Below the pieces are notes generated by a model, which saw only the letters and a list, made by a program, of their open reading frames with translations, ran no database searches and was not told where the DNA came from. A stretch of DNA of 64,000 nt from Marinilabiliaceae bacterium ANBcel2 (GTDB lineage: Bacteria > Bacteroidota > Bacteroidia > Bacteroidales > Marinilabiliaceae): positions 496,001-560,000 of the forward strand of contig JARULA010000001.1 in NCBI GenBank assembly GCA_029688995.1. Direction: 5' to 3'. Shown piece after piece: positions 1 through 64,000 of the stretch; positions within the stretch are counted from its first letter, which is position 1; every line of letters begins with the position of its first letter. The position numbers and the translations under genes are program-made.

Positions 1-1501
1 CATAAACCTCAAACTGATACTCATTTCTATTATCTATAGTGATTTCTTCTACCGAAAATGAAAGGTCGGCAGCAGGAATAGTTTCAAACTGCACTTCACG
101 AGTAACACCTTCCCAGCTTGCCGTTACAACAGAGCTACCATATCCGGTCGCCCTAAAGATCCCATCCTTATCAATATCTCCGGCATCCCCTTCTATAGAA
201 TATGTTACTCCTTTGGCACTCTTATAGTCAACAACATCTCCATATTCATTAAACGTAGAGCCTTTCAACTGAAAGCTATTTCCAAAAGGGACTCTCACCG
301 CCTTAGCATTCAATTTAAAATCAACTGCATCTCCTTCGGGTGCCTCTGATACAAAAACTAATGAATTGGCAACTCTTCGCTCATATCCATCAGATGGAGT
401 ATTTACAATTTTATCATGCAAAACCATTGCAGAAGATCCACCTCCATCAAGATTAATAGCATTAGCAGCTCCCGAAAGTTTCAATAACTCAGCAAGCATT
501 TTTGTACTAACACCATTGGACTGATCAGATCGACCATCAACAACCATTAAAAAAAGCCTCTCCTTATCCTCACAATAACCGGCTGCTGTTCGTGGATGAA
601 GTTGCACCCAATCATTATCCTGTATCTCTCCGTTAAGCAAAATAGTTCTATCTCCTCCAATCATTTGATTAAGCTCAGGAAATATATCTTTACTTGAAGC
701 AGAAAGTGAAAGTTCAACACTAATATTATCACCTGTTGATAATTGCGATAAAAATTGGGCTGCATCACCATGCCCCGAAAGAACAATCTTATCAGAAGAG
801 AGAAGAGTAGAGCCAGAATCAAAAACATCAATAACCTCCAAATCTATAGTGTTATTAGCACTCCACTCACCATTAACAGGTTTGGCTACTACTTCGATAC
901 CATAATCGTTAGTTCTTGTTGTTCTACCGTTATAATGATTAAATAAAACCAGTTCATCACTACCGCGATTATCATTAACTCTATCAATAGCAATTGCATC
1001 AGAGTTATAATAGAGAGCTCCGGAATAGGAGAAAATATCAATAAAAGGGTTTTTATTATGATCAAATGCAATTACGGGTCGACTGCTATGAGGAACCTTA
1101 GCTAAATGACCATTACTCATGTGCCCATTAACGGGCATCCCTTGATCAGCTCCGCTGCCAATAGAATAAAAATCACCATTGATTGCAGCAAAAGCATTAT
1201 ATCCGGGTTTACTTATACGCTCAATAGTTTTTGATGGCGCTTCAAGATTACGCAAAGAGTCATGACTTAATGCAGAAACAACTTTAAGATAAGGGTTAGA
1301 AAGTTCAATCTCAAGCACATTAACCAAAAGAGGTATATCCGGTAAAGAGTAATATGTATGCATAGAGTTTAATCCTGCATCATGACGATAAATCAAAGTG
1401 TCAACACGATGCAACTCCTCTTGAAAATAGATACTGTCACGAGTAGCATTAAGCTGAATAAAGAGTAAAAGAAAAAAGAGAAGAGTAAAAGTTTTTTTCA
1501 T
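1..1501 (-). CDS. Phosphodiester glycosidase (NAGPA family), 3' end missing
   Basis: The frame opens at ATG 1501 and runs off the left window edge, so about 500 residues are visible and the C-terminus is missing. The N-terminus is a signal peptide (MKKTFTLLFFLLLFIQ). The body carries the hallmarks of the phosphodiester glycosidase / NAGPA family: NGDFY at residues 108-112, an RTAAGY segment, VVDGRSDQ, and the diagnostic NLDGGGSS at 350-357 followed by a VN.PSDGYERRVANSLVF block. The family hydrolyses sugar-1-phosphodiesters, such as GlcNAc-1-phospho-6-mannose in the human enzyme. After the catalytic domain, from about residue 385, comes a beta-rich region resembling a bacterial Ig-like domain. 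It is last in line after susC, susD and two lipoproteins on the same strand, so it is probably the enzyme of that uptake locus. The true substrate cannot be told from sequence. Confidence 0.85.
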   Translation of the reverse strand, partial: MKKTFTLLFFLLLFIQLNATRDSIYFQEELHRVDTLIYRHDAGLNSMHTYYSLPDIPLLVNVLEIELSNPYLKVVSALSHDSLRNLEAPSKTIERISKPGYNAFAAINGDFYSIGSGADQGMPVNGHMSNGHLAKVPHSSRPVIAFDHNKNPFIDIFSYSGALYYNSDAIAIDRVNDNRGSDELVLFNHYNGRTTRTNDYGIEVVAKPVNGEWSANNTIDLEVIDVFDSGSTLLSSDKIVLSGHGDAAQFLSQLSTGDNISVELSLSASSKDIFPELNQMIGGDRTILLNGEIQDNDWVQLHPRTAAGYCEDKERLFLMVVDGRSDQSNGVSTKMLAELLKLSGAANAINLDGGGSSAMVLHDKIVNTPSDGYERRVANSLVFVSEAPEGDAVDFKLNAKAVRVPFGNSFQLKGSTFNEYGDVVDYKSAKGVTYSIEGDAGDIDKDGIFRATGYGSSVVTASWEGVTREVQFETIPAADLSFSVEEITIDNRNEYQFEVY

Positions 1502-1617
1502 AGAGTAATGTTTTTAGTTAGTTAAAAAGAAAGAGAGAGACAGAATCAGAGTTTAAACCCTGACTCTGCACTCACTTTCACATCCATGCATGATTACATA
1601 ACAAAAAGCTTTTAAAA

Positions 1618-3285
1618 TTATCGTTCTGTAGGATCTACAGCTAAACCATAAACATTAACACCTTCAAGATAATATTCAGGCTCAGCATCCGGGTTACCAA
1701 GTTCAAGTCGCTTAATACCAGATTGCAAATCAGGATCTTCAGAACCGGAAGGTCCACGATATGCCCAGTATAAATACCCCGAACCATCAGGATTTACGTC
1801 TATGGCAAAATCAGTTATAAAGAGAGATTCAGCCACTCCTCCTTCACCCGAATCTGCACCGGGGCGATCAATAATAACTGCATTATCACGACTATCGGGA
1901 TTATCTATATTGTGTCGTGTAATTCGCTTGAGATCCTGATCGGCAACATATATATGACCATTCACCTCATCGATAATCATTCCTCTAACCCGAACACTAA
2001 AATCTCCGGCACCCTGATAGATAGCTCCTGCTTCGGGATGAGGCTCTGTATCCTCAACAGGTGAACCTGCAATATCGGTATCTTCAAAGCGGAAAACACC
2101 TCTGCCGGTAGAGTTCTTAGCCCACCAATATACTCCATCATCACGCTTAATTATGGGACCATTTGTATTCCCCCAGGCAATGCCCGATCCATAATAACCA
2201 AGCCAGTTGTTTCTTACATAATAATCATACTCATCCAATGAGAAAGAAGCATTTCTGGTGTCTGACGGGATACGGAAAATGCCTTCACGCCTGTCAGTCC
2301 AATAAATCATATTCTCCTCTTCATCAACAAAGCCATAATAAAAATCAAGGAAAGTGTCTCCTCCAAAATTTTCAATTACAGTCTCACGACGACTGCCATC
2401 ATGAGAGATAACAAAAATCTCACCATCACCGGCATTCTGATGATCGTTAACAAAGCCTGTATATGTTCCGGCATCAAAAACATAGAGCCAGTCATCACTA
2501 AACTGCAAACTTAAAGGATGTTTTCCCGAACGATATCCAAAATCAAAAGGATTATTTAGTTCAGGATCAAGATCTTCAATCAATTTTTTAGCCTTAATAT
2601 TACCATCCTGCTCTGCATAGAATAGTGTACGGGCAGGTTCATTATAATTAACATTAATATTTGTTGTAACAGTCTCTAACTCATTATCGCCAACAGTAAC
2701 GGTTAATCTAACTCTCTGACTACCAATTGAACCAAAAACCACCTCAGGATTATCTGCAGTTGATCTACCCTCTTCATCTATATCATCTCCAGTTGTTCCG
2801 GCAGGAAAAACCCACTCATAATGAACCTCCTCAGCAGCAGGATTATCTACAGAAACATCAAAGGTTACTGATGACTGCTGATAAACTAACACCTCATCAT
2901 CGCTTCTGTAGTTAACAATAGGGACGATCGGACTAATAAATATTCTCTGTTTTTGAATATACTTTCCATCATCTATCGATAAAACTACATCATAAGTTCC
3001 CGGTTCTTCATAAATGTGAACGGGATTCTCTTCATTAGAAGTATTACCATCACCAAAAGACCACTCCCAGGATGATCCTTCGACAGATTTGTTTTCAAAA
3101 TGGATTTCCGATCCAACTACATAATCGATAGAGGGACCATCAACTGTCATCGCATAATAGCTAAAACTTATAGTTTGTCCTGGCATCTCCTCAGGCTTAA
3201 TATCATCTTCGCAGGATACTACTGCTAAAGAGACTATTAATGCAATGCCACCAATAAATATATTTTTAATCTGTTTCATAATCAT
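1618..3285 (-). CDS. Surface lipoprotein with PKD domains and YWTD-like propeller
   Basis: A 555-residue protein with a lipoprotein signal (VVSC, Cys25). The Cys is followed by EDD, the acidic pattern linked to surface export of lipoproteins in Bacteroidota. Residues about 38-118 form a PKD domain (WSFGDG at 75-80, then a GTYDVVL strand). Residues about 130-215 look like a second, weaker PKD/Ig domain. The rest (about 217-555) has repeated short beta blades, including a YWTD at 328-331 and a YLYW near the end, suggesting an LDL-receptor or NHL-like six-bladed propeller. It lies between the 289-residue lipoprotein and the phosphodiester glycosidase and is probably co-transcribed with susCD. 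A ligand-binding role at the surface is likely; a carbohydrate ligand is inference. An in-frame ATG two codons in (MKQIKN) could be the real start. Confidence 0.75.
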   Translation of the reverse strand: MIMKQIKNIFIGGIALIVSLAVVSCEDDIKPEEMPGQTISFSYYAMTVDGPSIDYVVGSEIHFENKSVEGSSWEWSFGDGNTSNEENPVHIYEEPGTYDVVLSIDDGKYIQKQRIFISPIVPIVNYRSDDEVLVYQQSSVTFDVSVDNPAAEEVHYEWVFPAGTTGDDIDEEGRSTADNPEVVFGSIGSQRVRLTVTVGDNELETVTTNINVNYNEPARTLFYAEQDGNIKAKKLIEDLDPELNNPFDFGYRSGKHPLSLQFSDDWLYVFDAGTYTGFVNDHQNAGDGEIFVISHDGSRRETVIENFGGDTFLDFYYGFVDEEENMIYWTDRREGIFRIPSDTRNASFSLDEYDYYVRNNWLGYYGSGIAWGNTNGPIIKRDDGVYWWAKNSTGRGVFRFEDTDIAGSPVEDTEPHPEAGAIYQGAGDFSVRVRGMIIDEVNGHIYVADQDLKRITRHNIDNPDSRDNAVIIDRPGADSGEGGVAESLFITDFAIDVNPDGSGYLYWAYRGPSGSEDPDLQSGIKRLELGNPDAEPEYYLEGVNVYGLAVDPTER

Positions 3286-3301
3286 TATAATTTGATATGT
3301 A

Positions 3302-4171
3302 CTACAACAATTCTATGGTTGCACTTCGCGAAAAGTTTTCAACCCCATTTCCATTTATTACAGAGAACTGCGCATCAAGATAATAGATGCTGGTTCTATT
3401 AAATCTGTATATCTGATCACGGGAGTCAAAAATCATATTTGGAAAAGAGACCTGAGAAAAATAATCAAAAAGAATCTCTTCAGAACTCTCTTTCATATCC
3501 ATCTCATACTCCTGCTCACCTGTATCGGGATCGGGCAATCCTACGGCAACCTCCTCAAAATAAGAATTAAACTCCTCTTCATCTACAATCTCATTATCTA
3601 TCACAAGAAGCATATAAAGCATATCATAATCAAACTCGGGAAAGACTGTCTCATAAAATGAATCAATAATATAACCTGGTACAATATTTTCAACATCTTC
3701 CTGAGTTAATTCAGTCGTCTCCGATTCGGCAATACGATCACTTCTTAATGTATGACTTGTAGGAAAAGAGTTCTTAAAAATATAGGCCATATCTTCTTCG
3801 CTATATAAATCGGAAGAAAAATCATATTCCTTTATTTTTTGTCTTTCTCTTGCTACTCCAGAAGAGTCATATGCAAAGGTGTGAACCGACTCATTACCCG
3901 ACATGCATGTAAAAGTATATCTAAGCTCACGCTCAATACCATACCATACACTCAACAACTCTATATCATCCTCTCTGTCCCAAAACTGAGCTTCAAACTC
4001 AACTTCATCACCAGCACTAACGGTTGTTGAAGGCACTTCCCAATATACACTAGCTGCAAAATGACCGGGACGCGCTATATCATCTATCAAATCATTTGTT
4101 TCACACGAGAGAAAAACAAACGCTCCGAAAAACAAAATCATTAAACTATTTACTATATTTCTCATCTGCAT
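3302..4171 (-). CDS. Uncharacterised lipoprotein of the SusCD locus
   Basis: This 289-residue product has a clear lipobox (FLSC, Cys23) followed by ETND, consistent with an outer-membrane lipoprotein. I recognise no family. The mature part is acidic, with a beta-rich first half (AASVYWEVPSTTVSAGDEVEF reads like an Ig-type strand pair) and a helical, Glu-rich middle, and it ends in a strand-forming SRSATIELL. It sits 37 bases after susD and 16 bases before the PKD/propeller gene, all on the minus strand, so it most likely belongs to the same transcript. By position it resembles the variable third component (surface glycan-binding protein) of SusCD loci, but no binding motif supports this directly. 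Confidence 0.6.
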   Translation of the reverse strand: MQMRNIVNSLMILFFGAFVFLSCETNDLIDDIARPGHFAASVYWEVPSTTVSAGDEVEFEAQFWDREDDIELLSVWYGIERELRYTFTCMSGNESVHTFAYDSSGVARERQKIKEYDFSSDLYSEEDMAYIFKNSFPTSHTLRSDRIAESETTELTQEDVENIVPGYIIDSFYETVFPEFDYDMLYMLLVIDNEIVDEEEFNSYFEEVAVGLPDPDTGEQEYEMDMKESSEEILFDYFSQVSFPNMIFDSRDQIYRFNRTSIYYLDAQFSVINGNGVENFSRSATIELL

Positions 4172-4208
4172 AATATTTTATATTTCAAAATTGAGATTAT
4201 CGCTCATC

Positions 4209-5807
4209 TTAGTTTTGAGGAGCCCATATCATGGGCTTTTTAAGCCATTCTGGATTACGAAATGCATCAAGACGAATCAACTCCTCTCTATTATACCTCT
4301 CTTCTGTTTCAGGATCATAATTTATTCTCTGCAACCAATCATCACTTCCTCCCCAATATGGTTCATATAAATTATGAGGTCTGGATAAAGAGGGATAAAT
4401 TATCACGTCATCAAAACGAAGATCATTATCATTATTACTATATCCGTAACGCCTCATATCATTCCACAATTCGGGCTGCAGATATAGCGCTTTATACTTT
4501 TCCTGCATTATATCCCGAATCGTTATATTTGAAGCTCCAGGCACAAGATCAGCATTATCGAGATATTGATCAATCTCTTCGGAGGAGACCTGCAGACGAT
4601 TCATGTGGTACCTTATCCCCTCTCTCATCTGATCAGCCGCAACACCCTTATCACCACTCCAGTAGGCAGCTTCTGATGCAATAAAATGAAGTTCACCACG
4701 AGTGATAAGAACTATTGTAGATGTATCAGTTGTAAGAACTGATTGATACATATCAGGATACTCCTCAATTCTATGTGTAGCCGGCATACCACTATTGCTA
4801 TCAAGATATCTATATGTTGTATCTACCCCGGCAGCAGCATTTCCACGTGGTTTCATGATATAGTGTAACCTTGGATCATCTGCCTCCTCTGTATCAGAGT
4901 CAAACCCCATTAAATCCTCAACAAAAAATCTTGTGGGAATAGCACCATTAAGATTATTGGCACGACTCTCCCACGCATTAATAGGAGCATTATTACGCCC
5001 CCACATATTATTCTTTTCAATACTTGATCCTCCGTCAAATTTATAGCCGGGATCTTCCCAACCATCAAGAGCAGTCATAGCATAATCAAGAATTTGGTCA
5101 GCAACAGAGGGATTCTGTGTCATATTTGGAATTTGACGAAGAAGTATGCGTGCTTTAACAGCATACGCTACCTGTGTCCATTTCTCAAGATCACCACCAA
5201 ACACACGGTCAATTCTTTGATCCAGCAAACGGTTATCTTCACTTCGAGCCCTGTCACTCTTTAATAAAGCAATAACCTCATCCGCTTCCTCCTCAAGCCA
5301 CTCATATATACTCTCCTGAGTATCATAGGCCGGAGAACCTGAAAGATATGCTTCACTTAATGGCATATCACCAAAAACATCTGTTGTGTATTGTACCGAC
5401 ATCAATCTTATAAGTCGTGCCAACGCAACATAATTATAAGAATCCTCTTCTCCTGCAAGAGTAATAACCTCATTCACATTAGCTCCAATATCAAAAAAGT
5501 GACGACGCCATTGTGGATGACGATTCATTCCAAGAAATTCCCATCCACTTTTATAAGCAAGAGCAGTTGCCTGACTACGTCCTGCAGTTGTTAAAGTTTG
5601 AGACAGATATGCCCCATATTCAGCATGGTCATAATTCTGTAATGCTGAATAGAAAAGCACCACAGGCATAATCTGACTAGGCGGAACCTCATCTATACCA
5701 TCCGGATCTCTGTTATCACCGAGGAAACTATCATCATCACATCCGGCAAAACAGACTCCTATTATTAAAACCAGTAAAATATATTTTAATTTCATCATAA
5801 CTACCAT
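4209..5807 (-). CDS. SusD/RagB-type nutrient-binding lipoprotein
   Basis: A 532-residue lipoprotein: signal peptide ending FAGC (Cys23) followed by DDDSF, an acidic surface-export signal. The helical body with short TPR-like segments (YVALARLIRLMSVQYTTDVFGDMPLSEAY) and the late LYLQPELWNDMRRYGY motif place it in the SusD-like family, closest to the SusD_like-2 type. It is the lid that captures substrate above the SusC barrel at the cell surface. Its start lies only 2 bases past the susC stop codon, which is the normal tightly coupled pair. Which sugar or peptide it binds cannot be read from the sequence; the phosphodiester glycosidase at the end of the cluster is the only clue. Confidence 0.93.
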   Translation of the reverse strand: MVVMMKLKYILLVLIIGVCFAGCDDDSFLGDNRDPDGIDEVPPSQIMPVVLFYSALQNYDHAEYGAYLSQTLTTAGRSQATALAYKSGWEFLGMNRHPQWRRHFFDIGANVNEVITLAGEEDSYNYVALARLIRLMSVQYTTDVFGDMPLSEAYLSGSPAYDTQESIYEWLEEEADEVIALLKSDRARSEDNRLLDQRIDRVFGGDLEKWTQVAYAVKARILLRQIPNMTQNPSVADQILDYAMTALDGWEDPGYKFDGGSSIEKNNMWGRNNAPINAWESRANNLNGAIPTRFFVEDLMGFDSDTEEADDPRLHYIMKPRGNAAAGVDTTYRYLDSNSGMPATHRIEEYPDMYQSVLTTDTSTIVLITRGELHFIASEAAYWSGDKGVAADQMREGIRYHMNRLQVSSEEIDQYLDNADLVPGASNITIRDIMQEKYKALYLQPELWNDMRRYGYSNNDNDLRFDDVIIYPSLSRPHNLYEPYWGGSDDWLQRINYDPETEERYNREELIRLDAFRNPEWLKKPMIWAPQN

Positions 5808-5809
5808 TT

Positions 5810-8800
5810 TTAGAATGTTGCATTCAGATTAAATGAAAAACTTCTTGTATTTGGAACATTATTATAATCTATTCCAAAAGTTCCTGCTCCTCCGGCTGTT
5901 CCGGTGTAATTTACAACAGGATCAGACCCTTTATAAGATGTAAAAAGTAACAAGTTTCGTCCGGTAAATGAGACTCTCAAGTTCTCTATTCCCATCATCT
6001 CTACTCTATCTGTTAAATCATATCCAAGAGTAACATTTGCCAGGCGAACAAAAGATCCATCTTCTACAAAGTTTGATCCTACAGTGGCAACATAATCCAT
6101 ATGAAAATCCTGATCATAAATAACAGTAGAGGTATTTGGTATAAATGACCCATCGGGCTGCTCCACAACACCTTCTATAAGAACCTGCCTGTTACGATAA
6201 TCCTCCCATGTTTTAGCCTGTCCATTGGTCAATAAATTACGATGTGTTACATTGGCAACATCTCCTCCTTTTCGCATATTTAACAACGCGGATAATGACC
6301 AGTTGTTATACTGGAAGTTATTCTGCAAACCAATTGTAAAATCGGCCTCTCGATTACCAATTAAAAGAGATGGGGATGTATCTATTCTCGGGTATCCATT
6401 ATCATCAACAATAATGTCTCCATTATCGGTTCTCAAGTAATCTGTTCCGGATAAAGCCATAGTTGAACCGCCTAAAAACGAAGTTGCTGCAATATTTCCA
6501 TGACGACCTTGATAATGATATATCTCAACTATATCATCGGGTAGATCTTTCACCTCTCCAACATTACGACTAAAGTTGGCATTTAAATCCCAATAAAAAT
6601 TACCACGATCAAAAAGAGTTTGGTTAAGTACCATCTCAATACCATGATTACCAATTGTTCCTTCATTTCGTGTTTGCAAAATGTTTCCTGAAGCAGGAGA
6701 TACTCTAACCTCAACAATTTGATTATCAACTTCGGTAGAATAGTAAGCTATTTCAAATCTTGTTCTATCATTAAACATACGTGTCTCCAACCCAATCTCC
6801 CACGATGTTGTCATCTCAGGTTCCAAAACAGGATTACTACTGCGTGTTGGATCTACTCCATAACCTTCATCTGGCAAAGGCAGCGTTCTAAACCACTGAT
6901 TAAGACGATACAAAGGAGCATCTTTACCTACTTCAGCCCAGTTACCCTGTATTTTACCATACTCAAGCCAGGGTATCCCTAAATCAAACAGCTCAGTAAA
7001 AGTAACACCACCACTAAATGAGGGATAAAAGAATGAACGATTATCTTCGGGAAGCGTTGATGTGTGATCTTGACGACCGGTAAAACCAAACTGTGCCAGA
7101 CCAAGATAATCGAACTTAAGTTCACCATAATATCCATAAGTATTCTTCTCGGTACGACTCATTGTAATATTCTCTCTTCGAATATCTAACAAATTCATAA
7201 TACTCTCCCACTCGGGAACATTAAAATGGCGACCTCCCATACCAATAGAGCGTCCATCTGTTTGCTTAGCATCAATACCAAGTAAGGCCTCCATACTCAA
7301 ATCATGTGTAAGATCCATGCTATATGTAGCCATAAAACCAGTGTTAAGAACACTGCTATTACCATCATTATAAAAATAAGATCCGAGATAAGGATAATCT
7401 TCGGCTGTAGGCTCCTCAACGCCCAGCTCATCAAGTGAAAAACGAGGAGTTGTTACACTATGACTCTCCGAGTTGGTTAAATCATAACCAATTCGTCCGG
7501 TAAAAGCCAGATTATCAATGGGCTCCCAATTTACAGTAGCCTGTAAAAGAGTCCGGGTTGATTCACTACGACCTGTATCTTCATGGCGACTCCATAACGG
7601 ACTAATAGGTGATTGCCGTATATTGTTTGAGTTTAAATAGGGTCGGCGAATAGTTCCATCAGGATTTTTATAATTGGTTATATCATCATCAATACGCCAA
7701 TTATAAATTGATCCCATACCAGCACCAAAACCTCTTGATTTTCTCTCTACAATATTGGCCATAAAACTCATACTAACTGTTTCAAAGGGATTATAATTAG
7801 ATTGAAGCATTACACCCCAGCGCTCAAGATAATCATCAGGAACAACACCTTCATGATCAACATAAGTGAAAGAAGCATAAGTATTAAAAGTCTCGGTACC
7901 ACCAGAAATAGAGAGATCATAATTTTGATATACCCCGGTCTGGAAAAAATTCCCAACATTATCGTAGGTCTCTACACCATCAGGAACTAAAGGTCCCCAG
8001 CCCCCCATACTCTCTTCATTATAAACTCCTCTACCTCCGGGTAAAAACATATTTTGAATTTCGGGAACACGAGTAGCCTCATCTATTCGTAAAGTAGTAC
8101 TAAGTTGAACACGAACATCTCCCTCAACTCCCTCTTTTGTAGTAACTATAATTGCACCATTAGCAGCCTCCTGACCATATAAAGCAGCAGCAGCTGCCCC
8201 TTTTAAAACAGTAATGTTTTTAATATCATTAGGATTAATTTCAGCTGCCTTAGAGGCACCACCCGACACATGCATTCCATTTAAAATAAAAATAGGTTCA
8301 TTACTCTGTGCAGGATTTACCGAAGATATTCCTCGAATCAAAACCTGAGAGTTAGCCGAAGGAGATCCACCTGTTGCAGAAACATCCAACCCGGCAATAC
8401 GACCCTGCAAAGCATCTACAAAATTAGTTTCACGTGCCGATGTTATAGCCTCCGAATCAATAGTTTGAACAGCAAAATTAAGCTTTTGTCTTTCAGATTG
8501 AACTCCCATTGCCGTAACAACAATCTCTTCAAGTCCCAAAGCTTCATCAACCATCTCAACATCAAGTTGAGTTTGTCCATCTACATTTATAGTTTGAGTC
8601 TCAAATCCAACAAATGAGAATATCAATGAAGCATCGGCAGCTACAGTTATAGAATAATTTCCATTCATATCTGTAACAACTCCTTGTGAGGTGCCTTCTA
8701 CAACAACATTAACTCCTGGCACTTCATAACCCTGAGGATCGGTAACTGTTCCTGAAACAGTTATCTCTTCTCCCTGACTATTTAAGGCATCGTCCAACCC

Positions 8801-8935
8801 TAATGCAGTTCTATCATCTGCTTCTGCCATCTGCGTTCCGAAAAAAACACCCAAACATAAAACTTTAATAAAAAGTAAAATTTTGGATAACCCGGAACCA
8901 ACTCCTGATACCGGAACTTCATACTTTTCTTTCAT
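5810..8935 (-). CDS. SusC/RagA-type TonB-linked outer-membrane transporter
   Basis: A 1041-residue barrel transporter. After an N-terminal signal region there is a carboxypeptidase-D regulatory-like domain (about 57-128, SGTVTDPQGYEVPGVNV), a TonB-box-like LEEIVVTAMG (135-144), the plug domain (DALQGRIAGLDV, VLIRGISSVN, LKGAAAAALYG), and a long beta-barrel ending in aromatic SFNLNATF. It imports a ligand captured by SusD, powered by TonB-ExbBD from the inner membrane. It is the first gene of a minus-strand cluster followed by susD, two lipoproteins and a phosphodiester glycosidase. No anti-sigma/ECF pair or hybrid two-component regulator flanks it, unlike many loci of this type, so its control is not visible here. 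The upstream leader is long (see the promoter near 9.15 kb). Confidence 0.95.
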   Translation of the reverse strand: MKEKYEVPVSGVGSGLSKILLFIKVLCLGVFFGTQMAEADDRTALGLDDALNSQGEEITVSGTVTDPQGYEVPGVNVVVEGTSQGVVTDMNGNYSITVAADASLIFSFVGFETQTINVDGQTQLDVEMVDEALGLEEIVVTAMGVQSERQKLNFAVQTIDSEAITSARETNFVDALQGRIAGLDVSATGGSPSANSQVLIRGISSVNPAQSNEPIFILNGMHVSGGASKAAEINPNDIKNITVLKGAAAAALYGQEAANGAIIVTTKEGVEGDVRVQLSTTLRIDEATRVPEIQNMFLPGGRGVYNEESMGGWGPLVPDGVETYDNVGNFFQTGVYQNYDLSISGGTETFNTYASFTYVDHEGVVPDDYLERWGVMLQSNYNPFETVSMSFMANIVERKSRGFGAGMGSIYNWRIDDDITNYKNPDGTIRRPYLNSNNIRQSPISPLWSRHEDTGRSESTRTLLQATVNWEPIDNLAFTGRIGYDLTNSESHSVTTPRFSLDELGVEEPTAEDYPYLGSYFYNDGNSSVLNTGFMATYSMDLTHDLSMEALLGIDAKQTDGRSIGMGGRHFNVPEWESIMNLLDIRRENITMSRTEKNTYGYYGELKFDYLGLAQFGFTGRQDHTSTLPEDNRSFFYPSFSGGVTFTELFDLGIPWLEYGKIQGNWAEVGKDAPLYRLNQWFRTLPLPDEGYGVDPTRSSNPVLEPEMTTSWEIGLETRMFNDRTRFEIAYYSTEVDNQIVEVRVSPASGNILQTRNEGTIGNHGIEMVLNQTLFDRGNFYWDLNANFSRNVGEVKDLPDDIVEIYHYQGRHGNIAATSFLGGSTMALSGTDYLRTDNGDIIVDDNGYPRIDTSPSLLIGNREADFTIGLQNNFQYNNWSLSALLNMRKGGDVANVTHRNLLTNGQAKTWEDYRNRQVLIEGVVEQPDGSFIPNTSTVIYDQDFHMDYVATVGSNFVEDGSFVRLANVTLGYDLTDRVEMMGIENLRVSFTGRNLLLFTSYKGSDPVVNYTGTAGGAGTFGIDYNNVPNTRSFSFNLNATF

Positions 8936-9254
8936 ACTTATACTGATTTACAATTAACAATAAGTTTTTCTATTTTTTTTAAATTCAATAAAGCTGATAC
9001 TAAGTCATACAAAACATATCTTTAAACAGATTAAAAAAATCGACATTTAAATTAACAATTAATTGCGAATTTATAACAAACAAAAGTTAAAAACAATACC
9101 TCCTATTACAAAAAAAACACAATCATAAAGGCACTTTCAAGTAAATAGACTTGCAAAAGTAAGATGTCATACATGTTTCAAGATTACAAAAAACCATTCA
9201 AAAAGAAAATGTTAAAAACAGAAAAAGAGAAATTTTAACATTTAAAGAGAGAAT
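8936..9254. other. 319-base AT-rich gap upstream of susC
   Basis: This stretch carries no credible reading frame. It is extremely A/T-rich and holds the 5' leader of susC and a promoter on the minus strand near 9154-9182. The leader from that promoter to the susC ATG would be about 210 nucleotides. I found no riboswitch consensus and no strong hairpin in it. Confidence 0.6.
9154..9182 (-). promoter_or_regulatory. Predicted promoter for the susC locus
   Basis: On the minus strand the sequence reads TACTTTTG at 9161-9154, an exact match to the Bacteroidota -7 element TAnnTTTG. A weak TTG-type -33 element lies about 17-18 bases upstream. It would give a leader of roughly 210 nucleotides before susC. 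Confidence 0.5.
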
Positions 9255-9821
9255 CTAGTCAATATTTTTCATACCTGGAATAAAAAGGTGATCTACTAAA
9301 GCATCAAAATGCTCACGCGGAACATTATCAACTAACTGAAAAGAAAAACCTGTACCAAAAAGAGTGGCACCACTTAACTGCGGAATTATCTTATCGTAAT
9401 AACCTCCTCCCCGGCCAAGCCTGCCACCACTCATATCAAAAGCCACTCCCGGAACCAATACCATATCTATTAAAGAGAGGTCCTCTAAAAGCTCTCCTGC
9501 CGATTCAAGTATTCCAAAATGATTACCTTTTACCATTTTGTCAACTCCTTCAAAAAAACGAATTTCTAAGGATTTACCAACAACGGTAGGAAGATAGAAC
9601 CTCTTTTCTAAAGCAAAAGAGGTATATAGAGGGCGTAAATCCGGTTCATCCAAAAGAGGCCAAAAGACCAATATATTTTTAGCAGATCTAAAAAAATTAC
9701 TGCCACTTACCATATCAATAAGAGCTGTGCTCTCCTCATGGCGAAAACGCGAGCTCATATTTTGCCGCTTACTTTGCATATATTTTCGCAGCTCTCTCTT
9801 TTGATCAGCAATAATAACCAT
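9255..9821 (-). CDS. 5-formyltetrahydrofolate cyclo-ligase
   Basis: A 188-residue cytosolic enzyme that converts 5-formyl-THF and ATP to 5,10-methenyl-THF, returning folate to the one-carbon pool. The family signature is plain: VPGVAFD at 123-129 and LGRGGGYYDK at 135-144, with an N-terminal basic region (KRELRKYMQSKRQ) that helps bind substrate. The length is normal for the family. It follows gldB on the same strand with a 17-base gap, so the two are probably co-transcribed. Often annotated ygfA or fau. Confidence 0.93.
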   Translation of the reverse strand: MVIIADQKRELRKYMQSKRQNMSSRFRHEESTALIDMVSGSNFFRSAKNILVFWPLLDEPDLRPLYTSFALEKRFYLPTVVGKSLEIRFFEGVDKMVKGNHFGILESAGELLEDLSLIDMVLVPGVAFDMSGGRLGRGGGYYDKIIPQLSGATLFGTGFSFQLVDNVPREHFDALVDHLFIPGMKNID

Positions 9822-9838
9822 AACCGGGAATATTAATA

Positions 9839-10864
9839 TCAGGGACGGTAGCCTGAATTACGAAAAAAAATATGAGTATCCTCTATCTGCATCATCTCCT
9901 TTAAAGAGATTTCACTATTTCGGCTCATATATGATTCAACTATTTTATATCCAAGATAATGACCTGTTCTACCGGGTGAATCCTGCCCAAAATAGTATGT
10001 AAAGGGGCTCTCTCCTATATACCTACGAATAGTCATTCTATCGGTAGAAAAAAGATGGTCTCTTTCAACAATAGTGGACCACATCTCTCTTTCATAAGAT
10101 TCAACCCAGCCTGTCTGTTTTGAACTGTAATTAAAAAGAAGAGAGTCGGCAATTTCAGGTACCATCTGTTTGGTGAAATAGAGTATTTTACCCTCATAAA
10201 TCATATTACTCACCAAATCATCTATAGAGTCATTTTTAGGAAATTGAGACATCGCAATAGACTTCATAATATCGGGAACAACTTTCTCGGGAATCATACC
10301 CCTTCTTAAATAGACCGGAATCTCAAGCCACTCATAAAATGGACATTCAGCGCCAAGATACTTCTCAATGCTAACCGACACCCATGATGAATCTATTACA
10401 ACCGATTGATTAAACCCTGAAATATGCATATAAACATCAGGAATATCATTTTCAGAGAAATAATATTTATAATACTTAAATGCTTTTTCCAAATCACTAT
10501 AAAGCCAACTAATATCATCATATACAGACCTTACACTGTCAACCACCTCTTCATTATATTCATACTCAATAAACATCTGCATATTGGTCACAAACCCCTC
10601 CTGATCGGGATAGCCGGCTCCAATAATACCGGCTCCATAAGCATCAAAAAAAGAGCCATACTTCTCCATAAAAAAATCCAAATAATTCTCTAAGCTATCA
10701 GGATCTTTTGAAAAGAGATCGTCATAAAATGGCTCCAGCTCAAATTCAACTTTAACATGAGAAACATCAGGTGGCCGTTCACATGAGCATGAATTAAACA
10801 TTGTTACACCACAAAACAGAAAAAGAGAGTAAAATTTAATTGACCTAAGCAAACTGCTATGCAT
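9839..10864 (-). CDS. gldB: Gliding motility lipoprotein GldB
   Basis: A 341-residue lipoprotein (lipobox around FNSC, followed by a second Cys). The mature part shows the GldB pattern: an N-terminal FELEPFYDDLF segment, DVYMHISGFNQSVV, a LGAECPFYEWLEIPVYLRR block and a C-terminal GRTGHYLGYKIVESY with many aromatic residues. In Flavobacterium GldB is an inner-membrane-associated lipoprotein needed for gliding and normal type IX secretion; its chemistry is unknown. Here it is next to the 5-formyl-THF cyclo-ligase, divergent from a barrel protein and nadE. I recall gldB being close to nadE in other Bacteroidota, which fits. No gldC was seen. Confidence 0.8.
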   Translation of the reverse strand: MHSSLLRSIKFYSLFLFCGVTMFNSCSCERPPDVSHVKVEFELEPFYDDLFSKDPDSLENYLDFFMEKYGSFFDAYGAGIIGAGYPDQEGFVTNMQMFIEYEYNEEVVDSVRSVYDDISWLYSDLEKAFKYYKYYFSENDIPDVYMHISGFNQSVVIDSSWVSVSIEKYLGAECPFYEWLEIPVYLRRGMIPEKVVPDIMKSIAMSQFPKNDSIDDLVSNMIYEGKILYFTKQMVPEIADSLLFNYSSKQTGWVESYEREMWSTIVERDHLFSTDRMTIRRYIGESPFTYYFGQDSPGRTGHYLGYKIVESYMSRNSEISLKEMMQIEDTHIFFRNSGYRP

Positions 10865-10944
10865 ACCACTATTTTAAATATAAAAACCTAAAGTTAAATT
10901 ATACAAACCAACACTATAAAACTTTTAATAGAACATTGTTGTAG

Positions 10945-11005
10945 TAAGTTTGAGTCAATTATAATAATTTTTGATTTAAAACACGAGCTCTTTTCATTAA
11001 GTTTG
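10945..11005 (+). promoter_or_regulatory. Two -7-like elements before the barrel gene
   Basis: Two exact TAAGTTTG matches to the TAnnTTTG element lie at 10945-10952 and 10998-11005, in the divergent gap between gldB and the barrel protein. Neither has a good TTTG at the expected spacing, so which is used is unclear. Confidence 0.35.
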
Positions 11006-11048
11006 TATATATTTTCACCATATGTTACATCTAATCTACAACTCAAAA

Positions 11049-11660
11049 ATGAAAAAAGCAGCAGTAGTACTTATTTTAATAATTACAACCGGGTATATTA
11101 ACGCACAAAATAAGGGCGATTACAGGTTTTCATTACTATTAACTCCTCAAATATCATGGATGAGCTCCGATAACGCAGATGTATCTGGTAATGGGTCAAA
11201 ACTGGGATATAATTTTGGAGTATTAATTGACCGTTTTTTTGGAACTAACTATGCCATTGCAACAGGATTAACCATAAATACCACCGGAGGAAAATTAAAA
11301 TATTCACTTGAAGATGAGATAAGCAGAGATTTCAGTTTAAAATATATTGAAGTGCCGCTCGGACTCAGACTGCGGTCAGAGGATCTATGGAGATCAAATA
11401 TATATGGTCGATTTGGCCTCTCTCCGCAAATTAATATTCAAGCTCAGGACAGTGATGGAAACAGCATGAGCAGCAATGTGAAAAATTTTGATATAGGTTA
11501 TCATCTCGGTGGAGGGATTGAATATTCAATTGGAAGCAGAAATGCTATTATGATAGGGCTACTCTATAACAGTGGATTTAGTGATACTACCAAAAGGTTA
11601 GAAGTTTCAGATAAATCTGTTTTGAACAGACTGGTTTTTGAACTGGGATTCATATTTTAA
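11049..11660 (+). CDS. Outer-membrane beta-barrel protein, PorT-like family
   Basis: About 203 residues from the ATG at 11049 (MKKAAVVLILIITTGYINAQ), which gives a proper signal peptide; an upstream ATG at 11022 would add nine residues ahead of it and is less likely. The mature part is a run of amphipathic strands (YRFSLLLTPQISWM, SKLGYNFGVLIDRFFG, YAIATGLTINTTGGKL) ending in an aromatic LVFELGFIF, as in the eight-stranded outer-membrane protein domain that also covers PorT. It ends 11 bases before nadE. PorT itself is a type IX secretion protein, but membership of the wider family does not prove that role here. Confidence 0.75.
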   Translation: MKKAAVVLILIITTGYINAQNKGDYRFSLLLTPQISWMSSDNADVSGNGSKLGYNFGVLIDRFFGTNYAIATGLTINTTGGKLKYSLEDEISRDFSLKYIEVPLGLRLRSEDLWRSNIYGRFGLSPQINIQAQDSDGNSMSSNVKNFDIGYHLGGGIEYSIGSRNAIMIGLLYNSGFSDTTKRLEVSDKSVLNRLVFELGFIF

Positions 11661-11671
11661 AACATACAGGG

Positions 11672-13348
11672 ATGCAACCATTAAAAATTACACTTGCACA
11701 ACTCAACTATAAAATAGGAGATATCTCATACAATAAAGAAAAAATTATTAATACAATTAAAAATGGCGAAATAGAAAAAAGCGACCTGATTATCTTCTCT
11801 GAACTTGCAATATGCGGCTATCCCCCCATGGATCTTTTAACTAAACAAAGTTTTATAGATGAGATAAACAGCGCATTACAAGATATAGCTAACCACTGCA
11901 AAACAACAACGGCACTAATTGGAGCTCCCTCTTTAAATCCCGACAAAAAAGGGAAACAACTTTTAAATTCGGCATGGATGCTTAATAACGGGGAGGCTAA
12001 AGCTGTCGTTCACAAAACATTGTTACCCGATTATGATGTTTTTGATGAATACCGATATTTTCAACCAAACAAAACTTTTAAAATAGTACCTTTTAAAGGG
12101 CACCGACTGGCAATCACAATTTGTGAAGATATTTGGGATGATCAACCAACAAAAAACAATTTTGAACGAAACCATCTCTATACACTCTCTCCAACACAAA
12201 AACTGGCAGCTTTAAAACCCGATATGCTAATCAACATATCAGCATCACCATTCTCAAAAGAGAGATATAAAATACGAGAGAAAATAATAGGTGAAAAAGC
12301 ATCCAGATATAACACGCCTCTCTATTTTGTAAATCAAACCGGAGCCAATACAGATCTTATCTTTGATGGAGGTTCGATGACAGTTAACAACAGAGGAGAA
12401 GTAACAAACAGTCTGGGATATTTTAAAGAGAGGTGTGTAACCATATCATCTAACGAAGTAAACTCTCCTGTAAAAAAAGAGCAGGCAAACAAAAAAAAGC
12501 GCTATCCAAAAGAGTGGTTTATATACAATGCTTTAATAACCGGAGTTAAAGATTACTTTGTAAAATCGGGTTTTAAAAAGGCTGTAATAGGGTTGTCGGG
12601 CGGACTGGATTCGGCGTTAACTGCAGTAATTGCAGCAGATGCCCTTGGCTGTGAAAATGTACACGGCATTCTTTTACCATCTCAATACTCAAGTGAACAC
12701 AGTATAAAAGATGCAAAAGATTTAATAGAAAATCTTGGTATCACCGGGGAAGAGGTTAATATCGAAAAGATCTTTTCATCAGTAAATAGTGCCCTTTACA
12801 AAACATTTGAAAATTGTGATGAAGATGTTACCGAAGAGAATATTCAAGCTCGCATTAGAGGTACTCTCTTAATGGCATACTCCAATAAATTTGGACATAT
12901 ACTTTTAAACACCTCAAATAAAAGTGAGGCAGCAGTTGGATATGGCACTCTATATGGTGATATGAACGGCGGATTAAGCGTATTGGGAGATCTCTACAAA
13001 AGTGAAGCTTTTACACTGGCCGATTATATAAACAGAGAAGAAATAAGAATTCCGGTTAATACATTAAAAAAACCCCCATCTGCAGAACTTCGGCCAAATC
13101 AAAAAGATAGTGATTCACTGCCAAATTACAACACGCTCGACAAAATCCTCTATCTCTATATAGAAGAGAACAGAGACCTCAACTCAATTATAAAGGAAGG
13201 TTTTGAAAAAGAGACAGTAGAAAAAGTTATAAATCTGGTAAACAAAAGCGAATATAAACGATATCAAACAGCTCCTGTTTTAAGGATTTCTGAAAAAGCT
13301 TTTGGTGCCGGACGAAGAGTTCCAATTGTTGCAACCCTTAAACCATAA
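11672..13348 (+). CDS. nadE: Glutamine-dependent NAD+ synthetase
   Basis: 558 residues with two modules. The N-terminal nitrilase-type glutaminase (about 1-260) has its catalytic Glu44 (FSELAICGYPP), Lys115 (HKTLLPD) and Cys151 (ITICEDIWDD). The C-terminal synthetase has the ATP-binding LSGGLDS at 308-314 and a TSNKSE block. It makes NAD+ from deamido-NAD+ using ammonia channelled from glutamine. The final part is shorter than in actinobacterial forms, as is usual for this branch. It follows the barrel gene by 11 bases and is succeeded by a separately promoted Crp-type regulator. Confidence 0.96.
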   Translation: MQPLKITLAQLNYKIGDISYNKEKIINTIKNGEIEKSDLIIFSELAICGYPPMDLLTKQSFIDEINSALQDIANHCKTTTALIGAPSLNPDKKGKQLLNSAWMLNNGEAKAVVHKTLLPDYDVFDEYRYFQPNKTFKIVPFKGHRLAITICEDIWDDQPTKNNFERNHLYTLSPTQKLAALKPDMLINISASPFSKERYKIREKIIGEKASRYNTPLYFVNQTGANTDLIFDGGSMTVNNRGEVTNSLGYFKERCVTISSNEVNSPVKKEQANKKKRYPKEWFIYNALITGVKDYFVKSGFKKAVIGLSGGLDSALTAVIAADALGCENVHGILLPSQYSSEHSIKDAKDLIENLGITGEEVNIEKIFSSVNSALYKTFENCDEDVTEENIQARIRGTLLMAYSNKFGHILLNTSNKSEAAVGYGTLYGDMNGGLSVLGDLYKSEAFTLADYINREEIRIPVNTLKKPPSAELRPNQKDSDSLPNYNTLDKILYLYIEENRDLNSIIKEGFEKETVEKVINLVNKSEYKRYQTAPVLRISEKAFGAGRRVPIVATLKP

Positions 13349-13355
13349 GCAAAAG

Positions 13356-13385
13356 TTGTTTAAGTTTAACTTTTTTATATTTTTG
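13356..13385 (+). promoter_or_regulatory. Promoter of the Crp/Fnr-type regulator
   Basis: TTG at 13356-13358, a 19-base spacer, then TATTTTTG at 13378-13385: an exact match to the Bacteroidota -33/-7 layout. Transcription would start near 13392, just ahead of the palindrome at 13399-13414 and about 33 bases before the start codon. Confidence 0.7.
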
Positions 13386-13398
13386 TATGTTTTAAAAC

Positions 13399-13414
13399 AG
13401 TGTTTTATAACACT
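13399..13414 (+). promoter_or_regulatory. Palindrome between promoter and start of Crp-type gene
   Basis: AGTGTT-TTAT-AACACT is a perfect 6-base inverted repeat with a 4-base centre. It lies between the predicted transcription start and the ATG at 13425. Position and symmetry suit an operator, perhaps for autoregulation by the Crp/Fnr protein itself, or a small leader hairpin. Confidence 0.45.
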
Positions 13415-13424
13415 ATTATGAACT

Positions 13425-14132
13425 ATGGTAGCAAGAAAGAGAAAAAAGGGACCAGAGCCATTAATAAAAGATATCTCAATTCTTTATGATGTACTGTCAA
13501 AAGAGGAGAAAAGCTATCTTGAAGAGCATCATACCACATTAACTTATAAAAAAAATCAGATAATTTACAAGGAAGGAGAGATGCCTACCGGACTGCTATG
13601 TCTTGGAGAAGGAAAAGTTAAGGTTTTTAAAGAGGGAATAGGTGGCAGAGATCAAATTGTCAGACTGGCAAAAGCTCCGGGCTTTATAGGGTATCGCGCT
13701 CTTTTTGCTGAAGAGCCACACATCGCTTCAGCTGTAGTTATCGATCCCTGTACAATATTTCATATCAGTAAAGATGTTATCAACAAACTAATGTTGAACA
13801 ACAACAAGTTGTGCACAAACATTATTAAATCATTTGCAACAGAGCTTGGCTTTTCACGTTACCGCACTGTCTCTTTAACTCAAAAGCATATTAGGGGAAG
13901 ACTCGCCGAAAGTCTTATGTTGCTCAAAAAAATATATGGGTATGAGGATGATAGCAGCACTCTTAACATCTATTTATCACGTGAAGACTTAGCAAACTTC
14001 TCAAATATGACAACTTCAAATGCTATACGCACCTTAACAGCTTTTGCACGTGAAGATATTATTTCGGTGGATGGACGAATTATAAAAATCCTTGATGAAG
14101 ATATGCTTGACAAAATATCTAAACTGGGATAG
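13425..14132 (+). CDS. Crp/Fnr-family transcription regulator
   Basis: 235 residues. The first two thirds form a cyclic-nucleotide-binding-like jelly roll (YKKNQIIYKEGEMPTGLLCL, then GKVKVFKEGIGG and QIVRLAKAPGFIG). A dimer helix follows, then a C-terminal winged helix with REDLANFSNMTTSNAIRTL as the recognition region. There is no Cys cluster for an iron-sulfur centre of the Fnr type, and the cAMP-contacting residues are not obviously kept, so the signal is unknown. It has its own promoter and a palindrome in its leader, and its neighbours (nadE, murF-alr) do not reveal its targets. Confidence 0.9.
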   Translation: MVARKRKKGPEPLIKDISILYDVLSKEEKSYLEEHHTTLTYKKNQIIYKEGEMPTGLLCLGEGKVKVFKEGIGGRDQIVRLAKAPGFIGYRALFAEEPHIASAVVIDPCTIFHISKDVINKLMLNNNKLCTNIIKSFATELGFSRYRTVSLTQKHIRGRLAESLMLLKKIYGYEDDSSTLNIYLSREDLANFSNMTTSNAIRTLTAFAREDIISVDGRIIKILDEDMLDKISKLG

Positions 14133-14160
14133 CATCACCTAACCTGACTGAACCTTAACA

Positions 14161-16626
14161 CTACTCTCTAAAATAGATTCGTTTAACACGTCTTGATATA
14201 CCTGTAAGCACCTCATAGGGAATTGTATCAAGTTGCTTGGCAACCTCGGTAACGGGATAACCATCACCAAAAAAAAGAACCTCATCCCCCTCTGAAACAG
14301 CAAGTCCGGTTACATCAACCATGCACATATCCATACAGATATTTCCAACAAAAGGAGCTTTTTTTCCTAAAATAATTACATAACCTTTACCATTGCTAAG
14401 ATGTCGATTTATCCCATCGGCATAACCGGCAGGAATAACAGCAAGAGAGCTGCCGGCCTTTAACAATCCAGCTCTCCCATAACCAACACTCATATCCTCT
14501 TCCACACGTTTTATTTGAGAGATGTAACTCTTTAAAGAGACTACATTATGCAACCGCCTGTTTTCAACTGAACTTATTCCATAAAGAGATATCCCGGGTC
14601 GAACCATATCATACTGAGCCTGAGGAAACCTCTCAATCCCGGCAGAATTAAGTAAATGCATTAATGGTTTATAACCCAGCTCATAAGATAGTTTAGTACT
14701 AAATCGCTCAAAAAGATCAATTTGTTTACGGGTAAACTCATCGTGCCTCTTCTCATCAGCAGCAGCTAAATGAGAAAAAACCGATGCCACTCTTAAAAAG
14801 GGATACTTCTTAATCTCTTTAGCAACTCTCTCTGCTTCATCACAATAAAAACCGAGTCGCAGCATGCCGGTATCAATTTTAACATGAATTTTAGCACTTT
14901 TAACTCCCTGACCGGCAACTGATTTAGAAAACTTTTCAAGCATCGAAAAACTATATATTTCCGGCTCCAGATTATAGTGTAACAGCTGCTCAAAACTTTT
15001 TATTTCAGGATTCATCACAATAACAGGCACCGTAATACCTGAGCGTCGCAACTCCACACCTTCATCAGCAAAAGCCACTCCCAAATAGTCAACCCTGTTA
15101 TTTTGAAGCACAGCAGCCAATTCTGAGAGTCCGCTACCATAACCAAAAGCCTTAACCATAGCTAAAACCTTAGTGTGCGCACTAAGCGATTCTCGTATTA
15201 CATTAAAATTATTAATTAAAGAGTCAAGATTGATCTCCATTACAGTGCTGTTCTTTTTATCCTCTAAACGCTCACTAACCCGTTCAAAAGAGAATTTACG
15301 AGCCCCTTTTATCAAAACCGATTCATTTTTAAATGAAAGTTGAGAAAGAGATTGTAGTAGCTGCTCTGTATTATAAAAGAAGGTATCACAGCTTCTAAAA
15401 TGGGATGAGTAAGTCAACATTTGTGGTCCAACGCCTATAAAGCGATCTATCCCGTGATTACGTATTAATGTAGCAATTTTTGGATAAAGCTCACTATTTT
15501 CAATCCCGGTTTGATACATATCTGAAAGAATCAAGGTTCTTAAACCTTTTCTTTTTTCAGCCTGTTGCTCTAAAAATTGTAATGCCACCTCAAGTGAGGT
15601 GAAATCAGAATTGTAAGAATCATTTATAATTAAAGAGCCGTTAACACCCTCCTTACGCTCCATACGCATAGCAACCGGCTCAAGCATAACTATTCGTTGC
15701 GAAATATAATCGAAGTTAAAACCCCGGCTCAACATCACTAAAATAACAGCCAAAACATTCTCTACAGATACTGAATCACAAAAAGGGATAGTAATATGAA
15801 ACTTTTTTCCTCTCCATTTTAAAAAGAGTTCTCTACCATTATCTCCCGATGAAGATATAAGCTGTAAATCAGCACCATCAACTCTACCCCATGATAACTT
15901 CATTTTATAGGGATATAAACGTTGTACCGAACTATTTATGAGTTGATTATCGAAAGGATAAAAGATAAGCTCGCAATCAGCAAACAGCTCAAGCTTTTCA
16001 TCAAGCTTTTGTTGCAAAGAGTCAAAATTCTCTTGATGAGCCTGACCAATATTAGTAATTAACCCCATATTGGGAGAGATTATTTTATGTAATCGCTGCA
16101 TCTCACCGGGTTCACTAATACCAGCCTCTATTAATGCAAAGGTTGAGTCACTGTTTATATGAGTTAAAGAGACGGGAACTCCTATCTGACTGTTATAGCT
16201 TCTCGGCGATTTAACTATATTTTCACTATCATCCAAAACCTGAGCAAGCCACTCTTTAACTACGGTTTTTCCGTTACTGCCGGTGATTGCCAGTAGAGGA
16301 ATTCCAAACTGTTTTCGATGAAAAGCAGCAAACTTTTGAAGAGCTGATAAAGTATCGTCTGTCTTGATAATTGTAACATCTTGCATAGCAATAGAAGGGT
16401 TATAACTGTGATGAGTCACAAAAGCAGAAACCCCCTTTTGATATAGTTCCTTTATATAGTTATGTCCGTCACCATGCAAACTTGTAAGCGCAAAAAAGAG
16501 AACTCCTTTGGTGTCATAAACCAAACGACTGTCAAAAGCAACACTCAAAAGAGTGTTATGATTGTTGCAACATAACTCGCCACCAATAACACGAGCCAAC
16601 TCTTCGGGAGAATATCCGCTTTCCAT
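14161..16626 (-). CDS. MurF - alanine racemase fusion
   Basis: 821 residues joining two cell-wall enzymes. Residues 1 to about 455 are a UDP-MurNAc-tripeptide:D-Ala-D-Ala ligase: ATP loop GSNGKT at 116-121, NDSYNSD substrate segment. From about 460 to the end is a PLP alanine racemase with the cofactor Lys492 (MVKAFGYGSG), SVGYGRAG and the C-terminal VTGISRRVKRIYF. The fusion thus couples making D-Ala with using D-Ala-D-Ala, in the cytosol. Such fusions are known in Bacteroidota. The window also has a stand-alone murF at 59.2 kb, so the ligase activity may be duplicated. Both active-site sets look intact, although the racemase has FGY where many have NAY. Confidence 0.95.
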   Translation of the reverse strand: MESGYSPEELARVIGGELCCNNHNTLLSVAFDSRLVYDTKGVLFFALTSLHGDGHNYIKELYQKGVSAFVTHHSYNPSIAMQDVTIIKTDDTLSALQKFAAFHRKQFGIPLLAITGSNGKTVVKEWLAQVLDDSENIVKSPRSYNSQIGVPVSLTHINSDSTFALIEAGISEPGEMQRLHKIISPNMGLITNIGQAHQENFDSLQQKLDEKLELFADCELIFYPFDNQLINSSVQRLYPYKMKLSWGRVDGADLQLISSSGDNGRELFLKWRGKKFHITIPFCDSVSVENVLAVILVMLSRGFNFDYISQRIVMLEPVAMRMERKEGVNGSLIINDSYNSDFTSLEVALQFLEQQAEKRKGLRTLILSDMYQTGIENSELYPKIATLIRNHGIDRFIGVGPQMLTYSSHFRSCDTFFYNTEQLLQSLSQLSFKNESVLIKGARKFSFERVSERLEDKKNSTVMEINLDSLINNFNVIRESLSAHTKVLAMVKAFGYGSGLSELAAVLQNNRVDYLGVAFADEGVELRRSGITVPVIVMNPEIKSFEQLLHYNLEPEIYSFSMLEKFSKSVAGQGVKSAKIHVKIDTGMLRLGFYCDEAERVAKEIKKYPFLRVASVFSHLAAADEKRHDEFTRKQIDLFERFSTKLSYELGYKPLMHLLNSAGIERFPQAQYDMVRPGISLYGISSVENRRLHNVVSLKSYISQIKRVEEDMSVGYGRAGLLKAGSSLAVIPAGYADGINRHLSNGKGYVIILGKKAPFVGNICMDMCMVDVTGLAVSEGDEVLFFGDGYPVTEVAKQLDTIPYEVLTGISRRVKRIYFRE

Positions 16627-16645
16627 TATAATTCCTTTAAATTTT

Positions 16646-16653
16646 TATCTTTG
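16646..16653 (+). promoter_or_regulatory. -7 element for the 16.7 kb plus-strand operon
   Basis: TATCTTTG matches TAnnTTTG exactly, about 75 bases before the first gene of the plus-strand run. No clear TTTG lies at the -33 position. Confidence 0.4.
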
Positions 16654-16682
16654 CAATAATGGATAACTTTAATTATCAATGA

Positions 16683-16700
16683 TTACCTTTACAAAGGTAA
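16683..16700 (-). promoter_or_regulatory. Perfect palindrome over the murF-alr -7 element
   Basis: TTACCTTT-AC-AAAGGTAA is an 18-base perfect inverted repeat in the divergent gap. Its right half contains TACCTTTG (minus strand, 16699-16692), an exact -7 match for the murF-alr gene, so a dimeric protein bound here would block that promoter. It also lies downstream of the plus-strand -7 element. Confidence 0.45.
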
Positions 16701-16726
16701 CTAAAAATGATACTCAGTAAATAGTT

Positions 16727-17647
16727 ATGGAAAAAGAGGCTTTGCTAAAAATAATATTACAGGATGTAAAGGAACTGCACTCATTAATTGAAACCTTTAA
16801 AGGGTATAAAAAAGTTCCTGAAATTTTTATTAAATTATCAAAAAACAAAACCGGGGCGATAGCCGAGGAGCTGGAGATGCTTGAAACAATAAACAAGTCG
16901 GGCACAGCCACTCAAGAAAGCAGTGTACAAAAAGATAAAACAGCTTCTCAAAAAAATGCTACACTTAATGAAGAGATAAAAGATGATTCAGAGAACTCCT
17001 TAAAATCTTCAGATAAAAAAAGTGTTGCTATAACCGAGAAAAAAGAGGATTTTAAAGAACAGATACATATAATAGAGGAGCAGCCAGTAGCGAAAGAGCA
17101 AAAAACTCCCAAAAAAGAGATTGAAGAAGCAACAGCCCCAAAAAAGGAAGATCCAGAAAATAGAACCAGAAAAGAGGCATCAAAAAAGGGGGTAGAAGAA
17201 AAAGCTGACCAGAAGAGTTCAACAACATCAAAAGAGCAGAAAGAGCCTCCCCAAAAGCAGAAAAAGAGTGTAAAAACAGAGCAGAACTCCTCTACAAAAC
17301 AGTTAGGTGATAACAACAGTTCAAAAAAGGTAATAGGAGATATTTTAAATCAAGAGAAAAGATCCTTCAATGAAATTTTATCACAAAGCAGAGAAGATAA
17401 CTCTCAAAATTCAAAAGTAAAAACACCAATCACAGATCTAAAAAAAGGAGTTGGTATTAATGATCGCTTTTATTTTCAGCGTGAACTTTTTGGAGGAAGT
17501 ACCGATTTATATAATCAAACAATAAATGAACTAAACAATATGAACAGTTATGAATCGGCCATTGCTTTTTTATCTGCCAATTTTAACTGGACCGACAATG
17601 ACGCTGTCGCCGCATTTAAAAATATATTAAAGCGACGATATATGTAA
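16727..17647 (+). CDS. Lys/Glu-rich hypothetical protein with conserved-looking tail
   Basis: 306 residues; function not recognised. The first 60 form a helical domain (ALLKIILQDVKELHSLIETF). Residues about 65-235 are low-complexity and highly charged, dominated by Lys, Glu, Ser and Gln, and likely disordered. The last 65 residues are again ordered: a GINDRFYFQRELFGG segment, a YNQTINELNNM helix and an FNWTDNDAVAAFKNILKRRY end. This two-domain-plus-linker layout suggests a scaffold or adaptor. No signal peptide or membrane span was seen. It starts a plus-strand run with rsmI 12 bases downstream. Hypothetical proteins of this form occur next to murF-alr and rsmI in the Bacteroidota as far as I recall, but I cannot confirm it here. 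Confidence 0.7.
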   Translation: MEKEALLKIILQDVKELHSLIETFKGYKKVPEIFIKLSKNKTGAIAEELEMLETINKSGTATQESSVQKDKTASQKNATLNEEIKDDSENSLKSSDKKSVAITEKKEDFKEQIHIIEEQPVAKEQKTPKKEIEEATAPKKEDPENRTRKEASKKGVEEKADQKSSTTSKEQKEPPQKQKKSVKTEQNSSTKQLGDNNSSKKVIGDILNQEKRSFNEILSQSREDNSQNSKVKTPITDLKKGVGINDRFYFQRELFGGSTDLYNQTINELNNMNSYESAIAFLSANFNWTDNDAVAAFKNILKRRYM

Positions 17648-17659
17648 TTCAATTATAAC

Positions 17660-18340
17660 ATGAGTAAATTATATATAGTCCCAACCCCTGTAGGCAATCT
17701 TGAGGATATAACTTTACGGGCGTTAAGAGTGTTAAAAGAGGCAGATTTTATTCTGGCTGAAGATACCCGTAACACCGGCAAGCTGCTAAAACATTATGAG
17801 ATAAAAACACCCATGTTTGCATATCATAAATTTAACGAGCATAAAATAACAGAAAAAATATGTAATAGAATATTGAATCAAGAGATGGGAGCCTTAGTCT
17901 CAGATGCCGGAACACCGGGGATATCTGATCCGGGATATCTCATAATAAGAGAGAGTATAAAATCAGGAATAAAGATAGAGTGCCTGCCGGGAGCTACTGC
18001 ATTAATCCCGGCAATTGTAACTGCCGGATTACCAAACGATCGCTTCACATTTGAAGGTTTTTTGCCTCATAAAAAAGGGAGAGTAAAAAAATTATCCTCA
18101 CTTGCACAAGAGGAGCGAACAATGATCTTTTATGAGTCTCCTTACCGCCTTATAAAGACAATTCAACAGTGCATCAACTTTATGGGAGAAGAGCGCCGTG
18201 CAGTAGTATGCCGTGAAATAAGCAAAATACATGAAGAGATTAAACGCGGAACCCTTAAAGAACTTTTAGAATGTTATCTGCACAATAGACCAAAGGGTGA
18301 GATCGTTTTAGTAATTGAAGGAACCAATAAAATAAAATAG
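17660..18340 (+). CDS. rsmI: 16S rRNA (cytidine-1402-2'-O)-methyltransferase
   Basis: 226 residues of the tetrapyrrole methylase fold. The opening YIVPTPVGNLEDITLRAL and EDTRNTGKLLKHYEI, then VSDAGTPGISDPG and LPGATALIPA, are the RsmI signatures for SAM and rRNA binding. It 2'-O-methylates C1402 in the decoding centre of 16S rRNA. The protein stops near the core fold, lacking the extra C-terminal tail of E. coli RsmI. It is followed after one base by the coiled-coil lipoprotein gene, so translation is probably coupled. Confidence 0.95.
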   Translation: MSKLYIVPTPVGNLEDITLRALRVLKEADFILAEDTRNTGKLLKHYEIKTPMFAYHKFNEHKITEKICNRILNQEMGALVSDAGTPGISDPGYLIIRESIKSGIKIECLPGATALIPAIVTAGLPNDRFTFEGFLPHKKGRVKKLSSLAQEERTMIFYESPYRLIKTIQQCINFMGEERRAVVCREISKIHEEIKRGTLKELLECYLHNRPKGEIVLVIEGTNKIK

Positions 18341-18341
18341 A

Positions 18342-19214
18342 ATGATACGTATAGTAACTTTAGCCCTCTCAATTTTAATGCTGTGGAGCTGTTCCTCAGG
18401 ACCATCTAAAACAGAACTGCAAAACAGAGCAGATTCATTAACTGTTATAGCAGCCAAAAGAGATAACCAAATAAACTACTTTATTGAAACCGTAGCCGAT
18501 ATCGAAGATAATATAAGAAAGATAAAGGAGGCGGAGCAGATAATATCAGTTAGAGCCGACTCGGATGAGCTAATGATAGGTGACGGTGACCGTATAAATG
18601 ATGATTTGAACCTTATATATGAGCTTATGGTTCAAAACAGAGAAAAAATAGAGTCGTTAGAGAAAGAGATGCAAAATGCAGGAGTTGAAAATAAAAGATT
18701 AAACCGCTTAATTGCAGGGTTAAATGAGCAGCTAAGAGATAAAAGTGAAAGAATTGCAACTCTGCAGCAAGAACTAAAAGAGAAAGATTTAAAAATAGAC
18801 ACCTTAAGCAATGAGCTGGAGTATCTCAGTTATGAGATTGACTCGGTAAGAGAAGCAAAAGAAGAGACTGAACAGCGTCTTAAAGAGAGTGATGAGAGGT
18901 ATTACAGTGGATGGTATGCAGTTGGGTCAAGAAGAGAGCTTAGAGATTACGGCATAACATCACGTGATGGATTTCTCTTTTTTGGAAGCACACAAGTTTT
19001 ACAGGATGATTTTGAAAAGCAATACTTCAATAGAATAGATATTAGAGAGACAGACTCAATAGAACTTTACAGCAACCGGGGAGAATTATTAACAAGTCAT
19101 CCCGAGGAGTCCTATAGTTTAATTGAAAATGAGGAGGGGCTATTAATATTAAATATATCTAACCCTGAGCTTTTCTGGAGCATCTCACGTTATCTGGTAA
19201 TTCAGGTGCGCTAA
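18342..19214 (+). CDS. Coiled-coil lipoprotein of unknown function
   Basis: 290 residues with a short lipoprotein signal ending LWSC (Cys17). Residues about 25-190 are a long heptad-rich coiled coil (repeated Leu/Ile with Lys, Glu, Asp; KSERIATLQQELKEKDLKIDTL is typical). The last 90 residues form a compact beta-rich domain starting at YYSGWYAVGSRRELRDYGI. I know similar periplasmic coiled-coil lipoproteins in Bacteroidota but no function. The gene lies one base after rsmI and 38 bases before the HAD hydrolase. Confidence 0.7.
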   Translation: MIRIVTLALSILMLWSCSSGPSKTELQNRADSLTVIAAKRDNQINYFIETVADIEDNIRKIKEAEQIISVRADSDELMIGDGDRINDDLNLIYELMVQNREKIESLEKEMQNAGVENKRLNRLIAGLNEQLRDKSERIATLQQELKEKDLKIDTLSNELEYLSYEIDSVREAKEETEQRLKESDERYYSGWYAVGSRRELRDYGITSRDGFLFFGSTQVLQDDFEKQYFNRIDIRETDSIELYSNRGELLTSHPEESYSLIENEEGLLILNISNPELFWSISRYLVIQVR

Positions 19215-19252
19215 AATAAGGTTGTCATTTAATTCACTCTTTAAAAGCGTTG

Positions 19253-19951
19253 ATGGGGAGTTATAAAAACATATTCTTTGATCTGGATCATACTTTGTGG
19301 GATTATAAAAGAAATGAGCAGTTGACAATAAAAACTCTTCTTGCAAAGTATGATTTAAAGGATTTTAGCACAAACATCGATAGTTTTTTTGCTATTTACA
19401 CACCTACAAACGAATTGCTATGGGAGAAACTTCAAAAAAAAGAGATAAAAAGAAGTGATCTTATTATTAACCGCTTCTCAATTACATTCAACAAAATGGG
19501 GATAGATGACCCTCTATTAATTAACCGGTTTGCTACTGATTTTGTTGAGCTTAATCCATATCAAAAATCACTAATACCATACACCAGAGAGCTTTTAAAC
19601 TATCTTTATCCAAAATACAATCTCTATATAATAACTAACGGATTTACCTCTACACAAGAGATAAAGCTGGAAAAAAGCGAAATAAAAAAATACTTTAAAA
19701 AGGTATATACATCAGAAAAAGCAGCAGCATCAAAGCCATCAAAAAGCTTCTTTCAATATGCTATAAAAAGCAGCAATGCAAAAAAAGCTGAGAGTCTTAT
19801 CATCGGAGACAGTCTGCACAACGATATTGCAGGTGCAATAAACTTCAATTTAGATTATATCTATTTTAACCCATCCAATAAAACCTGCTCCATTCCTATA
19901 GATCCTAAAAGGGCTATAACTTCATTAAAAGAGCTATTTAAACTACTGTAG
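19253..19951 (+). CDS. HAD hydrolase, YjjG-type nucleotidase family
   Basis: About 232 residues starting at ATG 19253; the TTG one codon earlier is unlikely. The HAD motifs are in order: FFDLDHTLWD (nucleophile Asp10, acid Asp12), an ITNG motif II, a Lys in KPSKSFFQYA, and IGDSLHNDIAGA motif IV. The combination with DHTLWD and the helical cap matches the YjjG family, which dephosphorylates pyrimidine nucleoside monophosphates including non-canonical ones. It ends 46 bases before the convergent dnaB. Confidence 0.88.
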   Translation: MGSYKNIFFDLDHTLWDYKRNEQLTIKTLLAKYDLKDFSTNIDSFFAIYTPTNELLWEKLQKKEIKRSDLIINRFSITFNKMGIDDPLLINRFATDFVELNPYQKSLIPYTRELLNYLYPKYNLYIITNGFTSTQEIKLEKSEIKKYFKKVYTSEKAAASKPSKSFFQYAIKSSNAKKAESLIIGDSLHNDIAGAINFNLDYIYFNPSNKTCSIPIDPKRAITSLKELFKLL

Positions 19952-19996
19952 AACAGGTGTCTCTCATAAAAAAAGAGAAAGCAGGTAATTCTGCAT

Positions 19997-21538
19997 TTAA
20001 AATTCAGGAGGACGCTCAGATTTAGTATCAAATTGAAATCCTTCATCATTATCAGAGCTATCTGAAGGACTGTTCATCTTTGATCCAAGTGTAACGGGAG
20101 CTACAGACTCTTCAACACCAAATCCTCCGGTAAAAGTATCACTCTGAAAATCTTCAAATCTAATAACCTCGGGACGAAATCTTAACCGCACATCTCCGGT
20201 AGCACCATTACGATGTTTTGCTATAATCAGCTCTGCCGCCCCAATTAAGCTTTGACCATGCTCATCTTCAGTTATTCCATAATATTCAGGACGATGAATA
20301 AATAATACCATATCGGCATCCTGCTCAATAGCTCCCGACTCTCGCAAGTCGGCAAGCTGAGGGCGCTTACCTTCACCTGTTCGGGCTTCAACCCCTCTGT
20401 TTAGCTGAGAGAGAGCAATTATAGGAACATTAAGCTCCTTGGCTAACCCTTTTAATGAACGTGATATCATACTAACCTCCTCCTGTCTGTTACCGGGATT
20501 CATTCCGCTAGCATTCATCAACTGCAAATAATCAATTATAATAATTTGAACATCATGCTGCTTTTTTAAGCGACGACACTTGGCTCTTAATTCAAAAACA
20601 GAAAGCCCGGCTGTATCATCAACAAAAAGAGGCGCGTCAACCAAAGTTTCAATCTTGTGGTGTAACTGCTCCCATTCAAAAGGGGCAAGATTTCCATTTT
20701 TAATCTTTTCAGCAGGCAGTTCGGTTTCTGATACAATCAAACGATTAACAAGCTGAACATTTGCCATCTCCAGAGAAAAAAGAGCTACAGGCTGTTTATA
20801 CTTTACAGCCATATTACGAGCCATTGAGAGAACAAAACCGGTTTTACCCATAGCAGGGCGAGCTGCAATAATAACTAAATCGGAGGCTTGCCAACCCGAT
20901 GTCATACGATCTAATTCACTAAATCCGGTAGGAACACCACTTAAACCATCTTCCCTTTTACCGGCAATCTCTATCAACTCAAGCGCTTCACTAACAACTG
21001 GATTAATTTGAACTGCATCTTTTTTCATGCTACCCTGAGAAAGCAGAAACAGACTATTTTCAGCTTCCTCTAAAAGATCATTAACATCCTCCGACTCATC
21101 ATAAGCTTTAGTTTGAATAACCCCCGAGATTTTAATCATCTCGCGCTGCAAATATTTTTGATAAATAATACGGGAGTGATATTCTATGTGTGCTGCCGAA
21201 GCAACTCGACCGGTTAACTGTGTTATATAAAAAGCTCCTCCCACATCTTCAATTCGCCCCATTCGTCTAAGCTCCTCTGTAACAGTTAACATATCAACGG
21301 GCTCCTGCCGGCCAAAAAGATATGTTACAGCCTCAAAAATAAACTGATGAGCCTCTTTATAAAAACAGTCTGCTTTTAATATTTCAGAAACATTGGCAAA
21401 CGCATCTCTCTCTAAAAGCATCGCACCTAACACAGCCTCTTCTAACTCGATAGCTTGTGGTGGCATTTTGCCTTCTCCTGAATCCTGAATAATATAGTTC
21501 TGTTTGCTTCTGTTGTTATTATAACGAGCACCTGCCAT
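19997..21538 (-). CDS. dnaB: Replicative DNA helicase DnaB
   Basis: 513 residues: N-terminal helicase-loader domain (PQAIELEEAVLGAMLLERDA), linker, then the RecA-like motor with Walker A ARPAMGKT at 226-233, Walker B IIIIDYLQLM, and the arginine-finger region LRESGAIEQDADMVLFIHR. It unwinds DNA ahead of the replication fork as a hexamer. No intein is present. Residues 111-139 (RVASAAHIEYHSRIIYQKYL and onward) recur in a degraded copy 1.3 kb away at 22486-22572, described separately. The gene stands alone between convergent and divergent neighbours. Confidence 0.97.
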   Translation of the reverse strand: MAGARYNNNRSKQNYIIQDSGEGKMPPQAIELEEAVLGAMLLERDAFANVSEILKADCFYKEAHQFIFEAVTYLFGRQEPVDMLTVTEELRRMGRIEDVGGAFYITQLTGRVASAAHIEYHSRIIYQKYLQREMIKISGVIQTKAYDESEDVNDLLEEAENSLFLLSQGSMKKDAVQINPVVSEALELIEIAGKREDGLSGVPTGFSELDRMTSGWQASDLVIIAARPAMGKTGFVLSMARNMAVKYKQPVALFSLEMANVQLVNRLIVSETELPAEKIKNGNLAPFEWEQLHHKIETLVDAPLFVDDTAGLSVFELRAKCRRLKKQHDVQIIIIDYLQLMNASGMNPGNRQEEVSMISRSLKGLAKELNVPIIALSQLNRGVEARTGEGKRPQLADLRESGAIEQDADMVLFIHRPEYYGITEDEHGQSLIGAAELIIAKHRNGATGDVRLRFRPEVIRFEDFQSDTFTGGFGVEESVAPVTLGSKMNSPSDSSDNDEGFQFDTKSERPPEF

Positions 21539-21566
21539 TTTACATTGTTTTTAAAAAAGTGGATAA

Positions 21567-21574
21567 CAAAGTTA
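21567..21574 (-). promoter_or_regulatory. -7 element of dnaB
   Basis: Minus strand TAACTTTG matches TAnnTTTG; it would start transcripts about 20 bases before the dnaB ATG. The -33 element is not clear. Confidence 0.4.
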
Positions 21575-21640
21575 CAATTTATAAAGCAATTTACTTTTCT
21601 TTGTATAGTATCAAATTTGTTAAAAACATAGAACCCCACA

Positions 21641-22465
21641 ATGATAGTTTTTCCAAATGCAAAAATAAATGCAGGACTCTTTATTACCGAAAAACGGCAA
21701 GATGGATTTCATAATATTGAGACTCTCTTTTTACCTGTTTTTAAGTTATATGATATTCTGGAAGTTATAACTAATCATGACTCAACCGATGATAAGTTTA
21801 CATGCTCGGGGATTCCCGTTAATGGTTCTTCTAATAACAATCTTTGCATTAAAGCAATTAAATTATTAAGAGAAATAGAGGAGATTCCTCCTTTAAAAAT
21901 TCACCTCCATAAGGTGATTCCTTTGGGGGCCGGACTGGGAGGAGGGTCGTCTGATGCAGCATTTATGCTTAAACTACTAAATCAACAGTACAACTGTAAT
22001 TTAACCAACGAAAAACTTGAAGAGTTAGCAATCAGGTTGGGTTCCGACTGCCCCGTTTTTATTAAAAACAGACCGGTAGCAGCAGTGGGAAAAGGTGAAA
22101 TTTTTTCAAAGGCTAAAGTAGATTTAAACAACTACTATTTAACAATTATAAAACCCCTAAATATAAATATCTCCACTGCTGAAGCTTATAAAAACTGCAC
22201 TGTAACAAAACCTAAAACTCCTCTTAAAAAGCTTACAGAACTCCCTGTTGAAAGATGGAGAGGTAAAGTTATTAATGATTTTGAAAAAGAGATAACAAAA
22301 AAGTATCCCGAAATAAAAGAGATTAAAGAGAAAATGTATAAAAACAGTGCTCTTTATGCATCAATGTCGGGTAGCGGCTCTTCGGTATTCGGACTATTTA
22401 AAAATCCCCCTGATATTAAATGGCCCAATAACTATTTTGTTCATAATGAAAAGATATACTATTAA
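21641..22465 (+). CDS. ispE: 4-diphosphocytidyl-2-C-methyl-D-erythritol kinase
   Basis: 274 residues of the GHMP kinase family: PNAKINAGLFI at the N-terminus, the ATP-binding PLGAGLGGGSSDAAF loop, and SGSGSSVFGLF near the C-terminus. It phosphorylates CDP-methylerythritol in the MEP isoprenoid pathway; ispF of the same pathway is at 51.8 kb. It begins about 100 bases from dnaB on the opposite strand. Confidence 0.95.
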   Translation: MIVFPNAKINAGLFITEKRQDGFHNIETLFLPVFKLYDILEVITNHDSTDDKFTCSGIPVNGSSNNNLCIKAIKLLREIEEIPPLKIHLHKVIPLGAGLGGGSSDAAFMLKLLNQQYNCNLTNEKLEELAIRLGSDCPVFIKNRPVAAVGKGEIFSKAKVDLNNYYLTIIKPLNINISTAEAYKNCTVTKPKTPLKKLTELPVERWRGKVINDFEKEITKKYPEIKEIKEKMYKNSALYASMSGSGSSVFGLFKNPPDIKWPNNYFVHNEKIYY

Positions 22466-22485
22466 ATATCTGTAACCGAAAATAA

Positions 22486-22572
22486 CCCCGCTATTTTAAT
22501 CATCTCCTGCTGCAAATACTTTTGATAAATAATACGGGAGTGGTATTCAATATGTGGTGGCAAGGCAACTCT
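22486..22572 (-). pseudogene. Remnant of a second dnaB (about 29 codons)
   Basis: Read on the minus strand, this gap encodes RVALPPHIEYHSRIIYQK and continues to KIAG, matching DnaB residues 111-139. I count 74 of 87 bases and 24 of 29 residues identical to the dnaB at 19997-21538. Just beyond, a one-base loss shifts the frame and the similarity fades; on the other side an in-frame stop (TAA) occurs within a few codons. Seven of the twelve codon differences are synonymous, which suggests the fragment came from a dnaB copy that had evolved under selection, not from a fresh duplication. It has no start and no motor domain, so it is a dead relic in the 147-base gap between ispE and the sensor kinase. 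Confidence 0.85.
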
Positions 22573-22612
22573 ATCGGAGATTTTTGTTTACTGCATCTCC
22601 ATTATTATAAAT

Positions 22613-25600
22613 TTACTTCTTCCCGCTATCTGATAAAGGAATAGTAAAACTAAAAGTGCTGCCACGATTTAAAGTGCTCTCAATATAAAAAGCTCCACAA
22701 TTTTTTTCAATAAACTCCTTCACCAAAACCAGTCCGAGCCCCGATCCCTTTTCTCCTTCAGTTCCTATACGTGAAGAAGATTCATTGCTATTTTTTAATA
22801 TAGCATCTATCTCTTTACCGGAAATACCTATACCGGTATCCGATACAGAAAACCTAACACTATCACCCTCCTTCTCAGTTTTTATTAATATTTCACCACC
22901 ACGTGGAGTAAACTTAACAGCATTCATCAATAAATTGCGAACAACAATTTTTAACATATTAACATCACCAAAAATTTTATAATCACTGCATAAAGAATCA
23001 TTGATAATCAATCCCTTTTTCACGGCACTGTTACGAATAATATCAAGAGTCTCAACAAGTATCTCATCAATAGAGGTATGCACTGGCTTATAATCTATCT
23101 CATTGACTTGAGATCGCGCCCAGTAAAGAAGATTATCCAACAGATTATATACAGTCACCGAAGAGTTGTAAATCAAACGAGCATATTTTATTACCTCCTC
23201 CCTGTTATTATCAGTTTCAACCAAAAGAGAAGAGAACCCCATAATTGTATTGAAAGGGGAGCGCAAATCATGAGCAACAATAGAGAACAGCTTGTCTCTG
23301 GTATTAAGCAGCTGAACCAGCTCTCTATTTTTATCCTGCAATTCACATGCCTGATTTTCAAGTTCTTCGGACTGCTCCTCTATAATTTTTTGGCGCTCCT
23401 CCAAAACTGAGTTTATCCGGTTAAGCTCAACTGTACGCTGTTTTAAAATAAGATTATTACTTCTTAATTTTGCTGTTTTTCTTGCAATCTCATCAGCCAA
23501 AACAACTTTTTGTCTGTTCAACTGCTCAGTTCGTAATCTAATAACAAGCAAAACAGTTAAGCCCAATAAAAAAGCAACAAGCAGATAAAACCAACATGTT
23601 CGCCACCATGGAGGAGTTATAATAATGTCAAGAGTGACTCCCTCTCTGTTCCACACGCCATCATTATTGGCAGCAATCACAGTAAAACTATACTCTCCCG
23701 GATTAAGATTGGTATATGTCACAGATCTGCGACTACCCAAATCTATAAATTCATTATCAAAACCCTTAAGCATACATGCATATTGATTTCTTAAAGGATT
23801 CATCATATTTAATGCGACAAATTCAAAAGTTATAAAGTTTTGATCATAACTTAAAACCACCTCGTCAACCAGACTTATATGCTTATCAAGTATAGAGCTC
23901 TCACCATACTCATCAACCTCCTCATTAAAGAGAGAAAATTTTGATATTACAACTTCGGGCGGTTCATTATTAAGCATTACGTTATCAGGATTAAAATAAC
24001 TAACACCTTCACTACCGGCAAAATAGAGCATATCTTTATTGTTAAAATAGGATGCTCCTAAATTAAAACCATCGGCCTGCAATCCGTCGTTCTCACCAAA
24101 GTAGTATGTATCACCTGTCTCCATATTATATTTATGAAGTCCGCCCTGGGTAGAAATCCACATATCTCCATTTTGATCCTCCTCAATTGCGGTAATATAA
24201 TAGTTGTTCATATTACCGTCATGACGTTGAAAGCTCTCATCCTTGTAACAGTAGGTGTATAGCCCATAATTTGCACCTATCCATATCTGATCATTACTGT
24301 CAATAAAAAGAACCAGTATTTGGTTACCATGCAAAGAGCTCTTATCACTCAAATCGGGATTACCCAAAAAAACTTCAAACTGGTCACTCCCTTTTGACAG
24401 GTAGTTTAAACCATAGGCAGTTGCTACCCATAAACCACCGGATGAATCAACAACCAAATCATTAACCCAATTAGAACTCAAGTTATAGTTTTTATGATTG
24501 TAATTGATAAACTCCCCATCTTCTATATCAAAATAGTCAACTCCCGCTCCTTGCGTTGCGAGCCATAAATTACCACCTTTATCCTCAGCTGCAGCTTTAA
24601 TATTATTATGAGATATTCCACTATTTGAAATGCGCCAACTTTCAAAACTTTTATTATCAAAATTATAATTATGCAACCCTCCATTATACGTTCCTACCCA
24701 CAAACGATTTTGTGAATCATTTAAAATAAAATGAACACTCCCCATTCCCAGTCTGCCCGACTCATTCTCTGTCGATGAGATTCTCTCTATAGCAACATCA
24801 TCCCAGTTAAAAATATCAATACCACCATTAAAGCTACCAAGCCATAAATTCCCTTTATGATCTTCTCCTATAGCTGTAATATTAGGATCGGATGTATGCC
24901 AAAAGAGCCAATCAGAGTTATTATAATTATTAAACCCCCTTTGTGTATGGCTCACATAAACACCGTTACCATTATGAAAAGAGTAAAAATTCCCCTGTTT
25001 ATCCTCAAAAATACCGGCAATATTAGGCGGAACAGAATAGTGCCTGTTTGGATCATGATAATAACCATAAAAATAGTCATCCTCCTCAACATATAACTTA
25101 AACCCACTATAGTCACATGCCCAAAGTCTCTCTTTACTATCCTGATAAAATTCAAAAACAAACCGTTCGGAACTATTATGCAAATAACGATTAACTTTAC
25201 GATTTGCAGTATCTATTCGGGCTATTCCATCATTTTCAATAGCCACAAAAAGATAGTCATTATAGAGTTGCATATCCAAAACAGCAAAATCTGTCTCTGC
25301 AACATCCAAATCCGACCCTCCATAATGATCAATAACCTCATAACGATCATCCCTTGATACTCTTATAACCCCTCCACCATTAAAATGAGATATCCAAACA
25401 CATCCAAAGTTACAAAATTCAACACCTGATATATCACCATATGAAGAGGTATATATTTCCTGAAAAGCCCAATCATCTTTATTAAATTCATAAAGAGTAT
25501 TTTCAACAGCAGTAATCAAAGATCCTGAAGGAGATTCAGCAAGCATTCTAACATAAACATCAGGTAGTGCCGCTGCAGACTCATCAGTTGCTACCGGAAC

Positions 25601-25963
25601 AAAAAGATCTAACTCTCGGTTGTATAAAGCAATTCCAGAAGGAGAGGCAACCCACACTCTGTTTTGTGAATCGATCAGCAAATGATTTACCTGATTGCCT
25701 ATAAGCGATATCTCTGACTCGGAATCATATCCCCTGTATACAGAGATATCATAACCATCAAACCTATTAATACCATCTATTGAACCAATCCAGATATAAC
25801 CGGTTGTATCCTGATCCATAGCAGTAACATAACTACTGGCAAGATTAGAATAACCTACAATACGTGAAAAATTAAAATAAGGAACATCAACAGCAAAAGC
25901 AGGTTTGCATAGAAACAAACCTGCAAAAAAAAGCGCCAAACAAACATAAATCTTTTTCCTCAC
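22613..25963 (-). CDS. Periplasmic-propeller sensor histidine kinase
   Basis: 1116 residues. A signal peptide (LALFFAGLFLCKPAFA) leads into two seven-blade-like propellers built of Reg_prop repeats (GYIWIGSIDGINRFDG, NRLWVGTYNGGLHNY, GDMWISTQGGLHKY). Next come a Y_Y_Y domain (LNPGEYSFTVIAANNDG), one membrane span (about 790-810), a coiled coil, a HisKA domain with His898 (SIVAHDLRSPFN) and a HATPase (N box NLLMNAVKFTPRGG, DTGIGI, GSGLGL). It ends there: the receiver and AraC-type domains of hybrid two-component systems are absent, and no response regulator lies next to it. It probably senses a glycan or cell-surface signal and passes phosphate to a distant regulator. Confidence 0.92.
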   Translation of the reverse strand: MRKKIYVCLALFFAGLFLCKPAFAVDVPYFNFSRIVGYSNLASSYVTAMDQDTTGYIWIGSIDGINRFDGYDISVYRGYDSESEISLIGNQVNHLLIDSQNRVWVASPSGIALYNRELDLFVPVATDESAAALPDVYVRMLAESPSGSLITAVENTLYEFNKDDWAFQEIYTSSYGDISGVEFCNFGCVWISHFNGGGVIRVSRDDRYEVIDHYGGSDLDVAETDFAVLDMQLYNDYLFVAIENDGIARIDTANRKVNRYLHNSSERFVFEFYQDSKERLWACDYSGFKLYVEEDDYFYGYYHDPNRHYSVPPNIAGIFEDKQGNFYSFHNGNGVYVSHTQRGFNNYNNSDWLFWHTSDPNITAIGEDHKGNLWLGSFNGGIDIFNWDDVAIERISSTENESGRLGMGSVHFILNDSQNRLWVGTYNGGLHNYNFDNKSFESWRISNSGISHNNIKAAAEDKGGNLWLATQGAGVDYFDIEDGEFINYNHKNYNLSSNWVNDLVVDSSGGLWVATAYGLNYLSKGSDQFEVFLGNPDLSDKSSLHGNQILVLFIDSNDQIWIGANYGLYTYCYKDESFQRHDGNMNNYYITAIEEDQNGDMWISTQGGLHKYNMETGDTYYFGENDGLQADGFNLGASYFNNKDMLYFAGSEGVSYFNPDNVMLNNEPPEVVISKFSLFNEEVDEYGESSILDKHISLVDEVVLSYDQNFITFEFVALNMMNPLRNQYACMLKGFDNEFIDLGSRRSVTYTNLNPGEYSFTVIAANNDGVWNREGVTLDIIITPPWWRTCWFYLLVAFLLGLTVLLVIRLRTEQLNRQKVVLADEIARKTAKLRSNNLILKQRTVELNRINSVLEERQKIIEEQSEELENQACELQDKNRELVQLLNTRDKLFSIVAHDLRSPFNTIMGFSSLLVETDNNREEVIKYARLIYNSSVTVYNLLDNLLYWARSQVNEIDYKPVHTSIDEILVETLDIIRNSAVKKGLIINDSLCSDYKIFGDVNMLKIVVRNLLMNAVKFTPRGGEILIKTEKEGDSVRFSVSDTGIGISGKEIDAILKNSNESSSRIGTEGEKGSGLGLVLVKEFIEKNCGAFYIESTLNRGSTFSFTIPLSDSGKK

Positions 25964-26033
25964 AAGTATAAACCCTTTGTAATTGCTTATACCTCTAATG
26001 GACGATTTTAGTTATAGTAAAATGGCTTTTTTT

Positions 26034-27473
26034 TTAAAATTCAGCACTTTTGGGAGTTCTTGGGAAAGGAATTACATCCCTGATATTGCCCATGCCCGTT
26101 ACAAACTGTATCATGCGCTCAAACCCCAAACCAAACCCACTATGAGGAACAGCACCAAATTTACGTGTGTCCAAATACCACCACATCTCCTCTTTGGGGA
26201 TATACATCTCATCCATTCTCTCAACGAGCTTATCATAACTCTCTTCGCGTTGAGATCCACCAATAATTTCTCCAATTTGCGGAAACAGAACATCCATTGC
26301 TCTTACTGTTTTATTATCTTCATTAAGCTTCATATAAAAAGCTTTAATATCTTTAGGATAATCGGTAAGAATAACAGGCTTTTTAAAATGTTTTTCTACA
26401 AGGAACCTTTCATGCTCACTCTGCAGATCGGCACCAAAACCTTCAATTTTATAGCTAAATTTACCCTTTTTATTAGGCTTGCTGTTTCTAAGTATTTCAA
26501 TAGCCTCTGAGTATGTAATGCGTACAAAATCATCACTTAAAACAAACTTCAACTTCTCAATAAGATCCATACTTCTCTCATCGGCCTTTCTATTTTTCTC
26601 TTCATCCTTTAATCGTTGACTCAAAAAGCCAAGATCATCGGTACAGTTCTCCAAAACATAACTAATAAGGTATTTTAAAAACCTCTCAGCAAGATCCATA
26701 TTATCATTAAGATCATAGAAAGCCATTTCGGGTTCTATCATCCAAAACTCAGCCAAATGACGAGTTGTATTAGAGTTTTCTGCTCTAAAGGTTGGTCCGA
26801 ATGTATATATATCAGCCAATCCCATAGCAGCCAGTTCTCCTTCAAGCTGACCCGATACAGTTAGATTTGCAGCTCTTCCAAAAAAATCTTTTGAAAAATC
26901 GATCGCTCCATTATCATCTTTGGGGGTGTTTTTAAGATCAAGTGTTGTAACCTGAAACATTTCACCGGCACCCTCAGCATCCGAAGATGTAATAATTGGA
27001 GTATGTATATTAACAAATCCGTTATCAGTAAAAAATTTATGCACAGCAAAAATCATCGCATGACGAATACGTGCGATAGCACTAAAAGTATTAGTACGAA
27101 ATCTTAAATGGGCATTCTCTCTTAAAAATTCCAGAGAATGCTTTTTAGGCTGAAGAGGAAATAAGTTTGGATCACAATCACCAATAACTTCAATTTCAGA
27201 AGCTAACAACTCCATGCTCTGCCCCTTCCCTTCTGATTCACGAAGCTCTCCTTTAACAGCTAAAGCAGCACCAGTGGTAACACGACGCAACAACTCTTCT
27301 CCTATTTTCTCTACATCAGCTACAACTTGCAAATTATGAATAACCGATCCATCATTAACTGCAATAAAATTAATCTGTTTATTACCACGACGGGTTCTTA
27401 CCCACCCTTTAACTAACAACTCTTCTCCTTTTTTCTCTTCATTGAGAATATCAACAATTTTTGTGCGTCGCAT
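26034..27473 (-). CDS. asnS: Asparaginyl-tRNA synthetase
   Basis: 479 residues, class II synthetase. The N-terminal OB fold ([20 protein letters not shown]) binds the anticodon; class II motifs follow with the [20 protein letters not shown] motif 2 and [12 protein letters not shown] motif 3. These sequences mark AsnRS rather than AspRS. It charges tRNA-Asn with asparagine. It lies 70 bases after the start of the sensor kinase, read on the same strand, and 169 bases from the biotin-carrier gene, with a terminator between. Confidence 0.96.
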
Positions 27474-27541
27474 ATCTTTAAAATCAATTATAACAAATAG
27501 ATTACTTTTAATTTTATCTCTTATATGGTTTTAATAACCTG

Positions 27542-27549
27542 CAAAAATA
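27542..27549 (-). promoter_or_regulatory. -7 element of asnS
   Basis: Minus strand TATTTTTG fits TAnnTTTG, giving a leader of about 60 bases before asnS. It lies just after the terminator of the carboxylase genes. Confidence 0.45.
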
Positions 27550-27587
27550 GTGAATTGTTTATTAAAATGTGCCAGCTTTTAATTAAA

Positions 27588-27623
27588 AAAGGGCTGCATG
27601 AAAAAAAATCAATGCAGCCCCTT
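27588..27623 (-). terminator. Terminator of the carboxylase operon
   Basis: GGGCTGCAT and its complement ATGCAGCCC flank a short A/T loop, with T-runs on the minus strand. It sits 20 bases after the biotin-carrier stop and before the asnS promoter. Confidence 0.8.
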
Positions 27624-27642
27624 TAAAAATTGATAATAAAAA

Positions 27643-27972
27643 CTATTTTTTAGGCTCCAACTCAACCATAAGATGGCCTTTGGCTATTTTCTGCCCTTTA
27701 GAAACATGAATCTTCTTAATTTTTCCATCGAATGGCATAGCTACTTTATTTAACATCTTCATTGCTTCTAAAATCAAAATAGTTTCTCCTGCCTTAAGCT
27801 TAGCACCTTTCTTCTTTTTTAATTCAATAATGGTTCCGGGAATTACCGACCTAATCTCATTAGGATTAGGTGGCACATAAGCTTTTCGTTGCGCATATTT
27901 TATTGTGAGCAAAGTTTTATATCTCCTGGCAAGAATAGGAAATTCAACCAACTCCAGTTTTTTTTCTTCCAT
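27643..27972 (-). CDS. Biotin carboxyl carrier protein subunit
   Basis: 109 residues. The C-terminal 70 form a biotinyl domain with the biotin-accepting Lys72 in EAMKM (69-73) and the paired VIPGTIIELKKKKG and FDGKIKKIHVSKGQ strands. The N-terminal part is short, as in free-standing carriers of acyl-CoA carboxylase or decarboxylase. It follows the carboxyltransferase gene by 15 bases. Together they could be part of a propionyl-CoA carboxylase or a sodium-linked methylmalonyl-CoA decarboxylase; the biotin carboxylase or membrane subunit that would decide this is not in the window. Confidence 0.9.
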   Translation of the reverse strand: MEEKKLELVEFPILARRYKTLLTIKYAQRKAYVPPNPNEIRSVIPGTIIELKKKKGAKLKAGETILILEAMKMLNKVAMPFDGKIKKIHVSKGQKIAKGHLMVELEPKK

Positions 27973-27987
27973 AACAAAAGATATTTT

Positions 27988-29532
27988 TTAAAATGGCGGT
28001 ATTCCATGTTTTTTATAAGGTCTTTGATCACTTTTATTTCCAGAGACATCAATTGCATGAAGTAAGAGCTGACGAGTTTCTGAAGGCTCAATAACTGAAT
28101 CTATATAACCTTTTGCAGCAGCTACATATGGATTTGCAAACCTTTCGATATACTCCTGAACCTTAATGTCACGCATAGCATCAGGATCATCAGCCTCTTC
28201 TATATCCTTTTTAAAGATAATATTGGCAGCTCCTTCAGGACCCATAACAGCAATTTCAGCCGAAGGCCATGCAAACATAAAGTCAGCACCAAGATGTCTT
28301 GAGTTCATAGCGATATAACCACCACCATAAGCTTTTCGAAGAATAACTGTTATTTTAGGAACAGTAGCTTCGGAATATGCATAAAGAACTTTGGCACCAT
28401 GCCTTATTACACCTGCATGCTCCTGATCAGCACCCGGAAGATAGCCTGGCATATCCTCTAAAGTAATAATTGGAATATCAAAAGAGTCACAATAGCGAAT
28501 AAACCTGGCAGCTTTATCGGAGCTATCACAATCAAGAACTCCGGCTAAAACAAGCGGCTGATTTGCAACAAATCCAACAGTTTGCCCATTCATCCTTCCA
28601 AAGCCGATAACTATATTGGGGGCAAAGAACTCCTGAATTTCGAAAAAGTCAGAATCATCCACTATCGCCTTAATCACATCTCGTACATCATAAGGCTCTT
28701 TTGGATCGGATGGAATAATATCCTCAATATTTCCTTTAAATTTAGGATCACAAGGAGGAAATACTTTAGCCTTTTGAGTATTATTCCACGGAATAAAGGT
28801 GATAAGTTTTTTAATCTGCTCAAAACATTCCAATTCACTGGCTGCATAAAAATGGGCGTTACCTGTAATTTCGGCATGCACACGAGCTCCTCCAAGTTCC
28901 TCCATCGAGATCTCTTCTCCCAACACAGTTTTAATAACATTGGGACCTGTGATAAACATCTTTGAGATATTATCTACCACAAACACAAAATCGGTTAATG
29001 CAGGTGAATAAACTGCTCCTCCGGCACATGGTCCAAGAATAACTGAAATTTGCGGAATAACACCTGATGCAACAGTATTACGGTAAAAAATTTCACCATA
29101 ACCTGCAAGAGAGTTAACTCCCTCTTGAATACGCGCACCACCTGAATCATTAATCCCTATTAAAGGAACCCTCATCTTAAGGGCATGATCCATAATCTTT
29201 GTGATCTTACGCGCATGCATCAATCCAAGCGACCCTCCTGCAACAGTAAAATCCTGTGCAAATATACATACAGGTGCTCCATAAATAGTCCCGGTACCTA
29301 TAATAACACCATCACCGTGCAATTGCTTTTTGTCCATCCCGAAATCACGGGCTTCATGCTCAACAAAAAGATCGTACTCGGTAAAAGACTCATCGTCAAG
29401 AAGTGCCAAAATTCTGGAACGGGCGGTCATTTTACCCATTGCCATCTGTTTTTCGATGGCCTTTTGACCACCTCCCAACTGAACCTTTTCTCTTCTTTTT
29501 CGAAGATCAAGGATGTGTTTTTTTAATGACAT
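27988..29532 (-). CDS. Acyl-CoA carboxyltransferase subunit (PccB/MmdA type)
   Basis: 514 residues with the two crotonase-like halves of the biotin-dependent carboxyltransferase family: the acyl-CoA pocket around AQDFTVAGGSLG and GGARIQEGVNSL, and the biotin pocket around LEDMPGYLPGADQEHAG and ILRKAYGGGYIAM. It transfers a carboxyl group between biotin and propionyl- or methylmalonyl-CoA. In anaerobic Bacteroidota this enzyme is tied to propionate formation through methylmalonyl-CoA. It heads a two-gene operon with the biotin carrier. Confidence 0.92.
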   Translation of the reverse strand: MSLKKHILDLRKRREKVQLGGGQKAIEKQMAMGKMTARSRILALLDDESFTEYDLFVEHEARDFGMDKKQLHGDGVIIGTGTIYGAPVCIFAQDFTVAGGSLGLMHARKITKIMDHALKMRVPLIGINDSGGARIQEGVNSLAGYGEIFYRNTVASGVIPQISVILGPCAGGAVYSPALTDFVFVVDNISKMFITGPNVIKTVLGEEISMEELGGARVHAEITGNAHFYAASELECFEQIKKLITFIPWNNTQKAKVFPPCDPKFKGNIEDIIPSDPKEPYDVRDVIKAIVDDSDFFEIQEFFAPNIVIGFGRMNGQTVGFVANQPLVLAGVLDCDSSDKAARFIRYCDSFDIPIITLEDMPGYLPGADQEHAGVIRHGAKVLYAYSEATVPKITVILRKAYGGGYIAMNSRHLGADFMFAWPSAEIAVMGPEGAANIIFKKDIEEADDPDAMRDIKVQEYIERFANPYVAAAKGYIDSVIEPSETRQLLLHAIDVSGNKSDQRPYKKHGIPPF

Positions 29533-29606
29533 ACTCTTTAGTTTTGGTTAATCTATTGCTTGTCTTTTATAGATGAATTTAACAAGCCAATTAAAGTACA
29601 TAATTA

Positions 29607-29614
29607 CAAATTTA
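29607..29614 (-). promoter_or_regulatory. -7 element of the carboxyltransferase operon
   Basis: Minus strand TAAATTTG fits TAnnTTTG, about 75 bases before the carboxyltransferase ATG. No convincing -33 element at 19 bases. Confidence 0.4.
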
Positions 29615-29684
29615 TACCTCAACGGCATACTTTTTATACAAAAATTTTCAAACAGCAAAAGCTAATGCGCTGATTTAGTGACAA

Positions 29685-30782
29685 CTACTTAGGAGCCTTA
29701 TAATATAAAATAGCAGCAATTCCTGCAAACATAAAATTAGGAATCCATACAGCCAACCACGGACTCATATTACCGTTAATGGCAAATGTTGTAGAGATTG
29801 TTTGAAAAAGAATATATCCAAAGCTTAAGGCTATTCCAACTCCTATATGCAATCCCATACCACCCCTTACTTTTCGCGAGGCCAAAGAAACACCCATTAT
29901 AGAAAGAATAAACGCAGAAAAAGGAGCAGCACCTCTTTGATACTTCTCAATGATAAATTCTTCAACATTCCCCACTCCCCTGTTTCTTTGTTCTTTAATA
30001 TGTTCATCCAGTTCACGATTTGTCATAGTTTCATAAAACCTTCTCTCTTCCCTTAAATCAACAGGCTTAACATTTATCAGTGTATCCAGACTTTCACCTT
30101 CGGTAATTCGCTGCTCCCCTTCTGAGAGGTATTCGCGTTTTACCCAGTTTCTTAACTCCCAAAGCTCTGTCTCTTCATCATAAACTGCCGAAGAGGCTTT
30201 AATCTTACTTACAAGATCTTTATCCTCAATATATTCAATACTAAAATCATCAGCAACATCTCTCAATGAAGAGTAGCGGCGAACATATATATATGTATTG
30301 GGTTCTATCTGCATATGAATATTATTAAGCCCAACTTCTCGCGTTCTGCGCACATAGGTACTTTCAAAATCAAGCCTTACCTTATTGGCAGGTGGAATTA
30401 TATATGCACTTAACATAAAAGAGAAACTTCCAATAATAGCAGCTCCAACAATATAAGGCAACATCAATCTTCTAAAGCTGACTCCACTCGATAAAATAGC
30501 AATTATTTCGGTTTGATAAGCCATTTTTGAGGTGAAAAATATAACCGCAATAAAGACAAAAAGAGGAGTGAAAAGATTTGCAAAGTATGGTATAAAATTG
30601 AGATAATAATCAAAGATTACTGCATCTATAGGTGCTTCATTATCTATAAAATTATCAATCTTTTCGGCAAGATCAAAAACAACAGAGATACTAATTATTA
30701 GTAAAATGGCAAAAAAGAAAGTACCTAAAAACTTTCTTAAAATATAAAAATCAATTTTTTTTAAAAAAAATCTCTTCATCAC
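29685..30782 (-). CDS. LptF/LptG-family LPS export permease
   Basis: 365 residues. Membrane spans cluster at the N-terminus (FFFAILLIISISVVF, FTPLFVFIAVIFF, a third near 100-120) and the C-terminus (GIALSFGYILFQ, LAVWIPNFMFAGIAAILY), with a beta-jellyroll periplasmic domain between. This is the YjgP/YjgQ pattern of permeases that work with LptB to draw lipopolysaccharide out of the inner membrane. It follows tgt on the same strand by 62 bases, an adjacency I recall in other Bacteroidota. Whether it is LptF or LptG cannot be settled. The second Met may be the start. Confidence 0.9.
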   Translation of the reverse strand: MMKRFFLKKIDFYILRKFLGTFFFAILLIISISVVFDLAEKIDNFIDNEAPIDAVIFDYYLNFIPYFANLFTPLFVFIAVIFFTSKMAYQTEIIAILSSGVSFRRLMLPYIVGAAIIGSFSFMLSAYIIPPANKVRLDFESTYVRRTREVGLNNIHMQIEPNTYIYVRRYSSLRDVADDFSIEYIEDKDLVSKIKASSAVYDEETELWELRNWVKREYLSEGEQRITEGESLDTLINVKPVDLREERRFYETMTNRELDEHIKEQRNRGVGNVEEFIIEKYQRGAAPFSAFILSIMGVSLASRKVRGGMGLHIGVGIALSFGYILFQTISTTFAINGNMSPWLAVWIPNFMFAGIAAILYYKAPK

Positions 30783-30844
30783 AAATGTAATTTTATTTCT
30801 CTCTTATCTCTGCTTCTTTCTCCAGTGCGACTGCACTTAATTTG

Positions 30845-31975
30845 TTACAAACGTAATGCCATCTGCTTAACCATTTTTGATTTCCATTTTTCAAAATCGC
30901 CACACTCAATTCTTTTGCGAGCCTCATCAACAACCCATAAATAGAATGCAAGATTATGCAGTGAAGCAATTTGTGGTCCAAGCATCTCTCCTGCTACAAA
31001 AAGATGTCGAAGATATGCTTTTGAGTAAAGAGTATCAAAAAGAGTGTGACCATCACTATCTAATGGTGAAAAATCGTTTTTCCACTTCAGGTTTCTAATA
31101 TTTATAATACCTTGTGATGTAAATAACATTCCATTACGACCATTTCTTGTAGGCATAACACAATCAAACATATCTACACCCCGTGATACCGCTTCAAGTA
31201 TATTTGATGGAGTTCCTACTCCCATAAGATACCGGGGTTTATCAGCAGGTAATATCTCATTTACAGTCTCTACCATCTCATACATAACCTCTTCGGGCTC
31301 TCCAACAGCAAGCCCCCCTATAGCATTACCGTCACAATTAAACGATGCCGCATATTCAGCTGACTCCCGACGTAAATCTTTAAATCCACTACCCTGAACA
31401 ATTGGAAAAAAAGATTGAGAATAATCGTAAACAGAAGTACTCTTAACAAAAGAGCTATACCCCCTTTTAAGCCAACGATGAGTAAGCTCCATTGACTCTT
31501 TGGCATAACTGTATCCCGAATCACCCGCAGGGCATTCATCAAAAGCCATAATTATATCAGCCCCAATAACTCTTTGTATATCAACAACCGATTCGGGAGT
31601 AAAAAAGTGTCGTGATCCATCTATATGAGACTGAAACTGAGCACCCTCCTCGGAAAGCTTTCTTCTGTGACTAAGTGAAAACACCTGAAACCCTCCACTA
31701 TCAGTTAATACAGGTTTATTCCATCCCATAAAACGATGTATTCCTCCTGCATTACGCAAAACCTCCACACCCGGTCTTAAATAGAGGTGATATGTATTAC
31801 CCAGCACTATTCTGGCTTTAACCTGCTCTTCAAGATCCTTAACATGTATCCCCTTTACCGATCCCAAAGTCCCAACAGGCATAAATACAGGAGTCTCAAT
31901 AACTCCATGATCAGTAAAAACTTTACCTGTTCGTGCTTTAGTGCTGCCATCGGTCTTAATTAATTGAAAATCCAT
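30845..31975 (-). CDS. tgt: tRNA-guanine transglycosylase lacking the usual zinc cysteines
   Basis: 376 residues of the Tgt TIM barrel, which swaps G34 for preQ1 in GUN tRNAs on the way to queuosine. The catalytic IIMAFDECPAGD and GVDMFDCVMPTRNGRNG segments are intact and the GGLAVGEP loop is present. In most bacterial enzymes a CxCxxC motif plus a His binds zinc just before the C-terminal helix. Here residues 304-325 read PLDSDGHTLFDTLYSKAYLR, with no cysteine, although the following HLF is kept. The fold may be stabilised without zinc; I recall related changes in other Bacteroidota but cannot check it here. It leads the lptF/G gene. Confidence 0.94.
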   Translation of the reverse strand: MDFQLIKTDGSTKARTGKVFTDHGVIETPVFMPVGTLGSVKGIHVKDLEEQVKARIVLGNTYHLYLRPGVEVLRNAGGIHRFMGWNKPVLTDSGGFQVFSLSHRRKLSEEGAQFQSHIDGSRHFFTPESVVDIQRVIGADIIMAFDECPAGDSGYSYAKESMELTHRWLKRGYSSFVKSTSVYDYSQSFFPIVQGSGFKDLRRESAEYAASFNCDGNAIGGLAVGEPEEVMYEMVETVNEILPADKPRYLMGVGTPSNILEAVSRGVDMFDCVMPTRNGRNGMLFTSQGIINIRNLKWKNDFSPLDSDGHTLFDTLYSKAYLRHLFVAGEMLGPQIASLHNLAFYLWVVDEARKRIECGDFEKWKSKMVKQMALRL

Positions 31976-31998
31976 CTACAAACTGTTAACGAAAGGTG

Positions 31999-32006
31999 CA
32001 AAGATA
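31999..32006 (-). promoter_or_regulatory. -7 element of tgt
   Basis: Minus strand TATCTTTG fits TAnnTTTG, about 25 bases before the tgt ATG. The -33 element is not clear. Confidence 0.45.
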
Positions 32007-32049
32007 TAATTTTGGAATGGATTTTATCGGTAGTAGTAAAAGACAAATC

Positions 32050-32081
32050 TTTGGAACCAATCTAAATTTTATGCATTTTTG
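32050..32081 (+). promoter_or_regulatory. Promoter of the glycosyltransferase-sigma operon
   Basis: TTTG at 32050-32053, a 20-base spacer, and CATTTTTG at 32074-32081 (one mismatch to TAnnTTTG). It lies 35 bases before the glycosyltransferase ATG. Confidence 0.5.
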
Positions 32082-32115
32082 TCTGCTTCAACCACTCTAA
32101 AAGATATTAAACAAA

Positions 32116-33273
32116 ATGGATTTTAACATCTCTGATTCTTTTCTGTCTGATTTTCCCTTAACCGTTTTTGTTGCAGCCTTTGCTCTTCTATTAAGCTGGA
32201 TAATGCAATTATGGTTTCTTTTAAAGCGGGTTTTTCCTTTAGCTGTTTATAAAAACCCTGAGATAAATCACAATATAGAAGAGCCCTTATCGGTTATAAT
32301 TTGTGCAAAAAACGAATCAAATAACCTCAAAAAATTTTTACCGGAAATATTAACACAAGAGTATCCCAACTATGAAGTTATTGTTGTTAACGACTGCAGC
32401 GAAGATAATACCGAAACCATTTTGGCAGAGTTAAAAGAGAAATATCCAAAACTATACTACACGACAATTCCGGTGGACAAAAAGTTTAAACATGGTAAAA
32501 AACTTGCCATATCAATTGGAATTAAAGCAGCAAAAAACGAAAACCTTGTTTTCACAGATGCCGATTGCAGATCGGTTAGCAAAAAGTGGCTTAAACATAT
32601 GGCTACAGCTTTAACAAAGGATAATATTGAAATTGTGACCGGTTTTGGAGGATATGAAAAGAGACGGGGTTTTTTTAACCAATTGGTGAGATATGATGCT
32701 TTTTTTGCAGCAATCCAATATATGGGTTTTACAGCAAGCAAAAAGCCTTATATGGGAACAGGAAGAAATCTTGCATATAAAAAAGGACTTTATATAAAAA
32801 CAAAAGGGTTTAGAAACCACTCTCATATCTTATCCGGAGATGATGATCTTTTTGTTCATCAGGCTGCCAACAAAGAGAACACAACTATACTTATTAATAA
32901 AGAGTCACAAACAATTTCAAAAGCACCCGACTCATTTAAAGAGTGGATAGATCAAAAATCGAGACATTTAAGCACAACACCTTTATATAAAAAAAATATA
33001 AAAAGGGAGTTGGCATTAGAACCTCTATCAAGAATAATATTTTGGACTTCTGCGGTTTTTTTAATGTTTTTTAATATTTTTGTATTGTTGGCATCTTTCT
33101 TTATTGTCACCAAAATAATTATGCAGTTGATAATGTGGAGAAAAATTGCAAAAAAAATGGAGCAGGAAAAACTCTATCTGTCTGTTACATGGTTTGAGTT
33201 TATTCATCCATTTTTATTGTTAATACCTTATTTTGGTTATCTCCTAGGTAAAGAGAAGAACTCATGGAAATAA
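32116..33273 (+). CDS. Membrane-bound family 2 glycosyltransferase
   Basis: 385 residues: an N-terminal span (FVAAFALLLSWIMQLWFLL), a GT-A domain (LSVIICAKNESNNL, VIVVNDCSEDNTE, FTDADCRSVSKKW with the metal-binding DAD, LSGDDDLFVHQAA, and a late QKSRH in the QxxRW position), and two C-terminal spans. This suits a processive or lipid-linked sugar transferase at the inner membrane. Its last ten bases overlap the ECF sigma gene, so the two are translated together. The acceptor is unknown. Confidence 0.88.
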   Translation: MDFNISDSFLSDFPLTVFVAAFALLLSWIMQLWFLLKRVFPLAVYKNPEINHNIEEPLSVIICAKNESNNLKKFLPEILTQEYPNYEVIVVNDCSEDNTETILAELKEKYPKLYYTTIPVDKKFKHGKKLAISIGIKAAKNENLVFTDADCRSVSKKWLKHMATALTKDNIEIVTGFGGYEKRRGFFNQLVRYDAFFAAIQYMGFTASKKPYMGTGRNLAYKKGLYIKTKGFRNHSHILSGDDDLFVHQAANKENTTILINKESQTISKAPDSFKEWIDQKSRHLSTTPLYKKNIKRELALEPLSRIIFWTSAVFLMFFNIFVLLASFFIVTKIIMQLIMWRKIAKKMEQEKLYLSVTWFEFIHPFLLLIPYFGYLLGKEKNSWK

Positions 33274-33872
33274 ATCCCAATCTGTCAGAAAAAGCAAAAC
33301 AGGATCTTGAAATGGTTAGTCGTGCTGTTAAAGGTGAGCAGCAAGCTTATGCCGATTTAATGGCAAAATATCGTGATGCCATATATTTTATGCTTTTAAA
33401 GATGATTAACAACAAAACCGATGCAGAAGATCTCACAATTGAAGCATTTGGCAAAGCTTTTAAAAACCTTGCACAATACTCTCCCAACTATGCTTTTAGT
33501 ACATGGCTTTTCAAAATAGCATCAAATAACTGCATAGATTTTATAAGAAAGAAGAAGAACAATCACGTATCAATAGACGGAAGCTATAGTGAGGAAAAAG
33601 AAAATGAACCATCGGTACATTTAAAAGATAACACCCCCGATCCCGAAGAATTTCTTATACGGTCACAAAAAGCGGTTTTAATGCGTACTGTTGTAAAAAA
33701 GTTAAAACCGAGATATAGAACATTAATTGAGCTGCGCTACTTTAATGAATTCTCATACGAAGAGATTTCAGAGGAACTTGACCTGCCACTGGGAACAGTA
33801 AAAGCTCAACTATTCAGGGCAAGAGAATTACTTTTTAACACTCTTAAAAACAGTGAGGTAAAAAGAAAATAA
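33264..33872 (+). CDS. ECF-type RNA polymerase sigma factor
   Basis: 202 residues. Region 2 (about 24-92) includes YADLMAKYRDAIYFMLL, DAEDLTIEAFGKAFKNL and STWLFKIASNNCIDFIR; a charged linker follows; region 4 (about 137-190) ends YEEISEELDLPLGTVKAQLFRARELL. The start ATG lies inside the end of the glycosyltransferase gene, and rsmG follows after 18 bases. No anti-sigma factor is next to it, so control may be transcriptional or through a distant partner. I recall that an ECF factor (SigP) governs type IX genes in Porphyromonas, but nothing here shows this is its equivalent. Confidence 0.93.
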   Translation: MEINPNLSEKAKQDLEMVSRAVKGEQQAYADLMAKYRDAIYFMLLKMINNKTDAEDLTIEAFGKAFKNLAQYSPNYAFSTWLFKIASNNCIDFIRKKKNNHVSIDGSYSEEKENEPSVHLKDNTPDPEEFLIRSQKAVLMRTVVKKLKPRYRTLIELRYFNEFSYEEISEELDLPLGTVKAQLFRARELLFNTLKNSEVKRK

Positions 33873-33890
33873 AATATATAGAGCTTTAAG

Positions 33891-34511
33891 ATGGAGTTGA
33901 TACTAAAATATTTTAAAAATCTGTCAACAAATAAAGTTAAACAGATAGAGCAATTAGCAGATCTTTACAAATATTGGAACGAAAAAATAAATGTTATATC
34001 CCGAAAGGATATGGACAATTTTTACGAACGTCACGTACTTCATTCACTGGCTATAGCCAAATTAATCTCATTTAAACCAAACACAAAAATCATAGATATT
34101 GGTACCGGAGGCGGGTTTCCCGGAATCCCCCTTGCAATACTCTTTCCCGAAACAGAGTTTACACTAATTGATTCAACAGGAAAAAAAATCAAAGTGGTAA
34201 AAGCAATATCCGAGGCATTACAGCTCAAAAATGTATCCACTATACAGATAAGGTCGGAAGAGCATAAAGGCAAATATGATTTTATTGTAAGTAGGGCAGT
34301 CACCAATATGCCCAATTTTGTAAAAAACTCACAACATCTAATAGCAAAAAAAGGAGAAAACAGTATAGGTAACGGAATTTTATACTTAAAAGGAGGAGAT
34401 CTAAGCAATGAGATTGCACCTTTTAAAAATATTGTATCAATAACAGAGTTAAATGATTTTTTTGAAGAACCATTTTTCTCTACAAAAGCATTAATACATA
34501 TCCCTTTATAG
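33891..34511 (+). CDS. rsmG: 16S rRNA (guanine-527-N7)-methyltransferase
   Basis: 206 residues. The SAM site IIDIGTGGGFPGIPLAILFP and the preceding WNEKINVISRKDMDNFYERHVLHSL are typical of RsmG (GidB). It methylates G527 in 16S rRNA; its loss gives low-level streptomycin resistance in other bacteria. It is the third gene of the glycosyltransferase-sigma transcript and is followed by the separately promoted rpmH. Confidence 0.95.
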   Translation: MELILKYFKNLSTNKVKQIEQLADLYKYWNEKINVISRKDMDNFYERHVLHSLAIAKLISFKPNTKIIDIGTGGGFPGIPLAILFPETEFTLIDSTGKKIKVVKAISEALQLKNVSTIQIRSEEHKGKYDFIVSRAVTNMPNFVKNSQHLIAKKGENSIGNGILYLKGGDLSNEIAPFKNIVSITELNDFFEEPFFSTKALIHIPL

Positions 34512-34543
34512 CAAAATGCTACAAAAATAATCGGATCATTTGT

Positions 34544-34574
34544 TTTGCGATAACAAAAAAAAGCTCTATTTTTG
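34544..34574 (+). promoter_or_regulatory. Promoter of rpmH
   Basis: TTTG at 34544-34547, exactly 19 bases, then TATTTTTG at 34567-34574: a full match to the Bacteroidota consensus, as expected for a highly expressed ribosomal protein gene. Confidence 0.8.
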
Positions 34575-34646
34575 CAAATCTTAAAACATAAGAAGCTTAA
34601 AAAGAAGCATATAAGATAGGTAAATAAAATATAAAACAATAGTGAC

Positions 34647-34808
34647 ATGAAACGTACATTTCAACCATCAAACCGTAAAAGAAGAAACAAGCATGGGTTT
34701 AGAAGCCGGATGGCTACAGCTAACGGTCGCAGGGTATTGGCTTCAAGACGTGCCAAGGGCAGAAAAAGCCTTACTGTTTCAAGTAAAATGAAATCTAAAG
34801 CAAAATAA
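34647..34808 (+). CDS. rpmH: Ribosomal protein bL34
   Basis: A 53-residue, very basic protein beginning [18 protein letters not shown] and continuing [17 protein letters not shown], which is the unmistakable bL34 sequence. It is part of the large ribosomal subunit. Unlike in many bacteria, rnpA and yidC do not follow. It has its own consensus promoter and terminator. Confidence 0.98.
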
Positions 34809-34848
34809 ACAGTTGACACAACATTTGTTCTACTGTATATAAAACTTT

Positions 34849-34880
34849 AAAGCTGTCTTAAAAAAAAGGCAGCTTTTTTT
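34849..34880 (+). terminator. Terminator of rpmH
   Basis: AAAGCTG-CTT paired with AAGGCAGCTTT around an A-rich loop, followed by a run of T. It lies 40 bases after the rpmH stop. Confidence 0.85.
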
Positions 34881-34970
34881 ATTTACCTCTAAAATTACTC
34901 ATGGGTTTTATTCAGATAAATATTTATACTATTTTTGACTCTGATTTATAAAACAATTAATTGATCTATA

Positions 34971-35885
34971 ATGTCACTGTTAAAAATTATAGCAAATAAA
35001 ACCCTTTGGAAGCATATAGGTATAATAGCTGCTCTAGCTGCAATTATTATTGCATCGATTTTTCTCTTTTTAAGAATTTACACCCTCCACGGAAAAACAG
35101 ATCCCGTTCCCGATTTTAGAGGATTAACAGAGCAGCAGCTTCAACATTTAATTAAAGAGAACGATTTAAGATATACCATAATAGACTCCATCTATGCCGA
35201 TGATATTCCCCGGGGTGTTGTAGTTGATCAGGTACCCGATGCAAATCAACATGTAAAAAAGAACAGGAATATATTTTTTACCATTAATGCATGGGCCGAA
35301 GAGCAGGTTGCTGTTCCACAAATGACCGATTTTAGTCTACGCGAAGCACGTGTAACTCTGGAATCGTACGGACTAAATGTTGGAGAACTTATCTATATAC
35401 CCTCTGAATACACTAATTTAGTTCTGGGTCAACACTATCAGGGTAAAACGGTACAACCTGGAACTCTTGTTCCAAGAGGAACAAGTATAGACCTTTTAGT
35501 AGGAAGGGGACTAAGTGAAGAGAGTACAATTGTTCCCGATATGACAGGAATGAAGCTAGATCAGGCAAGAGAGGTAGCTCAAGATCTCTACTTAAATATA
35601 GGCGCTATAATTTATGCAGATACAGTTCAAACTCAAGCAGATACTACCGATGCATTTATTTGGAGGCAAAACCCCTCGCCTGTTCAGGGGGAGACTATAC
35701 AGTTAGGAGCCTCAATAGATGTATGGCTTACAACAGATGAAGATATCCTCAAAGATGATAAGGATGAGTATGAAGATCTCTTTGATTTCGACTTTGATTA
35801 CGGTGATGAGGATGACAGCGAGACAGAGTCACAGGATCATAATGGTGAAGACGATTACCACTATGATGAAGATGAGTTCATGTAA
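34971..35885 (+). CDS. Membrane-anchored PASTA protein with acidic tail
   Basis: 304 residues: one membrane span (about 15-37), then three PASTA domains in the periplasm (about 45-110, 115-180, 186-257; each opens VPDFRGL, VPQMTDF or VPDMTGM). There is no kinase or penicillin-binding domain attached. Residues 258-304 are almost wholly Asp and Glu with a few Tyr, Phe and His. PASTA domains bind peptidoglycan fragments in other proteins. It lies 30 bases before the RluD-type gene and close to ddl; a cell-wall sensing role is inference from the domain and context. Confidence 0.88.
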   Translation: MSLLKIIANKTLWKHIGIIAALAAIIIASIFLFLRIYTLHGKTDPVPDFRGLTEQQLQHLIKENDLRYTIIDSIYADDIPRGVVVDQVPDANQHVKKNRNIFFTINAWAEEQVAVPQMTDFSLREARVTLESYGLNVGELIYIPSEYTNLVLGQHYQGKTVQPGTLVPRGTSIDLLVGRGLSEESTIVPDMTGMKLDQAREVAQDLYLNIGAIIYADTVQTQADTTDAFIWRQNPSPVQGETIQLGASIDVWLTTDEDILKDDKDEYEDLFDFDFDYGDEDDSETESQDHNGEDDYHYDEDEFM

Positions 35886-35915
35886 TAAATATGGATTAAC
35901 AGCTATATATAAAGG

Positions 35916-36989
35916 ATGTACAACAAAAGCGAAAAAAAGGGAGAAGAGTTACTAAATAGTACAGGTGATACAGGTGCAGCTGAAGAGATGTATGAACATT
36001 ACAAATTTACAGCCGATCCGGGACAAAAACCACTCAGAATAGATAAATTTCTCTCAAATCGTATTGAAAATGCATCCCGAAGCAAGATACAGCAAGCTGC
36101 CGAAGCAGGATCTCTTCTTGCAAATAACATTGCGGTAAAAGCAAACTATAAGGTAAAAGCAAACGATATTATCACGGTGGTAATGTCGTATCCGCCTAGA
36201 GAAATAGAGATTATTCCTGAGAATATACCTCTTAATATTATCTATGAAGATGACCACCTAATAATTATCAATAAGGAGCCCGGAATGGTTGTACATCCAG
36301 GCTATGGAAACTATAAAGGCACTCTTGTTAACGCACTGGCCTGGCACTTTAAAGATAAGCCGTGGTTCAACTCTAAAGATCCAAGACCCGGTCTGGTTCA
36401 TAGAATTGATAAAAACACCTCGGGATTAATGGTTATAGCCAAAACCGAAGAGGCCAAAATGAATCTGGCCCTCCAATTTTTTGAAAAAACCAGTACAAGA
36501 ACTTACCAGGCAATTACATGGGGAACCTTAAAAGAGAGAGAAGGGACTATCACAGGTAATATTGGACGCAGTTTAAAAAACAGAAAAATAATGACAATAT
36601 TCCCCGATGGCGAATTGGGGAAACATGCTGTAACTCACTATAAAGTACTTGAAGAATTTGGTTATGTTAGTCTGGTAGAATGTCGCCTTGAAACGGGCAG
36701 GACTCATCAAATTAGAGCACATTTCAAACATATAGGACACCCTCTTTTCAACGATGAAACCTATGGAGGAGACCAAATTTTAAAGGGGACAACATTTACA
36801 AAATATAGACAATTTATACAAAACTGTTTTAACACTATTCCAAGGCAAGCACTTCATGCTAAAACTCTTGGATTTGTCCATCCAAAAACAGGCGAACCGG
36901 TAGAATTCAACTCCGATCTTCCCCAGGACTTTGTAAAAGTTTTGGAAAAATGGCGTACATATACTGCTTCAAGAAAAATGGATATATAG
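35916..36989 (+). CDS. RluD-family 23S rRNA pseudouridine synthase
   Basis: 357 residues: an S4 RNA-binding domain (RIDKFLSNRIENASRSKIQQ) and the RluA/RluD catalytic fold with Asp165 in VHRIDKNTSG. The C-terminal GRTHQIRAHF and FNDETYGG blocks are typical. It makes pseudouridines in 23S rRNA, most likely those of the helix 69 region if it is RluD. A purine-rich AAAGG lies just before its ATG. The first 25 residues are a variable extension. It is co-directional with the PASTA gene and ddl. Confidence 0.92.
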   Translation: MYNKSEKKGEELLNSTGDTGAAEEMYEHYKFTADPGQKPLRIDKFLSNRIENASRSKIQQAAEAGSLLANNIAVKANYKVKANDIITVVMSYPPREIEIIPENIPLNIIYEDDHLIIINKEPGMVVHPGYGNYKGTLVNALAWHFKDKPWFNSKDPRPGLVHRIDKNTSGLMVIAKTEEAKMNLALQFFEKTSTRTYQAITWGTLKEREGTITGNIGRSLKNRKIMTIFPDGELGKHAVTHYKVLEEFGYVSLVECRLETGRTHQIRAHFKHIGHPLFNDETYGGDQILKGTTFTKYRQFIQNCFNTIPRQALHAKTLGFVHPKTGEPVEFNSDLPQDFVKVLEKWRTYTASRKMDI

Positions 36990-37037
36990 CCGACAGGGTA
37001 ATAAAAAGAGTTAAACCAGGCCAAAAACTATATAGTA

Positions 37038-38030
37038 ATGAGAAGAAAAAAGAATATTGCATTAATATATGGAGGATACTCATCTGAAGAGATTATAAGC
37101 CGCAAAAGTGCAGAAGGGATTTTATCATTTATCGAAAAAGATAAATACAATGTAATTCCTGTGCTGATAACTAAAGATAGATGGGTTGTTACAGAGGGAG
37201 AGGAAGAATGGGAGATTAACAAAAACCTTTTTAATTTTAAAAAAGGTAAAAAGGAGATTTTTTTTGATTGTGCCTATATAACTATTCATGGCTCTCCGGG
37301 TGAAAATGGATTTCTGCAGGGGTATCTTGAGATGGCAGGAGTACCTTACACCACATGCAATGTACTAACCTCCTCGCTTACTTTTAATAAATATGTGTGT
37401 AACAACTACCTTAAAAATTTTAATGTTAATGTAGCCGAAGCTGTTCTAATAACAGACAACAAAGAGTTTTGCTCCAAAGAGATAGTTGCTAAAACAGGGT
37501 TACCATGCTTTGTTAAACCAAACGCAGGAGGGTCGAGTTTTGGAATATCAAAAGTGCACAATATTGAACAACTCAAATGGGCTATAGAAAAAGCTTTTAA
37601 AGAGTCGAATCAAATAGTTGTAGAGGAGTTTATCGAAGGGAAAGAGGTTACATGCGGACTCTATAAAACAGCCGAAAAATGTGAAATATTACCTTTAACC
37701 GAAATAATAAGCAAAAATGAGTTCTTCGATTTTGAAGCTAAATATACTCCCGAAAAAGTTACAGAGATAACTCCGGCAAGATTAAACAAAGAGATAACTA
37801 ATTCTATAATGAGTATCTCATCAAATATCTATGATATACTTCAATGTAGGGGTATAATACGTATAGATTATATAATAAAAAATAATACTATATATATGCT
37901 CGAGGTAAATACTACACCGGGAATGACAAAAACCAGTTTTATTCCTCAGCAGATAAAAGCAAAAAACTTAAATATAGGCAATCTCTTCAGCGAGATAATA
38001 GAAGATTCAATAAAAAACTCAAAAGAGTAA
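37038..38030 (+). CDS. ddl: D-alanine-D-alanine ligase
   Basis: 330 residues of ATP-grasp fold. The N-terminal IALIYGGYSSEEIISRKSAEG, the HGSPGENGFLQGYLEMAGVPY segment, FVKPNAGGSSFGI and the C-terminal LEVNTTPGMT form the Ddl signature. It makes the D-Ala-D-Ala used by MurF, and the racemase half of the fusion at 14.2 kb supplies its substrate. The 48 bases before it follow the pseudouridine synthase, so they may be co-transcribed. Confidence 0.96.
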   Translation: MRRKKNIALIYGGYSSEEIISRKSAEGILSFIEKDKYNVIPVLITKDRWVVTEGEEEWEINKNLFNFKKGKKEIFFDCAYITIHGSPGENGFLQGYLEMAGVPYTTCNVLTSSLTFNKYVCNNYLKNFNVNVAEAVLITDNKEFCSKEIVAKTGLPCFVKPNAGGSSFGISKVHNIEQLKWAIEKAFKESNQIVVEEFIEGKEVTCGLYKTAEKCEILPLTEIISKNEFFDFEAKYTPEKVTEITPARLNKEITNSIMSISSNIYDILQCRGIIRIDYIIKNNTIYMLEVNTTPGMTKTSFIPQQIKAKNLNIGNLFSEIIEDSIKNSKE

Positions 38031-38112
38031 CTACCCAGGTTTATTAAAACATTTTAAGTAAAAGGTTTGTTGTATAAGAGAGACTAATTTACAAACTCTT
38101 AAAAATGTAATT

Positions 38113-38625
38113 ATGGAAAAAAATAGTAGCAATGTAACCTTTAAAGGTAATAAAGTAACACTTCTTGGTAAAAAAGCTGAAAAAGGTGATAAAGCCCCCG
38201 ACTTTGCAGTTTTATCATCTTCATTAGAACCGGTTAAGCTGTCCGATTTTGATGGTAAAATCAAGGTGTTATCGATCTACCCTTCAATTGACACAGGAGT
38301 ATGCGCAGCACAAAACAGAAGATTCAACACCGAAGCCGATAAATTGGACGATGTAGCAGTTCTTTCAATATCAGTTGATTTGCCCTTTGCACAATCAAGA
38401 TTTTGTGCAGCAGAAGGATTAAACAGTATAATTACACTTTCTGACCATAAAGATCTTGACTTTGGGTTAAAATATGGGTTTGTTATAGAGGAGCTCAGAC
38501 TTCTATCACGGGGAACAGTAGTAATTGATAAAAACAATACAATACAGTTTGTAGAATACGTATCCGAAGTTACAAATGAGCCGGACTACGACGCAGCAAT
38601 GAAAGCAGTTAAAGAGTTAAGATAA
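38113..38625 (+). CDS. tpx: Thiol peroxidase (Tpx)
   Basis: 170 residues of the atypical two-Cys peroxiredoxin family. The peroxidatic Cys64 lies in SIDTGVCAAQNRRFN and the resolving Cys98 in SRFCAAEGLNSI, with the KAPDFAVLSSSLEPVKLSDF lead-in. It reduces peroxides with electrons from thioredoxin. The gene stands apart, converging on the permease at 38.6 kb with an 18-base gap. Confidence 0.96.
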   Translation: MEKNSSNVTFKGNKVTLLGKKAEKGDKAPDFAVLSSSLEPVKLSDFDGKIKVLSIYPSIDTGVCAAQNRRFNTEADKLDDVAVLSISVDLPFAQSRFCAAEGLNSIITLSDHKDLDFGLKYGFVIEELRLLSRGTVVIDKNNTIQFVEYVSEVTNEPDYDAAMKAVKELR

Positions 38626-38643
38626 CATTGCTTATAAAAGGGA

Positions 38644-40059
38644 TTAATTGCTGTTTTTACCTGTAATATTCTGGTAGATGCGATGTGCAATATAGGCAAG
38701 TAATAAAATGGCAACACCTAAAAATGAATATAACCCCTCGTGATGTGAAGCTATTAAAGCCTCTCTTACAGCACCAAAAAGAGCAATAAGAGAAAATAGT
38801 AAATATAATGCGGGCAACCAGGGATACCCTCCTGCCCTATAAGGTCGGTCAGCATCCGGCCTTTTGTATCTTAAAACAAATAGAGCTAAAACAGTTAATG
38901 AGCCTGTAATAAACATTGCAATGCTTGACATCTCAATAATTGCATGGAAACTACCCGTTACAACAAGCAGGGAGGCAAAAAGAGCCTGAATCCACAATGC
39001 CCTGCTGGGAACCCTATTCTTTCCCAACTTAGATGCTCCTCGCCAAAACACTCCATCCAGAGCCATAGCATAAGCAACACGTGAGCTTGTTAAAACAGTA
39101 GCGTTCAACGATGTAACAATTGCTACAGTAATGGTAATTAAAACAATATCGGCTACAACACTGCTTTGCAAAACCCCCGCCATAGCACTTCCTGCATCAC
39201 GGTTACCAAGATTTGCTAAACCTTCATAGCCCAGGGTTAACAAAAAAGCTGTGCACATCAATAAATAGATAAAAGTAATTGAAAGTGAAGACCAAATCAT
39301 TGATCGCGGAATATTGCGAGCTGGATTTTTCACCTCTCCGGCAACATATATAATATTAAGCCATCCCGAATAGGCAAAATTTACAAATAAGAATGCTGCA
39401 ACTATTCCAGTAAATGTGGGGTTTGAATCTATTGCAGAACTGTTTAAAATATCTGATATTGTAACATTAAATCCCCCGAAAAAAATAGCGTAGGTAGCTA
39501 AAACAATAAGGAGTAAAACTGGAATAAGAGTGAATAAAATTTGTGTTGTAGCTGCTATGCGTGTACCTGCATCATTTATAACAGTTAGCAAAACAATTAA
39601 ACCAACAGCAAATAGTTGAGCAGCAGAGACAGGAACAGTTTTATGTATAGCTACCATCAAATCAACCCCTAAAATGGTAGATACCTGATATTGAAATACT
39701 GCAACCGACATCCCTGCAATAGATCCTCCAAAAATAGTAACAAAAAGCACCCACCCGCCGGCAAAAGCAACAGAACGGCCAAAAGCTTCGCGCTGAAAAA
39801 CATAATCACCTCCTGCCTTTGGGAACATAGCTCCAAGCTCTCCGCATGCCAGCGATCCGGAAAAAGCAAACACCCCTCCGATTATCCAGACTAAAAAAAA
39901 CCAAAAAATAGAATTTACATGTGCAGCAACAGCTCCGGGAAACAGAAATATCCCAACCCCAAGCATAGATCCCGAAACAATGGTAAATGCAGCTAACGGA
40001 CCAATAACCCGGTATCTGTTTTCACCACTTAAATCCTCTACTGCTTTAGATCTATCCAT
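38644..40059 (-). CDS. APC-family amino acid permease
   Basis: 471 residues with about 12 membrane spans. The first span has VSGSMLGVGIFLFPG, the unwound substrate-binding motif of the APC superfamily, and FAYSGWLNIIYVAGEVKNPARN marks the conserved loop after span 6. It imports or exchanges an amino acid; the substrate is not evident. No partner gene (decarboxylase or deaminase) is next to it. Confidence 0.9.
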   Translation of the reverse strand: MDRSKAVEDLSGENRYRVIGPLAAFTIVSGSMLGVGIFLFPGAVAAHVNSIFWFFLVWIIGGVFAFSGSLACGELGAMFPKAGGDYVFQREAFGRSVAFAGGWVLFVTIFGGSIAGMSVAVFQYQVSTILGVDLMVAIHKTVPVSAAQLFAVGLIVLLTVINDAGTRIAATTQILFTLIPVLLLIVLATYAIFFGGFNVTISDILNSSAIDSNPTFTGIVAAFLFVNFAYSGWLNIIYVAGEVKNPARNIPRSMIWSSLSITFIYLLMCTAFLLTLGYEGLANLGNRDAGSAMAGVLQSSVVADIVLITITVAIVTSLNATVLTSSRVAYAMALDGVFWRGASKLGKNRVPSRALWIQALFASLLVVTGSFHAIIEMSSIAMFITGSLTVLALFVLRYKRPDADRPYRAGGYPWLPALYLLFSLIALFGAVREALIASHHEGLYSFLGVAILLLAYIAHRIYQNITGKNSN

Positions 40060-40137
40060 AAATCAGCTTTATCTATAATTTATTGAAGTTTTGAAGATAA
40101 CAAAGAATATAGAAAGAGAGTGCAAAATATAAATGAT

Positions 40138-40145
40138 TACTTTTG
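40138..40145 (+). promoter_or_regulatory. -7 element of the U32 peptidase gene
   Basis: TACTTTTG fits TAnnTTTG, 21 bases before the ATG at 40167. No matching -33 element. Confidence 0.45.
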
Positions 40146-40166
40146 TAGAAAATATTAAAAATAAGG

Positions 40167-42134
40167 ATGAATCTAAATAAACCTGAATTACTTGCTCCGG
40201 CAGGAAGCGCCGAATCTTTTTATGCTGCAATAGAGGCTGGGGCTGATGCTGTCTATCTCGGACTAGAAGATTTTAATGCCCGTAAAAGAGCCAAAAACTT
40301 TAAAAACAGTGATTTGCCAATCCTTTTAAGTGAAGCGCATAAAAATGGGGTTAAAGTTTTTATAGCTCTTAATACTGTTTTAAAAAATAGTGAAATAGAT
40401 TCAATGGTTAAAACACTCTCTTTTTTAAACAGATATAAGCCCGATGCTGTAATAATTCAAGACTGGGGAGTATATAATATAATAAAAAGCCGATTTCCGG
40501 CCCTTACAATTCATGCAAGTACACAAATGGCTATACATAACAGTATAGGGGCAGAGTATATGAAAGAAAAAGGTTTTAACCGCACTATACTGGCACGTGA
40601 ACTTACAATTAAAGAGATTGAAACTATTGGCAAAACAGAAACAGAGATAGAGCTATTTATTCACGGTGCATTATGCTACTCCTTCTCGGGAATGTGTCAC
40701 TTCAGCTCATTTCTTGGTGGCTACGGAGCAAACAGAGGGGTTTGTAAACAGGTGTGCCGAAGAGGCTTTAATATTAATAATAAAAAGGAATTTGTATTCA
40801 ATTTAAAGGATAATATACAGGTATCACAAATAAAAAGATTTTCAAACGCAGGTATAAAATCCCTCAAAATAGAGGGACGTTTAAAGTCGGATCAATACGT
40901 ATATAAAGTAACAAAAACATATAGGAATTTAATAGACAAGAGAATTAATGAAGAGGAGGCCCACAAAATATTAATCAGCGATACAGGTCGTGAAAAGACA
41001 TCATACTTTACAGGTGCAGATGTTAAAAATGCAATATCTAATCATACAAGCTCGGGATTCTTTCTCGGAAAGGTGATTAAATCAAACCAAACATCGTTTA
41101 CCTTTAGATCAAACTACAACTTTCCCAGTCTGTTCCGACTAAGAATTCAAGCCCAAAAAAGTTATTCAAGTGACACTTTAAAAGTTAGAGAGTACATAAA
41201 AAAAGCTGATAATATAATTGAAGTAAAAAGTTCACTAAAACCAGATACGGGAGCTTTAATATACTTAACAGGTGAGGAGATAAGGAAGTTTCCCCAAAGA
41301 TTACCTAAACAAAATAACCCGTTAGCAAAAACAGATAAAAAGTATAAACCCTTTATTCTGAATTTTAAAAATGAGAAAAAGTTACATCAACTATATATCC
41401 GCATAGACTCTCTTAACTGGCTAAAAAAAATACATTTCAATAATGCCGATGCTATAATATTCTCTTTCAATAAAAGAGATTGGAGCAATCTGAATTTAAA
41501 GAGTGGACTAATTAAAAACAATATTAAAAAAATATGGATAGAGTTACCATTTTTTATTCCTGAAAAAAAATTAAGTTTTTACCATAATCTTATAAGAGAA
41601 ATGATTTCATGCGGAATAGACAAGTTTGTTTTAAGTAATATATCCCAAAAAATGTTACTGCCAAATAACAGTCAGTTTATACTTAATGAAAATGGTTACT
41701 CATACAACGATGCATCCATTGCCCACCACATTAAAGAGGGAGCCCTAACTGTCACCTACCCTGTTGAAAACGATAAAGAGAATTTATATTCATACAAGTA
41801 TAAAAACGGAATAGTTCCCCTCTACTACTATCCAAGACTTTTTGTCTCAAGAATGCCGGTAAAAAGAGCAAAGGGAGAAATTCTTAAAGATGATACAGAC
41901 AAAAGCTTTAAAACAAAGATAGTAGATGGTATAACCTATACAATTCCCGAGACAGTTGTTAGTATGCTTCAATATAAAAACAACTTAAAAAAAGAGGGTT
42001 TCTTTCGCTTTTTAATAGATCTCAGCTTTGAAAAACCCTCTTCAAATAAATTTAAAACTTTAATTAAACGTTATAACGAATCTCAACAGATACAACCATC
42101 GGATAACTTTAATTACAAAAGAACACTACAATAA
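40167..42134 (+). CDS. U32-family peptidase / RNA hydroxylation protein
   Basis: 655 residues. The N-terminal half is the U32 fold (PELLAPAGSAESFYAAIEAGADAVYLG). A cluster HGALCYSFSGMCHFSSF and RGVCKQVCRRG supplies four cysteines for an iron-sulfur cluster. The C-terminal half is a long, lysine-rich extension. Members of this family act in tRNA 5-hydroxyuridine (TrhP) or 23S C2501 hydroxylation (RlhA) and were earlier called collagenases; which applies here is not clear. It converges on glutamine synthetase with a 9-base gap. Confidence 0.88.
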   Translation: MNLNKPELLAPAGSAESFYAAIEAGADAVYLGLEDFNARKRAKNFKNSDLPILLSEAHKNGVKVFIALNTVLKNSEIDSMVKTLSFLNRYKPDAVIIQDWGVYNIIKSRFPALTIHASTQMAIHNSIGAEYMKEKGFNRTILARELTIKEIETIGKTETEIELFIHGALCYSFSGMCHFSSFLGGYGANRGVCKQVCRRGFNINNKKEFVFNLKDNIQVSQIKRFSNAGIKSLKIEGRLKSDQYVYKVTKTYRNLIDKRINEEEAHKILISDTGREKTSYFTGADVKNAISNHTSSGFFLGKVIKSNQTSFTFRSNYNFPSLFRLRIQAQKSYSSDTLKVREYIKKADNIIEVKSSLKPDTGALIYLTGEEIRKFPQRLPKQNNPLAKTDKKYKPFILNFKNEKKLHQLYIRIDSLNWLKKIHFNNADAIIFSFNKRDWSNLNLKSGLIKNNIKKIWIELPFFIPEKKLSFYHNLIREMISCGIDKFVLSNISQKMLLPNNSQFILNENGYSYNDASIAHHIKEGALTVTYPVENDKENLYSYKYKNGIVPLYYYPRLFVSRMPVKRAKGEILKDDTDKSFKTKIVDGITYTIPETVVSMLQYKNNLKKEGFFRFLIDLSFEKPSSNKFKTLIKRYNESQQIQPSDNFNYKRTLQ

Positions 42135-42143
42135 GCTTTTAAT

Positions 42144-44336
42144 TTATCGTGCAAAAAGCAACTCTCTGTATTTAGGAAGAGGCCACTCTTCATTATCTAC
42201 AATTAGCTCAAGTTTATCAATAAAATATCGAATATCACCAAGATAAGGCCTAACGGTAGAATCGTACAACTCAGCTTTTAAGTAGATATCCTCCTCTTTA
42301 TTAGCAACCTTACGTGCCTCTATCATATCATGAACACTATTTTTTATATTCTGTATATATCCCGAAGTTTTTTTAATCAAGTCTAACCGGTCGGATGATA
42401 AGTTACGGTAAACATCCTCATCACCAAATATATCTTTTAGTCCTTGAACATTAGCAATTAATGTATTCATATACCTTACACCTGTAGGAACAATATGATT
42501 AATAGCAATATCTCCCAAAACTCTTGATTCTATCTGTATTTTTTTAGTGAATTTTTCCAACTCAACCTCAACACGTGCCTCTAACTCCTTACTGTTAAAA
42601 ACCCCGGTTTTATCAAAAGTTTTAACTGCTTTTGGAGTCAGGTATGCATTAAGAGCTTTAGGAACCGAAGAGACGTTAAGAAGTCCGCGCTCCTGAGCCA
42701 ACTTAACCCATTCAGAACTATATCCATCTCCATCAAATCTTATATTTTTAGTCTCACTGATATACTGCTTTAATATTTGAAGAATAGCCTCATCTTTTTT
42801 AACCCCGCCATTAATTAACAGATCAACCTCACTTTTAAACTCCTTAAGCTGCTCTGCAAAAATTGTATTTAAAACTATCACTGCAGACGCACAATTAGCT
42901 GATGATCCTACAGCCCTGTACTCAAAACGATTACCGGTAAAAGCAAAAGGGGATGTTCTGTTGCGATCGGTGTTATCCAGCAATATTTCAGGGATTTTGC
43001 CAATATTCAATTTTATAGAACGCTTTTCATCGGGAGTCATACCCTTATCTGGAACAGTCTCTTCCAATTCATCAAGCACCTTGTTAAGCTCACGCCCTAA
43101 AAAAGCAGAGATAATAGAAGGAGGAGCCTCATTAGCACCCAATCGGTGGCAGTTACCTGCTGTTAAAATAGAGGCAAGCAAAATATCCTGATGTTTATAA
43201 ACAGCCTTAAGAACATTTACCAAAAATGTTATAAACTGCATATTAGTACGAGGATTTTTACCGGGTGAGAAGAGGTTAACCCCGGTATCTGTACTTAATG
43301 ACCAGTTGTTATGTTTTCCCGACCCGTTAATTCCCTTAAATGGTTTTTCATGAAAAAGAACTCTAAAATCATGCTTACGCGCTATACGTTTCATCACATC
43401 CATAATAAGTTGGTTGTGATCATTTGCCAGATTAGCTTCTTCAAATATTGGAGCTACCTCAAACTGGTTTGGAGCAACCTCATTATGCCTTGTCTTAACA
43501 GGAATTCCCAAATAATAAGCTTCTCTCTCAAACTCCTCCATATAGGCTATAACACGTTCAGGAATCGCGCTAAAATAGTGATCATCAAGCTGTTGATCTT
43601 TAGATGAAGAGTGCCCCATAAGAGTTCTTTCAGTAAGCATCAAATCGGGCCGTGCCATAAAAAGAGCCTCATCCACAAGAAAATACTCCTGCTCCCAACC
43701 TAAATTAACCGATACTTTTGATACATTTCTATCAAAATAACGACACACATCCACTGCAGCCTTATCCAATGAGTTCAAAGACTTTAAAAGCGGCATCTTA
43801 TAATCGAGAGCCTCTCCCGTATAAGAGATGAATATAGTGGGCAAACAAAGTGTTGTACCAACAATAAAGGCTGGAGAAGAGACATCCCATGCAGTATATC
43901 CTCTTGCCTCAAAAGTGTTACGAATACCTCCCGAAGGCAAACTGGAAGCATCGGGTTCTTGTTGAATTAATAATTTTCCGCTAAACCCCTCAACTACACC
44001 TCCTGCTGTATCGGTATTAATAAAAGCATCATGTTTCTCGGCAGTAGAGTCGGTTAAAGGATGAAACCAATGAGTATAATGAGTAGCCCCATTCTCTATT
44101 GCCCACGCTTTCATACCAAGAGCTATTTGATCGGCCATGCGTCGATCTATACGAGCCCCCTTTATCATAGCAGACATAACATGATCATAGGCTTCTTTTG
44201 ATAAATACTTTTTCATTTTAGATTTATCAAAAACATTTTTTCCAAAATAGTCAGATGTTAATTTTCCGGGGTTATCAATATACTTTGGTTCACGTTTTAA
44301 AAGTTCTTTTAATGCAAAAAATCTTAAAGTAGCCAT
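42144..44336 (-). CDS. Glutamine synthetase type III
   Basis: About 730 residues from the ATG at 44336 (MATLRFFALKELLKREP). An open frame continues to 44429, but a predicted promoter lies between, so the shorter protein is preferred. GSIII motifs are all present: GGVVEGFSGKLLIQQEP, VNLGWEQEYFLVD, RHNEVAPNQFEVAP, GSGKHNNWSLSTD and NRTSPFAFTGNRFEYRAVGS. It condenses ammonia and glutamate to glutamine. The type is dodecameric and common in Bacteroidota (also called glnN). No amtB or glnK is adjacent. Confidence 0.95.
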   Translation of the reverse strand: MATLRFFALKELLKREPKYIDNPGKLTSDYFGKNVFDKSKMKKYLSKEAYDHVMSAMIKGARIDRRMADQIALGMKAWAIENGATHYTHWFHPLTDSTAEKHDAFINTDTAGGVVEGFSGKLLIQQEPDASSLPSGGIRNTFEARGYTAWDVSSPAFIVGTTLCLPTIFISYTGEALDYKMPLLKSLNSLDKAAVDVCRYFDRNVSKVSVNLGWEQEYFLVDEALFMARPDLMLTERTLMGHSSSKDQQLDDHYFSAIPERVIAYMEEFEREAYYLGIPVKTRHNEVAPNQFEVAPIFEEANLANDHNQLIMDVMKRIARKHDFRVLFHEKPFKGINGSGKHNNWSLSTDTGVNLFSPGKNPRTNMQFITFLVNVLKAVYKHQDILLASILTAGNCHRLGANEAPPSIISAFLGRELNKVLDELEETVPDKGMTPDEKRSIKLNIGKIPEILLDNTDRNRTSPFAFTGNRFEYRAVGSSANCASAVIVLNTIFAEQLKEFKSEVDLLINGGVKKDEAILQILKQYISETKNIRFDGDGYSSEWVKLAQERGLLNVSSVPKALNAYLTPKAVKTFDKTGVFNSKELEARVEVELEKFTKKIQIESRVLGDIAINHIVPTGVRYMNTLIANVQGLKDIFGDEDVYRNLSSDRLDLIKKTSGYIQNIKNSVHDMIEARKVANKEEDIYLKAELYDSTVRPYLGDIRYFIDKLELIVDNEEWPLPKYRELLFAR

Positions 44337-44375
44337 AACATCTGATTTTAATAAGTTAGAAGTGACAAATTTCAA

Positions 44376-44383
44376 CAAATTTA
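44376..44383 (-). promoter_or_regulatory. -7 element of glutamine synthetase
   Basis: Minus strand TAAATTTG fits TAnnTTTG. Transcription from it would begin near 44369, downstream of the first in-frame ATG at 44429, which favours the start at 44336. Confidence 0.45.
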
Positions 44384-44470
44384 TGAAACCTCCCCAAAAA
44401 ACAGTGTTAAAATATATAAAACCACACATTTTAAATCCTACCCCCCCCTACTACAAACCATATGTAATAA

Positions 44471-44505
44471 AAAAATCCGGCATACATAAAGCACACCGGA
44501 TTTTT
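44471..44505 (-). terminator. Terminator of the dipeptidase operon
   Basis: AAAAATCCGG and CCGGATTTTT form a 10-base stem, 18 bases after the dipeptidase stop. The symmetric A and T runs could work in either direction, but no plus-strand gene ends here. Confidence 0.85.
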
Positions 44506-44522
44506 CTGACTCGAACTAAAAT

Positions 44523-45893
44523 CTATTCCCCAAAATAGCGATAGAACCAGCCCAGAGTCTCTATCCCATTAAAAAACTGCTCTAAAGGATAATTTTCGTT
44601 CGGACTGTGAATGGCGTCAGATTCAAGACCAAACCCCAACAATATAGATTTTAAGCCCAGTACCTCTTCAAAAGTTGCAATAATAGGTATAGACCCACCA
44701 CTTCTAAAAGGAACAGGTCTTTTGTTATATACTTTTTCAAAAGCCTTTTCAGCAGCTTTATATGCGGGAATATCAATAGGGCAGACATAGCCCTGACCAC
44801 CATGTAAAGGAGTTACCTTAACAGTTACCGATGCAGGAGCTACTGTTTCTAAATATTGAGACAAAAGCTGAGTAACTTTTTCATTATCCTGATTAGGAAC
44901 CAATCGACATGAAAGTTTTGCATAAGCTTTTGAAGGAAGAACAGTTTTTGCTCCTTCACCTGTATAACCACCCCAAATACCACAAACATCAAAAGATGGC
45001 CTTATGCCGGTCCGTTCAATAGTAGAATACCCCTCTTCACCCGATAAAGCATCAACATTGATAGATTTTTTATACTTTTCCTCATCAAAGGGAGCCTGAG
45101 CCATCAACTCCCGCTCCTGAGAGCTTACCTCCTTTACATCATTATAAAATCCCGGAACAGTAATTTTACCTTTACTATCAGTCATTCCGGCTATCATTGA
45201 AGAGAGAACATTTAATGGATTTGCAACAGCCCCTCCAAACAAACCTGAATGAAGATCATGTGACGGACCGGTAACCTCAACTTCAACATATGACAACCCA
45301 CGCAACCCTGTTGTTATTGAAGGGACATCTGCACTAATCATTGAAGTATCAGAAACAACAATAACATCAGCCTTCAATTTCTCTCTGTTATTTTCACAAA
45401 AATCTGACAGGTTTGGTGAGCCTATCTCCTCTTCACCTTCAATTAAAAATTTAAAATTGCAATTGAGCAAATCACTCTTAACAAGATATTCAAAAGCTTT
45501 AACATGCATAAAGCTTTGCCCTTTATCATCATCGGCACCGCGGCCATATATTTTACCATCTTTAATTACAGGCTCAAAAGGATCTGTCTCCCATAAATCA
45601 ATTGGATCAACCGGCATAACATCCATGTGGCCATAGATAAGAACGGTAGGATAGTTATCGCCAGCAAACTTCTCAGCATATGTAACAGGATGACCCTGTG
45701 TCTCTAAAACTTCGGCTTTATCAACACCCGCTTTAATTAAAACCTCTTTCCACTTTTGTGCAGCTCTGTACATATCTTCTTTATGTTCATTTTGAGAACT
45801 TATTGAAGGTATTCGTAAAAGCTCAAACAACTCATCAATAAAAAGATCACGGTTATCGTTGATATAATTTTTAAAATTTTGCATAACAGACAT
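44523..45893 (-). CDS. M20-family dipeptidase
   Basis: 456 residues of the zinc-dependent M20 peptidase family. Metal and catalytic residues are seen in YGHMDVMPVD, GRGADDDKGQ (bridging Asp), EGEEEIGSPN (catalytic Glu pair) and, at the C-terminus, the final His in AIHSPNENYP. The lid dimer domain lies between. It splits dipeptides or related short peptides in the cytosol. The gene follows the small Cys-rich lipoprotein by 6 bases, so the two share a transcript. Confidence 0.93.
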   Translation of the reverse strand: MSVMQNFKNYINDNRDLFIDELFELLRIPSISSQNEHKEDMYRAAQKWKEVLIKAGVDKAEVLETQGHPVTYAEKFAGDNYPTVLIYGHMDVMPVDPIDLWETDPFEPVIKDGKIYGRGADDDKGQSFMHVKAFEYLVKSDLLNCNFKFLIEGEEEIGSPNLSDFCENNREKLKADVIVVSDTSMISADVPSITTGLRGLSYVEVEVTGPSHDLHSGLFGGAVANPLNVLSSMIAGMTDSKGKITVPGFYNDVKEVSSQERELMAQAPFDEEKYKKSINVDALSGEEGYSTIERTGIRPSFDVCGIWGGYTGEGAKTVLPSKAYAKLSCRLVPNQDNEKVTQLLSQYLETVAPASVTVKVTPLHGGQGYVCPIDIPAYKAAEKAFEKVYNKRPVPFRSGGSIPIIATFEEVLGLKSILLGFGLESDAIHSPNENYPLEQFFNGIETLGWFYRYFGE

Positions 45894-45899
45894 AAATAT

Positions 45900-46271
45900 T
45901 TAATTACATGGATATAGACAATCTTTGCAGGTTGCCAATCTTACACATCCATCCTCTTTCAGTATCCCAATAATACACTCAATTAGCTCATCTTCTGTTT
46001 TTGAATCTTCACATAACATTCCCCGGGTATAATACTCCATAAACTCTTCCCGATCTGATTCATCAGGTCTGCTAATCACACCTTTAACATCACCATCCTT
46101 AAGAGTTAAAACCATTTTTGATGATATACCATTATCGAGCAACAGTGTATATCTATTGTAAAACTCTTTAACTCTCTTTTCAATCTCCTTATCACTGTCA
46201 TTCTCAACACAAGAGCTTATCATCACCAAAATGAGTAAAACCCGGCAGACAATTTTAAATTCCCTAACCAT
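45900..46271 (-). CDS. Small lipoprotein with Cys-rich tail, function unknown
   Basis: 123 residues; family not recognised. The signal ends ISSC (Cys21). The mature part is acidic and ends with six cysteines in its last 35 residues, the last four spaced C-x5-C-x2-C-x3-C (CVRLATCKDCLYPC). Such spacing could hold a metal or form disulfides in the periplasm. It starts the two-gene run with the M20 dipeptidase, 6 bases apart, but no functional link is evident. Confidence 0.65.
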   Translation of the reverse strand: MVREFKIVCRVLLILVMISSCVENDSDKEIEKRVKEFYNRYTLLLDNGISSKMVLTLKDGDVKGVISRPDESDREEFMEYYTRGMLCEDSKTEDELIECIIGILKEDGCVRLATCKDCLYPCN

Positions 46272-46339
46272 TCTTTCTGCCTTTTATGTTTCAACCTTAA
46301 AGATAGTAAAATATAGAGGTGCCCCAAAGATTGAGCCTA

Positions 46340-47053
46340 TTATCCTGCCACATTATGAAACAGATTGGTTACATCATCATCCTCTTCAATTTTTGTAAGA
46401 AGCTTTTCTACATCCTCCCTTTGCTTTTGATTTAACTGTTTAGTATTATGGGGTATTCTTTCAAATCCTGAATTCTCAATAGAATAACCATTCTCTTCAA
46501 GATAATTTTGGAGAGGACCGTATGACTCAAATTGCCCATAAATAATGATAAACCCCTCCTCTAAAAAGATATCTTCAACTCCATAGTCAATCAATTCAAG
46601 CTCAAGTTCTTCAATATCAACACCTCCCTTATTATGAACTTTAAAGTGACACTTATGGTCAAACATAAAATCGACACTCCCTGCAGTACCAAGAGATCCC
46701 CCACACTTATTAAAATAACTGCGTATATTAGCTACCGTACGAGTAGGATTATCAGTAGCAGTTTCAATAATAACAGCAATACCATAAGGTCCGTAACCTT
46801 CATAAACAACCTCCTTGTAATTGGCATTATCCTTACCGGAAGCTTTCTTTATAGCACGCTCTACGTTATCCTTAGGCATATTGGCTGCTTTAGCATTCTG
46901 CATAAGCATCCTTAGTTTGGGATTAGCTTCGGGTTCGGGGCCTCCATCACGTACTGCTATAGAAATTTCACGTCCAAGCTTAGTAAATACTTTCGCCATT
47001 GTACTCCAACGACGAAACTTTCGCTCTTTTCGATATTCAAATGCTCTTCCCAT
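46340..47053 (-). CDS. YebC/PmpR-family protein
   Basis: 237 residues. The opening SKVFTKLGREI-like stretch (here MAKVFTKLGREISIAVRDGG), the MPKDNVERAIKKA and YEGYGPYGIAVIIETATDN motifs are diagnostic. Some YebC proteins are transcription regulators and others help ribosomes through difficult peptide stretches; the sequence does not tell which. The 15 residues after the first Met include a basic stretch that most homologues have in the form WSxxK. It follows the DUF3109 gene by 16 bases. Confidence 0.95.
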   Translation of the reverse strand: MGRAFEYRKERKFRRWSTMAKVFTKLGREISIAVRDGGPEPEANPKLRMLMQNAKAANMPKDNVERAIKKASGKDNANYKEVVYEGYGPYGIAVIIETATDNPTRTVANIRSYFNKCGGSLGTAGSVDFMFDHKCHFKVHNKGGVDIEELELELIDYGVEDIFLEEGFIIIYGQFESYGPLQNYLEENGYSIENSGFERIPHNTKQLNQKQREDVEKLLTKIEEDDDVTNLFHNVAG

Positions 47054-47069
47054 AATTGAATAATTTTTA

Positions 47070-47660
47070 TTATTTGCACCCTAATAGTTGCTGCTTTTCA
47101 AGCTCTTTTGCAACTTTTTCTATTTCAAAATAAAAATCCTCGCCAAAATATTGAACAATGGGATCTTTAAGAAATTGATAAACACGAACTTTCTCTTTTT
47201 TACCAAAAATACGGGCAGCATCACATACTGGCCATTTATGATAGTTCACAGCAACAAACTTGCTATATTTTGTAATTCTTAAAGGATAGAGATAACAAGA
47301 AGCAGGCTTTCTAAAATCTGTTTTGCCTTCACTGTAGGCTTTTTCAAAAACACATTTACAAACACCTTTACTATCATAATAAGAGTAGATACACTCCCGC
47401 CCATCAATAATGGGTGTAACCTTATCGCCATCTACATCAAATTCCCAAACACCTGTTCTATCTACCTCTTTTAAGGCAGCAGGGGATAACATCTCCTTTA
47501 CAACCGGAAAAAGATTTTCCAAAATATCAGTTTCAGCATCTTCCAGGGGAGCTCCAGATTCTCCTTCAACACAACAAGCCCCTTTACAACAATCCAGATC
47601 ACAAACAAAATACTCTTTAAAAAGATCCAGACTAATAACTTTATTGTCTATCTGTACCAT
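47070..47660 (-). CDS. DUF3109-family Cys-rich protein
   Basis: 196 residues of a family common in Bacteroidota with unknown function. Cysteines cluster at the N-terminus (VCDLDCCKGACCVEG), in the middle (GRECIYSYYDSKGVCKCVF) and again in PASCYLYP and PVCDAARIF, resembling the zinc- or iron-sulfur-binding YkgJ/CxxCxxxxCC group. The start codon is only a few bases after a terminator-like hairpin with a T-run, leaving no room for a ribosome binding site. YebC follows on the same strand. Confidence 0.88.
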   Translation of the reverse strand: MVQIDNKVISLDLFKEYFVCDLDCCKGACCVEGESGAPLEDAETDILENLFPVVKEMLSPAALKEVDRTGVWEFDVDGDKVTPIIDGRECIYSYYDSKGVCKCVFEKAYSEGKTDFRKPASCYLYPLRITKYSKFVAVNYHKWPVCDAARIFGKKEKVRVYQFLKDPIVQYFGEDFYFEIEKVAKELEKQQLLGCK

Positions 47661-47712
47661 AATAAAAAAAGCACCTCACTTTAACCTGCCTTTCAGGATA
47701 AAAAGAGATGCT
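47661..47712 (-). terminator. Terminator of gpmI, touching the next start codon
   Basis: On the minus strand AGCATCTC pairs with GAGGTGCT (one G-T), with an inner CCTG/CAGG stem, followed by seven T residues. It closes the gpmI transcript, yet the T-run ends just before the ATG of the DUF3109 gene. Confidence 0.65.
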
Positions 47713-47738
47713 GCATAAAAATTAATATTATTAATATT

Positions 47739-49265
47739 TTAATCTAAAGAGACAAGGCTTTCACCTGTCATATCCTTAGGCGGTTCAACACCCATAATTT
47801 TCAAAATTGAGGGAGCAACATCGGCTAAAATACCATCTTTTACCTCTCCCTTGTTATCCGAAACCCAAATAAATGGAACAGGATTAACTGAATGTGCTGT
47901 ATTGGCACTTCCATCAGAATTAATTGCATTATCGGCATTACCGTGATCAGCTATCACAATAACATCATACTCATTGGCTTTAGCTGCCTCTACTACGCCT
48001 TCAAGACACTCATCAACAGCCTTAACTGCTTTTAATATAGCATCATAAACACCAGTATGACCAACCATATCACCATTTGCAAAATTAAGCGCAATAAAAT
48101 CAAACTTTTTCTTATTCAGCTCTGCTACCACAGCATCCTTTACCTCATATGCACTCATTTCGGGTTTATGATCGTAAGTTGCAACTTTAGGCGAATTAAT
48201 TAAAACTCTCTCTTCATTTGCAAAAACCTCTTCTCTTCCTCCTGAAAAGAAAAATGTTACATGAGCATATTTCTCTGTTTCTGCTATTCTAAGCTGACTT
48301 AATCCCTGAGCTGCAACTACCTCTCCCAGGGTATTTGTAACATTATCCTTATCAAAAAGAACATGCAGCCCTTTGTAGGTTACATCATAAGGAGTCATTG
48401 TACAGTAATAAAGTGGGATGGTATTCATTCCCTGTTCAACCATATCCCTTTGAGTTAAAACCTCTGTAATTTCTCTGGCCCTGTCATTTCTAAAGTTAAA
48501 GAATATAACAACATCATCCTCTTCAATAGTGCCAACAGTATTACCATCATCACCAACAGCAACAATAGGCTTAATAAACTCATCGGTAACCCCCTCATCA
48601 TAAGAAGACTGTATAGATTGCAGTAAATCTTTACTCTCGGCACCCTTACCATGAACCATTAAATCATATGCCTCTTTAACACGCTCCCATCTCTTATCAC
48701 GATCCATGGCATAGTAACGACCAATTACTGAAGCAATTTTAGCATTATTTCCTTTAATATGTTCCGAAAGTTCTGACAGATACCCTTTACCACTGTATGG
48801 ATCTGTATCACGTCCATCCATAAAGGCATGAATTAAAACATCTTTAACTCCTGCCTCACTTGCAAGATCTGTTAATTTATAGAGATGCTCCTGACTACTA
48901 TGTACTCCACCTTTCGACACCAATCCCAAAAAGTGAACCTTCTTTCCCTTTTCCCTGGCATAAGTTAAAGCTTTAACCAATTCGGGATTTTTAGAGATAG
49001 AGTTATCTTTTATAGCTAAATTTATTTTTACCAAATCCTGATAAACAATTCTTCCTGCTCCAATATTCAAATGGCCAACTTCAGAGTTCCCCATCTGCCC
49101 TTCGGGCAAACCAACTTTTTCTCCCGATGCATCTAACTTAGAATTAGGATATTTTTCTACAAGAGAATCAAAATAAGGGGTATCTCCTTTATATACCACA
49201 TCAGAGTCGGACTTGTCTCCGTAGCCCCAGCCGTCAAGGATAATAAGAATGGTCTTCTTGTTCAT
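47739..49265 (-). CDS. gpmI: Phosphoglycerate mutase, cofactor-independent
   Basis: About 508 residues from the ATG at 49265 ([17 protein letters not shown]), the normal family length; an in-frame ATG at 49292 would add nine residues. It is an alkaline phosphatase-fold enzyme that interconverts 3- and 2-phosphoglycerate. The catalytic Ser61 is in [17 protein letters not shown]; metal ligands occur in [21 protein letters not shown] and [11 protein letters not shown] terminator follows. The gene has its own promoter, apart from the tRNA genes upstream. Confidence 0.97.
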
Positions 49266-49311
49266 ATCTATTAAAATTATTTGTTTTATCACTAAAAAAA
49301 TTACCTGTTAT

Positions 49312-49319
49312 CAAAGATA
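49312..49319 (-). promoter_or_regulatory. -7 element of gpmI
   Basis: Minus strand TATCTTTG fits TAnnTTTG, about 40 bases before the preferred start at 49265. The -33 element is not clear. Confidence 0.4.
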
Positions 49320-49420
49320 CAACAAGTTAGAGAACTATAATGTTTTTAGCTTTTAAACTACAGGTAACACTTTCAATTAATCAGATCGGGATCAACTATT
49401 TATAAAAAGATTTTTATACT

Positions 49421-49448
49421 AAAAAAGCCGGCAATTACCGGCTTTTTT
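49421..49448 (-). terminator. Terminator of the tRNA-Phe pair
   Basis: AAAAAAGCCGG and CCGGCTTTTTT form an 11-base stem with a 6-base loop, directly after the second tRNA of the transcript. It is a strong rho-independent terminator. Confidence 0.9.
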
Positions 49449-49450
49449 AG

Positions 49451-49523
<73 letters not shown>

Positions 49524-49628
49524 TATTTGTTATTTTTTAATTTAAATGGTTTAAAAATAACAAAACATCCATAATCAATTAACCCTTAAAATCTAATTTG
49601 ATAATAAAACCTTTAAATTATTACCAAG

Positions 49629-49701
<73 letters not shown>

Positions 49702-49719
49702 TTTGCGTGAATTGCGCTG

Positions 49720-49749
49720 CAAATATACGCAAAGATTTTTTTCTTCAAA
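49720..49749 (-). promoter_or_regulatory. Promoter of the tRNA-Phe pair
   Basis: On the minus strand TTTG at 49749-49746, an 18-base spacer, then TATATTTG at 49727-49720: a near-perfect Bacteroidota promoter. Transcripts would begin about 10 bases before the tRNA. Confidence 0.75.
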
Positions 49750-49800
49750 ACATAAGATGTGATTTATTCTAAAAATATTCTTAAACCAACTATTAAGAAA

Positions 49801-49831
49801 TCTGTTTTTAAATTCATTAATAGTACTTTTG
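49801..49831 (+). promoter_or_regulatory. Promoter of the M16 protease gene
   Basis: TACTTTTG at 49824-49831 fits TAnnTTTG, with a weak TCTG at 49801-49804, 19 bases ahead. It overlaps a possible TTG start at 49829, so translation must begin later, at the ATG 49856. Confidence 0.55.
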
Positions 49832-49855
49832 CCACAATTTTATGAAACTAAAACA

Positions 49856-51076
49856 ATGAAATTTTACACTAACACTTTACAAAACGGAATAAGAGTTATC
49901 CACCACCCCTCTCCTTCTCCGGTTGCACATTGTGGAATAATTATCAATGTGGGCTCACGCGATGAAAAAGAGGATGAACACGGGATAGCACATTTTATAG
50001 AACATATACTGTTTAAAGGAACAAAAAAGAGAAAAACCTACCACATTTTAAGTCGTATAGATGATGTTGGCGGAGAGTTAAATGCATACACAACAAAAGA
50101 AGAAACATCTATTTTTGCAACCTTTTTAAAAGAAGATTTTAACAGAGCTATTGAACTTCTGCACGATATTACATTTAATTCAATATTTCCGCAAAAAGAG
50201 ATAGTTAAAGAGAAAGAGGTGATTATAGATGAAATTAACTCTTATAAAGACAACCCCTCAGAGCTAATAATAGATGATTTTGAAGAGTTTCTCTACCCAA
50301 ATGACCCAATAGGCAGGAACATACTGGGAACACCCGAAACAATAAAAAGATTTAATCAAAGTGATATAACAGAGTTTATAAAAAACAACTACCATACAGA
50401 TCAAATTGTAATATGTACTGTTGGAGAGGCCACACCTAAAAAAATATTCAAAACATTTGATAAATATTTTGCAGATATACCATACAATCCCAGAAAAACA
50501 GTTAGAAAAGCACCCAGCATATATATCCCCAAAAGAAAAAATGTTACATTGGACACTTTTCAAAGCCATATCACACTGGGAAACAGAGCATTTGACATAA
50601 ACCATCCTGAAAAGACAACAATGCTGCTATTAAACAACCTGCTGGGCGGCCCGGGAATGAATAGCAGATTAAACATGGCTCTGCGCGAGAAAAGTGGAAT
50701 AGCCTATAATATAGAATCAATATATGCACCATACTCAGGGACAGGTGTCTTTACTATCTATTTTGGAACTGATAAAGAGAACATTGAGCGTAGCATTAAA
50801 ATAGTAACCAGAGAATTAAAAAAAATAAGAGAAAAAAAGCTGGGGAAAATACAGCTACATAATGCTCAACGCCAACTTAAAGGCCAAATTGCCATTGCCA
50901 ACGAGAATAAAGAGAACTTAATGCTTTCCATTGGCAAAAGCTACATGCTCTACAACAGGGTTGACACTCTTGAAGATATCTGCAAAAAAATAGACAGGAT
51001 TACTGCAGCAGATATATTAGAGGTCGCCAACAAGGTGCTTAATCCTGATGATTTATCCTACCTGATATATCAATAA
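49856..51076 (+). CDS. M16-family zinc protease
   Basis: About 406 residues from ATG 49856. The inverted zinc motif HFIEH is at 46-50, and the downstream acidic ligand region (VIIDEINSYKDNPSELI) is intact. The C-terminal half has the GGPGMNSRLNMALREKSGIAY loop that holds peptide in processing-type peptidases. No signal peptide is seen, so it is probably cytosolic; targets are unknown. The O-methyltransferase follows 12 bases later. Confidence 0.93.
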   Translation: MKFYTNTLQNGIRVIHHPSPSPVAHCGIIINVGSRDEKEDEHGIAHFIEHILFKGTKKRKTYHILSRIDDVGGELNAYTTKEETSIFATFLKEDFNRAIELLHDITFNSIFPQKEIVKEKEVIIDEINSYKDNPSELIIDDFEEFLYPNDPIGRNILGTPETIKRFNQSDITEFIKNNYHTDQIVICTVGEATPKKIFKTFDKYFADIPYNPRKTVRKAPSIYIPKRKNVTLDTFQSHITLGNRAFDINHPEKTTMLLLNNLLGGPGMNSRLNMALREKSGIAYNIESIYAPYSGTGVFTIYFGTDKENIERSIKIVTRELKKIREKKLGKIQLHNAQRQLKGQIAIANENKENLMLSIGKSYMLYNRVDTLEDICKKIDRITAADILEVANKVLNPDDLSYLIYQ

Positions 51077-51088
51077 AAGTTAATAGAT

Positions 51089-51736
51089 ATGATTAATAAC
51101 GAAGCAATCGTTGAAAACTACATTCATGCAAACATGAATGAAGAAGATGAAATATTAAAAGAACTGGAACGATATACATATCTAAATGTTTTACGTCCCA
51201 GGATGTTATCGGGACATATACAGGGAACGTTTCTCAGGTTTGTATGTGAAATGATAAATCCCCAAAAAGTTCTCGAAATAGGAACATTTACAGGATACTC
51301 AGCAATATGTATGGCTAAGGGCACATCGGCAAATACCATAATAGATACAGTCGAGATTAATGATGAGCTTGAGCCATTAATCAGAAAATTTTTAAAAAAA
51401 GCAGAGGTTGATAAAAAAGTTAATTTACACATAGGAAATGCTTTGGAGATAACCGATACCATAGTGGGAGATTTTAACCTTATATTCATTGACGGAGATA
51501 AAAGGGAGTATCCCAACTATTACAATAAATTTATAGAGAGAGTTAGTCCGGGTGGATGGATTATAGCAGACAACACTCTTTGGAGCGGAAAAGTCACTGA
51601 TATAAGCGTACGGGAAAGTGATCCTCAAACCAAAGGGATTGTAGAGTTTAATAAAATTGTAAAACAGGATCCTCGAACCGAAAATGTTATTCTGCCGGTA
51701 AGAGACGGATTAACAATAATAAAAAAAATAGTATAA
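51089..51736 (+). CDS. SAM-dependent O-methyltransferase
   Basis: 215 residues of the COMT-like methyltransferase_3 family. The SAM motif VLEIGTFTGYSAICMA and the metal-binding IFIDGDKREYPNYYN and ADNTLWSGKV segments are present. It probably methylates a hydroxyl on a small catechol-like molecule or on tRNA wobble uridine (the TrmR group belongs to this family). Given the U32 protein in this window, a link to 5-hydroxyuridine of tRNA is possible but unproven. It is co-transcribed with the M16 gene. Confidence 0.88.
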   Translation: MINNEAIVENYIHANMNEEDEILKELERYTYLNVLRPRMLSGHIQGTFLRFVCEMINPQKVLEIGTFTGYSAICMAKGTSANTIIDTVEINDELEPLIRKFLKKAEVDKKVNLHIGNALEITDTIVGDFNLIFIDGDKREYPNYYNKFIERVSPGGWIIADNTLWSGKVTDISVRESDPQTKGIVEFNKIVKQDPRTENVILPVRDGLTIIKKIV

Positions 51737-51810
51737 CCCGATTAAAGTTAAGAATTATATCAAGAAGGGGTAAGTCTATCTGTAAATTAAACAGATAAAA
51801 AAGAGATAGA

Positions 51811-52290
51811 TTACTTTTTATAAACAAGCACCGAAGCTGTAGCTGCAACTCCTTCTCCTCGACCTGTAAAACCTAGTCGTTCACTGGTAGTTGCTTTAAC
51901 TGAAACTTTAACCTTATCAATATTCATCACCTCTGCCATAACCTCCTGCATTTTATCTATATACCCTTTAAGCTTTGGGGTCTCCAAAATAACAACAGAG
52001 TCTATATTATTACACTCATAACCTTTAGATCTTACTATTTCCATAGTTTTTGCAAGCAAAACCTTACTGTCAACACCTTTTAAAGAGGGATCGCTATCGG
52101 GAAAGTGACATCCAATATCCCTCTCATTTACAGCCCCTAACAGTGCGTCACACACAGCATGAATTAAAACATCACCATCGGAGTGACCTTCACTCCCTTT
52201 TTCAAAAGGTATCTTAATACCTCCTATAAATAAAGGATATCCTAAAGTCAAACGGTGAACATCATATCCGGTACCAATACGAAAATCCAT
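51811..52290 (-). CDS. ispF: 2-C-methyl-D-erythritol 2,4-cyclodiphosphate synthase
   Basis: 159 residues from ATG 52290, the usual length; the frame is open further upstream but that part overlaps the end of porV. Zinc ligands Asp10, His12 and His44 appear in GTGYDVHRL and DVLIHAVCDALLGA, and the C-terminal TTSERLGFTGRGEGVAA is typical. It makes the cyclic diphosphate of the MEP pathway. It lies 13 bases after porV, an order I recall from Porphyromonas (porU, porV, then ispF). Confidence 0.96.
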   Translation of the reverse strand: MDFRIGTGYDVHRLTLGYPLFIGGIKIPFEKGSEGHSDGDVLIHAVCDALLGAVNERDIGCHFPDSDPSLKGVDSKVLLAKTMEIVRSKGYECNNIDSVVILETPKLKGYIDKMQEVMAEVMNIDKVKVSVKATTSERLGFTGRGEGVAATASVLVYKK

Positions 52291-52303
52291 ATTAAAACAA
52301 TTT

Positions 52304-53473
52304 CTACAATCCAACCTGATCGAGATCAACTCCCAGCGTAAAACGAACAGTATTTGCAAGAGGATTATTGGAGACTGTAGGAATAAGATATGAGGCATCA
52401 AGAGTCACCATATTAAACTTAAGGCCAATACCGGCAGTAAAATGTTTGCGATTCCCTTTATTCTCATGTTCATGAAAATAGCCACCTCTTAAAGCAAACT
52501 GATTAGCATACCAATATTCAATACCGAAGGCCAGACTAATTTCCTGCATCTCCTCACTGAATCCACCCGGAGCATCTCCAAAAGAGGAGAACATACCACT
52601 AATAACAGATTTATCCCTATACTCCTCAACATACTCCTCGGATGTTTCAATGCCTGCAGGAGGCGTTGGAACCAGTAGCTTGTTTGCATCCAATGAAAAA
52701 GAGATTGAATTATACTCATCCAAATCGGTAGTAAGTGATGTTCCCAATCTCAAATTTGTTGGTATAAACTCTTCGGTATGTCCGCCATCATATGAAATCT
52801 TACTACCAATATTGGAAATATTAATTCCGGCAGCAAAACGAGAATCATTTTCAAACCAATTCACATCACGATTATAAAAAAAGGAGATGTCAGCTGCAAA
52901 AGATGTTCCCGCACTCATATCTCCATGCTGACCACCTGATTGAAACAGGTCAGATCGTATATAACGAAAAGCTACCGACCCCGAAAAATGGTCAGACAAA
53001 ATACGGCTATAACCAACATCAAAAGCAAGCTCGTTTGGATTTATTTGATAACCAATATCATCTGCTGTTTCCCTCATAGTAATACCACCAAGGGTAAAAT
53101 ATCTCAAAGAACCACTAATAACCTGCATATCGTCTAATCTGTAAAACCCTGTAAGATAGTACAGATTGATATCGCTAACTAAATCTCTCAACCATGGAAC
53201 ATAGGAAACAGCAATACCGCTATTACCATCAATAAATGCAAATTTTGAAGGATTCCAATGTTGTGAATTCAAATCAGGAGTGGTTGCAACTCCGGCATTC
53301 CCCATAGCGCCACCACGCGAATCAGGGGTTATATCTAAAAAAGGAACTGCAGTATTAACAATATTTACTTTCCCTCCTAATTCACCGGGCTCTATTGCTG
53401 ACTGCCCAATTACCTTTCCAATGCTTACCCATGTTATTAACAAGATAAGTATAACCTTTAATATAACTCTCAT
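52304..53473 (-). CDS. porV: Type IX secretion outer-membrane shuttle PorV (LptO)
   Basis: 389 residues: signal peptide (LLITWVSIGKVIGQ), then a FadL-like barrel. The N-terminal VNIVNTAVPFLDITPDSRGGAMGNAGVATTPD and the C-terminal TVRFTLGVDLD are typical of PorV. It takes cargo proteins from the Sov translocon to PorU for removal of the C-terminal signal and attachment to lipopolysaccharide. The gene follows porU by 143 bases on the same strand and precedes ispF. Confidence 0.93.
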   Translation of the reverse strand: MRVILKVILILLITWVSIGKVIGQSAIEPGELGGKVNIVNTAVPFLDITPDSRGGAMGNAGVATTPDLNSQHWNPSKFAFIDGNSGIAVSYVPWLRDLVSDINLYYLTGFYRLDDMQVISGSLRYFTLGGITMRETADDIGYQINPNELAFDVGYSRILSDHFSGSVAFRYIRSDLFQSGGQHGDMSAGTSFAADISFFYNRDVNWFENDSRFAAGINISNIGSKISYDGGHTEEFIPTNLRLGTSLTTDLDEYNSISFSLDANKLLVPTPPAGIETSEEYVEEYRDKSVISGMFSSFGDAPGGFSEEMQEISLAFGIEYWYANQFALRGGYFHEHENKGNRKHFTAGIGLKFNMVTLDASYLIPTVSNNPLANTVRFTLGVDLDQVGL

Positions 53474-53605
53474 ATAAATTACTTTGTTAAATCTAACTAA
53501 TTATAAAAACATTAAATTCTACCTCAACAAAAGATCATAGAAACCTATATGCTAATTCATTCAAATATGATAGAAAACTTCTCATTTTTAATAACTCTAA
53601 AAATA

Positions 53606-53613
53606 CAAATTTA
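53606..53613 (-). promoter_or_regulatory. -7 element before porV
   Basis: Minus strand TAAATTTG fits TAnnTTTG and lies right after the porU stop, so porV may have its own promoter besides reading through from porU. Leader about 125 bases. Confidence 0.4.
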
Positions 53614-53616
53614 GTA

Positions 53617-56600
53617 TTATTTAATTAAAACTTTTTGAATATACTCTCCTTGCTTTCCTACTCTGTTTACAAACTTAAAACGGATAAGATAAATACCCTG
53701 TGAGTTGATTCCCAATGTTTGGGGAGCAATAGATAGAGGACCGATGCTGTTTTTATCGACCACTCGCCTAATTTGCTGTTGCCCTAAAAAAGAACCATCT
53801 ATAGAATAAGCTTCTACAGTAATTGTAACAGAACTACCGGGATCATCTATCAAAAGAGAAAAATAGCCATTTTCACCCAACTTAAGAGGGTTTGGATACC
53901 ATTTAAAGTCATAAATATCAATACCTTTACTCTTTTCAACGACAAAAGAGATCTCCTCAGTTGTAGAGTTATTGTGAGTATCCCATACCCGAAGAGAGAG
54001 TGTATGTTCACCCTTATCTAACGATGGAAGCTGATATACAACTGTCCCTTCTTTATATGTATCTGCAGCAGCTGTAAAATAATCATTTAAAACAATTGGA
54101 TTGTTATTATCACCATTTATTGTCAGTAGAATATCGTGACCAATTCCAATCCCTGAAGTATTTATACCCGATTCATCAAAAAGATGGGCAAACAGAAGAG
54201 GAGATTGCCCTGTTCGGTCTCCGGATGAAAAATTTTTATGATTAAGATATAAATTAACCTCGGGGCCTTTATTGTCTATTGGCGGGTTCTTAGAGATTCC
54301 TCCAACCATAAAATCAGTAAAAGCACCAGATGCACTCATTAAATTATCAGAACGGGCATAATATGTAATTTTTCCATAATCATAGTTATATCTTATATCA
54401 AAAGGAACAACAAACTCAGCTTCAAATTCTCCATCTATTACAGTTGATATCCCATTAAAAAGAATATTTGAATATTCTGAATAGTTAAACGAAGGGTTAC
54501 CCTGATTACCCAGAGTTCTAATATCGACAGACTTATCATAAACCGTTAGCTCCACCTCACCATTAAAATTAGATAACCTTTCCCCGCCGGCAGAAACGAC
54601 TTCGCCCTCAAGTGATACTTTAGAGAGAGCACTTATTGTATCCACCTTAGAACTGACCGGATTACCATTTAGAGCAACCGTATTAACACTATTTTCGGGA
54701 TATTGCAATTGCAGAGCCGGATCACCCAATAGTGAAAAATTAAGTTTATTTACAGTGCTACCCGAACCATTTTTGGTTTTTCGTATAATATCTCCAAAGG
54801 TTAATTTACGACCTTCACCATCTCTTTCAAAAACATGGTCAAAAAAGACATTATTCAAATTATAGTTAAGACTTGAATAAACAAGTCGGGTAGTAGTTAA
54901 AAGCGCAATACCCCCTCCATCAGGATTTAAAAAGACTCTTTCTCCGGCCGAGACACCCGATGGATCATCCCATCGGCTAAATTCACAAGTTGCTGTTACA
55001 AAAAGCGGAAGTCTTTGAATATTACTCCACTGGTTAATACTATTTGTTGTAACAACCATCTCTTCGGTTAGACCGGAAGTTCCACCATGACCAACAAAAT
55101 TGAAAAGAAGAGTCCCATTCGAGATAGCTCGCTCTACATCATTATTAGCTCCCGGAAATCTCCTGCCAGTATGTATAACCACAGGCTCATAACTATCAAG
55201 ATAGATTTTTCGCAAATCATATTGAGGATAATTATTCTCAACCTTTTGAGCTAAACGATCAGCATCCCTCATATGAATATTATTATCACCATCATCTGCC
55301 AAAAAAGTGATATTGTTCTGCCAACTCCCCTGATCCTGCTCCTCAAGATAATATCTAACCTTCTCCACAGCTTCATTGGCCTCCTCAACAGTTCGAACAG
55401 GAAAACGCCCAATACCAATATCAAGGCGATCACGCATATCATCATCTCCCTCATTATCACCTAAAAAGCCAAAATAATCATCAGTAACATACGAGTTAGA
55501 TCTGTGCAATGAGTTTTTACTCTGATATGTAGGAATCCAGTTAACCTCCTCATAATTCCCCCCCCTGTTAGTATAGTATCCATTACCGAGTAAAAGCATA
55601 TATTTAGGAATATCACCACCCTCATTTTTACCTCTTTTAAAAAGCATCCGGGCAAACGATCTTATAGCGGTCACATCTTTATGTCCCCATGAAAACTCAT
55701 TATATATCTCATCTGGGGTAACTACAACAGAGGAGAGATTATTGTGTTCTAAGTGAAGTTGTGCAAGTTTATAAGCCGCTTCCATAAATTCCACAGGCGA
55801 AACAATAATATAATCTACAGCTGTAATTCCGTAAAGGTTCTGATTGGATACAACCTCTATTTTAGATGGCTCGGGGAATACTCCGGCAGGATCAAAAACT
55901 ACATACTCATTACAGGTATCGGTGTTATCGATAAAAGTTATATACTCATCATTCACTCCACCACCTGTTATAACTTCTGCAGCAGCAGTAATATCTGAAA
56001 CATCCCAAACAACAGGATTTGCAACATCACTATCTATAAAGAACTCTGTAATATTACCTTCGCCTGTTGTTGCAATATCCCTAAAATTAAGCTGCGAATC
56101 AGATAAAGAGAGCTTACTTCGCGCATTTAACACAATATAATCGAGCCACCCCTCAGAATTGCTCCCATTAGAATTATACTCCATATTAACTGTAATATTA
56201 TCCCCAGAAAAAAGAGCTTCAGAAGTCTCTTTAGCATAACGTGCATAATATCCTTCGGTTGAAAAAATAGAGACACCCTGAAATATTAATTGCATAATAG
56301 AGTTTCGAGACCCACTACCTCCATATAAAGAGAAGCTGTTACTCGATGAAGAGCGCCCTGCAGCAGCTAAGGCAATTTTTACAGGTTTTTTTTCATCTCT
56401 TTTATTAAAATAAAAAGAGAAATCTCTATTCAAAGAGGTGGAGTTGCTAAAACGTTCGCCAAACCATCGACGACCCGACTTAATAAGATTAACCAAATCC
56501 TCTTCATGATATCTTAAATCATCAAAATAGTATGAAACATTGTTAGCTTCAGAATTAGGCAGCTCTTTTACCTTAACAGCCTCAGGAGCTTCGGATAGCT

Positions 56601-57420
56601 GAGTGAAAAAATAGATACCCTTATCACTATAAGGATGCTTACTATGAATAAACATTTTATAATCTTCATCATACTCCCATGATACAGCTCCGTGAGCATA
56701 AAAATAGAGTGCCGATTCTTCACTACTGTGCCATACACTAATAGGAGGAATCCCTTTAGGTCGGTACTCACTATTACTTCCTGGAACAACCTGCCCGCCA
56801 TAACCAAAAACCCCAACCCTTGATGGAGTATCAAACCCCCATTGACGCAGAGTGGAGTATGAAATTTTATGAATGCCCGACTCCTCAACACCGGTTTTCA
56901 CCCAATAGCCTTGAGAAAGAACCGACTCGCGGGGATATAAATCGGGTGTGGAAGATTTTAGCTCTCCCTTTTCAGCAAAAGAGATTATCAACTCTAATTC
57001 CAAAACTCTTTTAACATTATCTGATAAAAGCAGATAAGGAGCTATCTCAATCTCAAGAAACTTCTCGCCTCTTACAGTGGTAACCTCAAATTTTTGAACA
57101 ACATCACTCTTATCCGGTAACATCCCAATATCTATGGCTGCTGATAAGGAGGACAGATCTTTATCTATGGTAAAAATATCATCCACCGCAACATCAACAC
57201 TCTCCTCAACTACACCATAAGGTAGAGGAAGTGAAAACCTGTATACAAAACCATCTTCATCGATTGAACCTCCACCTTTAAAAGGAAGTCCTCCATCAAA
57301 ATTATCCCTCCACTCTATGCTCTCTTTATAAAAAATTTGACGAGAACTATGATCAAAACCAAAAAAAGATAAAGGGTGAAACAGAATTAATATAGATATT
57401 ATAAAGATACTTTTCTTCAT
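53617..57420 (-). CDS. porU: Type IX secretion sortase PorU
   Basis: 1267 residues: signal peptide, N-terminal propeptide-like region, then a C25 (gingipain-type) peptidase domain whose catalytic pair is His778 (FVGHGGTSG) and Cys812 (TATCEFSRW). Beta-sandwich domains follow, and the end (from FKWYPNPL, about 1175) is a type IX C-terminal domain, which PorU keeps. It cuts the sorting domain off cargo and joins it to A-type lipopolysaccharide at the cell surface, together with PorV downstream. The divergent neighbour is gldJ. Length and architecture match known PorU. Confidence 0.95.
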   Translation of the reverse strand: MKKSIFIISILILFHPLSFFGFDHSSRQIFYKESIEWRDNFDGGLPFKGGGSIDEDGFVYRFSLPLPYGVVEESVDVAVDDIFTIDKDLSSLSAAIDIGMLPDKSDVVQKFEVTTVRGEKFLEIEIAPYLLLSDNVKRVLELELIISFAEKGELKSSTPDLYPRESVLSQGYWVKTGVEESGIHKISYSTLRQWGFDTPSRVGVFGYGGQVVPGSNSEYRPKGIPPISVWHSSEESALYFYAHGAVSWEYDEDYKMFIHSKHPYSDKGIYFFTQLSEAPEAVKVKELPNSEANNVSYYFDDLRYHEEDLVNLIKSGRRWFGERFSNSTSLNRDFSFYFNKRDEKKPVKIALAAAGRSSSSNSFSLYGGSGSRNSIMQLIFQGVSIFSTEGYYARYAKETSEALFSGDNITVNMEYNSNGSNSEGWLDYIVLNARSKLSLSDSQLNFRDIATTGEGNITEFFIDSDVANPVVWDVSDITAAAEVITGGGVNDEYITFIDNTDTCNEYVVFDPAGVFPEPSKIEVVSNQNLYGITAVDYIIVSPVEFMEAAYKLAQLHLEHNNLSSVVVTPDEIYNEFSWGHKDVTAIRSFARMLFKRGKNEGGDIPKYMLLLGNGYYTNRGGNYEEVNWIPTYQSKNSLHRSNSYVTDDYFGFLGDNEGDDDMRDRLDIGIGRFPVRTVEEANEAVEKVRYYLEEQDQGSWQNNITFLADDGDNNIHMRDADRLAQKVENNYPQYDLRKIYLDSYEPVVIHTGRRFPGANNDVERAISNGTLLFNFVGHGGTSGLTEEMVVTTNSINQWSNIQRLPLFVTATCEFSRWDDPSGVSAGERVFLNPDGGGIALLTTTRLVYSSLNYNLNNVFFDHVFERDGEGRKLTFGDIIRKTKNGSGSTVNKLNFSLLGDPALQLQYPENSVNTVALNGNPVSSKVDTISALSKVSLEGEVVSAGGERLSNFNGEVELTVYDKSVDIRTLGNQGNPSFNYSEYSNILFNGISTVIDGEFEAEFVVPFDIRYNYDYGKITYYARSDNLMSASGAFTDFMVGGISKNPPIDNKGPEVNLYLNHKNFSSGDRTGQSPLLFAHLFDESGINTSGIGIGHDILLTINGDNNNPIVLNDYFTAAADTYKEGTVVYQLPSLDKGEHTLSLRVWDTHNNSTTEEISFVVEKSKGIDIYDFKWYPNPLKLGENGYFSLLIDDPGSSVTITVEAYSIDGSFLGQQQIRRVVDKNSIGPLSIAPQTLGINSQGIYLIRFKFVNRVGKQGEYIQKVLIK

Positions 57421-57439
57421 CTGACAAATTAATAGTTCA

Positions 57440-57447
57440 CAAAAATA
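57440..57447 (-). promoter_or_regulatory. -7 element of porU
   Basis: Minus strand TATTTTTG fits TAnnTTTG, about 20 bases before the porU ATG. No convincing -33 element. Confidence 0.4.
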
Positions 57448-57556
57448 ACAATTTAAAACCCCTTTTTATTATACTAAATCAAAAATAAAAAGCGTTATCG
57501 ATTAAAGTATTAACAAAAAAAGTGTTATTCAATCTGTTTTGATATAACCTTTTTAT

Positions 57557-57564
57557 TATTTTTG
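57557..57564 (+). promoter_or_regulatory. -7 element of gldJ
   Basis: TATTTTTG fits TAnnTTTG; a TTTTG lies only 15 bases ahead. The leader to the ATG at 57629 is about 58 bases. Confidence 0.45.
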
Positions 57565-57628
57565 CAGTATAAAGCTATTAGAAAAGAGTTATAAACAAGA
57601 TTAAAAATCACAACTCAAGAATATAACT

Positions 57629-59110
57629 ATGAGATTTAAAATCAGTTCATTACTAACCGTTATTGTTACCGCAATGATTCTTGTATCATGCGGCAGGGGC
57701 AGGGATGTTTCTTCCACAACCGGATGGGCATATAACAATCCTGACTATGGTGGATTTGAAAGACGCGCACAAATTGAGCAGGAAACAGGCCCCGGATTAG
57801 TTTTTATTGAAGGTGGAACATTTATCATGGGACAGGTTGATGAAGATGTTATGCGTGATTGGAACAATGTTCCCAGAAGGGTTACAGTTACGTCATTTTA
57901 TATGGATGAGACTGAGGTAAAAAACATTGATTATCGGGAATATCTATATTGGCTGGACAGAGTCTTTGTTGATTACCCCGAAGTTCACGAGAGAGCTTTG
58001 CCCGATACTTTAGTATGGCGTCGTCCTTTAGCATACAATGAGCCTTTGGTAGAAAACTATTTTCGCCATCCCGCTTACAATGACTATCCTGTAGTTGGAG
58101 TGAACTGGTTACAGGCAAATGATTATGCTGCATGGCGTACCGACAGGGTTAATGAGATGATCCTAATAGAGGAGGGAATTATTGAACTGGATGTTAATCA
58201 ACAAAACGAAAACAACTTTAATACCGAAGCATACCTGTTAGGACAATATGAAGGAATTGAAGGAGGTAATCCTCTTGAAGATATGGATCCAAACAGAGAC
58301 ACAAGACGGGTTAGGCCTGATGACGGACTGCTTTTGCCTCGCTATCGCCTTCCAACCGAAGCTGAGTGGGAATATGCAGCTTTGGGGTTAATAGGAAACT
58401 CTTATGAAGAGCGCTTAACAAATCGCAGAATATATCCATGGGACGGGCATATTGTTCGTAATGCCGATAGAAAAAACAGAGGTGAGATGATGGCTAATTT
58501 TGTACGCGGCAGAGGCGATTATATGGGTATGGCAGGCTCTCTCAATGATGGAGGAGATATTACCGTTCCCGTTGACTCATACTGGCCAAATGATTATGGA
58601 CTATACTGCATGGCAGGAAATGTAAATGAGTGGGTTGCTGATGTATATCGTCCAATGTCGCATCAGGATGTTGATGAATTTAGCCCGTTTCGCGGTAATA
58701 TTTTTGAAACAAAAGAGCTTGATGAAGAAGGCCATGTAGTTGAAAAAGATGAACTTGGCAGAATAAGGTACAGAGAGGAAGATGAAGAGGATATTCAGGA
58801 CAGATATAACTATCGTGCAGCAGATAACCGTAATTTTAGAGATGGAGATCCAATAACCAATATAGCCGACGGTGATGATTGGACCGACATTGATGCAAGC
58901 ACCGAATCAATGTACAACGCAGATGACACTTCTCCTCTGGGAAGCAGAATTTCGGATCGCGCCAGAGTTTACAAAGGTGGAGGATGGAGAGATCGCGCAT
59001 ATTGGTTAAGCCCGGGAACAAGAAGATATCTTGATGAAAGAGAGGCAAGAGACGATCTTGGTTTCCGTTGTGCGATGACAAGAGTTGGCCCCCCATCGCG
59101 AAGAAATTAA
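57629..59110 (+). CDS. gldJ: Gliding/secretion lipoprotein GldJ
   Basis: 493 residues: lipoprotein signal ending LVSC (Cys21), followed by GRGRD with no acidic export signal, so it likely stays on the periplasmic face. The rest is a formylglycine-generating-enzyme-like fold (FIEGGTFIMG, VVGVNWLQANDYAAW, RLPTEAEWEYAALG, GNVNEWVADVYRP, GGGWRDRAYWL, DDLGFRCAM). The WRRPLAYNEPLVENYFRHPA stretch and length point to GldJ rather than GldK/PorK or a real sulfatase activator. GldJ supports gliding and stabilises GldK in Flavobacterium. It is divergent from porU, an adjacency known elsewhere, and is closed by its own terminator. Confidence 0.88.
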   Translation: MRFKISSLLTVIVTAMILVSCGRGRDVSSTTGWAYNNPDYGGFERRAQIEQETGPGLVFIEGGTFIMGQVDEDVMRDWNNVPRRVTVTSFYMDETEVKNIDYREYLYWLDRVFVDYPEVHERALPDTLVWRRPLAYNEPLVENYFRHPAYNDYPVVGVNWLQANDYAAWRTDRVNEMILIEEGIIELDVNQQNENNFNTEAYLLGQYEGIEGGNPLEDMDPNRDTRRVRPDDGLLLPRYRLPTEAEWEYAALGLIGNSYEERLTNRRIYPWDGHIVRNADRKNRGEMMANFVRGRGDYMGMAGSLNDGGDITVPVDSYWPNDYGLYCMAGNVNEWVADVYRPMSHQDVDEFSPFRGNIFETKELDEEGHVVEKDELGRIRYREEDEEDIQDRYNYRAADNRNFRDGDPITNIADGDDWTDIDASTESMYNADDTSPLGSRISDRARVYKGGGWRDRAYWLSPGTRRYLDEREARDDLGFRCAMTRVGPPSRRN

Positions 59111-59133
59111 AAAAAACAGATTAATAATTATAT

Positions 59134-59162
59134 AAGGCCGATTAAAAAATCGGCCTTTTTTT
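59134..59162 (+). terminator. Terminator of gldJ
   Basis: AAGGCCGATT and AATCGGCCTT form a 10-base stem with a 4-base A loop, followed by a T-run. It lies 24 bases after the gldJ stop. Confidence 0.9.
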
Positions 59163-59209
59163 ATTCCTGTTATATTAATATATATAGAATATAACTTACC
59201 AAAATAATA

Positions 59210-60517
59210 ATGGATATCAACGAGCTTTATAATCTCTATCTAAAAAAGAAGAGTGTTACCACCGACAGTAGAATTTGCAATAATGGTGATATATACTTTG
59301 CCCTTAAAGGAGAAAACTTCGATGGCAATAACTATGCAGAGGATGCTATAAATAAAGGATGTAGCTATGCAGTTGTTGACAACCCCGAATTAAAGAACAA
59401 AAGCTCTTTTATCTATGTTAAAAACTCTCTTAAAACCCTTCAGAATCTTGCCTTATATCACCGAAAACAGTTTAAAGGAAAGTTAATAGGAATTACCGGT
59501 ACCAATGGAAAAACTACTACAAAAGAGTTAATGGCAACACTACTCTCACAACAATATAAGACCCATTTTACACAGGGAAATCTAAATAATCATATAGGGG
59601 TTCCGTTAACCCTATTAAATACTCCACCTGAAACAGAAATTACAATTATAGAGATGGGAGCTAATCATAGTGGAGAGATAGCTCACCTTTGCAAAATTGC
59701 AGATCCCGACATAGGTTTAATAACCAACATAGGGAAAGCTCATATCGAAGGATTTAAATCGTTAAAAGGAGTAAAAAAAGCTAAAAAAGAGCTATACGAT
59801 TATATAGCAGATAAGAGGGGAGAGATTATAGTAAACAGTGATAATAATGAGCTCATCTCGATGATCCAGTTAAAGAGGGTTAAAGTATATACATACGGAA
59901 AATCAGCGGATGCATCAATAACTTTTAAAAATAACACTGCATCACCTCTCCTCTCATTTGAATGGAGAAAAAAGAGCGACAAAAAATGGCAAAAGGTTAA
60001 CATGCAGGTAACGGGATTATATAATACCGAAAATGCATTAGCAGCAGCTTGTACAGGCTCACTTTTTAACATCGACAGCAACTCTATCTCAAAATCTCTG
60101 GAAAGCTATCAACCACAAAATAACCGATCACAGGTAATAAAAAAAGGCAGCAATACTATTATTATGGATGCTTACAATGCCAATCCCACAAGTATGGAGT
60201 TAGCTCTGGAAAACTTAAAAAAAACAGAATTTGAACACAAAGTTGTAATTATAGGTGAGATGAACGAGCTTGGTAGTGAAAGTAATTATGAGCATAAAAA
60301 ACTACTGCTCAAAATAGCAGAACTAAACATTGAGAGAGGTTACTTTACAGGAGAAAAGTTCACTTCTTTTTTTCCGTTAAAGGAGAAAAACTTTTATCAT
60401 TTTAAAAAGACCTCGCTTTTAAAAGAGCATCTTATAAATAATCCACTAAAAAACAGTTTAATATTAATAAAAGGTTCCAGATCAAACATGTTAGAATCAC
60501 TCCTTGATATAATTTAA
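59210..60517 (+). CDS. murF: UDP-MurNAc-tripeptide:D-Ala-D-Ala ligase (stand-alone MurF)
   Basis: 435 residues. The ATP loop GITGTNGKTTTKELMATLL, the EMGANHSGEIAHLCKIADPD segment, IGKAHIEGF and MDAYNANPTSMELAL are all as in functional MurF. It adds D-Ala-D-Ala to the peptidoglycan precursor in the cytosol. It is a second MurF beside the MurF-Alr fusion at 14.2-16.6 kb, and its sequence is closer to the common MurF form. Its last 21 bases overlap the end of the convergent glycosyltransferase gene. Confidence 0.95.
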   Translation: MDINELYNLYLKKKSVTTDSRICNNGDIYFALKGENFDGNNYAEDAINKGCSYAVVDNPELKNKSSFIYVKNSLKTLQNLALYHRKQFKGKLIGITGTNGKTTTKELMATLLSQQYKTHFTQGNLNNHIGVPLTLLNTPPETEITIIEMGANHSGEIAHLCKIADPDIGLITNIGKAHIEGFKSLKGVKKAKKELYDYIADKRGEIIVNSDNNELISMIQLKRVKVYTYGKSADASITFKNNTASPLLSFEWRKKSDKKWQKVNMQVTGLYNTENALAAACTGSLFNIDSNSISKSLESYQPQNNRSQVIKKGSNTIIMDAYNANPTSMELALENLKKTEFEHKVVIIGEMNELGSESNYEHKKLLLKIAELNIERGYFTGEKFTSFFPLKEKNFYHFKKTSLLKEHLINNPLKNSLILIKGSRSNMLESLLDII

Positions 60518-61534
60518 CTGAGAAAACTTACGCTTACTTTTAATAAAGTAGTCAAATACAATAGACTTTTTATAGATAAGGCGATCATGGCCTGTATGTC
60601 TAACATACCTAAGGTTACTCTTCCGTTTTTCACAAAGAGAAGGTAATCTTTTTATAAAATCCCTATGGGCTTTAAAAATGGCAGCAAAACTTTTAAATCG
60701 ACCTTTAAACAGAAACATAAAGCCGGCAGCATAATCAAGAGCAAAACGTATTAAAAGTGTTGCAGGTAACAGATTAAAACGACTGTTCTTTACCAGTAAA
60801 TAGAGGTTGTTTCTAAAATTGAGGTATATCTTGCGATTATTATTATAATTAAGAGTTCCACCCCCTAAATGGTAAACAGTGCTTTCCGGTTCATGCCATA
60901 TGGAATACCCCCTGTTTCTTACTCGCCAACACCAATCAATCTCTTCCATATGAGCAAAAAAATCCTTATCAAGTGCGCCACTATCAACAAAAAGCTCTCT
61001 ATCAACCAAAAGTGCAGCACCACTGCCCCACATCACTTCAACAGGATTACTGTACATACCATCATCTTGTTCCAACGTATCAAAAATACGTCCTCTGCAA
61101 AAAGGATAACCAAACAAATCTATATACCCACCAGCAGCACCGGCATACTCAAACTTTTCAGGGTTGTTATAATCTTTAATGGATGGAACAACGGCAGCGC
61201 AATCAGGAGTTTCTTTAATGCGTCGTAATAAAGGTGCTATCCAATTTTCTCCAGGAGCTACATCTGAATTTAACAACAACACAAATTGAGAATCTACCAT
61301 TGAGATCGCCCTGTTATACCCTTCAGCAAACCCAAAATTAAATCCCAACTCCAAAACCTTTATTTGTGGATGATTCTCTTTAACCCATAGAACCGAATCA
61401 TCATCGGAGCCGTTATCTGCCACTACAATCTCAACTCCTTTATCACGGGAATTAAGCCAAACCAAGGGTAAAAACTTTTCAAGAAGCGATCGGGTATTCC
61501 AATTTAAGATGATTACAGATAAGTGACTCTTCAT
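60497..61534 (-). CDS. Family 2 glycosyltransferase (rhamnosyl-type)
   Basis: About 345 residues from ATG 61534 (MKSHLSVIILNWNTRSLLEKF), which lies 10 bases after the acyltransferase stop; a longer frame to 61639 overlaps that gene. GT-A motifs: VVADNGSDDDSV, LLLNSDVAPGENW (metal-binding region), HMEEIDWCWRVRNRGY (catalytic acid and ED motif). These mark GT2 enzymes of the rhamnosyltransferase/WbbL type that build surface polysaccharide or O-antigen. The next gene is the lipid A-type acyltransferase, in line with a lipopolysaccharide role. Confidence 0.88.
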   Translation of the reverse strand: MKSHLSVIILNWNTRSLLEKFLPLVWLNSRDKGVEIVVADNGSDDDSVLWVKENHPQIKVLELGFNFGFAEGYNRAISMVDSQFVLLLNSDVAPGENWIAPLLRRIKETPDCAAVVPSIKDYNNPEKFEYAGAAGGYIDLFGYPFCRGRIFDTLEQDDGMYSNPVEVMWGSGAALLVDRELFVDSGALDKDFFAHMEEIDWCWRVRNRGYSIWHEPESTVYHLGGGTLNYNNNRKIYLNFRNNLYLLVKNSRFNLLPATLLIRFALDYAAGFMFLFKGRFKSFAAIFKAHRDFIKRLPSLCEKRKSNLRYVRHTGHDRLIYKKSIVFDYFIKSKRKFSQLNYIKE

Positions 61535-61544
61535 ATTATGTGAT

Positions 61545-62447
61545 TCAATTACCCTTTTTTGAATTATATAAATGTTGATATTTCCACCGGCGGTGAGACC
61601 ATAACCAAAAGCGGGGATCTTCATTAATTTGCTCTTCAAGTTGTCTTACGCACCACTCTGTAATATCCCCTTCAGGAGCTTTTGAAGGATCCCTGGGATA
61701 AGGAACTAATTTAAGAGAGTAACGCCCCCGTGTCACCTTTCTAATTTTCCAGAAAAAAAGATCTGTTCCAGAGATTCGAGATAGTTTTTCGGGTCCGGTA
61801 ATCACAGGAGTCCTTTGATTTAAAAAAGTTGTCCAATAATCAAGTTCATTTCTGCCCGGACTTTGATCGGCAATCAATCCCAGCACAAACCTCTTATTAT
61901 CCCTTTTATATTTTATTATAGTGCGTACTGTATTTTTTTTGGGAATATTATCCGATCCAAAAACAGATCTCAAATTAAGCATATAGCGATCAAAATATCT
62001 ATTCTTAAGAGGTCGATAAACAGAGAGTCCTTTTGCCTCCGGAAGCTTTAAAGCTACTGAAGGTATCCACTCCCAATTACCATAATGGCCCAAAAAAGCA
62101 ATTGCATCTCTTCCCTGATTAATAGAGTTTTTTAACAGCTCCAAATTTTCTACTTCAACTCTTTGAGAGATCTTTTTAGGCGATTTATTATGAAGAGCTA
62201 TGGTCTCAACAAAGACATCACACAAATGCCGGTAAAACTGATAACGTATTTTATCTCTCCATCGTCGATCCTTTAATGGATAGGCTTTTTTAAGATTTGA
62301 AGAGATCACTTTTTTTCGATATCCAAACAGCAACATAAACAAATAGAAAAAATCAGAGAGCCTATATAAAAGAAAGAAAGGCAGAAAACTAACACCCCAT
62401 AAAAGAGGGTAAATAGTATAAAATCCAACAGCAGTAGCAATACTCAT
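61545..62447 (-). CDS. Lipid A biosynthesis-type acyltransferase (LpxL/HtrB family)
   Basis: 300 residues. An N-terminal membrane segment (TIYPLLWGVSFLPFFLLYRL), then the acyltransferase core with the HX4E catalytic motif in FLGHYGNWEW and GLIADQSPGRNELDYW. It adds a secondary acyl chain to lipid A on the inner face of the inner membrane. It lies 101 bases after mtaB on the same strand, and the glycosyltransferase starts 10 bases later, suggesting an envelope-building transcript. Confidence 0.9.
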   Translation of the reverse strand: MSIATAVGFYTIYPLLWGVSFLPFFLLYRLSDFFYLFMLLFGYRKKVISSNLKKAYPLKDRRWRDKIRYQFYRHLCDVFVETIALHNKSPKKISQRVEVENLELLKNSINQGRDAIAFLGHYGNWEWIPSVALKLPEAKGLSVYRPLKNRYFDRYMLNLRSVFGSDNIPKKNTVRTIIKYKRDNKRFVLGLIADQSPGRNELDYWTTFLNQRTPVITGPEKLSRISGTDLFFWKIRKVTRGRYSLKLVPYPRDPSKAPEGDITEWCVRQLEEQINEDPRFWLWSHRRWKYQHLYNSKKGN

Positions 62448-62548
62448 AAAGTTATAAAATTATTTTTTTTCTAATAAACGGGAGGTTGTTTTAATAATAT
62501 CAAAAAAGGTATAATTTCTAAAGCTATTATCTCCTTGTTAAAGGCTCT

Positions 62549-63871
62549 CTATTTACTGTGAGCAACTTCCCCATAAAAATAGTTATCTCTGTTACACTCT
62601 CCCAATTTAATCGGCACAATATTATTGGCAAACTCTTCACAATAAGAGTGGGCAACTTTTAAGTAATTAGGTGTATATCCTGTTATCATTCCATCAGAGG
62701 AGTGCCCCTCAAATAGAACTTTAGCAACAGCCCCCTTAAACATATTATAAAAAAGCTCCTTCTTTTTATCGGATAGTTGATGCAAAATATCACTTCGTCT
62801 TTTTCGCTCAATGTGAGGCACATTATCTTTTATCTCAAGAGCTTTGGTCCCCGGTCGTTCCGAATAGGTGAAGACATGAAGCTCCGACACCTCAGAATTT
62901 TCAAGCAACCTTACACTATCCTGAAAATCTTTTAAGGTTTCACCTCTAACTCCTGCTATTACATCTACACCAATAAAAGCATCAGGCAAAAGCTTTCGAA
63001 TTGTATCTATTCTTTTTTTAAACAGGTGAGTATCATACTTTCGTCGCATCAGTTTTAAAACATTATCTGAACCGGCCTGTAAAGGGATATGAAAATGTGG
63101 CATAAACCTTTTGGAGGAGGCAACAAACCTTATAATATCCTCTGATAAAAGATCAGGTTCAACCGATGAGATTCTAAACCTCTGAACCTCTTCAACATCA
63201 TCGAGAGCTTTCAACAAATCTAAAAAAGAGTCTCCAGTGCTCTTTCCAAAATCACCAATATTTACTCCTGTTAAAATAATCTCTTTAGCTCCTTTTAAAG
63301 CTGCCTCACGAGCGCTGTTAACACTTTCGGTTATTGTCGCATTACGACTTTTACCACGTGCAAAAGGAATTGTACAGTAAGAACAATAATAATCACAACC
63401 ATCCTGAACCTTCAAAAATGTTCTGGTTCGGTCACCTGATGAAAAAGATGGACGAAACTGATCTACCTTATTAATTTTTGCAACATGCACCCGGCCATTC
63501 TGCTTTTTCTCTGTTGTTGATAAATATTGGGCAATATCAAACTTCTCGTTGCTTCCCAAAACCAAATCAACCCCCTCGATTTCGAGAATAGCGTGTGGTT
63601 TTAGCTGAGCAAAACAACCGGTGACAACAACAAAAGCTTCAGGATTTGTTAGCAAAGCCTTTTTTATTACCCTTCTACACTTCTTCTCGGCAGTTCCTGT
63701 AACCGAACAGGTATTTATAACATAAATCCCTGCCTTTTGGCCAAAAGGAATACGTTTAAAACCGGCATTTTCAATACTTCGGGCCATAGTTGAAGTCTCA
63801 CTAAAATTGAGTTTACAACCCAAAGTATAAAATGCAACTGTTCGGTTTTGAAACCGGGTTTTATCAATCAT
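62549..63871 (-). CDS. mtaB: tRNA ms2t6A37 methylthiotransferase MtaB
   Basis: 440 residues. MTTase domain Cys19, Cys55 and Cys86 bind one iron-sulfur cluster (TLGCKLNFSE, INTCSVTG, VVTGCFAQ). The radical-SAM motif is CDYYCSYC at 159-166 (Cys159, Cys163, Cys166). A short C-terminal TRAM-like tail follows. The enzyme thiomethylates t6A37 of tRNAs reading ANN codons. The Cys and TLGCKLN wording separates it from MiaB and RimO. It has its own promoter. Confidence 0.94.
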   Translation of the reverse strand: MIDKTRFQNRTVAFYTLGCKLNFSETSTMARSIENAGFKRIPFGQKAGIYVINTCSVTGTAEKKCRRVIKKALLTNPEAFVVVTGCFAQLKPHAILEIEGVDLVLGSNEKFDIAQYLSTTEKKQNGRVHVAKINKVDQFRPSFSSGDRTRTFLKVQDGCDYYCSYCTIPFARGKSRNATITESVNSAREAALKGAKEIILTGVNIGDFGKSTGDSFLDLLKALDDVEEVQRFRISSVEPDLLSEDIIRFVASSKRFMPHFHIPLQAGSDNVLKLMRRKYDTHLFKKRIDTIRKLLPDAFIGVDVIAGVRGETLKDFQDSVRLLENSEVSELHVFTYSERPGTKALEIKDNVPHIERKRRSDILHQLSDKKKELFYNMFKGAVAKVLFEGHSSDGMITGYTPNYLKVAHSYCEEFANNIVPIKLGECNRDNYFYGEVAHSK

Positions 63872-63901
63872 TGCTCTCTTTTATTATCAATTTTAATGGA
63901 G

Positions 63902-63909
63902 CAAAGATA
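63902..63909 (-). promoter_or_regulatory. -7 element of mtaB
   Basis: Minus strand TATCTTTG fits TAnnTTTG, about 30 bases before the mtaB ATG and just after the stop of the upstream partial gene. Confidence 0.45.
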
Positions 63910-63928
63910 CAAAAATTATAAGTGCCAC

Positions 63929-64000
63929 TTACAGCAAATCTGAAGCGAGTTCAGCAAGATAACTGCGCTCTCCCTTAACAAGATTAACATGAGCAAAAAT
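63929..64000 (-). CDS. C-terminal end of a probable PhoH/PIN-type ATPase (partial)
   Basis: Only 23 residues and a stop are inside the window: IFAHVNLVKGERSYLAELA and then SDLL. The KGERSxLAELAxxLL ending is what I recall at the C-terminus of PhoH-type ATPases that carry an N-terminal PIN domain (YlaK/PhoH2 group). The rest lies beyond the right edge, so the call is tentative. Confidence 0.4.
   Translation of the reverse strand: MFAHVNLVKGERSYLAELASDLL

Follow-up and report, generated by a model that had tools for sequence, protein, structure and literature searches.

The locus considered here is most readily compared with bacterial pseudogenes and gene remnants, with short templated insertions, for which template switching is the mechanism, and with tandem duplications that are subsequently lost. 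The gene concerned, dnaB, is an essential replication gene. The dnaB-derived relic described below resembles a bacterial gene remnant in being partial, frameshifted, apparently unconstrained, situated near its likely parent and absent from the relatives sampled, and differs from one in being very short (98 bases) and in deriving from a replication gene regarded as essential. With short templated insertions it would share the copying of a short stretch from nearby DNA, although it carries no demonstrated diagnostic microhomology. Spontaneous duplication rates between 2e-3 and 4.6e-6 per gene per generation are given for three Salmonella loci in PMC3857721, in which many duplications, and tandem ones in particular, are described as unstable. 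As in tandem duplication with later loss, the present locus combines direct orientation with a short distance, and the second unit, if there was any, is lost; unlike the Salmonella case, it consists of one fragment only, the duplication itself is unseen and the breakpoints are indistinct. No dnaB relic elsewhere was named in the results of our literature search, which is not to claim that such relics are absent from print.

The stretch of DNA analysed (64,000 nucleotides from Marinilabiliaceae bacterium ANBcel2, referred to as the window) contains an intact dnaB, a gene which we take to be ispE (the name coming from the initial annotation, the GHMP kinase domains from Pfam) and a sensor kinase gene (Table 1). 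The dnaB-like stretch starts 15 bases after the stop codon of ispE, approximately 1.3 kb from the intact dnaB and on the same strand in direct orientation, within a 698-kb contig of a draft genome of 35 contigs. Its alignment with dnaB comprises 98 columns at 84.7% identity, with 14 mismatches and one one-base indel, and reaches a score of 119, while 1000 dinucleotide shuffles of the gap scored 31 at best, so that the similarity is far above chance. The corresponding part of the intact protein includes the end of the DnaB N-terminal domain, which occupies residues 26-126 (Pfam). Over its core (positions 22486-22572) the relic shares 74 of 87 bases and 24 of 29 residues with dnaB codons 111-139, with 12 codons changed, seven of them silently; the residue of codon 110, beyond this core, also differs (G to D). 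The reading frame is disrupted by truncation, by the loss of one base from a run of C's (five in dnaB, four in the relic) and by an in-frame stop in the flank, just beyond the homologous stretch. These results bear out what the initial annotation had described: its identity counts were reproduced exactly on recount, the coordinates agree with the strand and distance given, the frameshift on one side and the stop on the other are present, more than half of the codon differences are silent, and the comparison with shuffled sequence that it had proposed leaves the similarity standing. When the DnaB protein was compared with its own draft genome (E 0.001), only two places were retrieved, these being dnaB itself and the relic. 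As a separate feature, the window contains two tRNA-Phe(GAA) genes (49450-49523 and 49628-49701, both on the minus strand), located about 103 bases apart within an identical 76-base repeat and representing an ordinary local tRNA duplication.

Table 1 Features of the locus and of the dispersed repeat, in window coordinates unless a locus is named.
Feature	Position	Strand	Remarks
Intact dnaB, replicative helicase	19997..21538	-	Pfam DnaB, DnaB_C
Counterpart of the relic within intact dnaB	21116..21213	-	End of the N-terminal domain and what follows
ispE (presumed name)	21641..22465	+	Pfam GHMP kinase domains
Gap between ispE and kinase, 147 bases	22466..22612		Relic plus 15 and 35 flanking bases without detectable origin
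dnaB-derived relic	22481..22577	-	Counterpart 21116-21213; one-base frameshift near 22486
Longest exact run common to relic and dnaB, 23 bases	22520..22542	-	From the alignment
In-frame stop in flank	22588..22590	-	Outside the homologous stretch
Sensor kinase, Reg_prop / Y_Y_Y / HisKA / HATPase	22613..25963	-	Pfam; convergent to ispE
Dispersed repeat copies	L134:297-354, L136:9649-9818, L139:15069-15358, L147:12217-12371, L147:16688-16841	both	

The closest sequence to the relic is the local dnaB (74 of 87 bases), the next best being a segment from a relative with 64 of 87 among 62 distinct dnaB segments, which were obtained from 80 such segments in the relatives' loci and do not represent every genome of the family. 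The local gene is therefore nearer to the relic, by ten bases of 87, than any other segment compared; in this as in all source comparisons the genomes included no other member of the same genus, and loci of the own genome (L001-L003, L033, L034 and L120) were excluded from counts on relatives. A dnaB match is present in 68 of 71 family genomes, the own genome included. Comparison of the relic DNA with these 71 genomes, considering the best candidates of each (up to 12), gave matches in 17, again including the own genome; the matches in the other genomes extend over 36-75 of 97 bases with 73-88% identity, and none is closer than the local dnaB. Among 393 genomes of the order, with up to two best candidates considered per genome, a match at E 1e-8 was obtained in the own genome and in one family member only, with none closer than the local gene. 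A phage or plasmid source was rejected, as no match at E 0.01 was obtained in the phage and plasmid collections searched. Across the family, order, phage and plasmid searches, which included no congener, no foreign dnaB closer than the local one was found. Extra DnaB-like genes occur in five of the 71 family genomes, and at 25-49% protein identity they are too distant to be the source of the relic. The nearest-match comparison suggested by the initial annotation as a means to distinguish transfer from duplication thus pointed to the local gene, and hence to duplication, and, among genomes without a congener, not to the dnaB of another species. From these comparisons the local dnaB appears to be the parent of the relic.

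A tree was built from 87 columns and 39 rows, including 37 segments that agree with the local gene at 58 or more of 87 bases. In this short tree a group of 12 rows with weak support contains both the relic and the local dnaB, which are mutually nearest by path (0.26, with next distances of 0.76 from the relic and 0.54 from the local gene). The two do not form a pair in the free tree; forcing them to do so costs 2.46 log-likelihood units and is not rejected (p-AU 0.348). Forcing the relic together with L122, L123 or L125 costs 12.0, 26.3 and 17.4 units, respectively, with p-AU values of 0.136, 0.085 and 0.166, these placements being worse and none of them rejected at 0.05.

The order dnaB (minus strand), ispE (plus strand) and sensor kinase (minus strand) is kept in relatives including Natronoflexus pectinivorans (L035) and Alkaliflexus imshenetskii (L036), in both of which the four genes before dnaB and a presumably asnS-like gene after the kinase are also kept. 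In eight distinct relatives of this order (those with an identical ispE end being counted once) the gap between ispE and the kinase measures 111, 1, 96, -8, -4, -8, -4 and -23 bases, negative values denoting overlap; the downstream stop was located by stepping along from the protein match, and single gap lengths may consequently be off (that of L016, -196, surely is), L114 being without a stop in reach. Six of the eight gaps are too small for the insert. Scores were computed for gaps longer than 10 bases, and the two that qualified reached 19 and 15 against the dnaB of the window, as compared to 119 for its own gap. No piece of dnaB is present in this gap in any of the eight relatives, be it the longer or intact copy envisaged by the initial annotation or a shorter one. 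The gaps of 96 and 111 bases belong to L006 and L004 and are without dnaB similarity. A small conserved gene in the gap was ruled out, being absent from all eight relatives of the same gene order. A further 20 relatives carry a downstream gene which we take to be biotin-carrier-like instead of the kinase, the top gap score among them being 29, in a gap of 366 bases. Self-comparison of the relatives' loci (blastn, 1e-4; 123 loci, several per genome) retrieved a second dnaB piece in 0 of the 81 with a dnaB match. As far as relatives were sampled, the insert is thus lineage-specific. Two other Bacteroidota loci (L075:1270-2700 and L078:5937-7364) differ from the window in their gene order, with dnaB placed after ispE and both genes on one strand.

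Residue changes were polarised against 30 distinct segments that match the local gene at 61 or more of 87 bases, the change at codon 110 being left out. At the five changed residues of codons 111-139 the residue of the intact gene is found in 29-30 of these 30 close relatives and that of the relic in 0-1, which places all five changes on the side of the relic and indicates that it has been decaying. Moreover, nine orthologue pairs (mutually non-independent) that also agree at exactly 74 of 87 bases have 26 or more of 29 residues in common, as compared to 24 for the relic. Taken together, these observations indicate that the relic has lost amino-acid constraint, at least for part of its time. 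With both base changes of codon 132 scored as non-silent, the 13 base differences between relic and dnaB comprise seven silent and six non-silent ones. A model in which the intact gene accepts silent changes only and the relic changes freely predicts 36-41% silent differences, and seven of 13 is compatible with it (P 0.14-0.26), whereas six non-silent differences would be rare between two selected copies (P 0.003-0.008, with an assumed dN/dS of 0.05) and seven silent ones would be too many for a frozen intact gene with the relic changing alone (P 0.012-0.030). Once the intact dnaB is granted silent changes of its own, the silent share is therefore no sign of a selected source. The initial annotation had concluded from the silent majority that the source was a selected dnaB homologue, either an older paralogue or an imported orthologue; neither source is supported by this fit, by the local dnaB being nearest among the segments compared or by the residue changes of codons 111-139 lying on the relic's side. 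At the silent sites the base that is commoner among the 30 relatives is that of the relic at codons 111, 117, 118 and 137 and that of the local gene at codons 113 and 120, with a tie at codon 128, and it would seem that both copies changed, or that older states were retained in the relic or introduced with it.

The homology, the nearness to the local gene among the sequences compared, the gaps without a dnaB piece in the sampled relatives and the relic-side residue changes of codons 111-139 together argue for local duplication. The relic very probably represents a partial local duplication of dnaB followed by neutral decay. Within this lineage, part of the local dnaB would have been inserted as a direct-orientation copy behind ispE, at a distance of about 1.3 kb, and the copied piece would then have decayed without function.

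Other origins were weighed against the same data. It is unlikely that the relic was donated by the dnaB of a congeneric sister species missing from the sample, through recombination in the dnaB-ispE region, and decayed thereafter. Such a source would have been missed among genomes that include no congener, and it would suit both the silent share and the four codons at which the silent base of the relic is the commoner one among relatives; yet no known sequence is nearer than the local dnaB, the relic-side residue changes of codons 111-139 would require decay on top of the import, and the position beside the local dnaB in the same orientation is explicable without import. Equally improbable is the derivation of the relic from a once complete second dnaB, a whole-gene duplicate reduced to approximately 98 bases. 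The shared strand and the proximity to the working gene would accord with such a duplicate, and some of the silent changes could have arisen while both copies were still working, but neither the protein search of the own genome nor the comparison of the flanks retrieved anything else of a second copy, no second dnaB piece was seen in the relatives' loci, and the extra DnaB-like genes of the family are too far removed to be the source. Of the "relic of a second dnaB" proposed in the initial annotation, the broken, dnaB-derived relic is supported, whereas "second dnaB" goes too far for a stretch of about 98 bases.

A function as antisense RNA, in which read-through transcripts of ispE carry 97 nt antisense to the dnaB mRNA and tune expression of the helicase, appears very unlikely from sequence features, despite the appropriate orientation and 23 consecutive bases that are fully complementary to the dnaB message. 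The relic is absent from the eight relatives of the same gene order, and the differences are not significantly clustered (p 0.18 and 0.28), which likewise provides no hint of selection or conversion. A structured RNA or RNA family was rejected, as positions 19000-26000 gave no Rfam match at gathering score and the RNA fold resembles that of shuffled sequences (z -0.03). A promoter and terminator scan of 21400-22800 detected no site inside the gap. If true, such a role would mean that a co-opted pseudogene fragment couples transcription of an isoprenoid gene to helicase level. Chance similarity or an assembly artefact has a negligible probability: no support was found for it beyond the draft state of the genome, 0 of 1000 shuffles came near the observed score, and an assembly error would be expected to yield an identical copy rather than one at 85%; moreover, the relic lies inside the 698-kb contig.

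Regarding the mode by which the local duplication may have occurred, our guess leans slightly towards tandem duplication over a single short templated insertion. A tandem duplication of approximately 1.4 kb, with one end within dnaB and the other shortly beyond ispE, would have been followed by erosion of the second unit down to about 98 bases, and the order dnaB, ispE and fragment in direct orientation is as expected from such an event. Alternatively, one short templated insertion would have taken place during replication or break repair. The 35 bases to the right of the relic revealed nothing of the remainder of a duplicated unit (323 of 500 shuffles reach their score against it), which renders the short templated insertion nearly as likely as the tandem duplication. 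For the left flank, a score of 15 against the unit was discarded, since the unit as cut included that flank and the match was to itself.

The frequency of such copies was estimated in 464 kb, made up of 400 kb of the same contig and the window, each compared with itself and not with the other. At E 1e-8 the dnaB relic is the sole gene-to-gap copy in this sequence whose partners are no more than 5 kb apart. The five other gene-to-gap matches lie 49-227 kb apart and all involve one dispersed repeat. This repeat is about 60-170 bases long, its copies are 74-86% alike, and it lies mostly between predicted ORFs in both orientations; it is perhaps a small mobile element. Scraps of the kind represented by the relic look uncommon in the examined genome and are of an ordinary kind, without a new principle. 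The relic would provide a further minor case in which local duplication leaves unselected scraps of a core gene behind in a compact bacterial genome.
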